Source of the DNA: Providencia rettgeri | GTDB lineage: Bacteria; Pseudomonadota; Gammaproteobacteria; Enterobacterales; Enterobacteriaceae | DNA length: 64,000 nt | Direction: 5' to 3' | Assembly (NCBI RefSeq): GCF_013255915.1 | Contig: NZ_CP053896.1 | Coordinates: forward strand, 3,844,001 to 3,908,000 | In this document: piece by piece, positions 1 to 64,000 of the stretch | How positions within the stretch are numbered: the first letter of the stretch is position 1 | Layout of the letters: every line of letters begins with the position of its first letter | Program-made: the position numbers and the translations under genes | Notes under the pieces: generated by a model | What the model was told of the DNA's origin: nothing | The model's input: only the letters and a program-made list of their open reading frames with translations | Databases searched by the model: none

Positions 1-794
1 TCACGAATAAACACGTCGTTGATAACCCAGACCAAATCTTAGTCGCTTTACAAGATGGTGCTATTTTTGATGCCTTACTGGTTGGCTCGGACCCATTGAC
101 TGATCTCGCCGTATTGAAAATTGACGCTGATAACCTACCCGTTATTCCAATTAATACGCAACGGGTCACTCATGTTGGTGATGTCGTACTCGCTATTGGT
201 AACCCTTATAACATAGGCCAAACCGTTACTCAGGGGATTATCAGTGCAACGGGTCGCGTAGGGTTAAGCTCTACCCGTCGGCAAAATTTCCTGCAAACCG
301 ATGCCTCAATCAACTCGGGTAACTCTGGCGGGGCATTAATTAATACCGAGGGGGAGTTAGTTGGCATTAACACTCTTTCTTTCACAGCAGGCCAAGGCAT
401 TAGTTCTGAGGGGTTAAGCTTTGCCATTCCAACCGCCCTTGCCACTAAAATCATGGATAAGCTAATCCGTGATGGCCGAGTGATCCGTGGTTATATTGGT
501 ATTACAGCGCGTGAACTGCCTCAAATTAGGTCAAATAACAATAATATTAACCAAATACAAGGCTTGCGGGTTTTCCAAGTTGCCCCAAATGGGCCTGCAG
601 CTAAAGCGGGCATACTACAAGGGGATATTATTTTATCGGTTGATGGCAAACCTGCTATTTCAGCCGCAGAAACCATGGATTTAGTCGCAGAAATCCGCCC
701 TGGAAGCAAGACCGCAGTGCAAATCTTACGAGATGGCGAAATTAAAAATATTGATGTGATTATTGAAGAAATTCCTGATGAGCAGGCAGGATAA
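1..794 (+). CDS. degS: DegS, site-1 protease of the sigma-E envelope stress pathway (5' end outside the window)
   Basis: Trypsin-like periplasmic serine protease, anchored in the inner membrane, that senses misfolded porin C-termini and cuts the anti-sigma factor RseA. The open frame runs from nt 3, so the gene starts before the window; the N-terminal anchor is not visible. The whole catalytic triad is present: His in TNKH (nt 12-14), Asp in LTDLAV (nt 102-104) and Ser in NSGNSGGAL (nt 324-326). One PDZ domain follows, roughly the last 95 residues, with the PAAKAGI and DIILSVDGKP core. A single PDZ domain fits DegS; DegP and DegQ have two. A strong terminator lies 23 nt after the stop. Confidence 0.93.
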   Translation, partial: TNKHVVDNPDQILVALQDGAIFDALLVGSDPLTDLAVLKIDADNLPVIPINTQRVTHVGDVVLAIGNPYNIGQTVTQGIISATGRVGLSSTRRQNFLQTDASINSGNSGGALINTEGELVGINTLSFTAGQGISSEGLSFAIPTALATKIMDKLIRDGRVIRGYIGITARELPQIRSNNNNINQIQGLRVFQVAPNGPAAKAGILQGDIILSVDGKPAISAAETMDLVAEIRPGSKTAVQILRDGEIKNIDVIIEEIPDEQAG

Positions 795-816
795 TCATTG
801 ATAAATACTCTTTCGT

Positions 817-851
817 AAAAAAAGGTTGCTCGATATCGAACAACCTTTTTT
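817..851 (+). terminator. Rho-independent terminator after degS
   Basis: An 11-bp stem (AAAAAAGGTTG, 818-828, with CAACCTTTTTT, 841-851) encloses a small palindrome TCGATATCGA and ends in a T-run. Because A- and T-runs flank both sides it could also stop murA transcription coming from the opposite strand. Confidence 0.85.
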
Positions 852-892
852 GATTCGCTGAATGGAGGAGCCCCAATCACCCTACCAATGCA

Positions 893-2155
<1,263 letters not shown>

Positions 2156-2207
2156 TCAAGTATTCTCGTATGTCGAATTTTACAGTCTGTTCGCTTAGGC
2201 TTTGAAA

Positions 2208-2462
2208 TCAAAGGCCACTAAGTTTACGATCGCGCTCCCATTGCGCAGGGGTGTACGCTTTAATAGACAAAGCATGAATGCGGTTATCCGCAATATACTC
2301 CATTAAAGGTGCATAAATTGCTTGTTGTTGCTTAACACGGCTCATGCCGTCAAACATGTCACCGACAGCAATAACCTGAAAGTGGCTACCATCACCAGTA
2401 ACAATAGCCTCATTCAGAGACAATTTTTCCATCAATACTTGCTTAATTTCGTTGGTATCCAT
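2208..2462 (-). CDS. ibaG: BolA-family protein IbaG
   Basis: Small cytoplasmic BolA-like protein of 84 residues. The family pairs with monothiol glutaredoxins to bind or traffic Fe-S clusters, and IbaG was named for its link to acid stress. The BolA fold signatures are visible: [17 protein letters not shown] near residues 23-39 and the [13 protein letters not shown] end. It is the usual neighbour of murA and mlaB. In this genome a hairpin terminator separates it from mlaB, so ibaG-murA may be partly uncoupled from mla transcription. Confidence 0.93.
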
Positions 2463-2605
2463 AATGACTCAATTTATTAATTATTTGTGATTTATAATTT
2501 TACTCTAAATAGTGCAAATTGCATGCGTTGCATACAGAAACATCGCAATAAGAACAGCCAGAGCTTAATCCTCTATCCTAAAGGATTAGGCTTAACACTT
2601 AAACC

Positions 2606-2647
2606 AAAGAAAACGCCTCTCGTGCCGAAAAGCACATAGAGGCGCTC
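2606..2647 (-). terminator. Terminator at the end of the mla operon
   Basis: On the minus strand CGCCTCT (2644-2638) pairs with AGAGGCG (2620-2614). An inner GTGC/GCAC stem closes on a TTTTCG loop, and TTTTCTTT follows. It lies between mlaB and ibaG, so it should end or attenuate mlaFEDCB mRNA before ibaG-murA. Confidence 0.8.
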
Positions 2648-2684
2648 ATTTTTACATAACTTGACCCAATTTAGGATATTTAAC

Positions 2685-2975
2685 CTAATTGAGAATAACC
2701 TCTTGAACCCCGTATAGCTCAATCAATGTCTTCAAGTTATCACTGACACCAGTAATATTCAGTGAACGGTTTTTAGCTTGGAATTCACCTTTTAAGCGAA
2801 CGAGCATCGCCAACCCTGTTGAGTCCACATGTTTAAGACCAGAAACATCTATACTTTCAGTATGTTCTAGCGATGACTCTTTTTTATTCCAAAAAGACAT
2901 AAGCGAATCACGGTCTAATGTCCCGTTGAAATATAGCGTTGTTTCAATGAGTTCCCATGCTAACAACTGACTCAT
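2685..2975 (-). CDS. mlaB: MlaB, STAS-domain subunit of the phospholipid ABC transporter
   Basis: A 96-residue cytoplasmic STAS-domain protein that binds and stabilises the MlaF ATPase in the MlaFEDB complex. The STAS core appears as IDVSGLKHVDSTGLAMLVRL (about residues 42-61), including the DSTG turn typical of the fold. It is last in the mlaF-E-D-C-B series, begins one base after mlaC ends, and is followed by a terminator. Confidence 0.93.
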   Translation of the reverse strand: MSQLLAWELIETTLYFNGTLDRDSLMSFWNKKESSLEHTESIDVSGLKHVDSTGLAMLVRLKGEFQAKNRSLNITGVSDNLKTLIELYGVQEVILN

Positions 2976-2976
2976 A

Positions 2977-3606
2977 TTACTTATTCTCTTCTAAAGTAAT
3001 AGGTGCTTTTGCACTGATTTCTAACTGTTTTGTTAAGCCATCAACACCTTGCTTACGTAGAATATCACCCCATTCATTTTGCTTAGTTGTGATCATACTC
3101 ACACCTTCTGCAATCATGTCGTAAGCTTGCCAGTAGCCAGTTTTACTATTTTTACGCCATTGGAAATCTAAACGTACGGGAGGGCGGCCGTTGGTATCAA
3201 CAATAGTCACACGAATAGCAACAATGTTTTTATCTCCCAACGGTTGCTCTGGTGCTATTTGATACGTTTGACCATGGTACATGGCCAATGCTTGACCATA
3301 AACTTGCTCAAGGTAATCTTCAAACGCTTTAAAATAAGCCTCACGCTGTGCTGGAGTTGCCCCTTTATAATAGGTTCCTAACACCAAAGCCCCTGCATAT
3401 TTAACTTGTACATAAGGTAATAATTCCTCACGAACAATTGTTCTAAGGTACTCAGGGTCTTGCTTAATTTTAGGTTGCTCTGATTTCAAGCGGTTAAACG
3501 TTTTCGCCGCCGCTTCATCCATTAATTTATAAGGGTTGGTTTGGTCTACTGCCATGGCAAATGGCGCAATTGCCAACATAGCAACCATCATTAAACGTTT
3601 AAACAT
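2977..3606 (-). CDS. mlaC: MlaC, periplasmic phospholipid-binding shuttle
   Basis: Soluble periplasmic protein that carries phospholipid between the outer-membrane MlaA-porin complex and the inner-membrane MlaFEDB transporter. It has 209 residues. The N-terminus [19 protein letters not shown] is a clear signal peptide, with likely cleavage before VDQTNPY. The rest carries Tol_Tol_Ttg2-family features such as the [20 protein letters not shown] region and the [16 protein letters not shown] segment. It sits 35 nt after mlaD. Confidence 0.95.
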
Positions 3607-3641
3607 AATTCATTCCTTTATTCTTCAAAGGGAGCATCAAA

Positions 3642-4145
3642 TTACTGTGCAGTTGACTCTGGCTCTGCACCTTGGCTATCACCACTTTTATATAAAAACT
3701 GGCCAATTAAGTCTTCTAATACCATAGCTGGCTTAGTATCTTCAAGACGCCCGCCATTTTTTAAGATTGCTATACCTAATTCTTCATCATCTGGGCCGAT
3801 ATTCATTGCAATATACTGTTCACCCAACAAACCTGACGTGCGAATTGACAGCGAGCTTGAATCAGGAATATTGTCGTATTCGCTCAATAAATCAATTTTA
3901 ACTTCAGGAACATAATTCTTTTTATCTAGTGTGATACTGGCAACTCGGCCAACCACCACACCACCAACTTTAATTGGTGAGCCTTCTTTTAAGCCACCAA
4001 TATTTTCAAAAGAGGCTGAGATTTGATAGGTGGATTGGCTTCCTATCGATTTTAAATCAGCGACTTTTAAACATAAAAAGATAATTGCGGCAATCGCCAG
4101 CAACATAAAACAACCAACCCATATTTCACTTTTTTTACTTTGCAT
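3642..4145 (-). CDS. mlaD: MlaD, MCE-domain lipid-binding subunit
   Basis: Inner-membrane protein with one N-terminal helix (about residues 7-28) and a periplasmic MCE domain. MlaD forms the hexameric ring through which lipid passes between MlaC and MlaE. The MCE core is visible in FENIGGLKEGSPIKVGGVVVG and SGLLGEQYIAMNIG. At 167 residues it is somewhat shorter than E. coli MlaD (183), mainly at the C-terminus. It starts 3 nt after mlaE ends. Confidence 0.95.
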   Translation of the reverse strand: MQSKKSEIWVGCFMLLAIAAIIFLCLKVADLKSIGSQSTYQISASFENIGGLKEGSPIKVGGVVVGRVASITLDKKNYVPEVKIDLLSEYDNIPDSSSLSIRTSGLLGEQYIAMNIGPDDEELGIAILKNGGRLEDTKPAMVLEDLIGQFLYKSGDSQGAEPESTAQ

Positions 4146-4148
4146 GAC

Positions 4149-4931
4149 TTAGTTCCCAAACATCAGTGCGGTAAGTACGAAATCCAGTCCTAAAACAGAC
4201 AATGACGCATGCACAACTGTTCTTGTTGTAGCTTGGCTTATCCCCTCCGAAGTTGGGATGGCATCATAGCCATTAAATAATGCGATCCAAGTCACTGTGA
4301 TAGCAAAGACTAAGCTTTTAATCACACAGTTGACTAAATCTAGCCGCCAATCAACGGAAGATTGCATTGAAGCCCAGAAAAAGCCCTCATCAATCCCCTT
4401 CCAGTCAACCCCAACTAGTGCGCCACCTAAAATACCGACAGCAACAAAAATAAGAGATAACAACGGCATACTAATAAAACCAGCCCAAAACCGTGGGGCT
4501 ATCACACGCCTAAGCGGGTCAACTGCCATCATTTCAAGGCTAGAAATTTGTTCAGTCGCTTTCATTAAGCCAATTTCAGCTGTTAATGCAGAACCCGCTC
4601 GTCCAGCAAACAACAAGGCGGTCACAACAGGGCCTAATTCACGTAATAGTGAAAGTGCCACCATCATACCTAAGCTAGCTTCAGCACTAAACGTAGTGAG
4701 AACCAAATAACCTTGTAACCCTAAAACCATCCCAATAAATAACCCTGAGACAGCGATGATCAGCAATGACTGCACACCAATGGCGTACAATTGCTTCATC
4801 AATAATGGCCATTGTTTACGAAACTCTGGTTTGCCGAGTAAGGCGCGAAACAGCATGTAACCTGCTCGACCAAACGCGGAAAATATATCAATCCATCGGC
4901 GTCCGAAGGCTGCTATCGCCTTTATTATCAT
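4149..4931 (-). CDS. mlaE: MlaE, phospholipid ABC transporter permease
   Basis: Integral inner-membrane permease of the MlaFEDB complex, 260 residues, MlaE/YrbE family. Several hydrophobic segments are visible, with the conserved centre [19 protein letters not shown] followed by [21 protein letters not shown], which contains the coupling helix that meets MlaF. It lies between mlaF (6-nt gap) and mlaD (3-nt gap). Confidence 0.96.
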
Positions 4932-4937
4932 CTTATT

Positions 4938-5741
4938 TTACCCTAATAAATCAGCTAGATAATCATTGGCGGGAAAACGGAATGGAACAGGCCCATCCGC
5001 AATACCATCAAGAAATTGTCGCACACGAGGGTCTTGGTTTTCACGTAATTCCTCGCCTGTTCCCTGAGCAATGACGTGCTGCTGTGCAACAATATAAGCA
5101 TTATCTGCGATGCTCAATACTTCTGGAACATCATGGGAAACCACGACACAGGTCACACCCAGTGCTTGATTAAGCTCATCAATCAATTTAACCAAAACCC
5201 CCATAGTAATCGGGTCTTGACCGACAAAAGGTTCATCAAACATGATTAAATCTGGGTCAAGTGCGATAGCACGCGCTAATGCAGCACGCCGTGCCATACC
5301 ACCTGACAATTCGGATGGCATTAATTTTGCGGCGCCACGTAAACCAACCGCCTCTAATTTCATCATTACCGTAGTGTGAATCAGCGATTCTGGCAGATTC
5401 GTGTGCTCACGTAGAGGGAAAGCCACATTATTGAATACGTTCATATCCGTAAATAGCGCCCCTGATTGAAACAGCATGCTCATCTTTTTACGGGACTGAT
5501 ACAGCTTTGAGCGTGACAGTGTTGGAATATTGTCACCATCAAACCAAATTTCACCTTCGTTTGGCCGTAATTGGCCCCCAATCAAGCGCAGTAATGTGGT
5601 TTTACCAATCCCTGACGGCCCCATAATTGCCGTAATTTTTCCACGGGGAACGGTCAGATTAATATTCTCAAATATTTTCCGATTTCCTCGAGTAAAGGAC
5701 ATGTTCCGTACTTCAATTAAGTTGTCTGTCTGTGCTTGCAT
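4938..5741 (-). CDS. mlaF: MlaF, phospholipid ABC transporter ATPase
   Basis: Cytoplasmic ATPase powering MlaFEDB, which maintains outer-membrane lipid asymmetry. It has Walker A GPSGIGKTT, signature ELSGGMARRAALARAIA, Walker B DLIMFDEPFVGQDP and the switch His in VVSHD. I place the start at the ATG at 5741 (MQAQTDNLIEVRNMSF, 267 residues), which matches the family length (269 in E. coli) and has an ACGAG ribosome site upstream. A GTG eight codons earlier (5765) is in frame but less likely. It is the first gene of the mla operon and divergent from kdsD. Confidence 0.95.
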   Translation of the reverse strand: MQAQTDNLIEVRNMSFTRGNRKIFENINLTVPRGKITAIMGPSGIGKTTLLRLIGGQLRPNEGEIWFDGDNIPTLSRSKLYQSRKKMSMLFQSGALFTDMNVFNNVAFPLREHTNLPESLIHTTVMMKLEAVGLRGAAKLMPSELSGGMARRAALARAIALDPDLIMFDEPFVGQDPITMGVLVKLIDELNQALGVTCVVVSHDVPEVLSIADNAYIVAQQHVIAQGTGEELRENQDPRVRQFLDGIADGPVPFRFPANDYLADLLG

Positions 5742-6205
5742 GTTAAATAACTCGTTATACACCACGCGTAAATGTTTTTATCCGTTCAGATGTTACCGAA
5801 AGATAAACTGAAAATCGTCAAATATCACAACAAAATAGAATTTATAGTATTATAGCGTCGAAAATATGACTTTTAGAATTACAACTCTGTTTTTATCAAA
5901 AGAAAACAGAGAAAAAACGATATAATTTATTTATAGTCAGCAAAAACTATCACTATTAACAGCAGATAGCTCTTAGAATGTTGTGATTACCTAACTTGAG
6001 GATACGCGAATTTGCATATCTATTTTTGGTTCAAGATGCTAATAAAACCATCTTGTACATATTAAATTCTGCATCGAAGCACCCTAAAATACTCATTAAG
6101 TATAAAACTAACATTAAAAAGTGCTTAACTGACAAAATACTTACTGATACTAAGTATTCGTTATACAATTTGATTTCGCTAATCCGATTAACTTAAAAGC
6201 TACGC
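5742..6205. other. Divergent intergenic region between mlaF and kdsD
   Basis: About 460 AT-rich bases between two divergent operons, presumably holding both promoters; I could not fix a -35/-10 pair with confidence. E. coli has the cation exchanger gene yrbG here and I see no trace of it. A frame of 66 codons from a TTG at 5996 has no ribosome site and no recognisable product, so I do not call it. Confidence 0.5.
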
Positions 6206-7186
6206 ATGGAACTAGAAATGTCAAACTTCGATTTTCAGAAAGTAGGTAAAGAAGTTCTCCATATCGAACACGAAGGTTTAAAAAACCTAGAACAATATAT
6301 CAATACTGACTTTGACAACGCTTGCCAGCTTATTTTTAACTGTGAAGGCAAAGTCGTCGTAATGGGAATGGGGAAATCGGGGCATATTGGCCGTAAAATT
6401 GCCGCTACACTAGCAAGTACAGGAACGCCATCATTTTTTGTTCACCCAGGGGAAGCTAGCCACGGTGACCTTGGAATGATTACTCATAAAGATGTTGTGT
6501 TAGCTATTTCAAATTCTGGTGAGTCAGGGGAAATTTTAGCCTTACTTCCTGTTTTAAAAAGAATTAAAGTGCCTTTAATCTGTATGACTAACAACCCTGA
6601 AAGTAATATGGGAAAATATGCAGATGTCCACTTGTGTATCAAAGTACCTCAAGAAGCCTGTCCTTTGGGGCTAGCACCGACCACGAGTACAACAGCGACA
6701 CTTGTAATGGGAGATGCATTAGCTATTGCCTTATTAACTGCACGCGGGTTCACGGCGAATGATTTTGCGCTTTCGCATCCAGGTGGCGCACTTGGGCGCA
6801 AACTTTTACTCCTCGTTCGTGATTTAATGAATACGGGTGATGAAATCCCCCATATTCCTAAAAGCGCGTCTTTACGTGAGGCTTTAGTGGAAATCACCCG
6901 TAAAAAACTGGGGATGACAGTCATTTGTGATGATGACATGAATATTGAAGGTATTTTCACTGATGGGGATTTACGCCGTATCTTTGATATGGGAATCGAC
7001 CTAAATAACGCTAAAATTGCTGATTTAATGACCCCCGGTGGAATTCGGGTATCACCAACAATGCTAGCGGTTGAAGCACTAAATTTAATGCAATCTCGGC
7101 ACGTGACTTCGTTATTAGTCGCAAATGATAATAAATTAGTCGGTGTGCTACATATGCATGATCTGCTACAAGCCGGTGTTGTATAA
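6206..7186 (+). CDS. kdsD: D-arabinose 5-phosphate isomerase KdsD
   Basis: Converts D-ribulose 5-phosphate to D-arabinose 5-phosphate, the first step to Kdo for the LPS inner core. It has 326 residues (E. coli 328). An N-terminal SIS domain carries GMGKSGHIGRKIAATLASTG and the SNSGES substrate loop, followed by the SHPGGALGRKLL linker and two CBS domains (about 205-326; GIFTDGDLRR and LVGVLHMHDLL). An in-frame ATG four codons downstream (6218) could be the real start. It begins the kds-lpt-rpoN series. Confidence 0.95.
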   Translation: MELEMSNFDFQKVGKEVLHIEHEGLKNLEQYINTDFDNACQLIFNCEGKVVVMGMGKSGHIGRKIAATLASTGTPSFFVHPGEASHGDLGMITHKDVVLAISNSGESGEILALLPVLKRIKVPLICMTNNPESNMGKYADVHLCIKVPQEACPLGLAPTTSTTATLVMGDALAIALLTARGFTANDFALSHPGGALGRKLLLLVRDLMNTGDEIPHIPKSASLREALVEITRKKLGMTVICDDDMNIEGIFTDGDLRRIFDMGIDLNNAKIADLMTPGGIRVSPTMLAVEALNLMQSRHVTSLLVANDNKLVGVLHMHDLLQAGVV

Positions 7187-7200
7187 CATAAGGAAATACC

Positions 7201-7761
7201 ATGACGTCTACCTTTTTGGAAACCTGCTATGGCCCTGTTGCCAATACTGTTTTAAATAAAGCAGAAAAAATCAAATTACTGATCTGTGATGTTGATGGTG
7301 TCATGTCAGATGGCTTGGTCTATATGGGGAATAATGGCGAGGAACTCAAAGCTTTTAATGTCCGTGACGGCTATGGGATACGCTGCTTATTAACTTCCGG
7401 TATTGAAGTCGCCATCATAACAGGAAGAAAAGCGAAACTTCTTGAAGATAGGGCTCAAACATTAGGCATTACATATCTTTACCAAGGTCAAAGCGATAAG
7501 CTTTTGGCGTATTACGAACTGTTAGATACACTACAATTATCAGCTGAAGAAATAGCTTATATTGGAGACGACCTGATTGACTGGCCTGTTATGGCCAAAG
7601 TAGGCTTATCCGTCGCCGTCGCTGATGCCCATCCTTTGTTATTACCGAGAGCTGATTACGTGACTCGTATTGGTGGGGGAAAAGGTGCAGTCCGCGAACT
7701 TTGTGACCTTATTTTGCTTTCTCAAGACAAACTGGAAGAAGCAAAAGGTTTATCAATATAA
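7201..7761 (+). CDS. kdsC: 3-deoxy-D-manno-octulosonate 8-phosphate phosphatase KdsC
   Basis: HAD-superfamily phosphatase that releases Kdo from Kdo 8-phosphate. It has 186 residues. HAD motif I is CDVDGVMSDG, with nucleophile and acid Asp30 and Asp32; motif II is the T in AIITGRKA; motif IV is GDDLIDWP. The small cap-less layout fits the tetrameric C0 KdsC subclass. It starts 14 nt after kdsD and ends 16 nt before lptC. Confidence 0.96.
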   Translation: MTSTFLETCYGPVANTVLNKAEKIKLLICDVDGVMSDGLVYMGNNGEELKAFNVRDGYGIRCLLTSGIEVAIITGRKAKLLEDRAQTLGITYLYQGQSDKLLAYYELLDTLQLSAEEIAYIGDDLIDWPVMAKVGLSVAVADAHPLLLPRADYVTRIGGGKGAVRELCDLILLSQDKLEEAKGLSI

Positions 7762-7777
7762 CGAATAGATTGAATTC

Positions 7778-8353
7778 ATGAGCAATGCGAAGAAGTGGTT
7801 AATTGTTATTTTATCCTTAGTAGTATTAGGCCTTATCGGCTGGAATTTAGCGGGTAATGATTCCGACAGTGCAGAGGATAAAGTAATTAATGATGGGCAA
7901 CCTAATTATCAAACTGATGATTCAGTGACTTTTGTCTATAATCCAACGGGTAATTTAGCGTATAAACTCGTTTCAGAGAAAATAGATAATTATACTGAAG
8001 GAAAAATCACGTGGTTTTCGAAACCAGTTCTAACCACTTATAACGAAGCTGGCGAGCCAACCTGGACGGTTAAGGCTTTCAAAGCACGGTTAACGAACGA
8101 TAGAATTCTCTATTTATATAGCGATGTTCAGGTTGATAGCTTAACCAAAGAGTCGCAGATCCAACGAATTACAACTGAGAGTGCAGTTGTCAATTTGACA
8201 ACACAAGACGTTTCATCTGATGATAAAGTGACCATCATTGGACATGGTCTCAATTCTACCGGTATGAAAATGAAGGGAAACCTTCGTACAAAAACGGCTG
8301 AATTAATCGAAGATGTAAAAACTCATTATGTGTTACAACCAGAAGAGCATTAA
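7778..8353 (+). CDS. lptC: LptC, LPS export protein
   Basis: Bitopic inner-membrane protein of the LptB2FGC extractor, which hands LPS to periplasmic LptA. It has 191 residues. One N-terminal membrane helix (about residues 7-25, WLIVILSLVVLGLIGWNLAG) is followed by a periplasmic beta-jellyroll, with the conserved WTVKAFKARLTNDRILYLY region. It is separated from the lptA start codon by a single base, suggesting translational coupling. Confidence 0.94.
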   Translation: MSNAKKWLIVILSLVVLGLIGWNLAGNDSDSAEDKVINDGQPNYQTDDSVTFVYNPTGNLAYKLVSEKIDNYTEGKITWFSKPVLTTYNEAGEPTWTVKAFKARLTNDRILYLYSDVQVDSLTKESQIQRITTESAVVNLTTQDVSSDDKVTIIGHGLNSTGMKMKGNLRTKTAELIEDVKTHYVLQPEEH

Positions 8354-8354
8354 A

Positions 8355-8915
8355 ATGAATCAAGTAACTAAGAAACGTTTTATTCAAGGAGCTGTTGCCA
8401 GTGCAATTTTGGCTCTTAGCCTACCTGCGATGGCATTAAAAAGTGATACGCAGCAGCCAATGACGATTAATTCGGTCAAACAATCTCTTGATTTAGAAAA
8501 AAACGTCACCACCTTTACTGATGATGTTGTTATTAAACAAGGTTCTATTGATATCAGAGCCAATAAAGTGGTTGTAACACGTCCAAGTAGTGACTCGGAT
8601 AAAATTGTGATTGAGGCCTTTGGGACCCCGGTTACCTTTTACCAATTACAGGATGATGGTAAACCGATTAAAGGCCATGCCAGCAAAGCCCGTTATGAGG
8701 TTGATAAACAACTCGTCACATTAACAGGTAATGCCTATCTTGAGCAGTTAGACAGCAATATTCAGGGTGACAAAATTACCTATTTAGTTCCAACGCAACA
8801 AATGGAAGCGTTTAGTGATAAAGGTAAACGCGTCACCACCGTGATACTGCCGGCACAATTGCAAGAAAAAGGCCCTGCGGCAAATAAAAATTCATCAGCA
8901 AGTAAGAGTAAATAA
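8355..8915 (+). CDS. lptA: LptA, periplasmic LPS bridge protein
   Basis: Periplasmic protein that polymerises head to tail to bridge LptC and the outer-membrane LptDE. I start it at the ATG at 8355 ([12 protein letters not shown], 186 residues): this gives a proper signal peptide ending SLPAMA before LKSDTQQP. The frame remains open nine codons upstream, but those overlap lptC. The OstA/LptA fold is seen in [20 protein letters not shown] and the Thr/Val-rich C-terminal half, with a Lys/Ser-rich tail. Confidence 0.94.
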
Positions 8916-8920
8916 CTGTT

Positions 8921-9646
8921 ATGGCGACACTAACCGCTGAAAATCTAGCTAAAGCCTATAAAAAACGTAAAGTCGTTGAAGATGTCAGCTTGGAAGTTAA
9001 ATCAGGTGAAATCGTTGGCTTATTGGGGCCAAATGGTGCCGGTAAAACAACGACCTTTTATATGGTGGTGGGTATTGTTCAGCGGGACGCTGGCAAAATT
9101 ATGATTGATGGTGAAGATATCAGCCTTCTACCGCTGCATGAACGTGCGCGCCGTGGAATTGGTTATCTTCCTCAAGAAGCCTCAATTTTTCGCCGCCTCA
9201 GTGTTCATGATAACTTAATGGCTGTGTTAGAAATTCGCGAAGATTTGAGTTCCCAGCAACGTAAAGAACGTGCTGAAGAACTGATGGAAGAATTTAGTAT
9301 TACTCATCTTCGCGACAGCATGGGGCAGTCGCTATCCGGTGGGGAGCGCCGCCGTGTGGAAATTGCTCGTGCACTTGCTGCTAACCCAAAATTTATTTTA
9401 TTAGACGAACCTTTTGCGGGTGTTGACCCTATTTCCGTCTTAGATATCAAAAAAATTATTCAGCACTTAAGGGATTACGGCCTCGGTGTGCTAATCACCG
9501 ACCATAACGTGCGTGAAACCTTAGATGTGTGTGAAAGAGCCTATATTGTCAGCCAAGGGCACTTAATTGCTCATGGGTCACCAACCATGATCTTAGAGAA
9601 CGAGCAAGTAAAACGTGTATACTTGGGTGAAGGTTTCCGGTTATAA
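8921..9646 (+). CDS. lptB: LptB, LPS export ABC transporter ATPase
   Basis: ATPase of LptB2FGC, 241 residues, identical in length to E. coli LptB. It has Walker [10 protein letters not shown], signature [17 protein letters not shown], Walker [14 protein letters not shown] and the switch His in LITDHNVRE. It follows lptA by 5 nt. The partners LptF and LptG are not in the window, as is usual because they lie elsewhere. Confidence 0.97.
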
Positions 9647-9687
9647 ATTATCGTGTTGTCATTTTTTAGGGAGATTAAAGCAGATTC

Positions 9688-11133
9688 ATGAAGCAAAGTT
9701 TGCAGCTTAGAGTCAGTCAACAACTTGCAATGACCCCTCAATTGCAGCAGGCTATCCGCTTGTTGCAGCTGTCTACACTTGAGCTTCAGCAAGAAATTCA
9801 ACTCGCCTTGGAAACAAACCCACTGCTTGAGCAAGAAGAATTAAATCCCGAGACTGAATCTATTGACTCCCTGAATGAAAATGCGGATACCAGTGAGCTT
9901 GATACCAAAGATGCGCTCGAAAACCATGATATGCCGGATGAGCTCCCTTTAGATACTAATTGGGATGAAATATATACGGCAGGAACGCCGTCAGGCACCA
10001 GTAATGATTATAATTTTGATGAACTCCCTGTTTATCAAGGTGAAACTACGCAAACATTACAAGATTACCTGACGTGGCAAGCTGAACTGACCCCTTTTAC
10101 TGACACGGACAGAACAATAGCTACAGCTATTATTGATTCAATAGATGATTCCGGTTACCTGACAACAGCCATTTCTGATATACATGAAGGGATTGATAAC
10201 CCAGAGATTAGTATTGAAGAAGTCATTGCTGTCCTAAAACGTATTCAGCATTTCGACCCATTGGGTGTCGCAGCACAAGACTTAAAAGAGTGTTTATTAA
10301 TCCAATTGTCACTCTACCCTAAGGAAACTGATGGGCTACAAGATGCAAAGCTCATTATCAGTAATCATATTGATTTATTGGCTAACCGTGACTTTCGTCA
10401 GTTAGGGAAATTAACTCGTTTAAAAGAAGATGCCCTAAAAACTGCGATAGACTTAATTTTAACGCTGAATCCAAAACCAGGCCAATCCATCAATACTGGG
10501 GAGTCGGAATACGTTATTCCAGATGTTTTAGTGAAAAAAATCGCAGGGCACTGGCAAGTTGAATTAAATACAGATAGCATCCCTAAACTAAGTATTAATA
10601 ACCATTATGCTTCGATGCTAAACAATTCAGCAAATGAAGATGACTCTCAATATATTCGTAGTCATCTACAAGATGCAAAATGGCTGATTAAAAGCCTTGA
10701 GAGCCGCCACGAGACACTATTAAAAGTCGCGACTTGTATTGTAGAACAGCAACAAGAATTCTTTGAGCTGGGTGAGGAACACATGAAACCGATGATACTG
10801 GCCGATATCGCCTATCAAGTGGACATGCATGAATCAACTATCTCACGAGTGACAACTCAAAAGTTTCTCCATAGCCCACGAGGCATTTTTGAGTTGAAAT
10901 ATTTTTTCTCCAGCCATGTCAATACGGACACAGGTGGCGAAGCCTCCTCAACCGCAATTCGAGCATTGGTGAAAAAACTGGTTGCTGCTGAAAACCCAGC
11001 AAAACCATTGAGTGACAGTAAATTGACGAGTATGCTTGCAGAACAAGGCATTCAAGTCGCTCGCAGAACTGTTGCTAAGTATCGAGAATCGTTATCCATT
11101 CCGCCCTCTAACCAGCGTAAGCAACTGGTTTAA
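9688..11133 (+). CDS. rpoN: RNA polymerase sigma-54 factor
   Basis: Alternative sigma factor for enhancer-dependent promoters (nitrogen assimilation and others). It has 481 residues (E. coli 477). The N-terminal region I is Gln/Leu-rich ([19 protein letters not shown]), the acidic region II is centred on residues 50-110, and the invariant RpoN box ARRTVAKYR lies at residues 458-466. It keeps the lptB-rpoN-hpf-ptsN-rapZ-npr order found across enterobacteria. Confidence 0.98.
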
Positions 11134-11155
11134 TTGATAAAATAAGGAAGATTGT

Positions 11156-11443
11156 ATGGAATTTCAGATTACTGGACACAATATTGAAGTTACTCCTGCA
11201 TTGCGCGAGACTGTTGAGAAAAAACTCAAAAAATTGGAGCAATTATTTGATCGCATTAATGGTATCCAAGTTGTCTTGAAAGTTGAAAAAGTTCAGCAAA
11301 TTGCTGAAGCAACCGTGCAAGTTAATGGAGCGGATCTCCACGCATCAGCGGAAGAAAATGATATGTACGCTGCTATAGATATACTCGTAGACAAGCTGTC
11401 GCGCCAATTAACCAAACATAAAGAAAAACTGAGACAACATTAA
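11156..11443 (+). CDS. hpf: Ribosome hibernation promoting factor
   Basis: Small ribosome-binding protein of 95 residues (same as E. coli Hpf) that occupies the 30S mRNA/tRNA channel and promotes 100S dimers in stationary phase. The start MEFQITGHNIEVTPALRE and the DLHASAEENDMYAAIDILVDKL stretch are typical of the short HPF class. It lies 22 nt after rpoN and is followed by a strong terminator before ptsN. Confidence 0.96.
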   Translation: MEFQITGHNIEVTPALRETVEKKLKKLEQLFDRINGIQVVLKVEKVQQIAEATVQVNGADLHASAEENDMYAAIDILVDKLSRQLTKHKEKLRQH

Positions 11444-11483
11444 TGCATTGATGCGGCTTATTAATTAGCCGAATAATGTTTCA

Positions 11484-11514
11484 AACCAGATGGTGGGATA
11501 CACCATCTGGTTTT
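11484..11514 (+). terminator. Terminator between hpf and ptsN
   Basis: A perfect 10-bp stem CCAGATGGTG (11486-11495) / CACCATCTGG (11501-11510) with loop GGATA, followed by TTTTG. The stop falls inside the conserved cluster, so ptsN-rapZ-npr should have its own promoter or depend on read-through. Confidence 0.9.
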
Positions 11515-11536
11515 GTAGTCCTAAGTGAACAATAAA

Positions 11537-12004
11537 ATGAATAGTGATATAGAAATCCAGTTAAACGTTGTTTTATCATCAGCCTGTACACGTAATAATA
11601 TTGTGTGCACGAGTAAAAAAAGAGCTTTAGAAATTATTAGTGAGCTGGCTGCCGTTGAATTGGAATTACCTGAAAATACGGTATTTGAAGCGTTATTAAC
11701 CAGAGAAAAAGTTGGCACAACAGGTATTGGTGGTGGTATTGCCATTCCTCATGGAAAGCTGAATGAAGGTGAAAGTAGCCGTGCTGTCGGCGTCTTTTTA
11801 CATCTAGAGGAACCCATTGCTTTTGATGCAATTGATAATCAACCTGTTGACTTGCTTTTCGCCTTACTTGTGCCATCTGACCAATGTAAAACGCACCTGC
11901 ATACGTTGTCGCTTATCGCCAAAAAACTAGCCGATAAAACGCTCTGTAAACGCCTACGCAGTGCACAAAGTGATGAAGAGCTATACAGCATAATTACAGA
12001 GTAA
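11537..12004 (+). CDS. ptsN: PTS enzyme IIA-Ntr
   Basis: Phospho-acceptor of the nitrogen-related PTS (PtsP-Npr-PtsN), a regulator of K+ transport and nitrogen/carbon balance rather than of sugar uptake. I take the ATG at 11537 (MNSDIEIQL, 155 residues), which aligns with the E. coli start; a GTG at 11525 would add four residues. The phosphorylated His72 lies in AIPHGKL, and NQPVDLLFALLVP is the conserved EIIA-Ntr core. Confidence 0.94.
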   Translation: MNSDIEIQLNVVLSSACTRNNIVCTSKKRALEIISELAAVELELPENTVFEALLTREKVGTTGIGGGIAIPHGKLNEGESSRAVGVFLHLEEPIAFDAIDNQPVDLLFALLVPSDQCKTHLHTLSLIAKKLADKTLCKRLRSAQSDEELYSIITE

Positions 12005-12123
12005 GTGATAAATTATGTATCTTGCCATATGCAAATGATATTGTTATGGTTTCTAAATAATATTAATTGGCAAGTACTGCTTTTCAAGAAACTCATTATT
12101 AGGAAACAAAAGGGAGCAAGCTC

Positions 12124-12975
12124 ATGGTGCTGATGATAGTCAGCGGCCGTTCCGGTTCGGGGAAATCCGTTGCCTTACGTGCGCTGGAAGATATGGGTTT
12201 CTATTGCGTAGATAACCTACCGGTTGTATTACTACCGGAGTTAGCGAATTCACTGGCTGATCGTAACATTTCAGCAGCGGTTAGTATCGACGTGCGTAAT
12301 ATGCCCGATAATCCAGAGATTTTCGAAGAAGCGATTGATAAATTGCCTTCAACCTTCTCTCCTCAATTGTTGTTTCTAGATGCTGACCGCAACACGCTTA
12401 TTCGCCGTTACAGTGACACTCGTCGGTTGCACCCACTTTCAAGTAAAAATCTTTCACTTGAGAGCGCAATAGATGAAGAAAATGAGTTACTTGAGCCTTT
12501 ACGCTCTCGTGCTGATTTAGTCATCGATACTTCTGAAATGTCCGTTCATGAATTAGCTGAAATGCTAAGAACACGTTTGATGGGCAAGCGTGAGCGTGAA
12601 CTGACAATGGTGTTTGAATCCTTTGGTTTCAAACATGGTATTCCTATTGATGCCGATTATGTATTCGATGTACGGTTTTTACCCAACCCACACTGGGACC
12701 CGAAATTGCGCCCGATGACAGGCCTTGACCGGCCAGTCGCTGCATTCTTGGATAGGCATACTGAAGTCCATAACTTCATCTATCAAACTCGTAGCTATTT
12801 AGAATTATGGCTGCCGATGTTAGAAACCAATAACCGTAGCTACTTAACTGTTGCAATTGGCTGTACGGGAGGTAAACACCGTTCCGTGTATGTCGCAGAG
12901 CAACTTGCCGACTATTTCCGTTCCCGTGGTAAAAACGTGCAGTCACGCCACAGAACATTGGAAAAGCGCAAATAA
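12124..12975 (+). CDS. rapZ: RapZ, RNase adapter protein
   Basis: Adapter that binds the small RNA GlmZ and presents it to RNase E, thereby tuning glmS and amino-sugar supply for the cell wall. It has 283 residues (E. coli 284). It has P-loop SGRSGSGKS near residues 6-14, and the C-terminal domain carries [14 protein letters not shown] and a basic RNA-binding tail ending LEKRK. It is preceded by an AGGGAG ribosome site and lies 5 nt before npr. Confidence 0.97.
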
Positions 12976-12980
12976 CAGCA

Positions 12981-13253
12981 ATGACAGTAAAAGCCACAAT
13001 AACGCTCAAAAATCGGCTTGGAATGCATGCAAGGCCTGCTATGTTACTCTATGATTTAGTTAAACAATTTAACTCAAGAGTTATTTTGCGTAATAATAAT
13101 CAAATTGAGGCTGAGGCCGATAGCGTTATTGCGATGTTGATGTTAGACTCAGAACAAGGCAGTAAGATTGATATCGAAGTTAGCGGCCCAGATGAAAACC
13201 AGGCCTTGTCCGCAATTATCAACCTATTCGAAAACAGGTTTGATGAAGAATAG
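12981..13253 (+). CDS. npr: Phosphocarrier protein NPr
   Basis: HPr-like phosphocarrier of the nitrogen PTS, 90 residues, passing phosphate from PtsP to PtsN. The phosphorylated His16 is in GMHARPAML; the SKIDIEVSGPDENQAL region completes the HPr fold. It is last in the rpoN-linked series, followed by two hairpin terminators before rnk. Confidence 0.95.
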   Translation: MTVKATITLKNRLGMHARPAMLLYDLVKQFNSRVILRNNNQIEAEADSVIAMLMLDSEQGSKIDIEVSGPDENQALSAIINLFENRFDEE

Positions 13254-13335
13254 CTGATATCGCTGATGAAAAGCAGCTGAGTTTCAAGCTAGCTACTGAT
13301 AATATCAATCAGTAGATTTTTATCTAGGCAGGCTT

Positions 13336-13364
13336 AGAGATCGTGATCATGATCTCTTTCCTTT
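13336..13364 (+). terminator. Terminator 1 after npr
   Basis: Stem AGAGATC (13336-13342) / GATCTCT (13351-13357) followed by a broken T-run TTCCTTT. It lies 83 nt after the npr stop. Confidence 0.65.
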
Positions 13365-13408
13365 AAAGCGTATAGCGCCTAATATTTTAAACAAACTTAT
13401 TTCTAGCG

Positions 13409-13439
13409 ACACCCCCTACCTTATGGGTGGGGGGTGTTT
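13409..13439 (+). terminator. GC-rich hairpin between npr and rnk
   Basis: ACACCCCCTACC faces GGGTGGGGGGTGT around a TTAT loop and is followed by TTTG. It is a second stop for npr transcripts or a structure in the rnk leader; the T-run is short. The rnk start is 29 nt downstream. Confidence 0.55.
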
Positions 13440-13467
13440 GCTTTGTATGTCTCTATTGGAGTGTGGT

Positions 13468-13878
13468 ATGACAAAGCCAACAATTATTATCAATGATTTA
13501 GATGCTGAACGTTTAGATGCACTGATGGAACAGCCGGCTTATGCGGGCACACCAGTTGCCGAAGCGCTCAATGATGAACTTGACCGTGCAGATATCTTAA
13601 GCCCACAAGAGATCCCTGCGGATGTGGTCACGATGAACAGTACCGTTCGCTTTTTGGATTTAATCAGCAACGAAGAACGCACACGCACCTTAGTTTACCC
13701 TGCGTCCCTGAAAGATAGTGCAGAGCAGCTGTCTGTTATGGCACCGATTGGGGCAGCCTTGTTGGGCTTGCATGTAAACGATGAAATCAGTTGGGAACTG
13801 CCAAACGGCGTTCAAACACGTGTTCGCGTACTGGAAATCGTTTATCAGCCAGAAGCGGCTGGTGAGTTCCACCGTTAA
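13468..13878 (+). CDS. rnk: Rnk, regulator of nucleoside diphosphate kinase / GreA-like protein
   Basis: RNA-polymerase-binding protein of the GreA/GreB superfamily, 136 residues as in E. coli. The start is the ATG at 13468 ([16 protein letters not shown]), with a GGAG site 7 nt upstream; the open frame extends 15 codons upstream into the hairpin and is not used. The C-terminal FKBP-like domain holds [25 protein letters not shown] and the ending YQPEAAGEF. Its place next to npr differs from E. coli K-12. A terminator follows. Confidence 0.95.
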
Positions 13879-13958
13879 TAACGATAACGGCTGAATTAAG
13901 GAAGGCTTAGCGAAAAAAGTTTTATTTAAAAAACTCAGGTAAGTCCTCTGACATATTC

Positions 13959-13984
13959 AGGCACTCAATTGAGTGCCTTTTTTG
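13959..13984 (+). terminator. Terminator after rnk
   Basis: Perfect 8-bp stem AGGCACTC (13959-13966) / GAGTGCCT (13971-13978), loop AATT, followed by six T. pmbA ends 28 nt beyond on the other strand. Confidence 0.92.
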
Positions 13985-14011
13985 TTGCCTTTAAATGGGC
14001 AGAGTAGAAAC

Positions 14012-15352
14012 CTACTCCCCGGCAATACTCATTTCTGGGATCAGTACCGAACCACACTGAATATTACTGCGAGTTTCAATATCATCAGCGATAGTAACCA
14101 TATTCGCCCACATCTCTTTTAGGTTACCAGCAATGGTAATCTCACTCACAGGATACTGAATTTCACCGTTTTCGACCCAAAAACCTGAAGCCCCACGAGA
14201 GTAATCACCAGTGATACCACTAACCCCTTGTCCCATTAATTCAGTAACGACTAGCCCTGTTCCCATTTGTTTCAGCAATGCTTCGAATGAAAGCCCTTGC
14301 CCTGCAATACGCCAGTTATGGATGCCTCCAGCATGCCCAGTACTTTGTAAACCCAATTTTCTTGCAGAATAGCTGGTCATTAACCACGTTTGCAAAACGC
14401 CATTTTCGACAATATTGCGCTCACAAGTGCGTACGCCTTCGCTATCAAAAGGTGATGACGCCAACCCGCCCATTAAATGGGGTTGCTCATTGATAGTTAG
14501 CCAGCTTGGTAAAATTTGCTTTCCTAAGCTATCGAGTAAGAAAGAAGATTTACGGTAAATACTGCTGCCACTAATGGCACCCACTAAGTGACCAAATAGG
14601 CCTGTTGCCACTTCTGCAGCAAAAATAACAGGGGCTTTCATTGTCGGTAATTTACGTGGCGATAAACGAGACAAAGTACGACGAGCACACTCCTGCCCAA
14701 CCCACTCAGGCGACTGTAATGCCCCTAAGCTACGGCCAATCGTATAAGCGTAATCACGCTCCATTTCACCATTTTGCTCAGCAATCACACAACTTGACAT
14801 CGAATAGCGGCTTGAACAATAGCTTTGCAGCATGCCATGGGAGTTACCAAATACACGAACCCCGTAGTGCCCATTAAAGCTACCGCCTTCCGTATTCACA
14901 ATGCGGGAGTCTGCATTTAATGCTGACATTTCCGCAATCGACGCTAAGCGGATCGCCTCTTCAGGAGAAAGTTCGCTCGCTTGAAACAAATTGAGGTCTG
15001 GTGCTTCAAAAGCCAGCAAAGATTTGTCTGCCGGCCCTGCACACGGGTCTTCTGAGGTATAGTTAGCAATATCAATTGCCGCCTGAACAGTCCGTTCAAT
15101 AGCTTCAGGGCTTAAATCTGTTGAAGACGCACTGCCTTTACGTTGTTGATAATAAACAGTGATCCCTAGCGCTCCATCACTGTTAAACTCAACATTTTCG
15201 ACTTCCCCTTGGCGGGTACTCACACTAATCCCAGTGCTTTTGTTTACTGCGACTTCCGCAGCATCACAACGTGTTTTAGCAAATTCTAATGCGTGCGCGA
15301 CGGCTTCTTCGAGTTTTTTACGTTGTTCGGTGACTTGTTCAGTTACACTCAT
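14012..15352 (-). CDS. pmbA: PmbA (TldE), subunit of the TldD/E metalloprotease
   Basis: Partner of TldD in the heterodimeric Zn protease that matures microcin B17 and degrades the CcdA antitoxin. It has 446 residues (E. coli 450). Conserved blocks include [20 protein letters not shown], the [13 protein letters not shown] segment and the C-terminal [20 protein letters not shown]. TldE lacks the HEXXH site and none is seen here. It is divergent from darP as in E. coli; its partner tldD is 3 kb downstream on the same strand. Confidence 0.96.
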
Positions 15353-15537
15353 GCTTTAGTCCAATCAATAATGTGGGGGAAACGTGATTTTCTGCCCTAA
15401 CAAGCAAATGCTAGGTAGTCATAGAGGGGTTTTCCCAGTTACAATATATAATAGATGAATGTTAACACTCACAACACAGTAAATCATATTAATTACGCGT
15501 AATTAAACCACTGTGTTCGGTAAAAAGGAAAATCGAT

Positions 15538-16083
15538 ATGGCCAAACAGCCTGATGACTGGCTGGATGATATCCCAGCGCCGCAAGACGAAGAAGACGAG
15601 GAAATCATTTGGGTCAGTAAAAGCGAAATTAAACGCGATGCTGAGATCCTCAAAAAGTTAGGGGCTGAGCTCGTTGATTTAAGTAAAAGTGAATTAGAAC
15701 GCATCCCGTTAGATACTCAATTACTTGAAGCCATTGAACTTGCCCAAAAAATCAAACGTGAAGGCCGTCGCCGCCAATTGCAATTGATTGGTAAGTTATT
15801 ACGTTCACGTGAGGTTGAGCCCATTACTGAGGCTCTGGACAAGCTTAAAAACCGCCACAACCAGCAAGTGGTAATTTTACATAAACTGGAAGACTTACGT
15901 ACCCGTTTATTAGATGGCGGTGATGAAGTCATTGAAGACGTGGTTGCCCTGTTCCCACAAACAGACAGGCAACAACTGCGTGCATTAGTCCGTAATGCAA
16001 AAAAAGAGCGTGAAGGCAACAAACCGCCAAAAGCTTATCGCCAAATCTTTCAATATTTGAAAGATCTCTCTGAAATGGCTTAA
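15538..16083 (+). CDS. darP: DarP (YjgA), dual-action ribosomal maturation protein
   Basis: Assembly factor that binds late 50S precursors and helps form the peptidyl-transferase centre. It has 181 residues (E. coli 183). The acidic N-terminus ([18 protein letters not shown]) precedes an all-helical UPF0307 domain with the [19 protein letters not shown] block and the [13 protein letters not shown] block. It is divergent from pmbA and followed by a terminator. Confidence 0.95.
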
Positions 16084-16089
16084 TGAATT

Positions 16090-16122
16090 ATCCCCTATGC
16101 TACGGCTAGGGGATTTTTTTTT
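16090..16122 (+). terminator. Terminator after darP
   Basis: Stem ATCCCCTA (16090-16097) / TAGGGGAT (16107-16114), loop TGCTACGGC, followed by a run of nine T. Confidence 0.93.
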
Positions 16123-16256
16123 GTAAATTAAGCAATAATCTGAAAAAGCCAGAAGCGTGTTGATAGCGCTGCCGAAACAACCTATCATGCCATTGTTAGA
16201 CATACTCTGACCCGTATTATCGCGGCTGCTGAACCCCGATAAATAATGAGGAAGAT

Positions 16257-16490
16257 ATGGATAATACCCGAAATAGAGCATGGCGCAGAGCCAAAGCTCG
16301 AATCAATAAATCCCGTGATCAACTAAATTCACGACTAGTTGACTGCTATACACCTGAAAAAAACTGGAAACAGATGTACGGTCGAAGCGAAAAAATGATC
16401 CGTGCAGCCCAATTAGGTATGGCATACCCGCAAGTAAGTAATATACAGCTTGCCCGTATTAGCCTTGAAGAGATACACAACAACTCGTGA
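16257..16490 (+). CDS. Small basic protein of unknown function, coupled to a phosphatase-like gene
   Basis: A 77-residue protein I do not recognise. It is soluble and basic at the N-terminus (RAWRRAKARINKSRDQL), has no signal peptide or membrane segment, and has a central WKQMYGRSEKMIRAAQL stretch that looks helical. A good ribosome site (GAGGAAG, about 7 nt upstream) supports translation. Its stop overlaps the GTG start of the next gene by 4 nt, so the two are probably translated as a pair. It could be an adaptor or substrate for the phosphatase; this is inference only. Confidence 0.7.
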   Translation: MDNTRNRAWRRAKARINKSRDQLNSRLVDCYTPEKNWKQMYGRSEKMIRAAQLGMAYPQVSNIQLARISLEEIHNNS

Positions 16491-16816
16491 ATATTTTATT
16501 CATTTGCAGTAAAAACCAATGGCGTAGTCCAACCGCTGAACAGATCTGGCGCAACCATGAAAGTTGGGTCACCCGTTCAGCGGGAACGAGCCGCAATGCG
16601 AAGCGCCCTGTTAATGCGGATTTAATCCGCTGGGCAGATGTAATTTTTGTGATGGAGCAAAAACATAAAAACCGCTTAAAAGCAGATTTCCCCCGCCTTT
16701 TGGAATACAAACCGCTTCATGTTCTGGATATTCCTGATGATTACCCATATATGGACCCAGAGTTGATTGAAATACTCAAAACCAGTGTGCCTAGTATTCT
16801 TACCAACCATAACTAG
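16487..16816 (+). CDS. Short low-molecular-weight protein tyrosine phosphatase-like protein
   Basis: A 109-residue protein with the N-terminal phosphatase loop CSKNQWRS, i.e. C-X5-R-S (Cys7, Arg13, Ser14), preceded by the family's hydrophobic MNILFI strand. The late DIPDDYPYMD could supply the general-acid Asp. Typical LMW-PTPs have about 140-160 residues, so this is a reduced form; some relatives of this size are only annotated as phosphatase family proteins. The start is a GTG inside the previous gene's end. The stop lies in CTAG, a palindrome that also provides the stop codon of the convergent hydrolase. Confidence 0.8.
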   Translation: MNILFICSKNQWRSPTAEQIWRNHESWVTRSAGTSRNAKRPVNADLIRWADVIFVMEQKHKNRLKADFPRLLEYKPLHVLDIPDDYPYMDPELIEILKTSVPSILTNHN

Positions 16817-17400
16817 CTAAAATGCGTTTTGATCGTATCAAGTAGTGTTTTGAACTCAGTATAGCCTTCTCTATCAAGGAAATGCCCAGCAGATTCCTCA
16901 ATAATAACCTGTGTTTTTAAGGCCTCTGCCAATGCTTTCGAAGACCCCGGCGACACAATTTCATCATTGGTTGATATAATCGATATTCGATTATTTGCCA
17001 CTTTTATGAGTTCGTCATAATTCAATGGTTCAACGGTGTGAGGCTGTAATTCAGGCAATGTAGGCTGTTCTTCGTCAAACCCTGATACCAATACATAACC
17101 TGCCACCGATTGCCCTGCATGTTGAAGAAACCGCAATGCAGTAACGCAACCTAAGCTATGGCCAATCAAAACCGTATTTTCATCAATATCAAAAGGTAAA
17201 TGCTGTAAGCGCTGCTGCCACCTTTCAGGGTTGGGGGCTAAAGAGTCAGGCATGGTGGGGACGTTAACAAAAGCGCCTAAGGCTTCAAGCTCTGATTTCA
17301 ACCATGGAAACCAATTTTTTTCAGGGGATGCCGTGTAACCATGAACAATAAGAAATTTTTTTTCTTTTAGTGGAAATGCAGTGCAAGTAACGTTATTCAT
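16813..17400 (-). CDS. RBBP9/YdeN-family serine alpha/beta hydrolase
   Basis: A 195-residue cytoplasmic hydrolase. It has nucleophile elbow GHSLG (Ser82), acid Asp146 in STNDEIV, and His173 in SAGHFLD, so the triad is complete. The start LIVHGYTASPEKNWFPWL is typical of the small RBBP9/YdeN group. The substrate is unknown. It converges on the phosphatase-like gene with a 4-nt overlap. The next minus-strand gene upstream is the barstar homologue, 60 nt away. Confidence 0.88.
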   Translation of the reverse strand: MNNVTCTAFPLKEKKFLIVHGYTASPEKNWFPWLKSELEALGAFVNVPTMPDSLAPNPERWQQRLQHLPFDIDENTVLIGHSLGCVTALRFLQHAGQSVAGYVLVSGFDEEQPTLPELQPHTVEPLNYDELIKVANNRISIISTNDEIVSPGSSKALAEALKTQVIIEESAGHFLDREGYTEFKTLLDTIKTHFS

Positions 17401-17460
17401 CCTAAAGACCCCTATCAGCTCAGTTATCTTATTTAGACTTTACCATGAGTGATAGGAATA

Positions 17461-17748
17461 TTAGTTAGAGCTTTTTGTTATATCTAAAGCAAAAATAAAC
17501 TCTTCTTCCCACATGTCTTGTGCGTCATTCATCACATCAATAACATCTGCGAATTTTATACGCTGTTCCGCGCTCATATGTGAAAACGTGATGGTTACAG
17601 GTAACTCAATGCCTGCGGAAACCATATCCCACAAAGCATCAAGATTATGACCAAACCAATCAGGAAGGGAAAATTGTTGAGCAAATTGGTCATAAAAATC
17701 ATTCAATGAGTTTATTTGCCTAAAATCAAAGCTTACCTGTTTGCTCAT
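17461..17748 (-). CDS. Barstar-family ribonuclease inhibitor
   Basis: A 95-residue cytoplasmic protein of the barstar family (E. coli YhcO group). The segment LPDWFGHNLDALWD matches the barstar inhibitory helix and loop, with Asp37 and Asp41 in the places of barstar Asp35 and Asp39 that plug the RNase active site. I use the ATG at 17748 (MSKQVSFDF), which lies 14 nt after the RNase stop; an upstream in-frame start would overlap the RNase gene. Gene order RNase then inhibitor implies one immunity-coupled transcription unit. Confidence 0.93.
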   Translation of the reverse strand: MSKQVSFDFRQINSLNDFYDQFAQQFSLPDWFGHNLDALWDMVSAGIELPVTITFSHMSAEQRIKFADVIDVMNDAQDMWEEEFIFALDITKSSN

Positions 17749-17761
17749 CAAGGTATTTCCT

Positions 17762-18250
17762 TTAGTTGACTTGTGTAAAGCTCTTATAATGGTCATGAGT
17801 CACAAAAATCATCCCATCTGATGAGTATAGCAAACGGTCCGCCCCGCGATGACCACAGCGATAATTAATGTCTGCTTCAAACCATTGGCGTCCTTGTGCA
17901 ATGGGTAAACTTTTCTCACGGTTAGAAAAACGGTCGCCGCCAATCGCTCTTCCAGGTAACACATCGCAAAGGTTACCTTTTTTCGCATCCCATCCGGCTT
18001 CACGGGCTTGTTTTTTCGTCATATAGAAAGCGGGAAGTTTTTGATATTTTTCCATAAAACTAACCACGTTATCTTGTGCAGTTAGCTTATCAATCGGTTG
18101 TGGTGTTTCTTTTGGCGTTATCGCTTCACGAGAAGGTGGATTGCTTTGATTAACGGATGGTTCAGATGGTGTTTTATCTCCACCATTAAAATAAAGGCTA
18201 ATCACAATCAAAATAGCCATCAATACGACGGGTAAAAAACGTTTATTCAT
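17762..18250 (-). CDS. Barnase-family guanyl-specific ribonuclease
   Basis: A 162-residue protein with an N-terminal hydrophobic stretch (about residues 5-21) that could be a signal peptide or membrane anchor. A Pro/Ser-rich linker (about 27-55) and a barnase domain follow. All catalytic positions are recognisable: Glu125 in EADINY (barnase Glu73), Arg135 and Arg139 in HRGADRLLYSSD (Arg83 and Arg87), and His154 in DHYKSFT (His102). GRAIGGDRFSNRE matches the substrate loop. The enzyme should cleave RNA after G and be held in check by the adjacent barstar homologue. Confidence 0.93.
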   Translation of the reverse strand: MNKRFLPVVLMAILIVISLYFNGGDKTPSEPSVNQSNPPSREAITPKETPQPIDKLTAQDNVVSFMEKYQKLPAFYMTKKQAREAGWDAKKGNLCDVLPGRAIGGDRFSNREKSLPIAQGRQWFEADINYRCGHRGADRLLYSSDGMIFVTHDHYKSFTQVN

Positions 18251-18359
18251 AACACCTCAGTTGTTTTGTGCTTTGCAGGCACACAATCGCCCCAGTCACA
18301 ACATCGACAAGAAGTTGTTACAAGGGCGAGCAGAGCCTAGTTTATATCGCCATGAACGA

Positions 18360-19805
18360 TTATGCGGTACCGCCAACGGTCAGTTTGTCCAGTTTTAATG
18401 TAGGTTGGCCTACACCAACAGGGACACTTTGGCCTTCTTTGCCACAAACACCAACGCCTTTATCTAGCGCTAAGTCATTACCAACCATTGAAATCTGCTG
18501 CATAGCTTCAACACCCGAGCCAATTAACGTCGCTCCCTTCACAGGAGAAGTAATCTTACCTTTTTCAATCAGGTAAGCTTCTGATGTTGAAAATACAAAT
18601 TTACCTGAGGTGATATCTACCTGACCACCACCAAAGTTTGGTGCATAAATGCCTTTATCCACACTCGCAATAATTTCTTCTGGCGTTGATGCACCTGCTA
18701 ACATGTAGGTATTGGTCATACGCGGCATAGGTAAGTGCGCATAAGATTCACGACGTGCATTACCTGTTGGAGCAACTCCCATCAGGCGTGCATTCAGTTT
18801 ATCTTGAATATAATTACGTAAAATACCATTTTCTATTAGGACGTTATACTGCCCAGGTACCCCTTCGTCATCAATGGCGAGAGAGCCTCGACGGCCCGCT
18901 ATCGTGCCATCATCCACCACAGTGCACAGTGGTGATGCCACTTGTTCGCCTATTTGACCTGAAAAAACAGAGGTGCCGCGACGGTTAAAGTCACCTTCTA
19001 AACCATGGCCTACCGCTTCATGCAATAGAACCCCTGGCCAACCAGCACCCAGCACAACCGGCATCATTCCAGCAGGCGCAGCGATCGCTGACAAATTCAC
19101 CAGCGCCATACGCACCGCTTCGCGTGCATATTGTTCAGCAACCACTTGCCCTTGGTGAATTTCCAAGAAATATTCGTAACCATAACGGCCACCACCGCCA
19201 CTTGCACCGCATTCGCGCTTACCGTCATGTTCCACCAGCACGCTGACTGACAAACGCACTAACGGACGAACATCTGCCGCCAAAGTGCCATCTGTTGCGG
19301 CAACTAGCACTTGTTCATAAACACCCGTTAAACTGGCATTGACTTCGATAACACGTGGGTCTTCTGCGCGTGCAACTTGGTCAACACGGTGCAGCAAATC
19401 AATTTTTTGTTCCCGCGATAAGCTTTGCAGTGGATCTGCTGCTGAATACAGTTTTTTATATTCAACATTAGTTAAAATTTGTGATTTACCAGAGCCTTGC
19501 TCATTCACAATACTGCGTGCTGCGGTCGCACTTTGTGTCAGCGCATGTAGCGAAATTTGGTCTGCGTAAGCAAAACCGGTTTTTTCACCACTGACTGCTC
19601 TCACACCAACACCTTGGTCGATATTGTAAGAGCCATCTTTGATGATCCTATCTTCAAGCACCCATGATTCATGGAAGCTCGATTGAAAGAACAGATCCGC
19701 ATAATCCAGATGGCGCTCAGATAACAAACCTAAAATGTCATACAGATTTTCTTGCCCAAGGCGGTTGGCGGCCAGCAAATGTTCGCTGACAGAAACTAAA
19801 CTCAT
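18360..19805 (-). CDS. tldD: TldD, catalytic subunit of the TldD/E metalloprotease
   Basis: Zn-dependent protease subunit of 481 residues, same as E. coli. The metal site [11 protein letters not shown] (HEXXH near residue 262) is intact. Together with PmbA/TldE it processes microcin precursors and unfolded small peptides such as CcdA. It follows the nitrilase gene by 5 nt at the end of the mreB-to-tldD minus-strand series. The barnase pair downstream separates it from its partner pmbA. Confidence 0.97.
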
Positions 19806-19810
19806 ATTCG

Positions 19811-20662
19811 TTACTCTTTGGTTTCTTTTTTAATCAAGGATGTCAATTGCGGTCTAAAGCGGTTATGTTTCACCACTTTGATTTGCTCTCGCATGACACT
19901 CAAGCTGTCCGTTTTAATATTCAGTACCGTAGACGCGACTGCATCTACGTTCTTTTTCATCACTTTACCCCACCCATCAACCGCAAGGCTGTGCCCCCAT
20001 GTGCGACGTGTGCCGTGCACACCGACTTGAGCAGGCGCTAAAATATAGCATTGGTTTTCTATCGCACGGGCACGTAATAACGGCTCCCAATGTGCTTGCC
20101 CGGTGTAACGAGTAAATGCCGCTGGTACAGAGATAATTTCTGCGCCTTGTTCACGTAATGCTTGGAATAAACCAGGAAAACGTAAATCATAGCAAATTGT
20201 CATGCCAAGACGACCAACGGGTGTATCAACGACAGTGATATGTTCACCGCGTTGATAAATCACAGACTCGTTATAAGTACCTTGCTCGTCTTCGATATTG
20301 ACATCAAACATATGAATTTTATCGTAGCGAGCTTTAATATTTCCTTCAGAATCAAATAATAAGCTACTACTCGTAATACGTTCAGGATCTTCACGGCTAA
20401 TCATTGGCATTGAGCCAATTAAAATCCAAACATGATAACGTTTGGCCATTTCGCTGATCGCACTTTGCAAAGGGCCTTTTCCTTGCTCTTCCGCTTGTTT
20501 ACGATAAGTCGCCGCATCCGCAAATAACAATGCATTTTCAGGGGTCAGTACTAATTCAACAGTCTCTGGTAACTGTTTGATCTGTTGTTCGATTTGCGCC
20601 AAATTGTGTTTAGTATTATTTCCGCTACATAACTGCAAAAGTGCAACGTTGCCATTTTTCAT
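19811..20662 (-). CDS. Nitrilase-superfamily amidohydrolase, probable deaminated glutathione amidase
   Basis: A 283-residue carbon-nitrogen hydrolase with the full Glu-Lys-Cys triad: Glu42 (LTPENALL), Lys115 (RYDKIHMFD) and Cys157 ([12 protein letters not shown]). These signatures match the Nit1/YbeM group, which clears deaminated glutathione formed by transaminase side reactions. The start codon overlaps the yhdP stop by one base. A nitrilase between yhdP and tldD is common in related enterobacteria but absent at this place in E. coli. The family call is firm; the exact substrate is inferred. Confidence 0.88.
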
Positions 20663-23600
20663 TACTCTTGAGTCTCCTTCAGTTGACGTAATACTTCATC
20701 AATTTTCGGCTCGTCCAAACTACCTGTTACTCGGTAACGAATAACGGAAACTTTACTCCATAGTGGACCGAGCACTTTCGTTGCCGCAAATACGGCAGCG
20801 CCTGCAAATGGGTTTACCACAAACGCGGTTGCTACTCCTACTGTAGCAGATATTTCCGGTGTAATGACGGCTTCAACATTAATTTGGCGTTTAACAAGGT
20901 CAATTTGGCCATTAAAAGCGATATCGGCAACTAAACCATCAACATAGGTATTTTTCGAAACCAGTACACCATTTTTAATGGTCGCATCACCTTTAATGGA
21001 GTCAAAATCAAAGTCATCACTAAATGTATCGCTAAAATCAAATCGTAGTTTACGCAGCAGGGCATCAAAACTGACTAGACGCAATATTTGCCCTGCACGA
21101 CCACCACCCATTTGTGCAATCGCTCCTTTGCCCAATTTTGCAGACATTTTACCATTTAAAGAGGCGATATCTGGTGACCAAGGCAAATTAGCCCAATCTA
21201 AATCAAATTCAATAGTATAAGGTGATTGGATAATGGGAACCAATATACCAAAATACGCCGCCGTTTCGTCAAAAGCTTCACCGGTTAATGAACCTGCAAT
21301 TTGTGTTTTATTGCCTTTTTCGCTGTTCCAAATAGCATCTAACTTTAATTTCGTGACGCTGTTATCTAGCGTGCCATCTGTCAGTTGCAATAAAGTGCCT
21401 TTAGGTTGGATATTAGCGCTAATTTCCCCCAATTTCTGCCCAGCGACCCAACACTCTTTACAGTGAAACTGGAACTGCGGCCATTGGCTAAAATCGATTT
21501 GTGTCGTAGCAAGGTCATTGATTTGAGTACTAGAGGATTCACTAGGGTTGTAATACAAATAATCAATGGCGACCTGCCAAGGCTGTGAAGCAAAGATTTG
21601 TAACGAACCTTTTAAGTTTTCACTATTGATACTGACTAATTGCTCAGCCCGTTGTAAGTCATAGGAAAAATTTACTGCATTCCATTGCTGCCCAGCGAGG
21701 TAGATTGATGGGATATTGACCTCAAGCATGTCAGGTAAACCAATATTCATCCCCCCTTCGCGGCTATGGGATGACACTAACAACCCGGCTAATTTCTCCC
21801 AGTTCATATCGGTAATCGGTGGCAAATCAACAACAAAAGTTGCATTTTTAGGTAATTCAGGAATACCATCACGCCATTGGGCAACATGGGCTTTTAATAA
21901 GCTTAAAGGCTTACTACTCAGCCCCCATTGAGTATTAAAACCAATGCGCTTACCGATATCACCACCAACCACCAACTGTTCTGTTGTTCCTTTAGCCTGA
22001 ACATTAATTTGCCCAAGTTCGGCTAATAGAGCGTTATCAATAGCGGGTAGCTGGCTTTTCAGTTGTTTTAGCCCTGCGCTAACGTCTATTTGTAAGCCAA
22101 CAGGTTCTTTTGCTGTATTCGGAATAGTGATCGCAACTTGGCTTTTCCAGTTAGTGGTTCCTGACACCTTTTGCTTAATCTCAGCAGGCAACATTGCCAA
22201 CTTATTCACCGCCCAGTTTCCGCTAACATTCACATCCACTAAATAATTTTTTGCTTGATCTGTAGTGGTGAAATCAACAGTAATGGGCTGTTCAAACCAA
22301 TGGCCTTGCAAGTTTTCACCGCGTAAATCTCCATTGTTAAACTCAAAACTGCCCGTTAAAGCGGAAATAGTGCTATCAATTGGCTGAATGTATAAATCAT
22401 TTTTATTGAGATTAACTTTCCCTTTGGCAAAAACATCTTTACCCGCCACCAATGGAATAGATAACCCTAATTGGCCATTAACAGTCCCCCCAATTTGTAA
22501 CTCTTCAAGCGTATCGCCAATTGAGTGGTTCATCGGGGTATGCACAAAATATTGCTGGATTTGTTTTCCAGTTCCACTGATGTCTGCATTGATATACAGC
22601 ATTTCTTTAGTGTAATCAGGGATGTTCGCATCAAGGTTGGTTGCTGTGGCATCCGCTAATTTCACGCTTGGCGCATGCATATATAACCCTGCACGCCTAA
22701 AGTCTAAGTCCATATCTAAGTTCAATAACGCAGGCCATTCACTGTCATATTCGAATGTTGCATCACGCAAAGGGACATAAACTTGGAATTGCCCATCATT
22801 GTTATCATAGGGGAAATGAGCAGGGTCGCCTTTATAGACTAAAGTCGCATTATCTACACTACCGGCAATAATCGCTTTCGTCAGGTAATCGGCCACATCT
22901 TGGCCCATTAATTTTTGTGGGAAATAACGCCATGCATCCCCTGCATCATCTAAACGGATTCTGGCAAGAATGGCGAGATCGGCATAATTTCCTTTTTTCG
23001 CTTTTGCGTAACGAAACTCACCATTTGCCCAAAGAGACTGAGCTTGTAGCTCTAATGATGGGCTCCACAACTTAAATTCACTGGCATTATTGACCCAATG
23101 GAACTGACCTGTTGCCGTTTTTATCGAGAAAGGCGCTTTAAATTCATCACGATAGTCAACTTCACTATCTTGTAAGCTAACGGTGGCACTACCACTTTGC
23201 ATCCCACCGATTAAAACACCTGAAAAGTGATTAACTGAAGGCAGCTCCTTCCATTTTTTCCAGCTAACATTTTGCCAGTCCATGTTGATTTGTACGTTTT
23301 CAGGCATATTTTGCGTGATATCAAGCGCAAATTCACTCACCACACCAGTTGGTTGGCGATGTTGCCAATCCTGTACCATTTCAGGCGTTAAAAAGGAAAA
23401 AGTGGGTAAAATCTCACTTAAACGTTCAAGTTCAATATCTTTTGCACGGATGCGCCAATGGTCATTATCTTGATATTTTTTGCTGGCAGGCAAATACAAT
23501 ACAGAGGCGCTCCCTCGTGGCCAGATAAACTCATTGGTTTTCAAGGTATCAAGCTCAGGAATGTTAAATAACCACCCATTCCCCTGCCTTTTCATTCGCA

Positions 23601-24453
23601 AAAGCAAATCATTGACTTGCAAGTTTTGCGCTAATTCGCCGGTTCCCCAATTGGCTTCCCCTTGCCGTAATTGAATAAGGCCGCTATCAATCCGGTTATT
23701 TTTCAGTGTTACCCAAGAAGACAGGCTAAAATTTGCGTCCCGTAATGACGTGTTATCCCGTAGCCAGCGGCTAAGCCATGGCTGCATATCAATATTATCC
23801 GCTTGCAAATAAAAAATACCGTCGCTTAACACGCCATTTTTATCTGACACATCAAGCTTTACTTGCAGATAACCATGCTGCTTATTGATGGTTTCGAGAC
23901 TAACAAAACCTTGAGCGCGATGCCTGTCGTTATCGTTGAGCCAAGAAAGTTCAGGCAAAATCAGCGTCGTTTTTTGTTCTGAAGGTGTGAGGAAAGTTAA
24001 TTGGCTTTCTTTTAGTACAAAATGGTCAAATTGCCTTAAAAATAGCTCTTCAATACCATCTAAAGACTGCCCTTCCGAGGAATCGCCAAGGCTGAAAGGG
24101 ACTTTGTGATCAACATTTAACTGGTAAAAGGTTAAGTCACGAAAACGCCAGCGCAGAGAAAATAACGAGCTCCAAATATCTAATTCAACCGTAATAGTAT
24201 TCGCTGTAATATCGGTAGTTTTATTCTGTAAAACGACATCGGACAACGTCAGTACAGGGCCAAAAGATTGCCAAGCCCCTTCAATTTTACCAATTTGTAC
24301 CGATACATCGGTCTTTTTTTCAACGTAATCAATCAGATCTTGCCGATAGTTGTCGATATTTGGCAGAAGAAAACGCAGCCCTGACAGCACTAACGCGCAC
24401 AGCAATAATATAACCGCAGTCGTCACCAGTGCTACACGTGGCAGTCGTCTCAC
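20662..24453 (-). CDS. yhdP: YhdP, AsmA-like inter-membrane phospholipid transporter
   Basis: Very large envelope protein of 1263 residues (E. coli 1266) with one N-terminal inner-membrane helix (about residues 8-29) and a long beta-groove periplasmic body. With TamB and YdbH it carries phospholipids to the outer membrane. Conserved landmarks are SGLRFLLPNID, RFRDLTFYQL, FLRQFDHF and the C-terminal VTPEISATVGVATAFVVNPF block. It lies 12 nt after rng and overlaps the nitrilase start by one base. Confidence 0.96.
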   Translation of the reverse strand: MRRLPRVALVTTAVILLLCALVLSGLRFLLPNIDNYRQDLIDYVEKKTDVSVQIGKIEGAWQSFGPVLTLSDVVLQNKTTDITANTITVELDIWSSLFSLRWRFRDLTFYQLNVDHKVPFSLGDSSEGQSLDGIEELFLRQFDHFVLKESQLTFLTPSEQKTTLILPELSWLNDNDRHRAQGFVSLETINKQHGYLQVKLDVSDKNGVLSDGIFYLQADNIDMQPWLSRWLRDNTSLRDANFSLSSWVTLKNNRIDSGLIQLRQGEANWGTGELAQNLQVNDLLLRMKRQGNGWLFNIPELDTLKTNEFIWPRGSASVLYLPASKKYQDNDHWRIRAKDIELERLSEILPTFSFLTPEMVQDWQHRQPTGVVSEFALDITQNMPENVQINMDWQNVSWKKWKELPSVNHFSGVLIGGMQSGSATVSLQDSEVDYRDEFKAPFSIKTATGQFHWVNNASEFKLWSPSLELQAQSLWANGEFRYAKAKKGNYADLAILARIRLDDAGDAWRYFPQKLMGQDVADYLTKAIIAGSVDNATLVYKGDPAHFPYDNNDGQFQVYVPLRDATFEYDSEWPALLNLDMDLDFRRAGLYMHAPSVKLADATATNLDANIPDYTKEMLYINADISGTGKQIQQYFVHTPMNHSIGDTLEELQIGGTVNGQLGLSIPLVAGKDVFAKGKVNLNKNDLYIQPIDSTISALTGSFEFNNGDLRGENLQGHWFEQPITVDFTTTDQAKNYLVDVNVSGNWAVNKLAMLPAEIKQKVSGTTNWKSQVAITIPNTAKEPVGLQIDVSAGLKQLKSQLPAIDNALLAELGQINVQAKGTTEQLVVGGDIGKRIGFNTQWGLSSKPLSLLKAHVAQWRDGIPELPKNATFVVDLPPITDMNWEKLAGLLVSSHSREGGMNIGLPDMLEVNIPSIYLAGQQWNAVNFSYDLQRAEQLVSINSENLKGSLQIFASQPWQVAIDYLYYNPSESSSTQINDLATTQIDFSQWPQFQFHCKECWVAGQKLGEISANIQPKGTLLQLTDGTLDNSVTKLKLDAIWNSEKGNKTQIAGSLTGEAFDETAAYFGILVPIIQSPYTIEFDLDWANLPWSPDIASLNGKMSAKLGKGAIAQMGGGRAGQILRLVSFDALLRKLRFDFSDTFSDDFDFDSIKGDATIKNGVLVSKNTYVDGLVADIAFNGQIDLVKRQINVEAVITPEISATVGVATAFVVNPFAGAAVFAATKVLGPLWSKVSVIRYRVTGSLDEPKIDEVLRQLKETQE

Positions 24454-24465
24454 TCAAATCTCCTT

Positions 24466-25935
24466 TTACATCATTACGACATCAAAACGTTCCTGACTGT
24501 AAAGAGGCTCAGTCTGAACTTTAACTTGCTTTCCAACAAAAATTTCAACTTCTGCAAGGGCGTGTGACTCATCCCCTTTAAGGACATCAACCACCGCTTG
24601 GGATGCATAAACTAAGAACCTATCTGCATCGATAGTACGGTGAACACGAACTATTTCACGTAAAATTTCATAACATACCGTTTCTACCGATTTAACGGTT
24701 CCGCGCCCTTGGCAAGTCGGGCAATCATCACATAATACGTGTTCTAAGCTTTCTCTTGTACGCTTACGCGTCATTTCGACTAAGCCCAGTTGCGAAAAAC
24801 CATTAATGGTTGTTTTAACTTTATCTTTACTCAATGCCTGCTCTAATGACGCTAATACACGGCGGCGATGTTCCGGGTCAGCCATATCAATAAAATCAAT
24901 AATAATAATGCCGCCTAAGTTGCGTAAACGCAGTTGCCTTGCTATCGCTTGGGTTGCTTCGATATTGGTATTAAAGATGGTTTCTTCAAGATTACGGTGC
25001 CCAACAAATGCGCCCGTATTAATATCAATGGTCGTCATGGCTTCAGTTTGGTCGATAATCAAATAACCACCTGATTTTAGCTCCACTTTTCGGTCCATTG
25101 CTCGCTGAATTTCGTTTTCAACGTCAAACAAGTCAAATATCGGCTGATTCCCTTGATAGAGTTCGAGCTTAGCTGTCATTTCTGGCACATACTCTTCGAT
25201 AAATTCTTGTAATTGAGTATAGGTCAAACGAGAGTCAACACGAATGCGATCAAGGTGAGCGCCGGCAAAATCACGAATAATACGGTAAGCAAGTGCTAAT
25301 TCACCATAAATTTTAGTGCGAGTCACATTGCGTTTTTTTCGTTCAATCACTTTTGCCCACAGGCGTTTTAAGAATGCAGCATCCTGTTTAACTTCCTCTT
25401 CCCCGACCCCTTCTGCTGCCGTACGAATGATAAAGCCCCCATTTTCATCACAATACTGTGAAACACACTCTTTTAGGCGTTCTCTTTCATCTTCACTTTC
25501 AATACGTTGTGAAACTCCCACATGGGAAGCTCCTGGCATAAAGACCAAATAGCGAGAAGGGAGTGTAATATCCGTAGTTAGGCGAGCACCTTTGGTACCA
25601 AGGGGGTCCTTGACGACTTGAACGATTAAATCTTGCCCTTGCTTAACGAGCTCAGCGATGTCCCTGACATGAAAGTTTTTTTGTTCGTCACCCGCAATGC
25701 ATTCCGTATGGGGCATAATATCCGAAGCGTGCAAAAAGGCCGCTTTATCTAGACCAATATCAACAAAGGCCGCCTGCATCCCCGGTAAGACTCGGCTCAC
25801 ACGGCCTTTGTAAATATTCCCTACTAGCCCTCTTTTTGCTTCTCGTTCAACATGAATTTCTTGTAATATCCCACCATCAATATAAGCAACGCGCGTTTCA
25901 GATGGCGTAATGTTTACTAATAGTTCCGCAGTCAT
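24466..25935 (-). CDS. rng: Ribonuclease G
   Basis: Single-strand endoribonuclease of the RNase E/G family, 489 residues as in E. coli. It matures the 16S rRNA 5' end and degrades some mRNAs. An N-terminal S1 domain ([22 protein letters not shown], about 39-60) is followed by the DNase-I-like catalytic centre with [11 protein letters not shown] and IIIDFIDM metal-binding Asp residues. The Zn-link [12 protein letters not shown] is also present. The start overlaps the maf stop by 4 nt (ATGA type). Confidence 0.97.
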
Positions 25936-26519
25936 GACTTCCCCTTACCATCACTTAACGCTAAAAATCGCTGAATTAGCTCGTCTGTTTCAACCAGTGG
26001 TAAACCAACAACCCCATGGTAGCTGCCATTAATTTTACGTATAAAACGCCCACCAATTCCTTGTATTCCATAAGCGCCTGCCTTATCCATTGGCTCACCA
26101 GATTGTATATAGTCCCGTATTTCGATTAAAGATAACTCGCGGAATGTCACATCTGTCACAATTAGTGACTGCATTGTCTGTTGACGGTTGGATAAGGCAA
26201 TAGCCGTCATGACCTGATGGGTTTTTCCTGATAATGCACTTAGCATCTCTTCTGCGTGCTGATTATCTCGCGGTTTTTCTAAAATTTGCCCTGCTAGAAC
26301 AACGATTGTATCTGCGCCCAAAACCGGTTGATTATCGGGTGCAATCGCAACACCAGCTAAAGATTTATCTCGTGCAAGACGTTGAACATAGTCTTGAGGC
26401 AACTCCCCCTCCTGCCACTGTTCTTCTACCTCTGGACGTAAAACCTCAAAGGTATAATTAAGTTGCTGAACAAGTTCACGTCGACGGGGTGAGCCGGACG
26501 CAAGATAAATTAAACACAT
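25932..26519 (-). CDS. yhdE: Maf-type dTTP/UTP pyrophosphatase (YhdE)
   Basis: Nucleotide pyrophosphatase that hydrolyses non-canonical or excess dTTP/UTP, a housecleaning role. It has 195 residues. Motifs are the N-terminal [15 protein letters not shown], the catalytic-Asp segment [10 protein letters not shown], and the substrate loop [16 protein letters not shown]. It sits between mreD and rng with a 4-nt overlap into rng, as in E. coli. Confidence 0.95.
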
Positions 26520-26554
26520 AAACTGTATTCCCAGTCAGACCGACAACTAACACC

Positions 26555-27043
26555 CTAACATACTGAAAATTGCCGACGTATTTTACGTAAAAGCAAAAAT
26601 AGCCATGGCCATAGAATACCATTCACTAAGCTATTCCAAAATACTTGCGGGTGGAATAATACTTGTGATGATAGAAATTCAGCCCAAAAAACAGCAAGAT
26701 CTTGAATGATAGTGAGTAACATAATCACCAGAGCTTGCTGCCACAACGCCATATTACGCAACAATTGGTGTTTATAAGAGACGAGATAGCAAATAATGCT
26801 AAAAGAAAGAGCATGCACTCCCAGTGCAGAGCCCTGAATGGAATCTACGATAATCCCTAAAATAAAACTCGTGCCAACACTCACTCGGTGTGGTAATGCC
26901 ATCACCCAATAAGTGAGAATCAACAGAAGCCATGATGGCCGGTAAAAACTGAGTTGTTCCGGCCAAGGCATGACTTGTAAAATCAACGCAATAAAAAACG
27001 ATAACCAAATGATGGCACGGCCATTTCCGCGATACTCATCCAT
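26555..27043 (-). CDS. mreD: Rod shape-determining protein MreD
   Basis: Inner-membrane protein of 162 residues with about five hydrophobic segments, a member of the rod complex (MreBCD-RodA-PBP2) that directs sidewall peptidoglycan insertion. The N-terminal [21 protein letters not shown] and the GLLVDS-like segment ([20 protein letters not shown]) are family landmarks. It follows mreC by 44 nt. Confidence 0.94.
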
Positions 27044-27087
27044 GCTAATTTACTCTCTTGCCCATAACCATACTGTGTTTCCTCTAC

Positions 27088-28056
27088 TTATGGTTGTGAC
27101 GTCGGAGCCATTGATGGTGGCAATGGAGGCCCCTGAATTTCATTCGGATTAGGTAACACTTGCGGCAATACTTTCATTAATCGTTCATTTGCTGCACGAT
27201 AAACTTCCGAAGGCTGTAGTGGCGTTTTAGGGTCGCTATCATTTCCCCATAGTAGCAAAAGGTAGCGTAAACGCTGCAATTCGGCACTCGGCTTCGCGCT
27301 GATAATAGTATAAGCACGTTGTGTGTCGTGTTTTACGGCAGAGACCACCCCTACAGGATAACCTTCGGGGAAACGCCCTCCTAACCCTGACGTGACAAGG
27401 ACATCACCAACACGAATATCGGTATTTTCAGGCAACGGTTCTAATTGGATATCATCAGCACATCCAGAACCTGCAGCAATAACACGGACATCATTACGTA
27501 ATACTTGTACTGGCAGTGCATGGGTAGTGTCGCAAATTAACAGGACACGACTATTAAAGTTACTAACCCCAACCACTTGACCAACTACGCCTTTATCACT
27601 AATAACGGGCTGCCCTTCATAAACGCCTTCATTGCTGCCCTTGTCTATAACCACTTGGTCACGATATGGCGTATTCGCGCCTGAAATAACTTGCGTGACC
27701 ATCATGTGTTCATCTTGACGAAGTGGCGAACCAAGTAACTCCCTTAACCGCGCATTTTCCTGCTTAAGTTGTTCTAAAAGCAAGTTGTCCGCTTTTTTCA
27801 GTAATAGCTCTTGGCGTAAGGCTTTATTTTCGAATTGCAATTGTTCTCTTGAAGAGAAGCTTTCGGAGATATTATCTAGAAATTGACGTGGGCCATTGGC
27901 TAAAAAATAGAATGGGCTAACCGCCGTGTCTAAGTAGTTACGGACTTTATTGAAAGGCTCAAAGCGATGGTCAATCACCACCAGTACAAGTGCAATGATT
28001 ACCGCAATAAAAATGCGTAGCTGTAGGGATGGACCTCGCCTAAAAATTGGCTTCAT
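27088..28056 (-). CDS. mreC: Rod shape-determining protein MreC
   Basis: Bitopic inner-membrane protein linking cytoplasmic MreB to periplasmic PBP2. It has 322 residues. One membrane helix (about 12-28, FIAVIIALVLVVIDHRF) is followed by a coiled coil (about 65-115, QLQFENKALRQELLLKKAD) and two beta-barrel domains (VIDKGSNEGVYEGQPV; LVTSGLGGRFPEGYPVG). A Pro-rich tail ends the protein. It is separated from mreB by a strong hairpin. Confidence 0.96.
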   Translation of the reverse strand: MKPIFRRGPSLQLRIFIAVIIALVLVVIDHRFEPFNKVRNYLDTAVSPFYFLANGPRQFLDNISESFSSREQLQFENKALRQELLLKKADNLLLEQLKQENARLRELLGSPLRQDEHMMVTQVISGANTPYRDQVVIDKGSNEGVYEGQPVISDKGVVGQVVGVSNFNSRVLLICDTTHALPVQVLRNDVRVIAAGSGCADDIQLEPLPENTDIRVGDVLVTSGLGGRFPEGYPVGVVSAVKHDTQRAYTIISAKPSAELQRLRYLLLLWGNDSDPKTPLQPSEVYRAANERLMKVLPQVLPNPNEIQGPPLPPSMAPTSQP

Positions 28057-28091
28057 GTGTGGCTAAGTTTCACTAATGTCAGAGGAACAAA

Positions 28092-28128
28092 AAATAGTCA
28101 AAACAGTTGGGGACAGCCCCAACTGTTT
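28092..28128 (-). terminator. Perfect hairpin terminator/attenuator between mreB and mreC
   Basis: A perfect 12-bp inverted repeat AAACAGTTGGGG (28101-28112) / CCCCAACTGTTT (28117-28128) with a 4-nt loop. On the minus strand TTTTGACTATTTTTT follows. It should stop most mreB transcripts before mreC, giving far more MreB than MreC and MreD. Confidence 0.92.
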
Positions 28129-28140
28129 CTAAAAGGCCAT

Positions 28141-29787
<1,647 letters not shown>

Positions 29788-30768
29788 ATGAAAGCTCTCG
29801 TCCTACAACAAACTGACGAAAAAATCGTCTCTGGCATTCAACCATTAACTACAGAAATGCTTCCAGCCGGAGATATTATAGTCGATATTTATTGGTCTAC
29901 ACTTAATTATAAAGATGCATTAGCTATTTGTGGAAAAGCGGGCGTTGTTCGCCAATACCCGATGGTACCCGGCATCGATTTTTCAGGTGTGATCCACCAC
30001 AGTGAAGACCCTCGTTTCCAAGTTGGCCAACATGTACTACTGACTGGATGGGGGGTGGGTGAAACGCATTGGGGCGGGTTAGCCTCTCAAGCAAGAGTCC
30101 CCGCAAAGTATTTAACCCCTCTTCCAGAAAATTTGTCCTTAAAACAAGCGATGGTTATTGGCACCGCCGGCTTTACAGCAATGCTTTGCGTAAATGCCCT
30201 AGAAGAAGCTGGTGTGACTCCTGATAAAGGCGAAGTCATCGTAAGTGGTGCAAGCGGTGGTGTTGGTAGTACTGCCGTGCAATTACTCTCTTTATTAGGT
30301 TATGAGGTTGTCGCGATTTCAGGTCGTGAAGAAAACAGCAGCTACCTGCAAAGTTTAGGTGCCAAGAGGGTATTACCTCGTAGTTATTTCACACATCCTG
30401 CTAAACCATTAGACAAACAGTTGTGGGCGGGTGCGATTGATACAGTAGGTGGTGAATTACTCGCTAATCTTCTTGCGCAAACACACTATAATGGGACTGT
30501 TGCCGCCTGCGGCTTAGCGGGTGGCTTCGACTTACCAACCAGTGTCATGCCATTTATTTTACGTAATGTCCGCCTACAAGGTGTAGATTCGGTTTACTAC
30601 CCTGCCGCAAATCGCCCTAAAGTATGGCAACGACTCGCGGAACTTCTACCTCCGTCTTTCTATGAGCAAGTCAGCAATGAGATTAAATTAGAAGATTCTG
30701 TCGAATATGCAAAAAAACTCTTAAAAAATGAAGTGACTGGGCGTACGCTAGTTAACCTGCGAGGTTAG
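29788..30768 (+). CDS. acuI: Acrylyl-CoA reductase AcuI (YhdH)
   Basis: NADPH-dependent medium-chain dehydrogenase/reductase that reduces toxic acryloyl-CoA to propionyl-CoA. It has 326 residues (E. coli 324). The quinone-oxidoreductase-like start includes STLNYKDALAICGKAGVVR; the nucleotide-binding GASGGVGSTAVQLL lies at about residues 152-165; the end is GRTLVNL. It stands alone, preceded by TATAGGAGTG and with no strong terminator recognised downstream. Confidence 0.94.
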   Translation: MKALVLQQTDEKIVSGIQPLTTEMLPAGDIIVDIYWSTLNYKDALAICGKAGVVRQYPMVPGIDFSGVIHHSEDPRFQVGQHVLLTGWGVGETHWGGLASQARVPAKYLTPLPENLSLKQAMVIGTAGFTAMLCVNALEEAGVTPDKGEVIVSGASGGVGSTAVQLLSLLGYEVVAISGREENSSYLQSLGAKRVLPRSYFTHPAKPLDKQLWAGAIDTVGGELLANLLAQTHYNGTVAACGLAGGFDLPTSVMPFILRNVRLQGVDSVYYPAANRPKVWQRLAELLPPSFYEQVSNEIKLEDSVEYAKKLLKNEVTGRTLVNLRG

Positions 30769-31003
30769 TCACCAATTTATTGCGGTACTTTCGCCTAAAT
30801 AGGGATTACCGCACATTTTCTAAAATAAATTCGGGTATTTTCTCTGATAAGACCAGTATTTTGCTGCTATATGTCACGAAATAATTATAATGACGAACCT
30901 TGTCAGTAGAAAATCCATTTATTTTTATGATAAAAGATGACAAACGCTTAGCATCGCGTTATGTTGTCGGGCTATTGATAATATCGTCGGAGTTAGCAGC
31001 ATA

Positions 31004-31468
31004 ATGGCAGAAGATATTCACATTTTACTCTTGAATGGGCCAAACCTAAACCTGCTAGGTACACGGGAACCCGATAAATACGGCAACCAAACTCTTGCCG
31101 ATATCGTATCCAAGCTGGAGTCAGAGGCTAGTCAGTTAGGGGTAAAACTGAGTCATTTTCAGTCAAACGCAGAATTTGAACTAATCGATAAAATTCATGC
31201 TGCACGTCATGATGTTGATTTTATTCTCATCAATCCGGCTGCATTCACACATACCAGTGTTGCACTACGTGATGCATTACTCGCGGTGAGTATCCCGTTT
31301 ATCGAGATCCACTTGTCTAATGTGCACGCTAGGGAATCATTTCGCCAACATTCTTATTTCTCCGATAAAGCAATCGGTGTAATTTGTGGTCTAGGTGCTG
31401 ATGGTTATAGTTTTGCTTTACAGGCAGCGGTTAACCGTCTGCGCCTAATTAATTCAATCCAAATATAA
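31004..31468 (+). CDS. aroQ: Type II 3-dehydroquinate dehydratase
   Basis: Third step of the shikimate pathway, dehydrating 3-dehydroquinate. It has 154 residues. [17 protein letters not shown] carries the catalytic Tyr26, [14 protein letters not shown] follows, and the proton-donor His103 lies in IEIHLSN. E. coli K-12 uses the unrelated type I enzyme AroD; the aroQ-accB-accC order is typical of Yersinia, Proteus and Haemophilus types. It lies 18 nt upstream of accB, so co-transcription is likely. Confidence 0.96.
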
Positions 31469-31486
31469 GAGTACGGAATCATATCC

Positions 31487-31957
31487 ATGGATATTCGTAA
31501 AATTAAAAAGCTGATCGAGCTGGTCGAAGAGTCTGGCATTTCTGAACTGGAAATTTCTGAAGGTGAAGAGTCAGTACGTATCAGCCGCGTTTCACCTGCT
31601 TCCCAGGTTATGGCTGCACCTCAACAATATTACTCAGCACCGGTTGCACAACAACCTGCTCTGGCTAATGCGGTTGCACCATCTGAAGCTATGGTAGCGC
31701 CAGCTGCACCTGCTGCAGTTGCAGGTCACCAGGTTCGCTCACCAATGGTCGGTACTTTCTACCGCGCGCCAAGCCCTGAAGCGAAACCATTCGTTGAGAT
31801 TGGTCAAACGGTCAGCGTTGGTGACCCACTTTGCATCGTTGAAGCGATGAAAATGATGAACCAAATCGAAGCAGATAAAGCAGGCGTTGTTAAAGCCATT
31901 CTGTTGCAAAACGGTGATGCAGTAGAATTTGACGAGCCATTAGTTGTCATCGAATAA
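31487..31957 (+). CDS. accB: Biotin carboxyl carrier protein of acetyl-CoA carboxylase
   Basis: Carries the biotin that shuttles CO2 between AccC and AccAD in the first step of fatty acid synthesis. It has 156 residues (E. coli 156). A Pro/Ala-rich linker (about 40-80) precedes the biotinyl domain with EAMKMMN (biotinylated Lys122). The characteristic thumb region [13 protein letters not shown] is present. accC begins 12 nt downstream. Confidence 0.97.
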
Positions 31958-31969
31958 CGAGGCGTTTCC

Positions 31970-33316
31970 ATGCTGGAAAAAATTGTTATTGCTAACCGCG
32001 GAGAAATCGCATTACGTATTTTGCGTGCCTGTAAAGAACTCGGCATCAAAACAGTAGCGGTTCACTCTACGGCAGATAGCGATCTAAAACACGTGTTACT
32101 GGCTGATGAAACAATTTGTATCGGCCCAGCAGCATCAGCGAAAAGTTACTTAAATATCCCTGCGATTATTTCCGCAGCGGAAATTTCAGGTGCTCAAGCG
32201 ATTCACCCAGGATATGGTTTCTTGGCTGAAAACGCAGATTTTGCAGAACAAGTTGAAAACTCTGGTTTTGTTTTTATCGGTCCAAAAGCTGAAACCATCC
32301 GCCTAATGGGTGATAAAGTTTCTGCAATTAACGCGATGAAAAAAGCCGGTGTACCTTGTGTTCCGGGTTCTGATGGCCCATTAGGGAACGACACTGAAAA
32401 AAATAAAGCCATCGCAAAACGTATCGGCTTCCCTGTCATCATCAAAGCATCTGGTGGTGGTGGTGGTCGTGGTATGCGTGTCGTACGCAATGAGAAAGAT
32501 TTAGAATCTTCGATCAACCTGACACGTGCTGAAGCGAAATCCGCTTTTAATAATGATATGGTTTACATGGAAAAATTCCTTGAAAACCCACGTCATATTG
32601 AAATTCAAGTCATGGCTGATGGCCAAGGCCATGCGGTTTACTTGGCTGAGCGTGACTGTTCAATGCAACGTCGCCACCAAAAAGTGGTTGAAGAAGCACC
32701 AGCACCGGGTATTACGCCTGAAATTCGCCGTAATATCGGTGAGCGCTGTGCTAATGCATGTATTGAAATCGGTTATCGCGGTGCAGGTACCTTCGAATTT
32801 TTATTCGAAAACGGTGAGTTCTACTTCATTGAAATGAATACCCGTATTCAAGTTGAACACCCAGTAACTGAAATGATCACTGGTGTAGACTTAATTAAAG
32901 AGCAACTGCGTGTTGCCTCTGGGTTACCATTATCTGTGAAGCAAGAAGATATCGTGGTGCATGGCCATGCTGTTGAGTGCCGTATCAACGCAGAAGACCC
33001 GAATACTTTCATCCCAAGCCCGGGTAAAATCACCCGTTTCCACTCACCTGGTGGTTTTGGCGTACGTTGGGAATCTCATATTTACGCAGGCTACACTGTA
33101 CCTCCGTATTATGACTCAATGATTGGTAAATTAATTACCTATGGTGAAACTCGTGAAATCGCTATTTCTCGTATGAAAAATGCGTTAAACGAATTAATCG
33201 TCGATGGTATTAAAACCAATATTGAATTGCACCAAATGATTATGAACGATGAAAACTTCCAAAAAGGTGGAACTAATATCCACTATTTAGAGAAAAAACT
33301 GGGTATTGCTGAATAA
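31970..33316 (+). CDS. accC: Biotin carboxylase subunit of acetyl-CoA carboxylase
   Basis: ATP-grasp enzyme carboxylating the biotin on AccB with bicarbonate. It has 448 residues (E. coli 449). It has the glycine-rich ATP loop [14 protein letters not shown], the [20 protein letters not shown] metal site, [10 protein letters not shown], and catalytic Arg/Glu in the RIQVEH region. It is second in the accBC operon and followed by an excellent terminator. Confidence 0.98.
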
Positions 33317-33350
33317 GTCAGCGATAACCTGTTTAACTTATCGTCAATCG

Positions 33351-33383
33351 ATACCGTAACGCCCTGCGTTACGGTATTTTTTT
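33351..33383 (+). terminator. Terminator after accC
   Basis: Perfect 12-bp stem ATACCGTAACGC (33351-33362) / GCGTTACGGTAT (33366-33377), loop CCT, then a run of T. Confidence 0.95.
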
Positions 33384-33490
33384 GTGTTAAATACGCTTTA
33401 GTGCACTTTTCTTCTGGTATTTTTCACACTCAGTCCACAGATTATCGTACAATTGCTGATTATTTTTATGGGAATGAAGGGGAATAACGG

Positions 33491-33733
33491 GTGGATAAAC
33501 GTTTTCTTCAATCAAATAAAGAAGCGCGCTGGTCATTTTATTTGACTATCGCCTATCTGGTCGGCTGGGTTATTAGTGCCTACCTACCGGACAACACGCT
33601 TGGAATTACAGGGCTACCACTGTGGTTTGAATGGTCTTGTCTCATCTTACCCATCATTTTTATTTTGCTCTGCATTATGATGGTTAAACTGATTTTTAAA
33701 GACATCTCTTTGGAGGAGAATGATGCAGATTGA
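33491..33733 (+). CDS. yhdT: YhdT, small inner-membrane protein upstream of panF
   Basis: An 80-residue DUF997-type membrane protein with two hydrophobic segments (about 15-32 and 44-66). It starts with GTG after a GGGG-rich ribosome site. It overlaps panF by 14 nt, the same arrangement as in E. coli, so it may assist PanF assembly or transport; no function is established. Confidence 0.9.
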   Translation: MDKRFLQSNKEARWSFYLTIAYLVGWVISAYLPDNTLGITGLPLWFEWSCLILPIIFILLCIMMVKLIFKDISLEENDAD

Positions 33734-35183
33734 AGTTCTCCTGCCTCTCGTCGGCTACCTAGCTCTCGTCTTTTTGCTATCCATTTATGCATATAAAAAA
33801 CGAACAAAAGGCGAGTTTTTAAATGAATACTTTTTAGGTAATCGTTCAATGGGCGGCTTTGTCCTTGCGATGACCATCACAGCAACCTATATCAGTGCGA
33901 GTTCTTTTATTGGAGGACCGGGAGCTGCCTATAAATATGGCCTAGGTTGGGTGCTATTGGCGATGATCCAACTCCCCGCGATTTGGCTTTCCCTCGGCGT
34001 GCTAGGTAAAAAATTTGCTATTTTGGCGCGTCGCTATAATGCCGTTACACTCAACGATATGCTGTATGCACGCTACCAAAGTCGGTTTTTAGTGTGGTTT
34101 GCCAGTGTTAGCCTACTCATTGCCTTTTTTGGCGCGATGACAGTGCAATTTATTGGTGGTGCGCGCTTATTAGAAACGGCAGCAGGTATTCCATATACTT
34201 ACGGGTTAATAATTTTTGGGGTATCTATCGCACTCTATACCGCAATTGGTGGGTTTAGAGCCAGCGTCCTGAATGACGCACTGCAAGGCCTAGTGATGCT
34301 TTTAGGTACGGTGATCCTGCTGGTTGCAATTATTTACCATGCAGGTGGTTTACCCGCAGCCATAGAAAAAATGCATACCATAGACCCAAAATTGGTTTCA
34401 CCTGAAGGTGCAGATGACATTTTAAGCGGGCCATTTTTAGCTTCGTTTTGGGTTTTAGTCTGTTTTGGGGTGATTGGTTTACCTCATACTGCGGTACGTT
34501 GTATTTCATATAAAGACAGTAAAGCAGTTCATCGAGGTATTATTTTGGGAACCATCGTCATGGCGATACTGATGTTTGGTATGCACTTTGCGGGAGCTCT
34601 CGGTCGTGCAATTTTACCTGACCTCACAATCCCAGACCAAGTGATCCCTACTTTGATGGTACAAGTTCTACCACCATTTGCAGCGGGAATTTTCTTAGCG
34701 GCACCGATGGCCGCAATTATGTCAACGATCAACGCACAACTACTACAGTCCTCGGCAACCATCGTAAAAGATATCTATCTGAATACCATGCCAACACAAA
34801 TCAAAAATGAAAAGCGTCTTGCACGGATCTCTAGCCTTTCCACTTTGGTCTTAGGTGCATTGCTTTTAGTTGCAGCATGGAACCCGCCTCAGATGATTAT
34901 CTGGCTGAATTTACTGGCTTTTGGTGGTTTAGAAGCTGTTTTCTTGTGGCCATTAGTCCTCGGGCTCTACTGGGAAAAAGCCAATGGAACAGGTGCTATC
35001 AGTGGTATGGTCATCGGAGGCGTCAGTTATGCCATATTGGCAAGTTTTAAAATTGAAATCATGGGCTTTCACGCTATCGTCCCATCACTGATTTTTAGTC
35101 TTATTGCCTTCCTTCTAGGTAATCTTTTTGGCAAAAATCCAGTACAATCACCAGCAAATGAACAGGTAACTAGCACTCACTGA
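33720..35183 (+). CDS. panF: Sodium/pantothenate symporter
   Basis: Solute:sodium symporter importing pantothenate, the precursor of coenzyme A. It has 487 residues with about 12-13 membrane segments. Conserved family stretches are TATYISASSFIGGPGAAYKY and GGARLLETAAGIPY. A start at the second Met (33723) is equally possible. It is translationally coupled to yhdT. Downstream, an ERIC element separates it from prmA. Confidence 0.97.
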   Translation: MMQIEVLLPLVGYLALVFLLSIYAYKKRTKGEFLNEYFLGNRSMGGFVLAMTITATYISASSFIGGPGAAYKYGLGWVLLAMIQLPAIWLSLGVLGKKFAILARRYNAVTLNDMLYARYQSRFLVWFASVSLLIAFFGAMTVQFIGGARLLETAAGIPYTYGLIIFGVSIALYTAIGGFRASVLNDALQGLVMLLGTVILLVAIIYHAGGLPAAIEKMHTIDPKLVSPEGADDILSGPFLASFWVLVCFGVIGLPHTAVRCISYKDSKAVHRGIILGTIVMAILMFGMHFAGALGRAILPDLTIPDQVIPTLMVQVLPPFAAGIFLAAPMAAIMSTINAQLLQSSATIVKDIYLNTMPTQIKNEKRLARISSLSTLVLGALLLVAAWNPPQMIIWLNLLAFGGLEAVFLWPLVLGLYWEKANGTGAISGMVIGGVSYAILASFKIEIMGFHAIVPSLIFSLIAFLLGNLFGKNPVQSPANEQVTSTH

Positions 35184-35248
35184 TTCCTATCTACTGATAG
35201 GTGAATTTGGCGTTACCTAATGTAAATGAACAAATGCAATGCTCTAGA

Positions 35249-35368
35249 TAATTCGCGTCATAGATAGGCGGCAAACGAGCTAATCCCTAGGAGCATACAC
35301 CAGTATGTGACTAGGGTTAGTGAGCGCAGCCAACAACGCTATGGCGTGAAGAATGACGAGCATTTTAG
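35249..35368. repeat. ERIC (IRU) palindromic repeat, copy 1
   Basis: An imperfect palindrome of about 120 bp with the ERIC layout: AATTCGCGTCATAG at the left faces CTATGGCGTGAAGAATGAC at the right. The core reads AATCCCTAGGAGCATACA, then AGTATGTGACTAGGG, then AGCGCAGCCAACAACGC, matching the known ERIC primer regions with compensatory differences. It fills the panF-prmA gap and ends about 15 nt before the prmA start, so it is transcribed as a long hairpin in any panF-prmA mRNA. Confidence 0.9.
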
Positions 35369-35381
35369 AAGAGAAAAAACA

Positions 35382-36266
35382 ATGCCTTGGATACAAATCA
35401 AAATAAACTCAACCGCAAAAGATGCCGAAGCCCTTGGCGATGAGTTAATCGAAAGCGGTGCTGTGTCTGTCACCTTTCAAGACAGCCACGATACTCCTGT
35501 TTTTGAGCCGCTTCCGGGGGAAACGCGCCTTTGGGGTGACACCGATGTTATCGGTCTATATGACGCAGAAACCGACATGAAATTTGTCGTCGCTCAACTA
35601 GAAAATAGTCCGATATTGAGTCCAGGTTTTATCCATAAAATCGAACAATTAGAAGACAAAGATTGGGAAAGAGAATGGATGGATAACTTTCATCCGATGC
35701 GCTTTGGGGAACGCTTGTGGATCTGCCCAAGTTGGCGCGATGTGCCCGATCCAACGGCAGTCAACGTAATGTTAGATCCTGGCCTCGCTTTTGGTACTGG
35801 CACGCATCCAACCACCTCATTGTGCCTCCAATGGTTAGATGGCCTTGATCTAGAAGGTAAAACTGTGATCGATTTTGGTTGCGGATCTGGGATTTTAGCG
35901 ATCGCCGCATTAAAATTAGGTGCCGCTCATGCGATCGGGATCGACATCGACCCTCAAGCTATCACTGCAAGCCGCGATAATGCGCAACGTAACGGTGTTT
36001 CAGAGCGTTTATCCCTATACCTACCAAAAGACCAGCCTAATGACTTACAAGCTGATGTCGTGGTTGCTAACATCCTTGCTGGCCCATTGCGTGAGCTCGC
36101 CCCGATGATTAGCGTGCTACCCCGCCCAGGTGGGTTATTAGGTCTTTCTGGCGTGCTCGCCACTCAAGCAGAAGGAGTGGCTGACGCTTATCGTTCAACT
36201 TTTGAAATCGACCCTGTTGCTGAAAAAGAAGAATGGTGCAGGATTACGGGTGTCAAGCATTTTTAA
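35382..36266 (+). CDS. prmA: Ribosomal protein L11 methyltransferase
   Basis: SAM-dependent enzyme that trimethylates L11 at several positions. It has 294 residues (E. coli 293) from the ATG at 35382 ([16 protein letters not shown]), preceded by GAAGAG. The in-frame upstream extension lies inside the ERIC element and is rejected. The N-terminal substrate domain is followed by SAM motif [20 protein letters not shown] (about 163-181), the IGIDIDPQA motif and the post-[11 protein letters not shown] motif. Confidence 0.97.
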
Positions 36267-36516
36267 TGAGTTTTTTTATTAAAATTAGAGAATAATTTCT
36301 TTGAAAACAACGCCAGAATAGATTATCTTATAGCTCAAATATTGCTCAATAGCTGGCGATAATCTGTTCTGCACGAGATTTGAACAGCACAACAGTTATT
36401 TTAATAAATCGTTATAATATCTAATTAACTATTTGTTAAATATAACTAATTTTATAATTGCAGAGATGCAAGATAAAAAAATTAGTGATAAATAACCGTT
36501 TGCTCAAAGTTTGTCC

Positions 36517-36545
36517 TTTCATATCTCGTAAAAAATGCGTAATAT
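36517..36545 (+). promoter_or_regulatory. Probable dusB-fis promoter
   Basis: TTTCAT (36517-36522) and TAATAT (36540-36545) with a 17-nt spacer, followed by a GC-rich discriminator TACGCGCCCTTGCAGTCAC. The stretch resembles the E. coli fis promoter, which has a weak -35 and a GC-rich, ppGpp-sensitive start region. It lies about 40 nt before the dusB start. The remaining upstream bases (36267-36516) are AT-rich and probably hold Fis/IHF-type regulatory sites, not resolved by eye. Confidence 0.6.
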
Positions 36546-36583
36546 ACGCGCCCTTGCAGTCACAGTATGGCCCCCATTTAGTT

Positions 36584-37567
36584 ATGCGAATCGGACAATA
36601 TCAGTTGAGAAACTGTCTTATTGCTGCCCCCATGGCAGGCATTACAGATAAACCGTTTAGGTCGCTCTGTTATGACATGGGTGCTGGGATGACAGTATCA
36701 GAGATGCTTTCTTCTAATCCTCAAGTTTGGAAGACCGACAAATCTAGACTCAGAATGGTTCATCGCGATGAACTTGGGGTTCGTTCCGTGCAAATAGCTG
36801 GCAATGATCCCGATGAAATGGCTGCCGCGGCTCAAATCAACGTTGAGAGTGGCGCTCAAATCATCGATATCAACATGGGCTGTCCAGCTAAAAAAGTGAA
36901 TCGTAAGCTTGCAGGCTCTGCACTACTACGCTATCCAGACATCGTTAAATCGATTCTTGAAGGTGTCGTCAAAGCAGTGGATGTGCCTGTCACCCTTAAG
37001 ATCCGCACAGGCTGGTCACCTGAAGAGCGAAACTGCATAGAGATTGCCAAATTGGCCGAAGATTGCGGCATTCAAGCTCTCACTATTCATGGCAGAACTA
37101 GAGCCTGTCTGTTTAATGGGGAAGCTGAATATGACAATATTCGGGCAGTTAAGCAGACTGTTACCATTCCGGTTATTGCCAATGGCGACATTACTGACCC
37201 GCTAAAAGCCAGAGCTGTTTTAGACTACACAGGGGCGGATGCCTTGATGGTAGGCAGAGCGGCTCAGGGAAGACCCTGGATCTTCCGGGAAATCCAGCAT
37301 TATCTGGACACAGGTGAAATATTGCCACCAATGCCAATGGCAGAGGTAAAGCGTATTATGCTAGCGCATGTACAGGAATTGCACGACTTTTACGGTCAAG
37401 GCAAAGGAGCCCGTATAGCGCGCAAACATGTTTCTTGGTACTTAAAAGAACATGCACCTGATGACCAGTTTCGGCGCTCATTCAACACCATTGAGGATGC
37501 CAGCGAACAGCTGGAGGTGTTGGAAGCATTTTTTGAAAATTTTTGCGTAAATAAAGATAAGAGCTGA
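36584..37567 (+). CDS. dusB: tRNA-dihydrouridine synthase B
   Basis: FMN enzyme reducing specific D-loop uridines in tRNA. It has 327 residues from the ATG at 36584 ([20 protein letters not shown]), matching E. coli DusB (321); 42 upstream codons overlap the promoter and are not used. Catalytic Cys is in [10 protein letters not shown], and FMN-phosphate binding is at IANGDITDP and [13 protein letters not shown]. It is the first gene of the dusB-fis operon, 7 nt before fis. Confidence 0.97.
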
Positions 37568-37574
37568 CAGAACT

Positions 37575-37871
37575 ATGTTCGAACAACGCGTAAATTCTGA
37601 CGTACTAACCGTTGCTACTGTAAATTCACAAGATCAAGTAACTCAAAAACCGTTACGTGACTCAGTTAAGCAAGCACTGAAGAACTATTTTGCTCAATTA
37701 AATAATCAAGATGTTAATGATTTATATGAGCTGGTATTGGCTGAAGTAGAACAGCCTTTGTTGGACATGGTTATGCAATATACCCGTGGAAACCAGACCC
37801 GTGCAGCCCTGATGATGGGTATCAACCGCGGCACTCTGCGTAAGAAACTGAAAAAATACGGCATGAACTAA
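37575..37871 (+). CDS. fis: Nucleoid-associated protein Fis
   Basis: DNA-bending dimer that activates rRNA promoters and shapes the nucleoid. It has 98 residues, identical in length and nearly identical in sequence to E. coli Fis. The C-terminal helix-turn-helix is [20 protein letters not shown] (about 75-94). The N-terminal beta-hairpin arm needed for Hin/Gin-type recombination enhancement is intact. Terminator downstream. Confidence 0.99.
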
Positions 37872-37900
37872 TCCTAGTCGGTTAATGCAGTGTTTTTGTG

Positions 37901-37931
37901 AGCCCTCACTGTTATGCAGTGAGGGCTTTTT
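37901..37931 (+). terminator. Terminator after fis
   Basis: 11-bp stem AGCCCTCACTG (37901-37911) / CAGTGAGGGCT (37917-37927), loop TTATG, then TTTT. The convergent chemoreceptor gene ends 20 nt beyond. Confidence 0.93.
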
Positions 37932-37950
37932 ATTTGCAAAAAATAATGTG

Positions 37951-39507
37951 CTAGACCGTTTGTGTGGATAAATTAAACTGCTGAACCGCTTGTTGTAATT
38001 CTTGCGTTTGCCCCGCTAATGAACTAGCTGCAGTTGCCACTTGTTCAACTAAAGAGGCATTTTGCTGTGTAACGCCGTCCATCTGTGTAATCGCGACTCC
38101 AACTTGGGCTATTCCTTTGCTCTGCTCTTCTGAAGCCACGGTGATTTGCTCCATAATTGCTGTTACCTCATTAATTCCCTGTAAGATATTCTCCATCGTT
38201 TTTCCCATTTCATTCACCAAACCCGTTCCTTTCTGAACGCAAGCTCCTGAATCGGCAATTAGTCGTTCAATTTCCATCGCGGCTTCCGCACTGTGGCTCG
38301 CTAACTTGCGCACTTCCGCAGCGACTACCATAAAACCGCGTCCATGCACACCAGCACGAGCCGCTTCGATAGACGCATTGAGCGCTAAGATATTCGTTTG
38401 AAAACTAATATCGTTAATCATGTTGATAATATCTGCTATTTTTTGTGAGCTTTGGGAGATTTCAGTCATGGTCACGACAACAGAATCAACAATGCTATTC
38501 CCTTTATTAGCGACCACGAACGCTTCGCCTACTAATTGATTAGCTTGGTGTGTGTTTTCCATATTCAGTTGAACTGCAGCGGTAATTTCCTCCATACTCG
38601 CAGCCGTCTCTTCTAAAGCGGCGGCCTGCTCTTCTGTTCGAGATGAAAGATCGCTATTACCGTTTGAAATCTCACTTGCCCCCAGATAAATATTTTCACT
38701 TCCTTGTCGGATTGTATTGACCGATTCACTTAAATCTTTTCTCATCCCTTCAAGTATTGGAAATAATTTTCCTACACAGCTGTTTCCGAATGGCTGTACA
38801 GGATGGCTTAAATCCCCTTTCGCAATTTGAGTAAAATGTTGCCTCAGTAGCCCTAATGGTTTTTGCATCATCTCTGCCATATAGCGATCCGTAAAAATGA
38901 GCATGAAGATCCCTAATATTGCAGTGACGATCATGACCACTTGTGTAATATCTATCACGCTATCAACATTCTGCCGAGTATGGCTGATCAATTCATCAGC
39001 CGTCTGATTAAACTGCTGAATTGAAGCGCCAAAAGCTCGGCTTAATGCAGGGGTTACATTATGGGCATGCGCTAAATATTTGTCCGAATCGTTGTCCATA
39101 CTCAATGCGAGTTGAGGCGTGACGCCATCATCTAGCAGTGATTGCCAATTATTGATCACCAAATCTGATACTTCAGGATCCATCGGTCCAGGAGAAATCG
39201 ACTTCATTTGCTCTAAATATTTCCCCATATTGGACATCGCTTCTTTTACAGGGGCATAATCCACATCTTTCCCTTGGCTTTTACTTTCCATGACTCTAGT
39301 TAGTCGTGTGACAAAACGAAAATACTGATCATTTCCTTGACTAAGGACGGTCATTTGTTGCACCAATTGCCTATCAATATCATTTCCATCAGCAATGCGT
39401 GATAATGACCAACCACTGTATACATTCGTTCCCCCCAAGATCAAACACAAAATACTTAATAATACGAAGACCACAGTGCGAATTGAGTAATTTCGAAGTT
39501 TCTGCAT
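37951..39507 (-). CDS. Methyl-accepting chemotaxis protein
   Basis: Inner-membrane chemoreceptor of 518 residues. TM1 is at about 10-30 (VVFVLLSILCLILGG) and a periplasmic four-helix-bundle sensor follows at about 31-188. TM2 is at about 190-212 (VVMIVTAILGIFMLIF), then a HAMP domain and a cytoplasmic signalling hairpin whose tip reads INDISFQTNILALNASIEAARAG. Two methylation helices flank the tip (around LSSRTEEQAAALEETAASME). The C-terminus lacks the NWETF-type CheR/CheB tether of Tar and Tsr. The tip VHGRGFMVVAAEVRKLASHS differs from the commoner EQGRGFAVVA. The ligand is unknown. A sigma-28 promoter lies upstream. Confidence 0.94.
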   Translation of the reverse strand: MQKLRNYSIRTVVFVLLSILCLILGGTNVYSGWSLSRIADGNDIDRQLVQQMTVLSQGNDQYFRFVTRLTRVMESKSQGKDVDYAPVKEAMSNMGKYLEQMKSISPGPMDPEVSDLVINNWQSLLDDGVTPQLALSMDNDSDKYLAHAHNVTPALSRAFGASIQQFNQTADELISHTRQNVDSVIDITQVVMIVTAILGIFMLIFTDRYMAEMMQKPLGLLRQHFTQIAKGDLSHPVQPFGNSCVGKLFPILEGMRKDLSESVNTIRQGSENIYLGASEISNGNSDLSSRTEEQAAALEETAASMEEITAAVQLNMENTHQANQLVGEAFVVANKGNSIVDSVVVTMTEISQSSQKIADIINMINDISFQTNILALNASIEAARAGVHGRGFMVVAAEVRKLASHSAEAAMEIERLIADSGACVQKGTGLVNEMGKTMENILQGINEVTAIMEQITVASEEQSKGIAQVGVAITQMDGVTQQNASLVEQVATAASSLAGQTQELQQAVQQFNLSTQTV

Positions 39508-39548
39508 AGAATTTCTCTTTTGGTGGGATAATCTGACAATATTTAACT

Positions 39549-39575
39549 TTATCGGCGCTATAGAAAAATATTTTA
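39549..39575 (-). promoter_or_regulatory. Sigma-28 (FliA) promoter of the chemoreceptor gene
   Basis: On the minus strand TAAA (39575-39572), exactly 15 nt, then GCCGATAA (39556-39549): the full FliA consensus. The predicted start lies about 30 nt upstream of the ATG at 39507. This places the receptor in the late flagellar regulon. Confidence 0.9.
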
Positions 39576-39904
39576 ATCCCTAGATTTGATTAACCAGCAC
39601 TCGATATAGGTAAAAATACTTACATTTCAAGAGGGTTACTATTTGATTTTGGGAATCAGAGAAAATTAAAAATTTGAAATTAATTTGAGTAATTTGAAGT
39701 AGATCGCTAAATGAGAGCATCCAACCTGAGTAAATGTCCCCCTATCTCTATTTTCACACCTAACCTCGCGTAAAAGTTACTATCCACTCAGTAAGATATA
39801 CCGCCTAAGTCAACAATTTATTTCCACTTAAATCAAATAATTAGCCATATTATAAATTGTTTTAAATTAATTGATCTTGAAATCAATAACAATATAATAA
39901 GATT

Positions 39905-39923
39905 GATTATCATTTGCATTATC
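39905..39923. promoter_or_regulatory. Fur box upstream of the TonB-dependent receptor
   Basis: GATTATCATTTGCATTATC matches the 19-bp Fur consensus at 14 positions, including all outer bases. It lies 25 nt before the chosen ATG at 39948, indicating iron-repressed expression of the receptor and the following tonB. The remainder of the 440-base gap to the chemoreceptor is AT-rich without further recognised features. Confidence 0.8.
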
Positions 39924-39947
39924 ATTACAAAAGGCAAGCCTACTCCA

Positions 39948-42113
39948 ATGAAAAACATTTCCTCCGTTGGAAACAATATGGTTAAATTTAAGCCAAATTT
40001 TATTTGTTTCATTATTTTATCAACACTTTCTTTTACGACTCATGCAACCAATAAAGAGCTTGAATCATCACAGCTTCAAGAAGCTGCTGATGCAATTGAG
40101 CTACAAGATAGCTATGCACGACCTGACTATGTTGAAATTGAACGTTTACGAGATACCAAGCAAATTATTGTTATTTCAAAAGAAGATATTCAAGGCAAAG
40201 GAAACCGCACAATCTCTGATGTGCTTAAATCTGTTCCTGGTATTAGTGTCGATACCTCTGGGCAGGGCAACATAGACTTGCGGGGGCAAGGGGCTGAAAC
40301 CTCACAACGTAACCTACAAGTGTTACTCGATGGGGCTCCAATTACCACATTAGCAAATCACCCTTATACCACTAACTACGATATTATTCCCGTTGAACAA
40401 CTTGAGCGTATTGAAATCATTCCCGGTGGCGGAAGCGTTATTTACGGCTCAGGGACTGCAGGTGGAGTCATTAATATAACGTCAAACCTGAGAAGTATGG
40501 CTAATCCCAAAACAAGTGTTTTATCTGAATGGAACTCAGAAGGATATCGCTTAAATGCTAATTTGGGAGCTCGGGTGAGTGATACCTTTTCAATTTTAGG
40601 TACTGCCAGTAAACTAAACCGTGATCTTTACTATAAAGATACCTACCGTAATTCAGAATATTATTCACTAGGCGGTAGATGGGATCTGACTCCAGATCAA
40701 AGCCTCATGTTGAGAGGAAGTCATCTCACTGAAAGTTCTCAGTACGTAAAAACGCTCACATCACGTAATATCAAAAAGTATGGTAAAGACTACGTTCCAC
40801 CAGACAAAACCGTCACTGTCGGTATTGATGAGAATGGTAAACTAATTAAAAAAACGATCAGTGGTTATTTGATCGGTGACCGCGAAGTCGATAGCTATAA
40901 TTTAAGTTACCAAAATGCATTTACGGAAAAACTCAATTTTGCTACAGATGTTTTCTACACTGATGGTTTTTATACTAATAATGCCAACTGGGAACAAAAA
41001 GTTAATCAAAAAAGCCACGGAACAAAAATCAAATTAGATATCGGCTATCTCGATGATAGCAATCTACTTTTTGGCGTAGATTATGCCAAACAAAAGGCTT
41101 CTATTCATTATATTGGGAGCTATAAAAAAGATAGTAAAGGCCGATATTATGGGGTTCCTCATAATTTTGATTATGATAAAACAACAAAGGCAATTTATGC
41201 TCTTAACAGTCTTAAATCAGATCAATTTGTATTTACCCAAGGGCTTAGACGTGAATTGTCGGAATGGTCATTTGATAAAAGTGGCACAGTAAATGGGTCT
41301 GGCACTTCAGACCGTTGGAATACGGCAGCTGAACTTTCTCTTGCTTACCTTTATCGCGATACTGGCCGAATTTATGGGCGATATGAACGAGGCTACACCC
41401 TTCCCGATGGCTTGCAAATCAGCGACCAATCTGTCGTTAATGGTGAGAAAATTTATACTCCGACTAAGGCAGAAGATGAGAAATATGACTTATTTGAGGT
41501 CGGTTTAAGAGATAAATTAGCATTTAGTACTGTCAATATCACATTCTGGACATCTAATACGAATAACCAGCTAAATCGTATTTATCTCACTAGTGTCAAT
41601 GATGCGAAGACAATGAATTTGTTGAAAACTCGCCGTTGGGGAGCCGATGTTGACTTCCAACAAACGCTCGGTAATTTCACCTTCCAAGAATCATATTCAT
41701 GGCTCAGAGGACGTTCTGATTATAACAATCATGGCCGCCAATTTTTGGAAGAAAACGGCAAAAATACCATTGATTACACGAAAAGTGGTTTAACTAAAGT
41801 GCCAGAGCACTCCGTTAAACTAAAAGTAAAATACGATTTTACCGATGATTTATCGGGAGACATTCAGTATACCTATTATGGTTCGTACAATAATTTCCTT
41901 TCTGATGCCAATAAAGAAGAAGATGGCGTAGTTAAATCACGTGAACTCATTGACCTCAGTGTTCGTTACGCGCCGATTGAACACATCGAATTATATGGCG
42001 GGGTCACTAACTTAATGAACAAAACTTACTACGACTATGTTACCGCAGGTTATGGCTCATTAATTCCTGGAAATGAGCGCTCATTTTTTGCAGGCATTAA
42101 AGCTACCTATTAA
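39948..42113 (+). CDS. TonB-dependent outer-membrane receptor, probably for an iron compound
   Basis: About 721 residues from the ATG at 39948; an ATG at 39978 would give the neatest signal peptide (FICFIILSTLSFTTHA). The plug domain holds ISDVLKSVPGISVDTSG, NIDLRGQG, LQVLLDGAPIT and VEQLERIEIIPGGGSVIYGSG, followed by a 22-strand-type barrel ending in an aromatic-terminated strand (NERSFFAGIKATY). The ligand cannot be read from sequence; Fur control argues for a siderophore or heme. It lies 20 nt before a dedicated tonB-like gene. A longer start at 39903 would overlap the Fur box and is rejected. Confidence 0.92.
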   Translation: MKNISSVGNNMVKFKPNFICFIILSTLSFTTHATNKELESSQLQEAADAIELQDSYARPDYVEIERLRDTKQIIVISKEDIQGKGNRTISDVLKSVPGISVDTSGQGNIDLRGQGAETSQRNLQVLLDGAPITTLANHPYTTNYDIIPVEQLERIEIIPGGGSVIYGSGTAGGVINITSNLRSMANPKTSVLSEWNSEGYRLNANLGARVSDTFSILGTASKLNRDLYYKDTYRNSEYYSLGGRWDLTPDQSLMLRGSHLTESSQYVKTLTSRNIKKYGKDYVPPDKTVTVGIDENGKLIKKTISGYLIGDREVDSYNLSYQNAFTEKLNFATDVFYTDGFYTNNANWEQKVNQKSHGTKIKLDIGYLDDSNLLFGVDYAKQKASIHYIGSYKKDSKGRYYGVPHNFDYDKTTKAIYALNSLKSDQFVFTQGLRRELSEWSFDKSGTVNGSGTSDRWNTAAELSLAYLYRDTGRIYGRYERGYTLPDGLQISDQSVVNGEKIYTPTKAEDEKYDLFEVGLRDKLAFSTVNITFWTSNTNNQLNRIYLTSVNDAKTMNLLKTRRWGADVDFQQTLGNFTFQESYSWLRGRSDYNNHGRQFLEENGKNTIDYTKSGLTKVPEHSVKLKVKYDFTDDLSGDIQYTYYGSYNNFLSDANKEEDGVVKSRELIDLSVRYAPIEHIELYGGVTNLMNKTYYDYVTAGYGSLIPGNERSFFAGIKATY

Positions 42114-42133
42114 TTAAAACAGGAAATGTTTCA

Positions 42134-43099
42134 GTGACTATTCGTTATAAACTTGCTTTAGCACTGTCACTCGTTATCCATATTATTGCCATTATGTTTA
42201 TCGCCCTACAAACAGGTAGGGCGATACCTATAGTCGAGGGTATGGAAATGATAACTCTATCTCTAGGGGGACAAATGGGCTCCTCAGGGGGCACAGGAGA
42301 GCAGAGTAATAAAAAACAAGTGCAATCACATGAAGTTATATCAGAATCCCCTTCAAGGGCTGAAGCTGCTTCCCAACAGAAGCAGATGAGCAAGTCTCAA
42401 CCTAATGAAAGTGAAATACCTTCAAAAACTCAACTTAAAAATTCATTGATTCCTGTGAATATTCCCGTTGATAACACGGTTGAATCGCCTTTACTCACAC
42501 AAAAAACAAAAGAAAAAACAAAACCGGAAATCAGTCAGTCCGTACAAGGGAAAAAGCCAAAAGAACAAAGTAAGCTACTGAACAATAACACTAAAAATAA
42601 CACAGAAAATCAACTTATTGCCAATAAGATAAGCCATGAAACGCAGCAAGGCTCACAAGAAGCAGCTAAAGAAATACCACTCCATTCAACTGCTGAAAAT
42701 CAATCTTCCACGAGCCCATCAGCTTCAGAAAGTGGTCAAAGTGGTAAAGGGAATAATAGATTATCTGGTAATAGCCAATTTGCTGCTAATGGTGATGGCA
42801 GCTATACCGCACTCGGTTCGAGTGGTATTTCCTATACAATTTTACAGGATGCGGCTCCTAGGTATCCGAAAGAGGCTCGTTCCTTAGGCTATACAAAAGT
42901 TGTTAAAGTGCAAATTCGGTTATTAGTTGGATTAGATGGTCAAATTGAATCCGTTGAAATACTAAATAACAAAATTCCTGATTTAGGCTTTAGAGAAGAA
43001 GCGGTTAAAGCAATTAAAAAAATGGCCTTTAAACCCATTATTTATCAAGGTCAAAATATTAAAATGTACTTTAAAAAGACCGTTATATTTCAATATTAG
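42134..43099 (+). CDS. TonB-family energy transducer
   Basis: A 321-residue protein with an N-terminal membrane anchor (about 7-27, ALALSLVIHIIAIMFIAL). A long low-complexity Gln/Lys/Ser-rich periplasmic stretch (about 45-225) precedes a C-terminal TonB domain (about 230-321: PRYPKEARSLGYTKVVKVQIRLLVG and AVKAIKKMAFKP). It starts with GTG after AGGAAA. It is longer than the usual E. coli-type TonB (239), and no exbB or exbD is adjacent. It is probably dedicated to the receptor upstream, with which it forms a two-gene Fur unit. Confidence 0.92.
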   Translation: MTIRYKLALALSLVIHIIAIMFIALQTGRAIPIVEGMEMITLSLGGQMGSSGGTGEQSNKKQVQSHEVISESPSRAEAASQQKQMSKSQPNESEIPSKTQLKNSLIPVNIPVDNTVESPLLTQKTKEKTKPEISQSVQGKKPKEQSKLLNNNTKNNTENQLIANKISHETQQGSQEAAKEIPLHSTAENQSSTSPSASESGQSGKGNNRLSGNSQFAANGDGSYTALGSSGISYTILQDAAPRYPKEARSLGYTKVVKVQIRLLVGLDGQIESVEILNNKIPDLGFREEAVKAIKKMAFKPIIYQGQNIKMYFKKTVIFQY

Positions 43100-43128
43100 C
43101 CTACAATCCGCCATATCGTTGGATAGAA

Positions 43129-43160
43129 AAAAGGTACAGCGAACCCTCACTGTACCTTTG
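43129..43160. terminator. Bidirectional terminator between tonB and tnaB
   Basis: 10-bp stem AAAGGTACAG (43130-43139) / CTGTACCTTT (43150-43159) between the convergent genes. On the minus strand it is followed by six T, so it mainly ends the tna operon; the plus-strand T-run is only three. Confidence 0.85.
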
Positions 43161-43190
43161 CAGTTATTTTACAGCTTGTATTTTGAAAAA

Positions 43191-44438
43191 TTAACGGTAT
43201 ATCGGTAACAAATTAAACTGCGCTAACAATTGGCAAATAATGCCGACTACTCCAAAGGCGATAACGGCATAGATTAACCCTTTTCCGCCCCACACTTTGA
43301 ATCTCGAATCAGGAAAACGCTCTCTTACCTTTAATGCCATAACTGCAGGGCAAATAATCGCCCAGATACATGCAGCCATACCTGCATATGCTATTGCGAT
43401 TAAAAAACCATTTGGGAATAACATGCAAAGAATAAGAGGAGGCAAGAAGCATAATAATGCAGATTTCATTCTACCTGATGGGTTGTCCTTAAAATTCAAC
43501 GAAGCAAGAATGTAATCAAATAACCCAATTGCAACACCTAAGAATGAGCAAAATACAGCACTAATAGAGAACCACAGTAAGAATGTCGCAATATTTTTGC
43601 TATTCAGTACCGCATATAGTGATTCAATAAAAGCATCTAAATTACCACCTTTATTAATTATTGTTAAAAACTCTGCCCGCGGCAGATTTCCCATTGTCCC
43701 CATGATCCAGAGAAAATAGAGCACCAATGCCAATACACAACCGATAACACAACTTTTAACGACCTTTCTTTCATTCTCATGATACAGCTTATACAAGCTA
43801 CAAACATTCCCATGATAACCAAAAGAAGTAATTGCATAAGGAATAATAATAAAAGCAAAAGGTAATAACGCTGTTTGTCCTCCTTCAACGGGGGAAGTTA
43901 ATAGTAAATCTGTTTTTACGATAAAAAATAAACCGGAGAAAGCTAAAATAAACAGAATTATTTTAATGAATAAAAATAATGATGTTAGACGACTTGCCCC
44001 TACGCCACTCCACCAGATGCTCGCACCTAGAATTAATGTAAAAATAATAAATATTAATCTTAAATTAATATTGTATCCGTAAATGGCGGCAGCTTCTTTA
44101 ATAACTGAACCTGCTGCTGATATATAGGCATAAATTAGTATGTAGAGTACAAATATTAATGCCATATTTGCAATATAGCATGCCCATCTGGGTAATAATT
44201 CTTTAGAGATAAAAAAGTAATTCGTTCCTGCTCCATATTTCGATATACATTCTAAAATATAAATCCCTGAATGAAACATAAAAAAGCAAACAACTAACAA
44301 GATAACTACAGAGTTAATAAACCAAGCTCCAGCCATAATAGTAGGCAAGCTAAACATCCCCGCCCCAATCATGGCACCGCCTAGCACAAAACCCCCTACC
44401 ATTATGGAGGGTTCTTTTTTGGCTGCCGAATTATTCAT
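43191..44438 (-). CDS. tnaB: TnaB-type aromatic amino acid permease
   Basis: HAAAP-family transporter with about 11 membrane helices, 415 residues from the ATG at 44438 (MNNSAAKKEPSIMVGG). The GGAMIGAGMFSLPTIMAGAW start is typical of TnaB, Mtr and TyrP, and PYAITSFGYHGNVCSLYKLY is the conserved central segment. Its position 63 nt after tnaA identifies it as the low-affinity tryptophan importer. A frame extension 17 codons upstream has no better ribosome site (AAGG precedes 44438). Confidence 0.9.
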   Translation of the reverse strand: MNNSAAKKEPSIMVGGFVLGGAMIGAGMFSLPTIMAGAWFINSVVILLVVCFFMFHSGIYILECISKYGAGTNYFFISKELLPRWACYIANMALIFVLYILIYAYISAAGSVIKEAAAIYGYNINLRLIFIIFTLILGASIWWSGVGASRLTSLFLFIKIILFILAFSGLFFIVKTDLLLTSPVEGGQTALLPFAFIIIPYAITSFGYHGNVCSLYKLYHENERKVVKSCVIGCVLALVLYFLWIMGTMGNLPRAEFLTIINKGGNLDAFIESLYAVLNSKNIATFLLWFSISAVFCSFLGVAIGLFDYILASLNFKDNPSGRMKSALLCFLPPLILCMLFPNGFLIAIAYAGMAACIWAIICPAVMALKVRERFPDSRFKVWGGKGLIYAVIAFGVVGIICQLLAQFNLLPIYR

Positions 44439-44501
44439 GGTGTTTACCTTAAGAATAAGGATGAGGTTCCCGCATTGCACGGGAACCATACGAGCGACCT
44501 A

Positions 44502-45905
44502 TTATTTAATTGGTTTTAATCTAGCAGTAAAGTGTCTTAATACTGGCGGTTCATATTCAAAATCCAGCCCTTTGAGGGTTGCAAATTTATCTTTTAAACC
44601 AATCAGAGCATCTGCAATGTAATCCATATGGTCATTGGTATAAACACGTCTTGCAATGGTTAACCGCATAAACTCCATATCTGCGTGTTTTTGCTTACCA
44701 GTTTCAGGATCACGCCCTAATAAAAATGAACCAATTTCAACCGCACGGACACCTGATTCTAAATAAAGTGCGTTAATCACCGCTTGCGCAGGGAACTGAT
44801 CACCAGGAATATGAGGAACCAGCTTTTTACAATCGACAAATACGGCATGTCCCCCTGTAGGATATTGAATTGAAATTCCACCTTCACGTAAGCGGTCACC
44901 TAAATATTTAACTTGGCCAATACGATAATGTAGATATTCTTCTCCAGCCCCTTCTTCAAGACCTTGTACCATTGCAGCCATATCACGACCCGCTAAACCG
45001 CCATAGGTCACGAAGCCTTCCATTGGTACACAGCGTTGTCTTGCCAACGTAAAGATTTTCTCGTCATTTTTAATACAAACCAACCCACCAATATTTAATA
45101 ATGGGTCTTTTTTCGCTGACATCGTTAATGCATCAGCATATTTATACATATCAAGAATAATTTCTTTAATAGTCGAGTTTTTATATTTAGGGTCGCGCTC
45201 TTTAATAAAATACGCATTTTCACAGAAACGTGCAGAATCCATGACAACAAAGATATTATGCTGTTTAGCTATTTCATAAACTTCTTTCAAATTCGCCATT
45301 GATACTGGCTGACCGCCTGCACTATTACAAGTTACAGTAGATACAATTGCGACTACGTTTTCTGCACCATGCTCAGCAATATTATCTTTTAATTTTTGGA
45401 TATCAAAATTGCCTTTCCAGTCATCGTAAGTATCCGAGTCATAGGCTTTTTCGGTAACAATATTAATTGCTTTACAACCGTTTAATTCAACATGAGCTGC
45501 TGTTGTATCAAAGTGGAAATTAGAAATAAAGACCGGTTTTTTAGCTCCACCTTGTTCCTGTTTTACTTTTAATAAAACAGGGAATAACATATTTTCAGCA
45601 CCACGACCTTGGTGAGCAGGAATGACATAATCATAGTCAAACATCTCTTTCACTTTATCTTTTAAATCATAATAGTTACGAGATCCTGCATATGCCTCAT
45701 CACCGGTGATCATTGCTGCCCATTGGTGGTCACTCATCGCATTGGTGCCTGAGTCAGTTAATAAATCAATATAAACTGCACTACTTGGTAATAAGAATGG
45801 GTTATATCCCGCTTCTTTTAACGCCGCTTCACGTTCTTCTCTTGATGGAATACGGATATTTTCTACCATTTTAATACGGAATGGTTCTACAATTCTTTTA
45901 GCCAT
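44502..45905 (-). CDS. tnaA: Tryptophanase (tryptophan indole-lyase)
   Basis: PLP enzyme splitting tryptophan into indole, pyruvate and ammonia. It has 467 residues, the length of the Proteus vulgaris enzyme, and near-continuous resemblance to it. The PLP-binding Lys266 is in [10 protein letters not shown]; other landmarks are [25 protein letters not shown] and [11 protein letters not shown] first considered tyrosine phenol-lyase, its close relative, but the length, [19 protein letters not shown] and the tnaC leader upstream decide for tryptophanase. It is the first large gene of tnaC-tnaA-tnaB. It makes the cell indole-positive. Confidence 0.96.
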
Positions 45906-46000
45906 GATAATACCTTTAATTTTTCATTAAATAATAAATATTAGAGATCTAACCTATAGTTAAATAAGTTAAAAAATTTTAAGAAAGGAAAAGAGAAAGG
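45906..46000 (-). promoter_or_regulatory. tnaC-tnaA spacer with candidate rut site
   Basis: The 95-nt leader between the tnaC stop and the tnaA ATG begins with a G-poor pyrimidine stretch on the minus strand (AACCTTTCTCTTTTCCTTTC, about 46000-45981). This is the kind of C-bearing, unstructured RNA that Rho loads on. No intrinsic terminator is seen, so Rho-dependent attenuation as in E. coli is expected. AAAGG precedes the tnaA start. Confidence 0.6.
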
Positions 46001-46102
46001 TTATTTGTTTGGAAAGAAGAAGGCTAAAGAAATATCAATATTGAACCATTTCTTCATATAGAAGAAATACCTTGATATAAGTGATTCGTTTAACAAGAAC
46101 AT
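46001..46102 (-). CDS. tnaC: TnaC, tryptophan-sensing leader peptide
   Basis: A 33-codon frame, ATG at 46102 and TAA at 46001, preceded by TAGGAG. It contains the TnaC signature KKWFNID (Trp19, Asp23) and a late FFFPNK with Pro31 twelve residues after the Trp. This is the same spacing as the essential Trp12 and Pro24 of E. coli TnaC. As in the Proteus peptide, residues (Asn, Lys) follow the Pro instead of an immediate stop. With free tryptophan the ribosome is expected to stall here and block Rho, allowing tnaA-tnaB transcription. Confidence 0.95.
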   Translation of the reverse strand: MFLLNESLISRYFFYMKKWFNIDISLAFFFPNK

Positions 46103-46181
46103 ACTATGACTCCTATCAACGAGGAATTAGTACAACCGACTATTATTATATATATAACAGTTGGGTTACCAAAGTAATCGC

Positions 46182-46251
46182 TATTGTCATAATATTGTAC
46201 CTATATCACACTATTAGTGAGATAGACTAGAACAACTTGATTCAAGTCACA
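46182..46251 (-). promoter_or_regulatory. tna promoter with CRP site
   Basis: A minus-strand -10 TATTAT (46194-46189) predicts a start near 46182. TGTGACTTGAATCAAG (46251-46236) is a CRP site with one perfect half, centred at -61.5, the class I position used by the E. coli tna operon. No good -35 is present, fitting CRP dependence. An imperfect palindrome TATCACAC...GTGAGATA (46204-46224) lies between the two. The rest of the gap to the lipoprotein operon (46252-46382) is AT-rich and featureless to me. Confidence 0.75.
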
Positions 46252-46379
46252 GTATTAACCCATATATTAAATAAGAGTTTAATATTATTATTTTTAGTTT
46301 AATCATCCCAATTAAAAAACGTATAAACAATGTAACACGATAATTAAATAAGTTAATTTCACTTAAATAATATTTAACT

Positions 46380-46420
46380 TAAATAAAATGGGCAAAATAT
46401 TTTATTCTATTTTGCCCATT
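46380..46420 (-). terminator. Terminator of the lipoprotein operon
   Basis: Perfect 13-bp stem AATGGGCAAAATA (46387-46399) / TATTTTGCCCATT (46408-46420); on the minus strand TTTATTT follows. It lies 17 nt after the DUF799 gene stop. Confidence 0.9.
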
Positions 46421-46436
46421 ATTCAATAATTAATAA

Positions 46437-47093
46437 TTACTGAGCATCTTTACCATATTTAGGCGATCTAGGCCCATATAAGATACCATTAGGCTTACCT
46501 GCAGATAATAACCTGACACTTGTTATACCTGCAATTGCATAGCTTTTATCTGTCATTGTATCTACGATTTGGTTAACAACAGCAGATACTAACGCCCCAA
46601 TAATACCATTTGACGAGGAATTATTTTCAGCACTAGATGCAGTCGCTGAGCCACTCCATAATAACGTTCCTGTTCTAGCGTCAACCAATTTCGCATCCGC
46701 AGTGACACGAGTATCACTAGAAATAACCTGATAACTTGTACCGTATTCAGTGATATTCAAGTAAAGTACGGCATCATTACCAAAAATTTCGCGCAATTTT
46801 GCAGGTGGAACAGCTTGAATGTCACCTGCATTTGTCATCCCATTTTGCTTAAATGTTTCCTCAACAACAGCAACAGGGAAAACATAGTAGCCAGCCTCAG
46901 CTAAAGGAAGAGTCGCTTGTGATAATAAACCATGACTTGCTTGTACTTCTGGTGAACTGTTTTGTGGTAATAGCACCAGAATACTTTTAGGCTTACTTTG
47001 ATTAAATGCCGTGTAATCAACTTTAGTTGGCTGAGCACATCCCGTTAATAACCATGTCATCACCAATCCGCAGACTATAAGTAAATGTTTCAT
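46437..47093 (-). CDS. DUF799 (GNA1162-like) lipoprotein
   Basis: A 218-residue outer- or inner-membrane lipoprotein: signal peptide with lipobox LTGC (Cys19). The body resembles the DUF799 family, whose neisserial member GNA1162 has a TolB-like fold (SILVLLPQNSSPEVQA; AKLVDARTGTLLWSGSA). It is third in a three-lipoprotein operon with CsgG-like and DUF4810 partners, overlapping the latter by 4 nt. The combination suggests an envelope secretion or trafficking complex. The function is not established. Confidence 0.88.
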   Translation of the reverse strand: MKHLLIVCGLVMTWLLTGCAQPTKVDYTAFNQSKPKSILVLLPQNSSPEVQASHGLLSQATLPLAEAGYYVFPVAVVEETFKQNGMTNAGDIQAVPPAKLREIFGNDAVLYLNITEYGTSYQVISSDTRVTADAKLVDARTGTLLWSGSATASSAENNSSSNGIIGALVSAVVNQIVDTMTDKSYAIAGITSVRLLSAGKPNGILYGPRSPKYGKDAQ

Positions 47094-47443
47094 TTTACTT
47101 TTCCTTTATTTTTCATGAGAAAATCCATGTAAGCCGCAGATTCTGGATACAATGCTTTTTCCGCAGTAAATTCTTGCATTGCAAGATCAACCGCTCCAGT
47201 TGTTGAATACAATAACCCTAAATGCGCATGCAACCCTGGCGGAGTTGCTAAACCTTTTGCTTTGCTCATTTCCAAATTCTTTTTCAAAGCTTGAATTTGT
47301 TCTTGAGGGCCAGTTTCTGTTTGTTGGTAATATTGGTAGACCGTTGTTTGATAACCATCCCAGTTATATAGTGGTTTGGGTTCATTAGCGCAGCCATTTA
47401 ATAAAATTACGCCGGCTACCATAGCCAATAATTTAATTTTCAT
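47090..47443 (-). CDS. DUF4810 lipoprotein
   Basis: A 117-residue lipoprotein, lipobox LNGC (Cys18). The mature part begins with the YNWDGYQTTVYQYYQ segment typical of DUF4810, followed by a helical TPR-like stretch (PPGLHAHLGLLYSTTGAVDLAMQEF). It is the middle gene of the trio: 9 nt after the CsgG-like gene and overlapping the DUF799 gene by 4 nt. Confidence 0.88.
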   Translation of the reverse strand: MKIKLLAMVAGVILLNGCANEPKPLYNWDGYQTTVYQYYQQTETGPQEQIQALKKNLEMSKAKGLATPPGLHAHLGLLYSTTGAVDLAMQEFTAEKALYPESAAYMDFLMKNKGKVK

Positions 47444-47452
47444 CGTATTTCC

Positions 47453-48127
47453 TTATTTAGCTGGCTGCCATGCACCACTTTCTATACCAGAAACTAAGTT
47501 ATTTACCGCTTCCCTAATTGCTAAATCTAATACTTTACCATTCAATGTTGAGTCATAACTGGCAGTGCCACCAAAACCAATCACTTCTCTATTTGATAAT
47601 TCATATTCACCAGCACCTTGTGAAGAAAAGACCACTTCAGATGTTTGAACATTAACAACGTTTAAATTGACTTTGGCATACGCTACTTGTGATTTACCAC
47701 GACCTAAAATACCGAATAACTGGCGATCCCCAACTTCTTTTCGTCCAAATTCAGTAACATCACCAGTAATTACATAAGTTGCACCTTTTAACTGTTGCGA
47801 CTGACCTTTAATACCAGCTTCTTCTTTAAGTTCTTGCATATTTGCACGGTCTAATACATTAAAACGACCCGTTTGCTGTAAATGTGTCATCAAAATGGTT
47901 TTAGATTGATTACCTAAACGATCAACCCCATCAGAGAAAATACCATTCATATAACTAGAACGATTATCAAATTTCCCTATTGATATTGGGCTTTTTGGGC
48001 CTGAATATTGAGTATTATATGTCGCAACTTTTTCTACGGCTAAAGAACGAGAAGATTCTTTAGCACAACCACTTAATAATGCACTTGCAATAAGAATAGA
48101 TGCAATGCTGATTTTGGATATATTCAT
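47453..48127 (-). CDS. CsgG/HfaB-family lipoprotein
   Basis: A 224-residue lipoprotein, lipobox LSGC (Cys21). The CsgG domain is visible: PISIGKFDNRSS, LMTHLQQTGRFNVLDRANMQ, GATYVITGDVTEFG, and the C-terminal AIREAVNNLVSGIESGAW. CsgG itself forms the curli secretion channel and has about 277 residues, so this shorter relative may lack parts of the pore or act as a scaffold. First gene of the trio. Confidence 0.9.
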   Translation of the reverse strand: MNISKISIASILIASALLSGCAKESSRSLAVEKVATYNTQYSGPKSPISIGKFDNRSSYMNGIFSDGVDRLGNQSKTILMTHLQQTGRFNVLDRANMQELKEEAGIKGQSQQLKGATYVITGDVTEFGRKEVGDRQLFGILGRGKSQVAYAKVNLNVVNVQTSEVVFSSQGAGEYELSNREVIGFGGTASYDSTLNGKVLDLAIREAVNNLVSGIESGAWQPAK

Positions 48128-48580
48128 TTAGCTATCTCAATTAAAATAAAATTAGAATTAGAATTAATTTTGCATTGCTATTTTGCATTAAATGAAAAGT
48201 AGGGTCTAGTCAATCTTACTTATTTTTTATCTGACATTTAGTTTGTTTTTTAATGACTGCAATACTCATAAAGTAACCAAGGTTTACTAATATTTAATCA
48301 AATGGTTGATTAAATATTAATACATCTATAAAGAATAATTAGCTAGTAATCTTTAATGATGATATTGAATATCATCATCTATAGTTAATACTATATATTA
48401 TTAACTACATTTCTTTTATTTTTATTATATATTTCTAATTATACAACTTACTTCCATATAATGAGTTAAAATCGTTTAATTTTTATCTATTTTTAGTCTA
48501 TCATTAAAACGTACTCTTCCTCTCCTTAAACTGCAAACTATACCTATTTTAGTATTAGCTTAACCTTTAAATAACAATAA
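48128..48580. other. AT-rich intergenic region
   Basis: About 450 very AT-rich bases between the CsgG-like gene (its promoter should lie at the left end) and the terminator of the next minus-strand operon. Short runs of TTAATA/TATTAA repeats are present but no gene, tRNA or clear operator was seen. Its high AT content would favour H-NS binding (inference). Confidence 0.5.
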
Positions 48581-48605
48581 CAAAAAAGATAGGGAAAACC
48601 CTATC
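48581..48605 (-). terminator. Terminator after the two-gene membrane operon
   Basis: 7-bp stem GATAGGG (48588-48594) / CCCTATC (48599-48605), loop AAAA; on the minus strand followed by TTTTTT. It lies 38 nt after the stop at 48643. Confidence 0.85.
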
Positions 48606-48642
48606 CTTATTGAATGAGAACACACTAAATCATCTTTACGCA

Positions 48643-49773
48643 TCAATGCAATGATTGATAAGAAACTTGTGCTCCTTTAGTCAGCGCACTTTCATTTGAA
48701 TAAGTACTTTCTATTTCAATCAAGGATTGGTCCGCCATATTGTATATTTTGTTATACAAAGGAAATTCAGGACGATAACTGATCTCTTTTGTTACAAAAT
48801 CCATCATTAGATATTGTTGTGAACCTCTAATTGAATTCGAAACAATCAACCCTTGATTTCCAACGTTTAAGCTATTCAAGTGGTTATAACCGCTTTCTGC
48901 GATTACTTCAAAATGACCATTTGTATGAAATTGCATCAAAGAAAACAAACGACGTGAAGGCTCTTGAGCAACCACAAAAATATCGCCTTTAAGATTTTGT
49001 GCAGCTTCATTAATTCTAACAGGCAACCATTTGCTACTAATAACCTGCTTAGTCGGGATATCCATGATAACTTCTAATGAGCCCATTTGATTACCATAGC
49101 TGTACCACATTACGATTTTATCTCGATATGTTGCATAGGAAAAATTTGAATTACCTTCAATTTCTTCAGGGAATAATGATTTAGCTAAATCACGAACATT
49201 CATAAAATGTTCCCATGTCATTCCTTTATCAGCGCTGATAAAAATATTTTCATTATCCGCAACAACATAGAAAGGAGAGCTTTTAGATAAGTAGATTTTT
49301 CCCATAATCAACGTTGAAAATAGCTTGCCAGTTTTTTTACTCCAAGGTGTAAATTCACTCACTGAAAAATCAGTTAAGTTAATTTTTTGATAGCCATCAC
49401 TGAACATCATTAAACATTGTTTTCTTTCACAGACTGCATTATAAAAACTTTGATCGCTATAAGTAATAAAATGCACGCCATTATTATCTGCAAATAAAAT
49501 CTGGTTATCATATTCACTTGAAGGCATATAAGTATTATAAGACGAGTAATAATAATTAGAGCGGCCACTTTTTTTAGCTACAATTAACATCCCATTTTCA
49601 GCTGGAAATGTCGTTGTAAAATCATAACTTCCAATTGGAGAGCTATTTTCATTATGGTTTTGCCATTGCCAATCTTCCGAGCTACCACGAGTAAAAATAA
49701 AGAAAGTGAAAAATAAACTGAGCACAAAGCTGAAAGTTACAATAAGAAACCGTTTACTGAGAAATGGGTTCAT
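48643..49773 (-). CDS. Membrane-anchored protein with BNR-like repeats, unknown function
   Basis: A 376-residue protein I do not recognise. One N-terminal hydrophobic segment (about 8-29, FLIVTFSFVLSLFFTFFIF) would anchor a large periplasmic domain. Repeating beta-rich segments include ISADKGMTWEHF, which fits the BNR/Asp-box pattern of beta-propellers, and several NNxxxF/DNENIF units. A Tyr/Ser-rich stretch lies at about 72-88. It overlaps the upstream membrane gene by 4 nt, so the two are likely a unit. Confidence 0.75.
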   Translation of the reverse strand: MNPFLSKRFLIVTFSFVLSLFFTFFIFTRGSSEDWQWQNHNENSSPIGSYDFTTTFPAENGMLIVAKKSGRSNYYYSSYNTYMPSSEYDNQILFADNNGVHFITYSDQSFYNAVCERKQCLMMFSDGYQKINLTDFSVSEFTPWSKKTGKLFSTLIMGKIYLSKSSPFYVVADNENIFISADKGMTWEHFMNVRDLAKSLFPEEIEGNSNFSYATYRDKIVMWYSYGNQMGSLEVIMDIPTKQVISSKWLPVRINEAAQNLKGDIFVVAQEPSRRLFSLMQFHTNGHFEVIAESGYNHLNSLNVGNQGLIVSNSIRGSQQYLMMDFVTKEISYRPEFPLYNKIYNMADQSLIEIESTYSNESALTKGAQVSYQSLH

Positions 49774-51023
49774 GAACGCACCTCCGTCACATAATCTGTT
49801 TTACCGTGCTGCCGACGAAGTTGTTTTAATAAATATTGAGATTGATAGTAAGCATTTCCACGTTTTGATACTTTAAAATAAACCGCCACACATAAAGCAA
49901 TAAGGAAACTTATTCCTAATAAAATGGTTCCAGAAAAACTGATATACACGACACCAGTATCAATAATGTTCATCCAGTCCCAATAATCCCAATAACCGCC
50001 TTTTTCAAAGGTTTCACTAATAGATAATCCACCTACAACTAGAATGAAAATAGCCAAAATGCAACAAATGAAGCCCCATAAACCAGTATAAAACCCTCTT
50101 TCTTGTGGTGCACCTTTACCAATCAAGCTATAGGCAAGCCCATCCTGATGGTTATAAATACCAAAAATGACCTGCTCTTTTGAATGCGCTTGGATATTTT
50201 TATGAAAAACTTCAAGTTCATCACCTTGAGCAATAAATAGATTGTGGTTGTTGAATAAGGGTTCATTTGCTGAAATTAGAACATCCATATGGCTTTTATT
50301 AATCTGCAAACCAACATGATTGAGCTTTTGTTCTGCATCCCCTCTCGCAACAGTTAAGCTAAGGGTTGATGTAATATTAACCTTCCCACGGGTGACGAGT
50401 AATGACGCTTTATCACGATAGTTATCTACTGATTTACGTAATTTATTGGCTTTATTTTTTGAGCTTTTAATTCCTAAAATTTCAATTTGTTGCCCTTGTT
50501 CACTCTTTTGATATTGCCCATCAATAACTAAATCCAACGCTTTTAAAATTGATTTTCGTTTTGGACTTAAAATATGTTTAGTTTCGGCCAGTGCAAGAGC
50601 AAACAAAACTATTCCACCAAAGGCAGCACAACCTAAAAGTGAGACTAAGATAATCATTAAGAAGCTATCATCTGCATTAATAAAACAGTAATACACTGCA
50701 GGTATCAGGGCCATTAAGGCTAACGAAATTAAATACTGTTTTCCTAGTGAGCGATTAAAACTAATGGTTCTATCTGGCTCAAGTCGACCATGCTTTTCAT
50801 GGTAAACCCACTCAGCCCAATAACTGCCATCATTCATCTCTTCTGCACAAATAACCAAGGTATCGCCTTGTTGTAAGCGTTCTAAAAAAATTTCACTATT
50901 TGAAAAATCACCTTGATTAAAGAAAAATACTTTTTGGGAGGCAATCAATCTTACCATTCCCATTGGGCTGACATTTTGATAGTCACATTGAGTAAGACTG
51001 ACATGGAAATATTGAACTCGCAT
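49770..51023 (-). CDS. Multi-pass membrane protein with two soluble domains, unknown function
   Basis: A 417-residue protein I cannot assign. An N-terminal soluble domain (1-93) is followed by two membrane helices (about 97-116 and 122-147), a soluble segment (about 150-315) and two further helices (about 318-340 and 358-385). LQQGDTLVI (about 50) and IAQGDELEV (about 262) sit in similar beta contexts, hinting that the two soluble parts are copies of one small fold. It is the first gene of a two-gene operon with the BNR-like protein. Confidence 0.75.
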   Translation of the reverse strand: MRVQYFHVSLTQCDYQNVSPMGMVRLIASQKVFFFNQGDFSNSEIFLERLQQGDTLVICAEEMNDGSYWAEWVYHEKHGRLEPDRTISFNRSLGKQYLISLALMALIPAVYYCFINADDSFLMIILVSLLGCAAFGGIVLFALALAETKHILSPKRKSILKALDLVIDGQYQKSEQGQQIEILGIKSSKNKANKLRKSVDNYRDKASLLVTRGKVNITSTLSLTVARGDAEQKLNHVGLQINKSHMDVLISANEPLFNNHNLFIAQGDELEVFHKNIQAHSKEQVIFGIYNHQDGLAYSLIGKGAPQERGFYTGLWGFICCILAIFILVVGGLSISETFEKGGYWDYWDWMNIIDTGVVYISFSGTILLGISFLIALCVAVYFKVSKRGNAYYQSQYLLKQLRRQHGKTDYVTEVRS

Positions 51024-51299
51024 GAATAAATGCCTATTTCGCTAAGTAAATTTAACATTATGATAATAAATAAAGGTATATAGCCCTAGTAAAACTTACC
51101 TTATAATTAAATAATTCAGATAAGGACGAGCACCTTAAACAGCTATTTAACTCAGGTTAATCATTAGAAATAGGTATCTCCTACTAGCAAAGCCAGTAAT
51201 TACTGATAAACTTGCATTCAATAAAAAGTTTGTGAGTGAAATGTGGCAATAAAACAATGTTACCACTCCTTCCTTTAACAATAATTTTGAATAACAGCG

Positions 51300-52013
51300 A
51301 TGACATTACAACCTGCATATAAGCAAATTCAGTCTTACATTTTACGCAGTATTGATTTAGGTATTTTTAAGCCTGAAACACAAATACCGACAGAATTAGA
51401 GCTATGTGCTCAATTCAATGTAAGCCGTATGACCGTGAATAAAGCCATTTCAGAGTTAAGTCAAAAAGGGATCCTACATCGTATTGCGGGCAAAGGCACA
51501 TTTGTCGCCACTCAAAAACATGAGCTTCCCGTAACAAAAGCGTTTGATATTTTTGATGAGATCTCAACAAGTGGTAATAAATATAGCGGCCACCAGCTGC
51601 AACTAAAAATTATTCCCGCATCAGCAGAAATTGCACTACAGCTCGGGATTAGTGAAGGAAGTGATGTGGGCTACTGTAAAGTACTACATTTTGAAAACGA
51701 TATTCCTTTAATGTTAGAAGAACGCTATGTTAACCACGCCATTGTGCCCGACTTTGTTAAGCAAAAATATGGTGACACTGAAACTCCTAGCGGTTATTTG
51801 CAACGCCATTTTCCTGTCAGTGAAATGGAACATACCATTGAAGCTGCATTAGCCACAAAATCTATTGCTCAATCATTATCAATTAAAGAAAACTCACCTT
51901 GCTTACAACTTAGCCGTCGCACTTGGACAGGTAACACTCTAATTAGCTATGTTAATATGATCACAGCTGGCTCTCGTTACAAATTAAAATTACATTCTCG
52001 AATTGAGAATTAA
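51300..52013 (+). CDS. hutC: HutC, GntR-family histidine-utilisation repressor
   Basis: A 237-residue transcription factor. The winged helix at about 5-75 has TELELCAQFNVSRMTVNKAI and GILHRIAGKGTFVA; the UTRA effector domain follows (about 90-232) with the HutC hallmarks MLEERYVN, FPVSEMEHTIEA and SRRTWTGNTLISY. HutC proteins are released from DNA by urocanate. It lies convergent to the downstream end of the hutU-etf series, whose hutU upstream region carries TGTATATACA-like operators. A plausible promoter region of 276 nt precedes it. Confidence 0.92.
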   Translation: MTLQPAYKQIQSYILRSIDLGIFKPETQIPTELELCAQFNVSRMTVNKAISELSQKGILHRIAGKGTFVATQKHELPVTKAFDIFDEISTSGNKYSGHQLQLKIIPASAEIALQLGISEGSDVGYCKVLHFENDIPLMLEERYVNHAIVPDFVKQKYGDTETPSGYLQRHFPVSEMEHTIEAALATKSIAQSLSIKENSPCLQLSRRTWTGNTLISYVNMITAGSRYKLKLHSRIEN

Positions 52014-52021
52014 TGCAAAAA

Positions 52022-52047
52022 TAAAAAAATGGGGCAAAATTGCCCCA
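52022..52047 (-). terminator. Terminator between hutC and the ETF-QO gene
   Basis: 8-bp stem TGGGGCAA (52030-52037) / TTGCCCCA (52040-52047); on the minus strand TTTTTTT follows, so it ends the hutU-etf transcript. For hutC on the plus strand it has no T-run but may still shield against collision. Confidence 0.8.
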
Positions 52048-52102
52048 AAGCGACTGATAAAACAAAAAATATCAAGCACAACTACATCACAATAAATTCG
52101 TT

Positions 52103-53785
52103 TTACATTCCTTGATAAATAGGCCCTTCCCCTCCTTGGGGAGCAGTCCAGGTGATATTTTGTAACGGATCTTTAATGTCACAAGCCTTACAATGCAGGC
52201 AGTTTTGCGCATTAATTTGCAGTTTTTCCTCACTTTTATTCCCTACAATTTCATAAACTCCCGCGGGGCAATAACGCGTCTCGGGTGCAGCATATTTCAT
52301 TAAATTAACTTGGATAGGGACATTAATATCAGCCAGTTTTAAATGGCAAGGTTGTTCCTCTTCATGGTTAGTATTCGATAAAAATACGGAAGAAGACTTA
52401 TCAAACGTTAATTTACCGTCGGGTTTTGGGTAATCTATCGGTGTAAAACCCTTGGCTTCCTTTATTCCTTCATGATCCGATTGTTTTAATTTCAACGTCC
52501 ACGGGGTACGCCCCTTAAATAACAGTTGTTCTGCACCAAATAGCATTGAACCAATCACTAACCCTTTTTTCATATAGGGCTTAAAATTGCGTGTTTGATA
52601 AAGCTCTTGATATAACCAGCTCTCTTCAAATAGCTGGCGAAATTGCTTTTTAAACTGTAAATAGTCAACCATTCCATTCTGGTTAGCACTGAACCAAGCT
52701 TCTGCTGCTAATAACCCACTTTTCACCGCACAATGGGTGCCTTTAATTCGGGCTGCATTAAGAAAACCTGCATCATCACCAATTAACACACCTCCGGGAA
52801 AGCTTAGTTCAGGTAACGCGGCTAACCCACCCGCCACCATCGTTCTAGCACCATAGCTGATCCGTTCTCCACCCGATAAGAAATCACTAAAAGCAGGATG
52901 GGTTTTTAAGCGTTGAAACTCATCAAACGGTGATAAATACGGATTTTCATAATTTAACCCGACCACCAAACCCACTGCGACTAAGTTATCCCCATAATGA
53001 TAAGCAAAGCCGCCACCATAGGTGTGGTTATCTAGCGGCCAGCCAACGGAATGGACAACTAACCCTGCTTGATGTTGCTCTTTTGGAATTTGCCAAATTT
53101 CCTTGATCCCCAAACCATAGGTTTGTTTACCGCTCTCTGTGGCTAAATTAAAATGATTTATCAATTGCTTACCTAGCTGACCACGGCATCCTTCCGCAAA
53201 AAAGGTCATTTTTGCCAGTAAATTCATACCCGGTTGGTACATCTGTGTTGGGTTGCCTAATTTATCAAGCCCCATATCTCCAGTTGTGACGCCTATCACT
53301 TGGTTTTTATCATCAAATAACACCTCTGTGGCAGCAAAACCGGCAAAAACATCAACACCTAATTCTTCTGCCTCCACGGCTAGTACAGCACTTATCTCCC
53401 CTAAGCTACCAATGAAATTACCATTGTTTTTCAAACAGTTTGGCAATAAAGAGAGGGGTAAATGACTCGCTTTATTTTCTTTTAGCCATAAAAAACGGTC
53501 ATGACTTACAGGTGTTAAAGAAGCCGAAACCTTTTGCTGCCAATCTGGTAGCAATTCATCGAGAGCACGTGGGTCTATCACTGCACCAGATAAAATATGA
53601 GCTCCTATCTGTGCACCTTTATCAATTAAACAAACCGAAATTTCTGTTCCTTTCTTTGCCGCTAGCTGCTTTAAACGTATTGCTGCAGATAACCCCGCGG
53701 GCCCACCACCGACAATCAGGACATCGAACTCCATCGATTCCCGCTCGGGAGCCTCGTTTATCTTATCAATCTTGTCGATAGCCAT
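52103..53785 (-). CDS. Electron transfer flavoprotein-ubiquinone oxidoreductase
   Basis: Membrane-associated flavo/Fe-S enzyme that re-oxidises ETF with ubiquinone. It has 560 residues, full length for the one-chain ETF-QO and unlike the split FixC/FixX. FAD-binding VLIVGGGPAGLSAAIRL lies at about 23-39, followed by SGAVIDPRAL; the C-terminal 4Fe-4S ligands are in CPAGVYEI and NCLHCKACDIKDP. It is the last gene of the series, 11 nt after etfA. Its presence implies that the upstream acyl-CoA dehydrogenase works in the oxidative direction under respiration. Confidence 0.95.
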   Translation of the reverse strand: MAIDKIDKINEAPERESMEFDVLIVGGGPAGLSAAIRLKQLAAKKGTEISVCLIDKGAQIGAHILSGAVIDPRALDELLPDWQQKVSASLTPVSHDRFLWLKENKASHLPLSLLPNCLKNNGNFIGSLGEISAVLAVEAEELGVDVFAGFAATEVLFDDKNQVIGVTTGDMGLDKLGNPTQMYQPGMNLLAKMTFFAEGCRGQLGKQLINHFNLATESGKQTYGLGIKEIWQIPKEQHQAGLVVHSVGWPLDNHTYGGGFAYHYGDNLVAVGLVVGLNYENPYLSPFDEFQRLKTHPAFSDFLSGGERISYGARTMVAGGLAALPELSFPGGVLIGDDAGFLNAARIKGTHCAVKSGLLAAEAWFSANQNGMVDYLQFKKQFRQLFEESWLYQELYQTRNFKPYMKKGLVIGSMLFGAEQLLFKGRTPWTLKLKQSDHEGIKEAKGFTPIDYPKPDGKLTFDKSSSVFLSNTNHEEEQPCHLKLADINVPIQVNLMKYAAPETRYCPAGVYEIVGNKSEEKLQINAQNCLHCKACDIKDPLQNITWTAPQGGEGPIYQGM

Positions 53786-53796
53786 TCGTCCACCTC

Positions 53797-54747
53797 TTAC
53801 GCTAATGCTTTGTCAAATTCAGGTAAGATCTCAAACAGATCGCCAACAATGCCATAATCCGCAACTTGGAAAATCGGCGCCTCAGGATCACTATTGATAG
53901 CAACGATCACTTTGCTTTCTTTCATTCCTGCAACATGCTGAATTGCCCCCGAAATTCCTACAGCTATGTACAAATCAGGTGCGACAATTTTCCCTGTTTG
54001 TCCTACTTGGTAGTCATTTGGCACAAAACCAGCGTCTACCGCAGCACGTGAAGCCCCAACCGCAGCCCCTAGCTTGTCAGCTATCGTTTCCAATAACGCA
54101 AAATTTTCACCTGAGCTCAAGCCTCTCCCGCCTGAAATAACCACTTTTGCAGAGCTCAATTCCGCACGGCTAACTTGAGTTAACGATTGGCTTTTTAATT
54201 GACTACGCAGCGGTATATCGGCAAGGGAAACCTTCTCTATTTCAGCACTATTTTGCGTTTCATATCCCCCTGAAAATGCCGAACTACGCACCGTAATGAC
54301 CACTTTCTGGCCATTGTTTTGTACCGTTGCTAACGCATTCCCTGCATAAATAGGTCTAACAAAAGTTTGTGAATCAATAACTTGAGTAATATCTGAAACT
54401 TGTGCGATCCCTAACTTTGCAGCAACCCGTGGGGCAATATTTTTACCAAATGTCGTCGCTGGAAACAGTAAATGAGTATATTCTTCTGCAATATTCACCA
54501 CCGCATGAGCCATCGGTTCTGCAAGTTGGTTTTTAAGGTTATCTGATTGTATTTCTAGGACTTTACTCACGCCTTTTATACTCGCAGCTAGCTGAGCGAC
54601 CAATTCTGTCTCACTTCCTGCAACTAATAAGTGCAAATGACCACCTGCGGTGAGAAGTTGTTTTGCAGCGTTAATACTATGATAAGTAGAGGTTTTTATT
54701 GTTTGATTATCATGCTCGACAACCACTAATACAGATATTTGGCTCAT
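53797..54747 (-). CDS. etfA: Electron transfer flavoprotein alpha subunit
   Basis: FAD-binding ETF subunit, 316 residues. The C-terminal FAD domain is clear: VISGGRGLSSGENF, LGAAVGASRAAVDAGF, VGQTGKIVAPDLYIAVGISG and the ending AINSDPEAPIFQVADYGIVGD. Together with EtfB it shuttles electrons from the acyl-CoA dehydrogenase to ETF-QO. It starts 15 nt after etfB. Confidence 0.96.
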   Translation of the reverse strand: MSQISVLVVVEHDNQTIKTSTYHSINAAKQLLTAGGHLHLLVAGSETELVAQLAASIKGVSKVLEIQSDNLKNQLAEPMAHAVVNIAEEYTHLLFPATTFGKNIAPRVAAKLGIAQVSDITQVIDSQTFVRPIYAGNALATVQNNGQKVVITVRSSAFSGGYETQNSAEIEKVSLADIPLRSQLKSQSLTQVSRAELSSAKVVISGGRGLSSGENFALLETIADKLGAAVGASRAAVDAGFVPNDYQVGQTGKIVAPDLYIAVGISGAIQHVAGMKESKVIVAINSDPEAPIFQVADYGIVGDLFEILPEFDKALA

Positions 54748-54762
54748 AGGTATTTTCCTCGA

Positions 54763-55518
54763 TTAAATCACTTCTTTCGCTTGTAATGCACTGACTAGCT
54801 CTGTCGCACTGCTTAGCAATGTACATTGCCCCGCTCGTTTTTTGGGTTCTGAGACACTAAGTGTTTTAATTTGCCCTAATGGGGTAAAATCCATATCAGT
54901 AATATCGATAATATCTAACGTTTTTTTCTTCGCTTTCATGATATTAGGTAAAGTTGCATAACGAGGTTCATTGAGCCGTAAGTCTGTTGTGATGACCGCT
55001 GGCAATGGCATTTCTAACGTTTCTAAACCACCGTCAATTTCCCTCGTAACTTGCAGTGATTGCCCTTCAAGCTTAACTTGAGAAGCAAATGTCGCTTGCG
55101 GGTAATCCAATAATGCGCTGAGCATTTGGCCTATTTGATTGCAATCATCATCAATAGCTTGTTTGCCTAATAAAATAAGATCTGGCTGTTCCCTTTCTAC
55201 GATTTGTTGAAGTAAACGCGCTATATCCAGTGGCTCTAGTGTTAACTCCCCAGATCTTTGTACTAAAATCCCACGATCAGCGCCAATCGCCATCGCACTA
55301 CGTAATGTTTCTTGATAACCAATGTCACCGATGGAAACCACAATCACTTCTGTTGCTTTTCCCGCCTCTTTTAAACGCACAGCTTCTTCGACGGCAATTT
55401 CATCAAATGGATTAATTGCCATTTTGACATTCGCCAATTCAACCCCTGAACCATCGGCTTTTACTCTTATTTTGACGTTATGGTCTATCACTCGCTTCAC
55501 TGCGACTAAAATTTTCAT
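54763..55518 (-). CDS. etfB: Electron transfer flavoprotein beta subunit
   Basis: AMP-binding ETF subunit, 251 residues. It has the signature [14 protein letters not shown] at the start, [18 protein letters not shown], and [26 protein letters not shown]. The recognition loop ([32 protein letters not shown] region) docks to partner dehydrogenases. It lies 152 nt after the permease gene; a possible weak internal promoter could sit in that gap. Confidence 0.96.
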
Positions 55519-55670
55519 AGCAACTCCTATCCCAATTCTTCAACGATTGGTGGGTATGGTAATGTTCTAAAACCGTTTTTTAGGTTGAGAGAAACCGTAA
55601 CAGTGATAGTTACACTGCTACTGGCTATCTCAATTTTTACGCTTTTTAATGCTAGTTTTTTATGAAATGG

Positions 55671-57110
55671 TTATTTTGTTGTCGGTAATATCAACCGATC
55701 TGCGACTGACATAGGCCATTTTTTAATCGCAACATAGTAAAGAATACTTGTTGCTACTAAGCCAACAATCCATGAAATATCGACACCACCGAGTTTTTCG
55801 ACTAAAGGCCCGGTATAAAAACCTGTTGATATAAATGGTAATTGTATTAATACACCGGCAATGTAAGTGAATATCCCGACTTTATTCCAACGCCCATAGC
55901 GGCCATTTGGGTTTGCAAGTTCGGGAACGTCGTAGCGACCTTTAGTGACCCAATAGTAGTCAACTAAATTAATTGCACTCCAAGGGGTAAAGAATGCAAG
56001 TAAAAACAATAAGAAAGCAGAGAAGAGTTTTAAAAATGAGTGCTGGCCCGCTAACCCAAGTAGTGTTGAAAAACTGACCATTAGAATAATAAAGAACAAC
56101 CTTTGGCCACGAGAAATTTGGCTTTTCCCACGGAAGCCACACCAAATCGCAGCCATAGACATAAAGCTACCATATGCATTCAATGCAGTTATTGTCACTT
56201 TCCCATAGAAAATACTGATGTATAGCAACGCCGCGATTAAACCTGTGCTGCCTAAGCCCACAATATACGAGACTTCATTACCGGCAAACTTATTGCCAGC
56301 AAGCGCTGCGGCAAAAACCCCTAAAATCATTGAGGCTTGCGTACCAATTACTGTGCCTGAACCCACAGCCAAGAAGGCTTTAATTGTCGGGGTTTTAGTC
56401 GGTAAATAACGAGAATAGTCCGCAACATAAGGCCCAAATGCAATTTGCCAAGAAGCAGACAATGACATCGCTAATAAAAAGTTCGTCCAGCTAAAATGGC
56501 GGTTTTCCAGTAATACCGAAACATCATTCATATAAAATAGACGGAAAAATAGATAAAAGAACGTAATCACGCCGATAACGCTCGCTACTTTCCCTAAAAT
56601 ATGAATGATGCGATAACCACAAATTGTAATGCCGATAATCACCACACCAAAAATAATAATTCCAACCCAATCAGTCACATGTAACAACTGACCAACCGCT
56701 TGCCCTGCCAGCACGGTACCACTAGCAGAAAACCCGACATACATCATGCAAACTAATAAAATAGGGATGACGGCACCGTATACGCCAAACTGTACACGAC
56801 TCGAGATCATTTGTGGTAACCCCAATTTCGGCCCTTGCACCGCATGCAAGGCCATCACCGCCCCACCTAATAATTGGCCAATAAACAAGCCAATTAATGA
56901 CCAGAATACATCTCCGCCAAGCACGACTGCCAAGGCCCCCGTTACAATTGCCGTTATTTGCAAATTAGAACCGAACCAAAGTGTGAATTGGCTCGATAAA
57001 GTGCCATGGCGCTCGGACTCTGGAATGTAATCGATGGAACGCGCTTCGATTAAAGGTACATTCTCCTGCCGGTTTTTTTGCCCTGTAGCGATGTCGTTTG
57101 AAACTGTCAT
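55671..57110 (-). CDS. NCS1-family permease, candidate importer of urocanate or imidazole propionate
   Basis: A 479-residue transporter with about 12 membrane helices, of the nucleobase/cytosine-hydantoin (NCS1) family. The motifs are TLWFGSNLQITAIVTGALAV, GLPQMISSRVQFGVYGAVIP and SASWQIAFGPYVADYSRYLP. NCS1 carriers import flat N-heterocycles; Mhp1 takes hydantoins, an imidazolidine ring. The position among hutU, acyl-CoA dehydrogenase and etf genes suggests an imidazole carboxylate substrate (inference). The 275-nt gap to the dehydrogenase holds TGTAAGGTACA (57185-57195), a palindrome loosely like the HutC boxes. Confidence 0.85.
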   Translation of the reverse strand: MTVSNDIATGQKNRQENVPLIEARSIDYIPESERHGTLSSQFTLWFGSNLQITAIVTGALAVVLGGDVFWSLIGLFIGQLLGGAVMALHAVQGPKLGLPQMISSRVQFGVYGAVIPILLVCMMYVGFSASGTVLAGQAVGQLLHVTDWVGIIIFGVVIIGITICGYRIIHILGKVASVIGVITFFYLFFRLFYMNDVSVLLENRHFSWTNFLLAMSLSASWQIAFGPYVADYSRYLPTKTPTIKAFLAVGSGTVIGTQASMILGVFAAALAGNKFAGNEVSYIVGLGSTGLIAALLYISIFYGKVTITALNAYGSFMSMAAIWCGFRGKSQISRGQRLFFIILMVSFSTLLGLAGQHSFLKLFSAFLLFLLAFFTPWSAINLVDYYWVTKGRYDVPELANPNGRYGRWNKVGIFTYIAGVLIQLPFISTGFYTGPLVEKLGGVDISWIVGLVATSILYYVAIKKWPMSVADRLILPTTK

Positions 57111-57385
57111 GGTAACTCCTCTTTAAGCAAGGCTGGCTTAAAGAATGAACCAATTAATCGTAATGGAACCGCAATAACTACAGTTGTAAGGTACAGTTAT
57201 TAAGCATTACGCTGGGTGATGTTTTATCTGTTATTCACCCTAAATAACTAATTGAAATACATTCTTAAACCTGATTGTTGTTGTGTTTTTAATTCCATGA
57301 TCCTGTTGTCAGGTAGTGCTTCCTATGGTGCTCCATAAACCAGTAAACGCCTGTCCCGCTTACTCGGCTCAATACTTAAAATAAC

Positions 57386-58525
57386 TTAGTGGGCATCTAA
57401 AACGGCACGTGAAATAATAATTTTTTGTATTTCTGATGTGCCCTCAAAAATCCGTAAAATCCGTGCATCACGCACATAACGTTCAAGGGGAAGGTCACGA
57501 ATATAGCCGTAGCCGCCATGAAGCTGTAAAGCCGCATCCGTTACAAAACCCGCACACTCAGCAGCAAACAATTTCGCCGTAGCGGATTGCAAACTAAAAC
57601 GCTCCCCTGAATCACGTAATTCCGCAGCTTGCCAGGTCAACATACGAGCCGCCTCCAATTGCGTGTGCATATCCGCAATACGCCATTGAGTTCCTTGGTA
57701 TGCAGCTAAGGGTTTTTTACCAATTTGGCGTTCTTTTACCCAACCTAAAGCACTTTCCATCGCAGCCCGAGCAATACCGAGTGACGTTGCGGCCACTTCA
57801 ACACGCCCTTTATCTAAAACTTCCATGGCGGTGTGGAACCCTTTATTTTCCTCTCCCAGTAATGCCGATTCCGGTAGCCAACAATTCAGCGCTAATTCAT
57901 AAATCGTGCTACCCCTTAATCCCATGGTTTTTTCAGGTTGAGAAAATGCCACACCTTCAGTGCCTTTAGGGATCATAAATGCACTGATGCCACGGGCTCC
58001 CGCTTCAACATCGGTTTTAGCATATAACACAATAAAATCAGCCTCTTTGGCGTTTGTGATATAGTGTTTATTTCCTCGAATACGCCATCCGCCATTTTCA
58101 CGTACAGCCACAGTACGCATATCCGCAGGGTTAGAGCCCGCAGCCGGCTCAGTTAAGCCGAATGCACCTAATAATTCCCCAGCAGCGGCTTTTGGTAACC
58201 AATGATTTTTTTGCTCTTCTGTCCCACCAATTAAAATTGAATCTGTCGCCAAAAAATGCGCCGTTAGAGCCGATGACGTCGATGCACAAGCTGCTGCAAC
58301 CGCTTCCACGACCTTGCTCATCGCCACACTGCCAATACCAAAACCGCCATACTGTTCAGGTAAATTAATTCCCCAACAGCCCATTTCCCCTAACGCTTGT
58401 AAACTTTCAGCACAAAAGGTTTCGGTTTCATCGTATCTTTGTGCATTTGGCTGTAAAATGTCATGGCAAACTTTTTCTACCGCATCTACAACCGCTTGTT
58501 CCGTTTCATTAATATCAAAACTCAT
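57386..58525 (-). CDS. Acyl-CoA dehydrogenase in the HutC-linked cluster
   Basis: FAD enzyme of 379 residues, short-chain-type acyl-CoA dehydrogenase. It has FGLTEPAAGSNPADMRT (flavin site), the HGGYGYIRDLPLERYVRDAR motif and the catalytic base Glu361 in IFEGTSEIQ. The gene overlaps the CoA-transferase stop by 4 nt, so the pair are coupled: one makes a CoA thioester, the other desaturates (or reduces) it. The layout is like caiA-caiB for carnitine. In this hut context the best candidate reaction is imidazolepropionyl-CoA to urocanyl-CoA (inference). Confidence 0.93.
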   Translation of the reverse strand: MSFDINETEQAVVDAVEKVCHDILQPNAQRYDETETFCAESLQALGEMGCWGINLPEQYGGFGIGSVAMSKVVEAVAAACASTSSALTAHFLATDSILIGGTEEQKNHWLPKAAAGELLGAFGLTEPAAGSNPADMRTVAVRENGGWRIRGNKHYITNAKEADFIVLYAKTDVEAGARGISAFMIPKGTEGVAFSQPEKTMGLRGSTIYELALNCWLPESALLGEENKGFHTAMEVLDKGRVEVAATSLGIARAAMESALGWVKERQIGKKPLAAYQGTQWRIADMHTQLEAARMLTWQAAELRDSGERFSLQSATAKLFAAECAGFVTDAALQLHGGYGYIRDLPLERYVRDARILRIFEGTSEIQKIIISRAVLDAH

Positions 58526-59706
58526 TGCATCGTCTCCGCATTTTTAATTGTTGTTTTCGCTGGTTTATAAACTAAGTTTGCCTCACCTAATTTCGGGGCA
58601 CGGCGGGTCGAATGAGGTTTATTTCCATTAAAAAAAACCGGTTGAGAAACCAATGGTGTTCCTCCATCATTCAGGTACGTCAGTACTTTCCTCACTTCGG
58701 CATGTTCACTTTGTGTGGCTTGGTGCAAATTATGAATGGGTGAAGCAGGAACCCCCGCGTTTAATAATATGTCACATACCTCTTCAACCGTTTTTTGGCG
58801 TGTCCAACTTTCGATTTCTTTTCTAAGTTCAGCTTGATACTGCGTTCGGCTTGGGTCATCACCGTAGCGCGGGTCGTGGCATAACTGCGGTTTTTCCATA
58901 CATTCGCAAAAGCGTTGAAATAGCTTTTCACTCGCAATCGCGATAACGACTAAACCGTCTTTTGCTTGATAGGTATCAAATGGCGTGGATACTGGGTGGC
59001 GGTTCCCCACTAAGCTCGGGGCCTTATCATTTGCAAATAAGTTTGAAAGCCCAGTTAACTGCATGCTCAATAAGACATCTACCATCGCCACATCAATATA
59101 CTGTGCCGCTTCGCCATGACGCTCTCTCGCAAATAGCGCACTGCTTATCGCCCATGACGCAAACATCCCTGCACACACATCGCCAATTGACTCACCGCTA
59201 CGTGTTGGCCCTGTTTCTGGGAACCCCGTGACACTCATTAGGCCTGACATCGCTTGTGCCACAATGTCATAAGCCGGGTAACTGGCAAGTGGGCTGTTTT
59301 GTCCAAACCCTGAAATACTGGCGTAAATTAATTTAGGGTTGTGCTGCTTTAAGCTCTCAAAATCGATACCAAGTCGTTGAGTCACACCAGGGCGAAAGTT
59401 TTCAACCACCACATCACTTTCTTTGACTAATTGAAATAAAATTGCTCGGTCTTCATCCGCTTTAAGGTCTAATTCAATACTGCGTTTACCTCGGTTAATC
59501 AAACCGTAATAAACACTTTCACCATCAATAAATGGCCCTAAATGGCGGCTGTCATCACCGTGGTTGGGCACTTCAATTTTGATCACTTCAGCACCAAGAT
59601 CGGCCATCATACCGGTGCAATAAGGACCTGCTAACACACGGCTTAAGTCGATCACTTTGATCCCCGCCAGTGGCCCTTGTCTTTTCTGAGTTAACGCAGC
59701 ATTCAT
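58522..59706 (-). CDS. CaiB/BaiF-type (family III) CoA-transferase
   Basis: A 394-residue family III CoA-transferase. It begins LAGIKVIDLSRVLAGPYCTG and continues IKIEVPNHGDDSR, with the catalytic Asp176 in GESIGDVCAG, aligning with Asp169 of formyl-CoA transferase. Enzymes of this class move CoA between two carboxylic acids without free intermediates. Position between hutU (57-nt gap) and the acyl-CoA dehydrogenase (4-nt overlap) suggests exchange of CoA between an incoming imidazole acid and urocanyl-CoA. Confidence 0.93.
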   Translation of the reverse strand: MNAALTQKRQGPLAGIKVIDLSRVLAGPYCTGMMADLGAEVIKIEVPNHGDDSRHLGPFIDGESVYYGLINRGKRSIELDLKADEDRAILFQLVKESDVVVENFRPGVTQRLGIDFESLKQHNPKLIYASISGFGQNSPLASYPAYDIVAQAMSGLMSVTGFPETGPTRSGESIGDVCAGMFASWAISSALFARERHGEAAQYIDVAMVDVLLSMQLTGLSNLFANDKAPSLVGNRHPVSTPFDTYQAKDGLVVIAIASEKLFQRFCECMEKPQLCHDPRYGDDPSRTQYQAELRKEIESWTRQKTVEEVCDILLNAGVPASPIHNLHQATQSEHAEVRKVLTYLNDGGTPLVSQPVFFNGNKPHSTRRAPKLGEANLVYKPAKTTIKNAETMQ

Positions 59707-59763
59707 ACTGAATTCCTTATATTCCAGAAAGTTGCCGACCGATTAAGCAGCCGGCAAAGGACA

Positions 59764-61431
59764 TTACTTCACCATCGGCAAGTTCAAGCCTTGCTCTTTC
59801 GCACAGTTAATGGCGATGTCATAACCTGCATCTGCATGGCGCATAACGCCCGTTGCAGGGTCATTATGTAAAACGCGCGCTAAACGTTTATCAGCAGCGT
59901 CCGTTCCATCACATACAATGACGACGCCTGAATGCTGCGAGAAGCCCATGCCAACACCACCACCATGATGTAAACTGACCCATGTTGCCCCACCTGCGGT
60001 ATTTAACAGTGCGTTTAATAAAGGCCAGTCTGATACGGCATCAGAGCCATCTTTCATGGATTCCGTTTCACGGTGTGGACTCGCAACAGAGCCTGAATCT
60101 AAGTGATCACGACCGATGACAATAGGGCCTTTTAACTCACCACTTTTCACCATTTCGTTGAAAGCACGCCCTAATCTTTCTCTGTCTTTTAAACCGACCC
60201 AACAAATACGTGCAGGGAGCCCTTGGAATGCGATACGTTCACGTGCCATATCGAGCCAATTATGTAAGTGTTTGTCATCTGGTAATAATTCTTTTACTTT
60301 TTGGTCTGTTTTATAGATATCTTCTGGGTCACCGGATAACGCGACCCAACGGAATGGTCCAACACCTTCACAAAATAGTGGGCGAATATAAGCAGGAACA
60401 AAACCTGGGAAATCAAAGGCATTGCTAATTCCTTCATCTTTTGCCATTTGGCGAATATTGTTGCCGTAGTCAAAAGCTGCTGAGCCACGTTTTTGCATCG
60501 TTAGCATCGCATCTACTTGTACTGCCATGCTTTTTTTCGCAGCTTTGGTCACTTCAGCAGGGGCAGTTTGTTGTTTTTCACGCCATTGGGCGAGTGTCCA
60601 ACCCTGTGGTAAGTAGCCATGTACTGGGTCATGGGCACTCGTTTGATCGGTCACTGAATCAGGGGTGATATTGCGTTTCACCAATTCACTGTAAACATCA
60701 GCCGCATAACCTAATAGCCCAACAGAAACGGGTTGGCCATTGGCTTTGGCATCGTCGATATATTGCAATGCTTCATCAAGAGAAGTCGCTTTTTTGTCTA
60801 CATAACGGGTTCTTAGACGAAAATCGATACGGCTTTCATCGCACTCGACCGCTATCATGCTAAAACCTGCCATGGTTGCTGCTAATGGCTGTGCTCCTCC
60901 CATCCCTCCAAGGCCACCGGTTAAGATCCAGCGCCCTGCGGCGTTGCCATTAAAGTGCTGTTTAGCAAGCGAAACAAAGGTTTCATAGGTGCCTTGAACG
61001 ATCCCTTGAGAACCAATATAGATCCAAGAGCCGGCCGTCATTTGGCCATACATCATTAGGCCTTTGCGATCTAACTCATTAAAGTGATCCCAATTCGCCC
61101 AGTGAGGAACAATATTTGAGTTTGCGATCAACACGCGTGGGGCATCTGGATGGGTAGGGAACACACCAACAGGTTTACCTGATTGCACGAGTAATGTTTG
61201 GTCATCTTCCAATGTGGTCAGCACATCTAAAATTTTGTCATAACATTCCCAATCACGTGCTGCACGGCCGATACCGCCATAGACCACCAAGCTTTGAGGG
61301 TGCTCAGCAACATCTGGGTCTAAATTATTTTGGATCATGCGGTATACCGCTTCTGTCAGCCAGCTTTTACAGGTTTTCTCACTGCCACGTGGTGCGCGGA
61401 TCACTCGAGTTGAGTCAGTACGGTTTAACAT
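59764..61431 (-). CDS. hutU: Urocanate hydratase (urocanase)
   Basis: NAD-containing enzyme converting urocanate to 4-imidazolone-5-propanoate in histidine breakdown. It has 555 residues from the ATG at 61431 ([16 protein letters not shown]), preceded by AGGGG; an ATG six codons earlier is less likely. NAD-binding [14 protein letters not shown] and [19 protein letters not shown] are visible, and the catalytic Cys lies in the [10 protein letters not shown] region. It heads the minus-strand series. Histidase (hutH), hutI and hutG are not adjacent, which is unusual. Confidence 0.96.
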
Positions 61432-61626
61432 GGTTGTATCCCCTATCATCCATTTTTAACTAACATTAAATTAACAATTTTATTTATAATAATCTGCGAG
61501 ATACCCAGTTAGTGGTGATTCACGTGCGTCTTCAAACTAATTAATTGATTATAAATCAACAGATTATTTTTCTATCAACTTGCTCGATACTATCTATTCA
61601 TTGAGAGCGTTTATCGATGATTTAAA

Positions 61627-61636
61627 TATATATACA
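61627..61636. promoter_or_regulatory. HutC-like operator 1
   Basis: TATATATACA followed by TTTA, about 200 nt upstream of hutU. It differs from the TGTATATACA palindrome at one position. Confidence 0.55.
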
Positions 61637-61648
61637 TTTACTTCACAA

Positions 61649-61658
61649 AGTATATACA
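61649..61658. promoter_or_regulatory. HutC-like operator 2
   Basis: AGTATATACA followed by TTTA, 22 bp (two helical turns) from operator 1, which favours cooperative binding on one DNA face. The GT...AC arms typical of GntR/HutC sites are kept. Confidence 0.6.
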
Positions 61659-61749
61659 TTTAAATTTGAAATTTTGTAGGAAGTGTGAAGGTTGGAATAC
61701 GAGGGATGTTATACAACAACAAGTAGCTGTATGTTTCTAGAGAGAAAGT

Positions 61750-61759
61750 TGTATATACA
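61750..61759. promoter_or_regulatory. HutC-like operator 3
   Basis: A perfect palindrome TGTATATACA, the core known for HutC binding sites in other hut operons, followed by TTTG. It lies between hutU and the divergent orphan gene. The whole gap 61432-61928 (about 500 nt) is AT-rich; apart from the three boxes I could not fix promoters. Confidence 0.7.
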
Positions 61760-61928
61760 TTTGTTTTTATATATAGAAACAAGCAAATAACAAAATTGAG
61801 AGTCGCTTCACAGAACATTGTAACGATGTATAGAAGTAGATGCGCTATTTATTAGCTATTCACGCTTCTTGCAATTATTTCTTCTAAAAACAGGTTATTT
61901 TTCCTCCTGTTTAAAATCGGAGAATTTT

Positions 61929-62783
61929 ATGAGCATCGACATTACTAATTTTTTTAATCGGGTAAGAAATTATTTTATCCCTAACAGCAAGAGAAACCTT
62001 GATATCACAAAAATAAATAAAACTCAGTTATCACTTCCTGCTTCAAAATTTAATTCTATACCTAAAGTTATTAATACCGAAGAAGAGGCTATTCAGTTTG
62101 CTGAAACTCATTATTTCTTACCTGAAAATTTCATACATAGAAAAGGGTGTGATACCTCACTAAATAATTTAACAACAGATAATCAACGAGTTGAATTAAA
62201 AATCAAAAAAGATATAAATTCTTTTTTTAATTCAAAAATTAAAGATCACAGTGAGACATTAACAAAAGTAAACAATAATTTAATTCCCTCTAGTCAACCA
62301 ACAAAAAAACATTCATCCTTAAATCAAATTGGCCTTGATATACCAAGAATGAATATTTTTGTTAAAAATAAAGATAATAATCCAACTAAACTACAATCCA
62401 TAATTGATATTAATAAATACCTAGGAAAATTACCGCCTTCACATATATGCCATATTTGTAATATTGCAAATCAAGCCCATTTGGCAGAAGGCACTATTAA
62501 AGCCTCGGAAATGATAAGTAAAACCCAATCCGAATTTTTATTTCAAGATCATGGCAAATCATCAATCATGATTAATATTTTAGATAATAATAGCTATCAG
62601 GTAAAATCTGAAGGTTACTTTAATTTAATCAATACAAAAACTGGAAAAAAAGTTAATAATTCAGAGGTTATAGCAGAAACGACGACTCATTTTACATTTG
62701 ATGAACAGGATAAGTTAATTGCTGAAAAACAGGACAAGTTAACACTAAAAATAAAAATTGAAACGAACCCACCACAGCTATAA
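61929..62783 (+). CDS. Orphan AT-rich gene, possible secreted effector
   Basis: A 284-residue protein I do not recognise, from the ATG at 61929 (MSIDITNFFNRVRNYF) with CGGAG 7 nt upstream; 20 open codons before it have no ribosome site. It has no signal peptide or membrane segment and is rich in Asn, Ser, Lys and Ile. The N-terminal 150 residues are polar and probably flexible, while the C-terminal part (about 185-284) has the clearest structure: PPSHICHICNIANQAH, with a CxxC-like pair, then alternating beta-type segments. Base composition is lower in GC than its neighbours. A type III effector or other acquired protein is possible but unproven. Confidence 0.7.
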   Translation: MSIDITNFFNRVRNYFIPNSKRNLDITKINKTQLSLPASKFNSIPKVINTEEEAIQFAETHYFLPENFIHRKGCDTSLNNLTTDNQRVELKIKKDINSFFNSKIKDHSETLTKVNNNLIPSSQPTKKHSSLNQIGLDIPRMNIFVKNKDNNPTKLQSIIDINKYLGKLPPSHICHICNIANQAHLAEGTIKASEMISKTQSEFLFQDHGKSSIMINILDNNSYQVKSEGYFNLINTKTGKKVNNSEVIAETTTHFTFDEQDKLIAEKQDKLTLKIKIETNPPQL

Positions 62784-62822
62784 CTCGATAGCATAGCCAA
62801 TAGCAATTTAATGATTTAATAA

Positions 62823-62938
62823 ATAATTCACGTTGTGGCTAGGCGGCAAAATGAGGATATCTCGGGGAGCATACACAAGTATGCGCCCCAAATAGCTGAA
62901 TGAAGCCAACAACGCCACAGCGTGAAGGATGACGAAAA
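62823..62938. repeat. ERIC (IRU) palindromic repeat, copy 2
   Basis: ATTCACGTTGTGGCTAGGCG at the left faces GCCACAGCGTGAAGGATGAC at the right, with GGGGAGCATACACAAGTATG and AGCCAACAACGCC between: the same layout as the copy before prmA. It ends next to the livF stop, so it can form a hairpin at the 3' end of the liv transcript and separates it from the convergent orphan gene. Confidence 0.85.
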
Positions 62939-62940
62939 TT

Positions 62941-63642
62941 TTAGCCACCGAGATAAGCGCTGCGTACTGCCTCATTAGCTAGCAACGCTTTACCACTGTC
63001 TTCCAATACAATATGCCCATTTTCTAGTACATATCCACGGTCTGCGAGCTTCAACGCTTGGTTGGCATTTTGCTCAACAAGGAAAATCGTCATACCTTCT
63101 TCACGTAGCTGTTGGATTGTATCGAAAATTTGCATAATGATAATGGGGGCAAGGCCTAGGGATGGCTCATCAAGCAACAACAACTCTGGCTGGCTCATTA
63201 AAGCACGGCCTATCGCTAGCATTTGTTGCTCACCACCTGACATCGTTCCTGAACGTTGGCTTCGGCGCTCATATAGCCTTGGAAACAACTTATAAACCCG
63301 CTCAATACGTTCTTGGTACTGTTGGCGATCAGCAAAAAAGCCCCCCATTGCGAGGTTTTCTTCCACAGTCATACGAGAAAATACACGCCGCCCTTCTGGT
63401 ACTAGAGCAATGTCTTCACGCATAATTTTCGAAGTGGGCAATTGAGTGATATCCACGCCTCGGTAAATGACTTGGCCTTCCGATGCTCGTGGATCGCCAC
63501 AAAGGGTACTGAGCAACGTTGTTTTCCCAGCGCCATTTGCTCCGATTAAGGTCACAATTTCACCTTTTTGGATATTCAAGCTAATCTCATGTAACGCTTG
63601 AATTTTTCCATAATGGGTAGAAACTTTTTTAAACTCTAGCAT
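62941..63642 (-). CDS. livF: Branched-chain amino acid ABC transporter ATPase LivF
   Basis: ATPase of the LIV-I/LS type importer for leucine, isoleucine and valine. It has 233 residues. Walker A GANGAGKTT, signature TMSGGEQQMLAIGRALMSQP, Walker B LLLDEPSLGLAP and switch His-equivalent LVEQNANQAL (Gln/Asn variant typical of LivF) are present. The start overlaps the livG stop by one base (TGATG). It is last in the operon, followed by an ERIC element. Confidence 0.95.
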   Translation of the reverse strand: MLEFKKVSTHYGKIQALHEISLNIQKGEIVTLIGANGAGKTTLLSTLCGDPRASEGQVIYRGVDITQLPTSKIMREDIALVPEGRRVFSRMTVEENLAMGGFFADRQQYQERIERVYKLFPRLYERRSQRSGTMSGGEQQMLAIGRALMSQPELLLLDEPSLGLAPIIIMQIFDTIQQLREEGMTIFLVEQNANQALKLADRGYVLENGHIVLEDSGKALLANEAVRSAYLGG

Positions 63643-64000
63643 CAGTAAGCTTCCCCCAAATAGGCTTTTATCACATCTGGATGTTGGCGAATCTCACTCG
63701 GTGTGCCATTCGCCAATGGCGTTCCTTGATTCACGACATAAATACGATCTGAAATTCCCATGACTAATTTCATATCATGTTCAATTAATAGAATTGAAAC
63801 ATTATGATGAGTACGCAACTCAGCAATTAAGTCATCCAAATCATTGGTTTCTTTAGGGTTAAGACCTGCCGCAGGTTCATCCAGCATTAAAATTTCAGGG
63901 CGAGTGACCATACAGCGAGCAATTTCTAACCGACGCTGCTGACCATAGGCTAAATTACCCGCTTGGCGATTTGCAAAGGGGAGTAAATCAACACGCTCAA
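63642..64000 (-). CDS. livG: Branched-chain amino acid ABC transporter ATPase LivG (5' part outside the window)
   Basis: C-terminal 118 or so residues of the partner ATPase; the frame stays open to the window edge. The LivG-type signature NLAYGQQRRLEIARCM, Walker B EILMLDEPAAGLNP, switch LIEHDMKLVMGISDRIYVV and the ending HPDVIKAYLG are clear. Its TGA stop shares a base with the livF ATG. The other liv genes should follow beyond 64000. Confidence 0.94.
   Translation of the reverse strand, partial: ERVDLLPFANRQAGNLAYGQQRRLEIARCMVTRPEILMLDEPAAGLNPKETNDLDDLIAELRTHHNVSILLIEHDMKLVMGISDRIYVVNQGTPLANGTPSEIRQHPDVIKAYLGEAY

Follow-up and report, generated by a model that had tools for sequence, protein, structure and literature searches.

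Gene content of the cluster

We identified all eight predicted genes at 51300–61449 of the window (the whole 64-kb stretch of DNA that was analysed), in the order, on the strands and with the tight spacing given by the original prediction; hutC2, on the plus strand at the far end of the cluster, is convergent with the ETF-QO gene on the minus strand. The genes and the sites upstream of hutU2 are as follows.

51300..52013, plus strand: hutC2, GntR/UTRA repressor of the HutC family (TIGR02018), sharing 38% identity with the genome's HutC1
52103..53785, minus strand: ETF-QO, ETF-ubiquinone oxidoreductase (PF05187, PF21162), the genome's single match
53797..54747, minus strand: etfA (PF01012, PF00766)
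54763..55518, minus strand: etfB (PF01012)
55671..57110, minus strand: NCS1-type permease (PF02133), putative imidazole propionate importer
57386..58525, minus strand: acyl-CoA dehydrogenase (PF02771, PF02770, PF00441; EGTSE Glu361), putative imidazolepropionyl-CoA dehydrogenase
58522..59706, minus strand: family III CoA-transferase (PF02515; Asp176), putative urocanyl-CoA:imidazole propionate CoA-transferase
59764..61449, minus strand: hutU2, urocanate hydratase (TIGR01228; 1uwl alignment)
61627..61636, no strand: partial copy of the HutC-type operator, retained across the genus (aligned Providencia leaders)
61649..61658, no strand: partial copy of the HutC-type operator, retained across the genus (aligned Providencia leaders)
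61750..61759, no strand: HutC-type operator TGTATATACA (consensus TGTA-N2-TACA)

The gap between hutU2 and the CoA-transferase gene is 57 nt, and the latter overlaps the acyl-CoA dehydrogenase gene by 4 nt. Gaps of 275 nt and 152 nt separate the permease gene from the dehydrogenase gene and etfB, respectively, followed by 15 nt between etfB and etfA and 11 nt between etfA and the ETF-QO gene. No Rfam match was found anywhere in the 64-kb window.

HutU2 scored 980.4 bits against the urocanase model TIGR01228 (cut-off 375), with its residues 16–560 aligned with 1uwl. A thiourocanate-type hydratase was rejected, as the scores fell under the cut-offs of both models (NF058531, 713.4 vs. 880; NF058530, 693.5 vs. 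930). HutC2 scored 245.4 bits on TIGR02018 (cut-off 220), and 178.5 on a second model, PRK14999, which has a cut-off of 424.

The CoA-transferase scored 408.8 bits against PF02515 (cut-off 23.3), and its Asp176 was aligned with an Asp in both YfdE (4hl6) and formyl-CoA transferase (10uh), which we take to be the catalytic Asp position of family III CoA-transferases. The dehydrogenase has the N-terminal, middle and C-terminal domains, and Glu361, within the EGTSE motif, is presumably its catalytic Glu. Neither protein reached the cut-off of a characterised NCBIfam model. The best of these was PRK11430 for the transferase (350.1 vs. 522) and the acryloyl-CoA reductase AcrC model, NF042972, for the dehydrogenase (389.8 vs. 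640); membership in AcrC was thus rejected, as was membership in the carnitine proteins CaiA/CaiB (NF002885, 174.1 vs. 540; NF002914, 130.8 vs. 413). Cluster-specific dehydrogenase residues come from a comparison of 85 cluster rows and the window (some genomes being represented twice) with 15 others, and these residues carry no weight in the reading below.

The permease scored 171.3 bits against PF02133 (cut-off 23.5) and 105.8 against TIGR00800 (cut-off 353.1), with no matching PDB chain. In the ETF-QO, the 4Fe-4S and ubiquinone-binding domains were detected (PF05187, 161.6 bits; PF21162, 143.8 bits). A single ETF-QO located in the cluster was also found in Citrobacter, Wohlfahrtiimonas and Ignatzschineria (one genome per genus), while in two Pseudomonas genomes the gene lies outside the cluster. 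No ETF-QO was found in a Providencia genome without the cluster, and none of the PF05187 type in the Oceanobacillus genome.

HutC-type operators and hut genes elsewhere in the genome

The predicted absence of hutH, hutI and hutG held for the window and not for the genome. Within the window, hutH and hutI gave no tblastn match, and the three arginase-family (hutG-type) genes of the genome all lie outside it. Elsewhere, as the search suggested with the original prediction revealed, hutI and hutH belong to a second hut locus (C1:1829843-1837116) with the order hutI-hutC1-hutU1-hutH-permease, and hutG to a third (C1:1682899-1683714; TIGR01227, 303.4 bits, cut-off 229.15). The full Hut gene set is encoded by this genome.

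HutC-like operators had also been expected at the cluster, and one perfect copy of the HutC operator consensus, given as TGTA-N2-TACA in PMC12977541, was detected, with the two partial copies closer to hutU2. Both partial copies are retained across an alignment of 20 Providencia leaders, of which the window's is one. Since chance alone would place TGTA-N2-TACA 1.39 times in 64 kb, the window alone gives the operator no significance, which is supplied by the genome-wide count. The 4.74-Mb genome contains WTGTATATACAW three times only, upstream of hutI, hutU1 and hutU2, at 59, 57 and 299 bp from the respective start codons, while a reversed control pattern occurs at one site. By this count the regulatory link to hut is stronger than the window alone could show. 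The cluster and the second hut locus share this HutC-type operator form, to which HutC would bind.

Of the 20 other Providencia loci, 18 carry TGTA-N2-TACA upstream of their first cluster gene; it is absent from L042, and L043 was counted as a miss, where a broken frame misplaced the search. Outside Providencia it precedes the first cluster gene in 16 of the 19 loci that have 1 kb or more of upstream sequence, being absent from L067, L091 and L092; 15 more, with less than 300 bp upstream and no site, were left out of the count. At L076, L088, L089 and L094, with no hutU in front, the operator lies directly before the transferase gene. Going by the title of their 1965 work, Schlesinger and Magasanik reportedly described imidazole propionate as a nonmetabolizable inducer in Aerobacter aerogenes, and HutC may respond to imidazole propionate itself.

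Conservation of the gene set in other genomes

The original prediction would have failed had the gene set not been conserved together elsewhere, and the set did prove to stay together. Among the 45 close loci (transferase identity of at least 60%), from Providencia, Pseudomonas, Citrobacter, Wohlfahrtiimonas and Ignatzschineria, the dehydrogenase gene adjoins in all 45, the permease gene is present in 43 and a hut gene lies nearby in 42; the three without one have just 85, 158 and 258 bp upstream. Below 60% identity, any hut gene was found in 5 of 35 loci. One of these five, Ancylobacter L099, was counted by HutC similarity; its regulator had no NCBIfam match at E ≤ 1e-40 and may be another UTRA regulator. 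The distances of transferase, dehydrogenase and permease correlate (r 0.895–0.929; 51/53 loci plus the window), which fits co-inheritance, and relatedness alone could yield these values.

In Pseudomonas schmalbachii (L062), the order is hutF, hutC, one unnamed frame, hutH, hutU, transferase, dehydrogenase, NCS1, hutI and hutG. In Oceanobacillus (L095), we found an AraC-type regulator, hutU, hutI, a hutG-like gene (208.1, below the hutG cut-off of 229.15), transferase, dehydrogenase, an SSF symporter, hutP and hutH; the transferase-dehydrogenase pair inside this hut cluster is a more distant relative. A tblastn search of plasmids (E ≤ 1e-100) returned 20 records, none reaching 60% identity, of which three were inspected. 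Those of Rhizobium and Agrobacterium were rejected as another cluster (ammonia-lyase, CoA-transferase, 3-hydroxyacyl-CoA dehydrogenase and enoyl-CoA hydratase). The third, from Mesorhizobium, carries hutC, an ABC transporter, the transferase (50%) and the dehydrogenase (54%), and fits the imidazole propionate reading.

A urocanase was present in 9/9 checked genomes with the transferase. The cluster urocanase is the only one in P. guariconensis, and the sole urocanase-family gene of Wohlfahrtiimonas encodes a protein with 35–36% identity to HutU1 and HutU2. At E ≤ 1e-120, the P. guariconensis transferase matched only its own genome among 369 drawn from the class, so the trait is rare.

A proposed route from imidazole propionate to urocanate

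We propose, with a probability of roughly 0.75, that the cluster oxidises imidazole propionate to urocanate by a CoA-dependent, respiratory route, as first predicted. The conserved gene set, the presence of WTGTATATACAW at hutI, hutU1 and hutU2, and the location of the missing hut genes elsewhere in the genome support this reading, as do the ETF-QO encoded only by the cluster in one genome of each of four genera and the HutU2-type enzyme of a canonical hut locus in Ignatzschineria. Counting against it are the model scores of transferase and dehydrogenase, the pairs without hut genes in two MAG loci (see below), the loci lacking the operator, the Oceanobacillus ETF-QO and hutG-like results, the divergent Wohlfahrtiimonas urocanase and the rarity of the trait. 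Imidazole propionate is the likely substrate because urocanate is both the substrate of HutU and the ligand of HutC, and a 2,3-double bond is what an acyl-CoA dehydrogenase forms. The cluster would be a HutC-controlled side pathway feeding urocanate into histidine catabolism. Imidazole propionate would be brought in by the permease and receive CoA from the family III transferase, with urocanyl-CoA as the probable steady-state donor and release of urocanate. The dehydrogenase would then introduce the 2,3-double bond, passing electrons through EtfBA and ETF-QO to ubiquinone. HutU2 would hydrate the urocanate, and HutI and HutG, encoded outside the cluster, would complete the route to glutamate. 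Urocanate, and perhaps imidazole propionate too, would relieve HutC repression at both hut loci.

The urocanase, the HutC-family repressor, the TGTA-N2-TACA operator and urocanate as intermediate are common to the Hut pathway, where entry is from histidine via HutH; here it would be from a saturated acid via CoA chemistry and respiration. Carnitine CaiA/CaiB with FixAB uses a family III CoA-transferase, an acyl-CoA dehydrogenase and an ETF on an acid/enoyl-CoA pair, the same combination as in the cluster. The latter differs in having no hydratase gene for the enoyl-CoA step, in a full ETF-QO that replaces FixC and FixX, and in enzymes that score below the CaiA/CaiB cut-offs.

The best-surviving alternative, improbable in our view, keeps the enzymes and changes the acid: for example, ring-methylated or thio-substituted imidazole propionate, or cis-urocanate by way of its CoA ester, would yield a compound resembling urocanate for HutU2. 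In its favour, the permease belongs to a broad family, we infer the substrate of the pathway, and HutU2 is 74% identical to HutU1, below the 86–88% that Pseudomonas cluster HutUs share with HutU1. However, HutU2 scored highly on the urocanase model and under both thiourocanate cut-offs. In Ignatzschineria, moreover, a HutU2-type enzyme (84%) is found in the canonical hut locus and a HutU1-type enzyme in the cluster, which argues against a special HutU2 substrate.

Still less probable is the reverse pathway, in which urocanate would be charged with CoA and then reduced, imidazole propionate formation serving as an electron sink. The dehydrogenase's top NCBIfam match, under its cut-off, is a reductase, and a table in PMC9824871 assigns clostridial aryl-propionate formation (fld genes, acdA, etfA-etfB) to an acyl-CoA dehydrogenase and ETF, acting, as proposed here, on a 3-aryl-propionate/acrylate pair. 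In contrast, our cluster holds a full, ubiquinone-feeding ETF-QO and should work as an oxidation, and its own urocanase would pull urocanate the other way. The clostridial route includes a CoA-transferase and is reductive and fermentative. Pseudomonas, mostly respiratory bacteria, makes up 30 of the 45 close loci.

It is very unlikely that the transferase, dehydrogenase and ETF act on an ordinary short-chain acid and lie near hut genes for historical reasons. Substrate specificity is not revealed by sequence, and two MAG loci (L096 and L097) have the pair (49–50% and 52–56% identity) with no hut gene within the available stretch; yet the pair accompanies hut genes throughout five genera, and does so in Oceanobacillus and Mesorhizobium beside other transporters, and a HutC-type operator immediately precedes the transferase at four loci. 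Least likely of all, the CoA enzymes would act downstream of HutU, on imidazolone propionate, bypassing HutI, which the window cluster lacks, but hutI has the same operator in the same genome and lies within the cluster itself in L062, L072, L091 and L095.

Returning to imidazole propionate oxidation, the enzyme families are already known. No earlier gene assignment for imidazole propionate degradation was found in the literature searched, which misses most subscription papers, and the imidazole propionate genes in this partial coverage were for production only. Pseudomonas testosteroni is said, by Coote and Hassall in 1973, to degrade imidazolylpropionate via urocanate, and we know of no genes assigned to this catabolism. 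UrdA is described, in PMC10882135, as a flavoenzyme reducing urocanate as respiratory acceptor. The urocanate/imidazole propionate pair is common to both systems, and the proposed pathway would differ in being CoA-dependent and oxidative. To our knowledge, UrdA uses no CoA.

The cluster probably provides bacteria with a genetically defined sink for imidazole propionate. This module would dehydrogenate the compound in a CoA-dependent, respiratory manner and would undo the UrdA chemistry of gut producers. We see the module combined with hut genes or hutC in no fewer than three contexts, each with its own kind of transporter: NCS1 in Gammaproteobacteria, SSF in Oceanobacillus and ABC in Mesorhizobium. 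It is present in most examined Providencia species and some Citrobacter. Published work treats imidazole propionate as a product of microbes that is associated with impaired glucose metabolism and with cardiometabolic disease; links to diabetes and heart disease have been drawn. If the reading is true, the gene set would be a marker for imidazole propionate removal, by which metagenomes could be scored for source vs. sink, and a testable reason for the differing imidazole propionate levels of carriers; the enzyme pair could be used to measure or remove the compound. It could also explain how imidazole propionate is nonmetabolizable in one enteric bacterium, going by that title, and usable by its relatives. 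Providencia and some other bacteria would return imidazole propionate to urocanate, as food.

Gene content and the remaining histidine genes

The eight genes at 51300–61449 and their spacing agree with the original prediction, and were assigned by Pfam and NCBIfam to HutC, ETF-QO, EtfA, EtfB, an NCS1-type permease, an acyl-CoA dehydrogenase, a family III CoA-transferase and a urocanase (HutU2), whose residues 16–560 align with the solved urocanase 1uwl. No thioesterase was found among the eight by Pfam. The window belongs to a Providencia chromosome, and its genome (4,741,336 bases, 2 contigs) has two urocanase-family copies, the second of which sits in a hutI-hutC1-hutU1-hutH-permease locus, where hutI and hutH were named from their translations and afterwards served as query sequences. 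One of the genome's three arginase-family genes passed TIGR01227 and is hutG. The absence of hutH, hutI and hutG given in the original prediction holds for the cluster, which has none of them, and not for the genome, where all three are present elsewhere. The 304-aa frame at 61869–62783, beside the operator region, matched nothing in Pfam, NCBIfam or PADLOC.

HutU2 appears to be a true urocanase, a reading backed by Ignatzschineria, where the HutU of the canonical hut locus is closer to HutU2 (84% identity, against 76% to HutU1) and that of the cluster is closer to HutU1 (85%, against 74% to HutU2). A urocanase-family gene was present in all 9 checked genomes with the transferase. P. guariconensis has no urocanase-family gene besides the one in its cluster. 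The clusters of P. fragi and Wohlfahrtiimonas populi lack hutU, and the single urocanase-family gene of each genome lies elsewhere, in a hut locus. The W. populi protein shows merely 35–36% identity to HutU1 and HutU2, so its function is less sure.

Conservation of the cluster

Among 22 genomes of the same genus, 20 carry the full-length transferase (84–97% identity), while it is broken in G009 and absent from G019; the eight-gene order was identical in all 19 loci compared out of these 20. Two urocanase-family matches were detected in 23 of 24 genus genomes (the window's own included), G019 having a single match. The sole broken copy among the 22 is that of Providencia stuartii NCTC11800 (L043 and L100), with interrupted frames in hutU2, the transferase and ETF-QO, which could reflect true decay or an assembly error.

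We also scanned GTDB species genomes with the transferase, using exact short patterns (a non-exhaustive search), and examined the best 80 of 182 related loci. Within these 80, the transferase reached at least 60% identity in 45 loci (30 Pseudomonas, 11 Providencia, 2 Citrobacter, 1 Wohlfahrtiimonas and 1 Ignatzschineria). The gene set is kept together in other genomes, whereas a lack of such conservation would have counted against the original prediction: the dehydrogenase is next to the transferase in 45/45, the permease is present in 43/45, and at least one hut gene lies in the sequence examined in 42/45, the other three having just 85, 158 and 258 bp of upstream sequence. Below 60% identity, any hut gene was found in 5 of the 35 loci from the same best 80 of 182, L099 being doubtful.

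In P. schmalbachii and P. panipatensis, hutU is followed by the transferase, dehydrogenase and permease genes and then by hutI-hutG. Oceanobacillus polygoni has more diverged homologues (51% and 40%) in the order hutU, hutI, a hutG-like gene (208.1, below the hutG cut-off of 229.15), transferase/dehydrogenase homologues, SSF symporter, hutP and hutH, and a Mesorhizobium plasmid joins hutC and an ABC transporter with a transferase (50%) and dehydrogenase (54%). Transporters and regulators differ between these settings, yet the two enzymes stay with hut genes, which argues for a functional association. Against it, the pair in L096 and L097 is unaccompanied by any hut gene in the sequence examined, and the P. 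guariconensis transferase as query (E <= 1e-120) matched only its own genome among 369 genomes of the class.

Other neighbours were recorded. An aminotransferase and a D-2-hydroxyacid dehydrogenase lie 3′ of hutH in Oceanobacillus (L095, 16068–18227) and could act on imidazole pyruvate or lactate. In Pseudomonas panipatensis (L072, 3745–5067) an FMN-dependent dehydrogenase family gene adjoins hutH, and in Bosea (L101, 2531–11134) arginase-family, acyl-CoA dehydrogenase (56%), urocanase (62%), MmgE/PrpD-family and CoA-transferase (50%) genes occur together. A related but distinct cluster was located at three loci:

L153, 6407–10869: related cluster, on a plasmid
L154, 6407–10872: related cluster, on a plasmid
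L044, 5668–10068: related cluster

It encodes a HutH-like ammonia-lyase, a CoA-transferase 49–53% identical to the window's, a 3-hydroxyacyl-CoA dehydrogenase and an enoyl-CoA hydratase, joined on the two plasmids by an ABC transporter and regulators with UTRA domains. This gene content resembles a route for CoA-dependent beta-oxidation of an arylacrylate, which may be urocanate.

A shared HutC-type operator

The Pseudomonas HutC operator is given as TGTA-N2-TACA (PMC12977541). Genome-wide, the palindrome WTGTATATACAW has three sites, 59 bp upstream of the hutI start codon, 57 bp of hutU1 and 299 bp of hutU2, and the reversed pattern, used as a control, has one. Two further copies, both partial, precede hutU2 and are conserved across an alignment of 20 leaders, the window's plus 19 more. 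The perfect operator leaves a long leader before hutU2, within 61450–61760.

In relatives, TGTA-N2-TACA was sought in the 450 bp ahead of the first cluster gene. Of the 20 Providencia loci other than the window's, 18 have it; the exceptions are L042 and L043, the latter because its broken frame shifted the search region. Outside Providencia, the transferase is 60% or more identical in 34 loci; the site occurs in 16 of the 19 with 1 kb or more ahead of the first cluster gene (misses L067, L091 and L092) and in 0 of the 15 with less than 300 bp. Measured from the tblastn match start, the operator lies 324–361 bp upstream in the 18 Providencia loci versus 65–195 bp in the 16 others. In L076, L088, L089 and L094 the site is directly 5′ of the transferase gene with no hutU between, which suggests that the predicted hut operator can govern the transferase-dehydrogenase pair, beyond urocanase alone.

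Direction, substrate and novelty

The window holds the sole ETF-QO of its genome, in which a second ETF pair lies elsewhere. In Citrobacter, Wohlfahrtiimonas and Ignatzschineria (one genome per genus), the single ETF-QO likewise falls within the cluster; P. fragi and P. guariconensis carry theirs, one and two copies respectively, outside it. None was found in G019, and none of the window's family in the Oceanobacillus genome. As ETF-QO passes electrons to ubiquinone, the cluster likely runs as an oxidation.

HutU and HutC fix the product side as urocanate. The CoA-transferase and acyl-CoA dehydrogenase would convert a saturated acid to a 2,3-enoyl-CoA; imidazole propionate, as the saturated counterpart of urocanate, is hence the proposed substrate. 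The transferase would swap CoA between product and substrate, making a thioesterase unnecessary, and HutC may sense imidazole propionate directly. Conservation with hut genes, the shared operator and ETF-QO support the original prediction of an imidazole propionate pathway, and we put the probability of this reading, with its substrate deduced from gene content, at roughly three in four.

Pseudomonas testosteroni reportedly degrades imidazolylpropionate via urocanate (Coote and Hassall, 1973), and the conversion is probably already known as physiology. The production of imidazole propionate by UrdA is well described (PMC13320830), and no bacterial genes for its degradation appear in the available portion of a 2025 review (PMC11872695); a literature search of partial coverage found none either. 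What looks new is the assignment of genes, together with the CoA mechanism.
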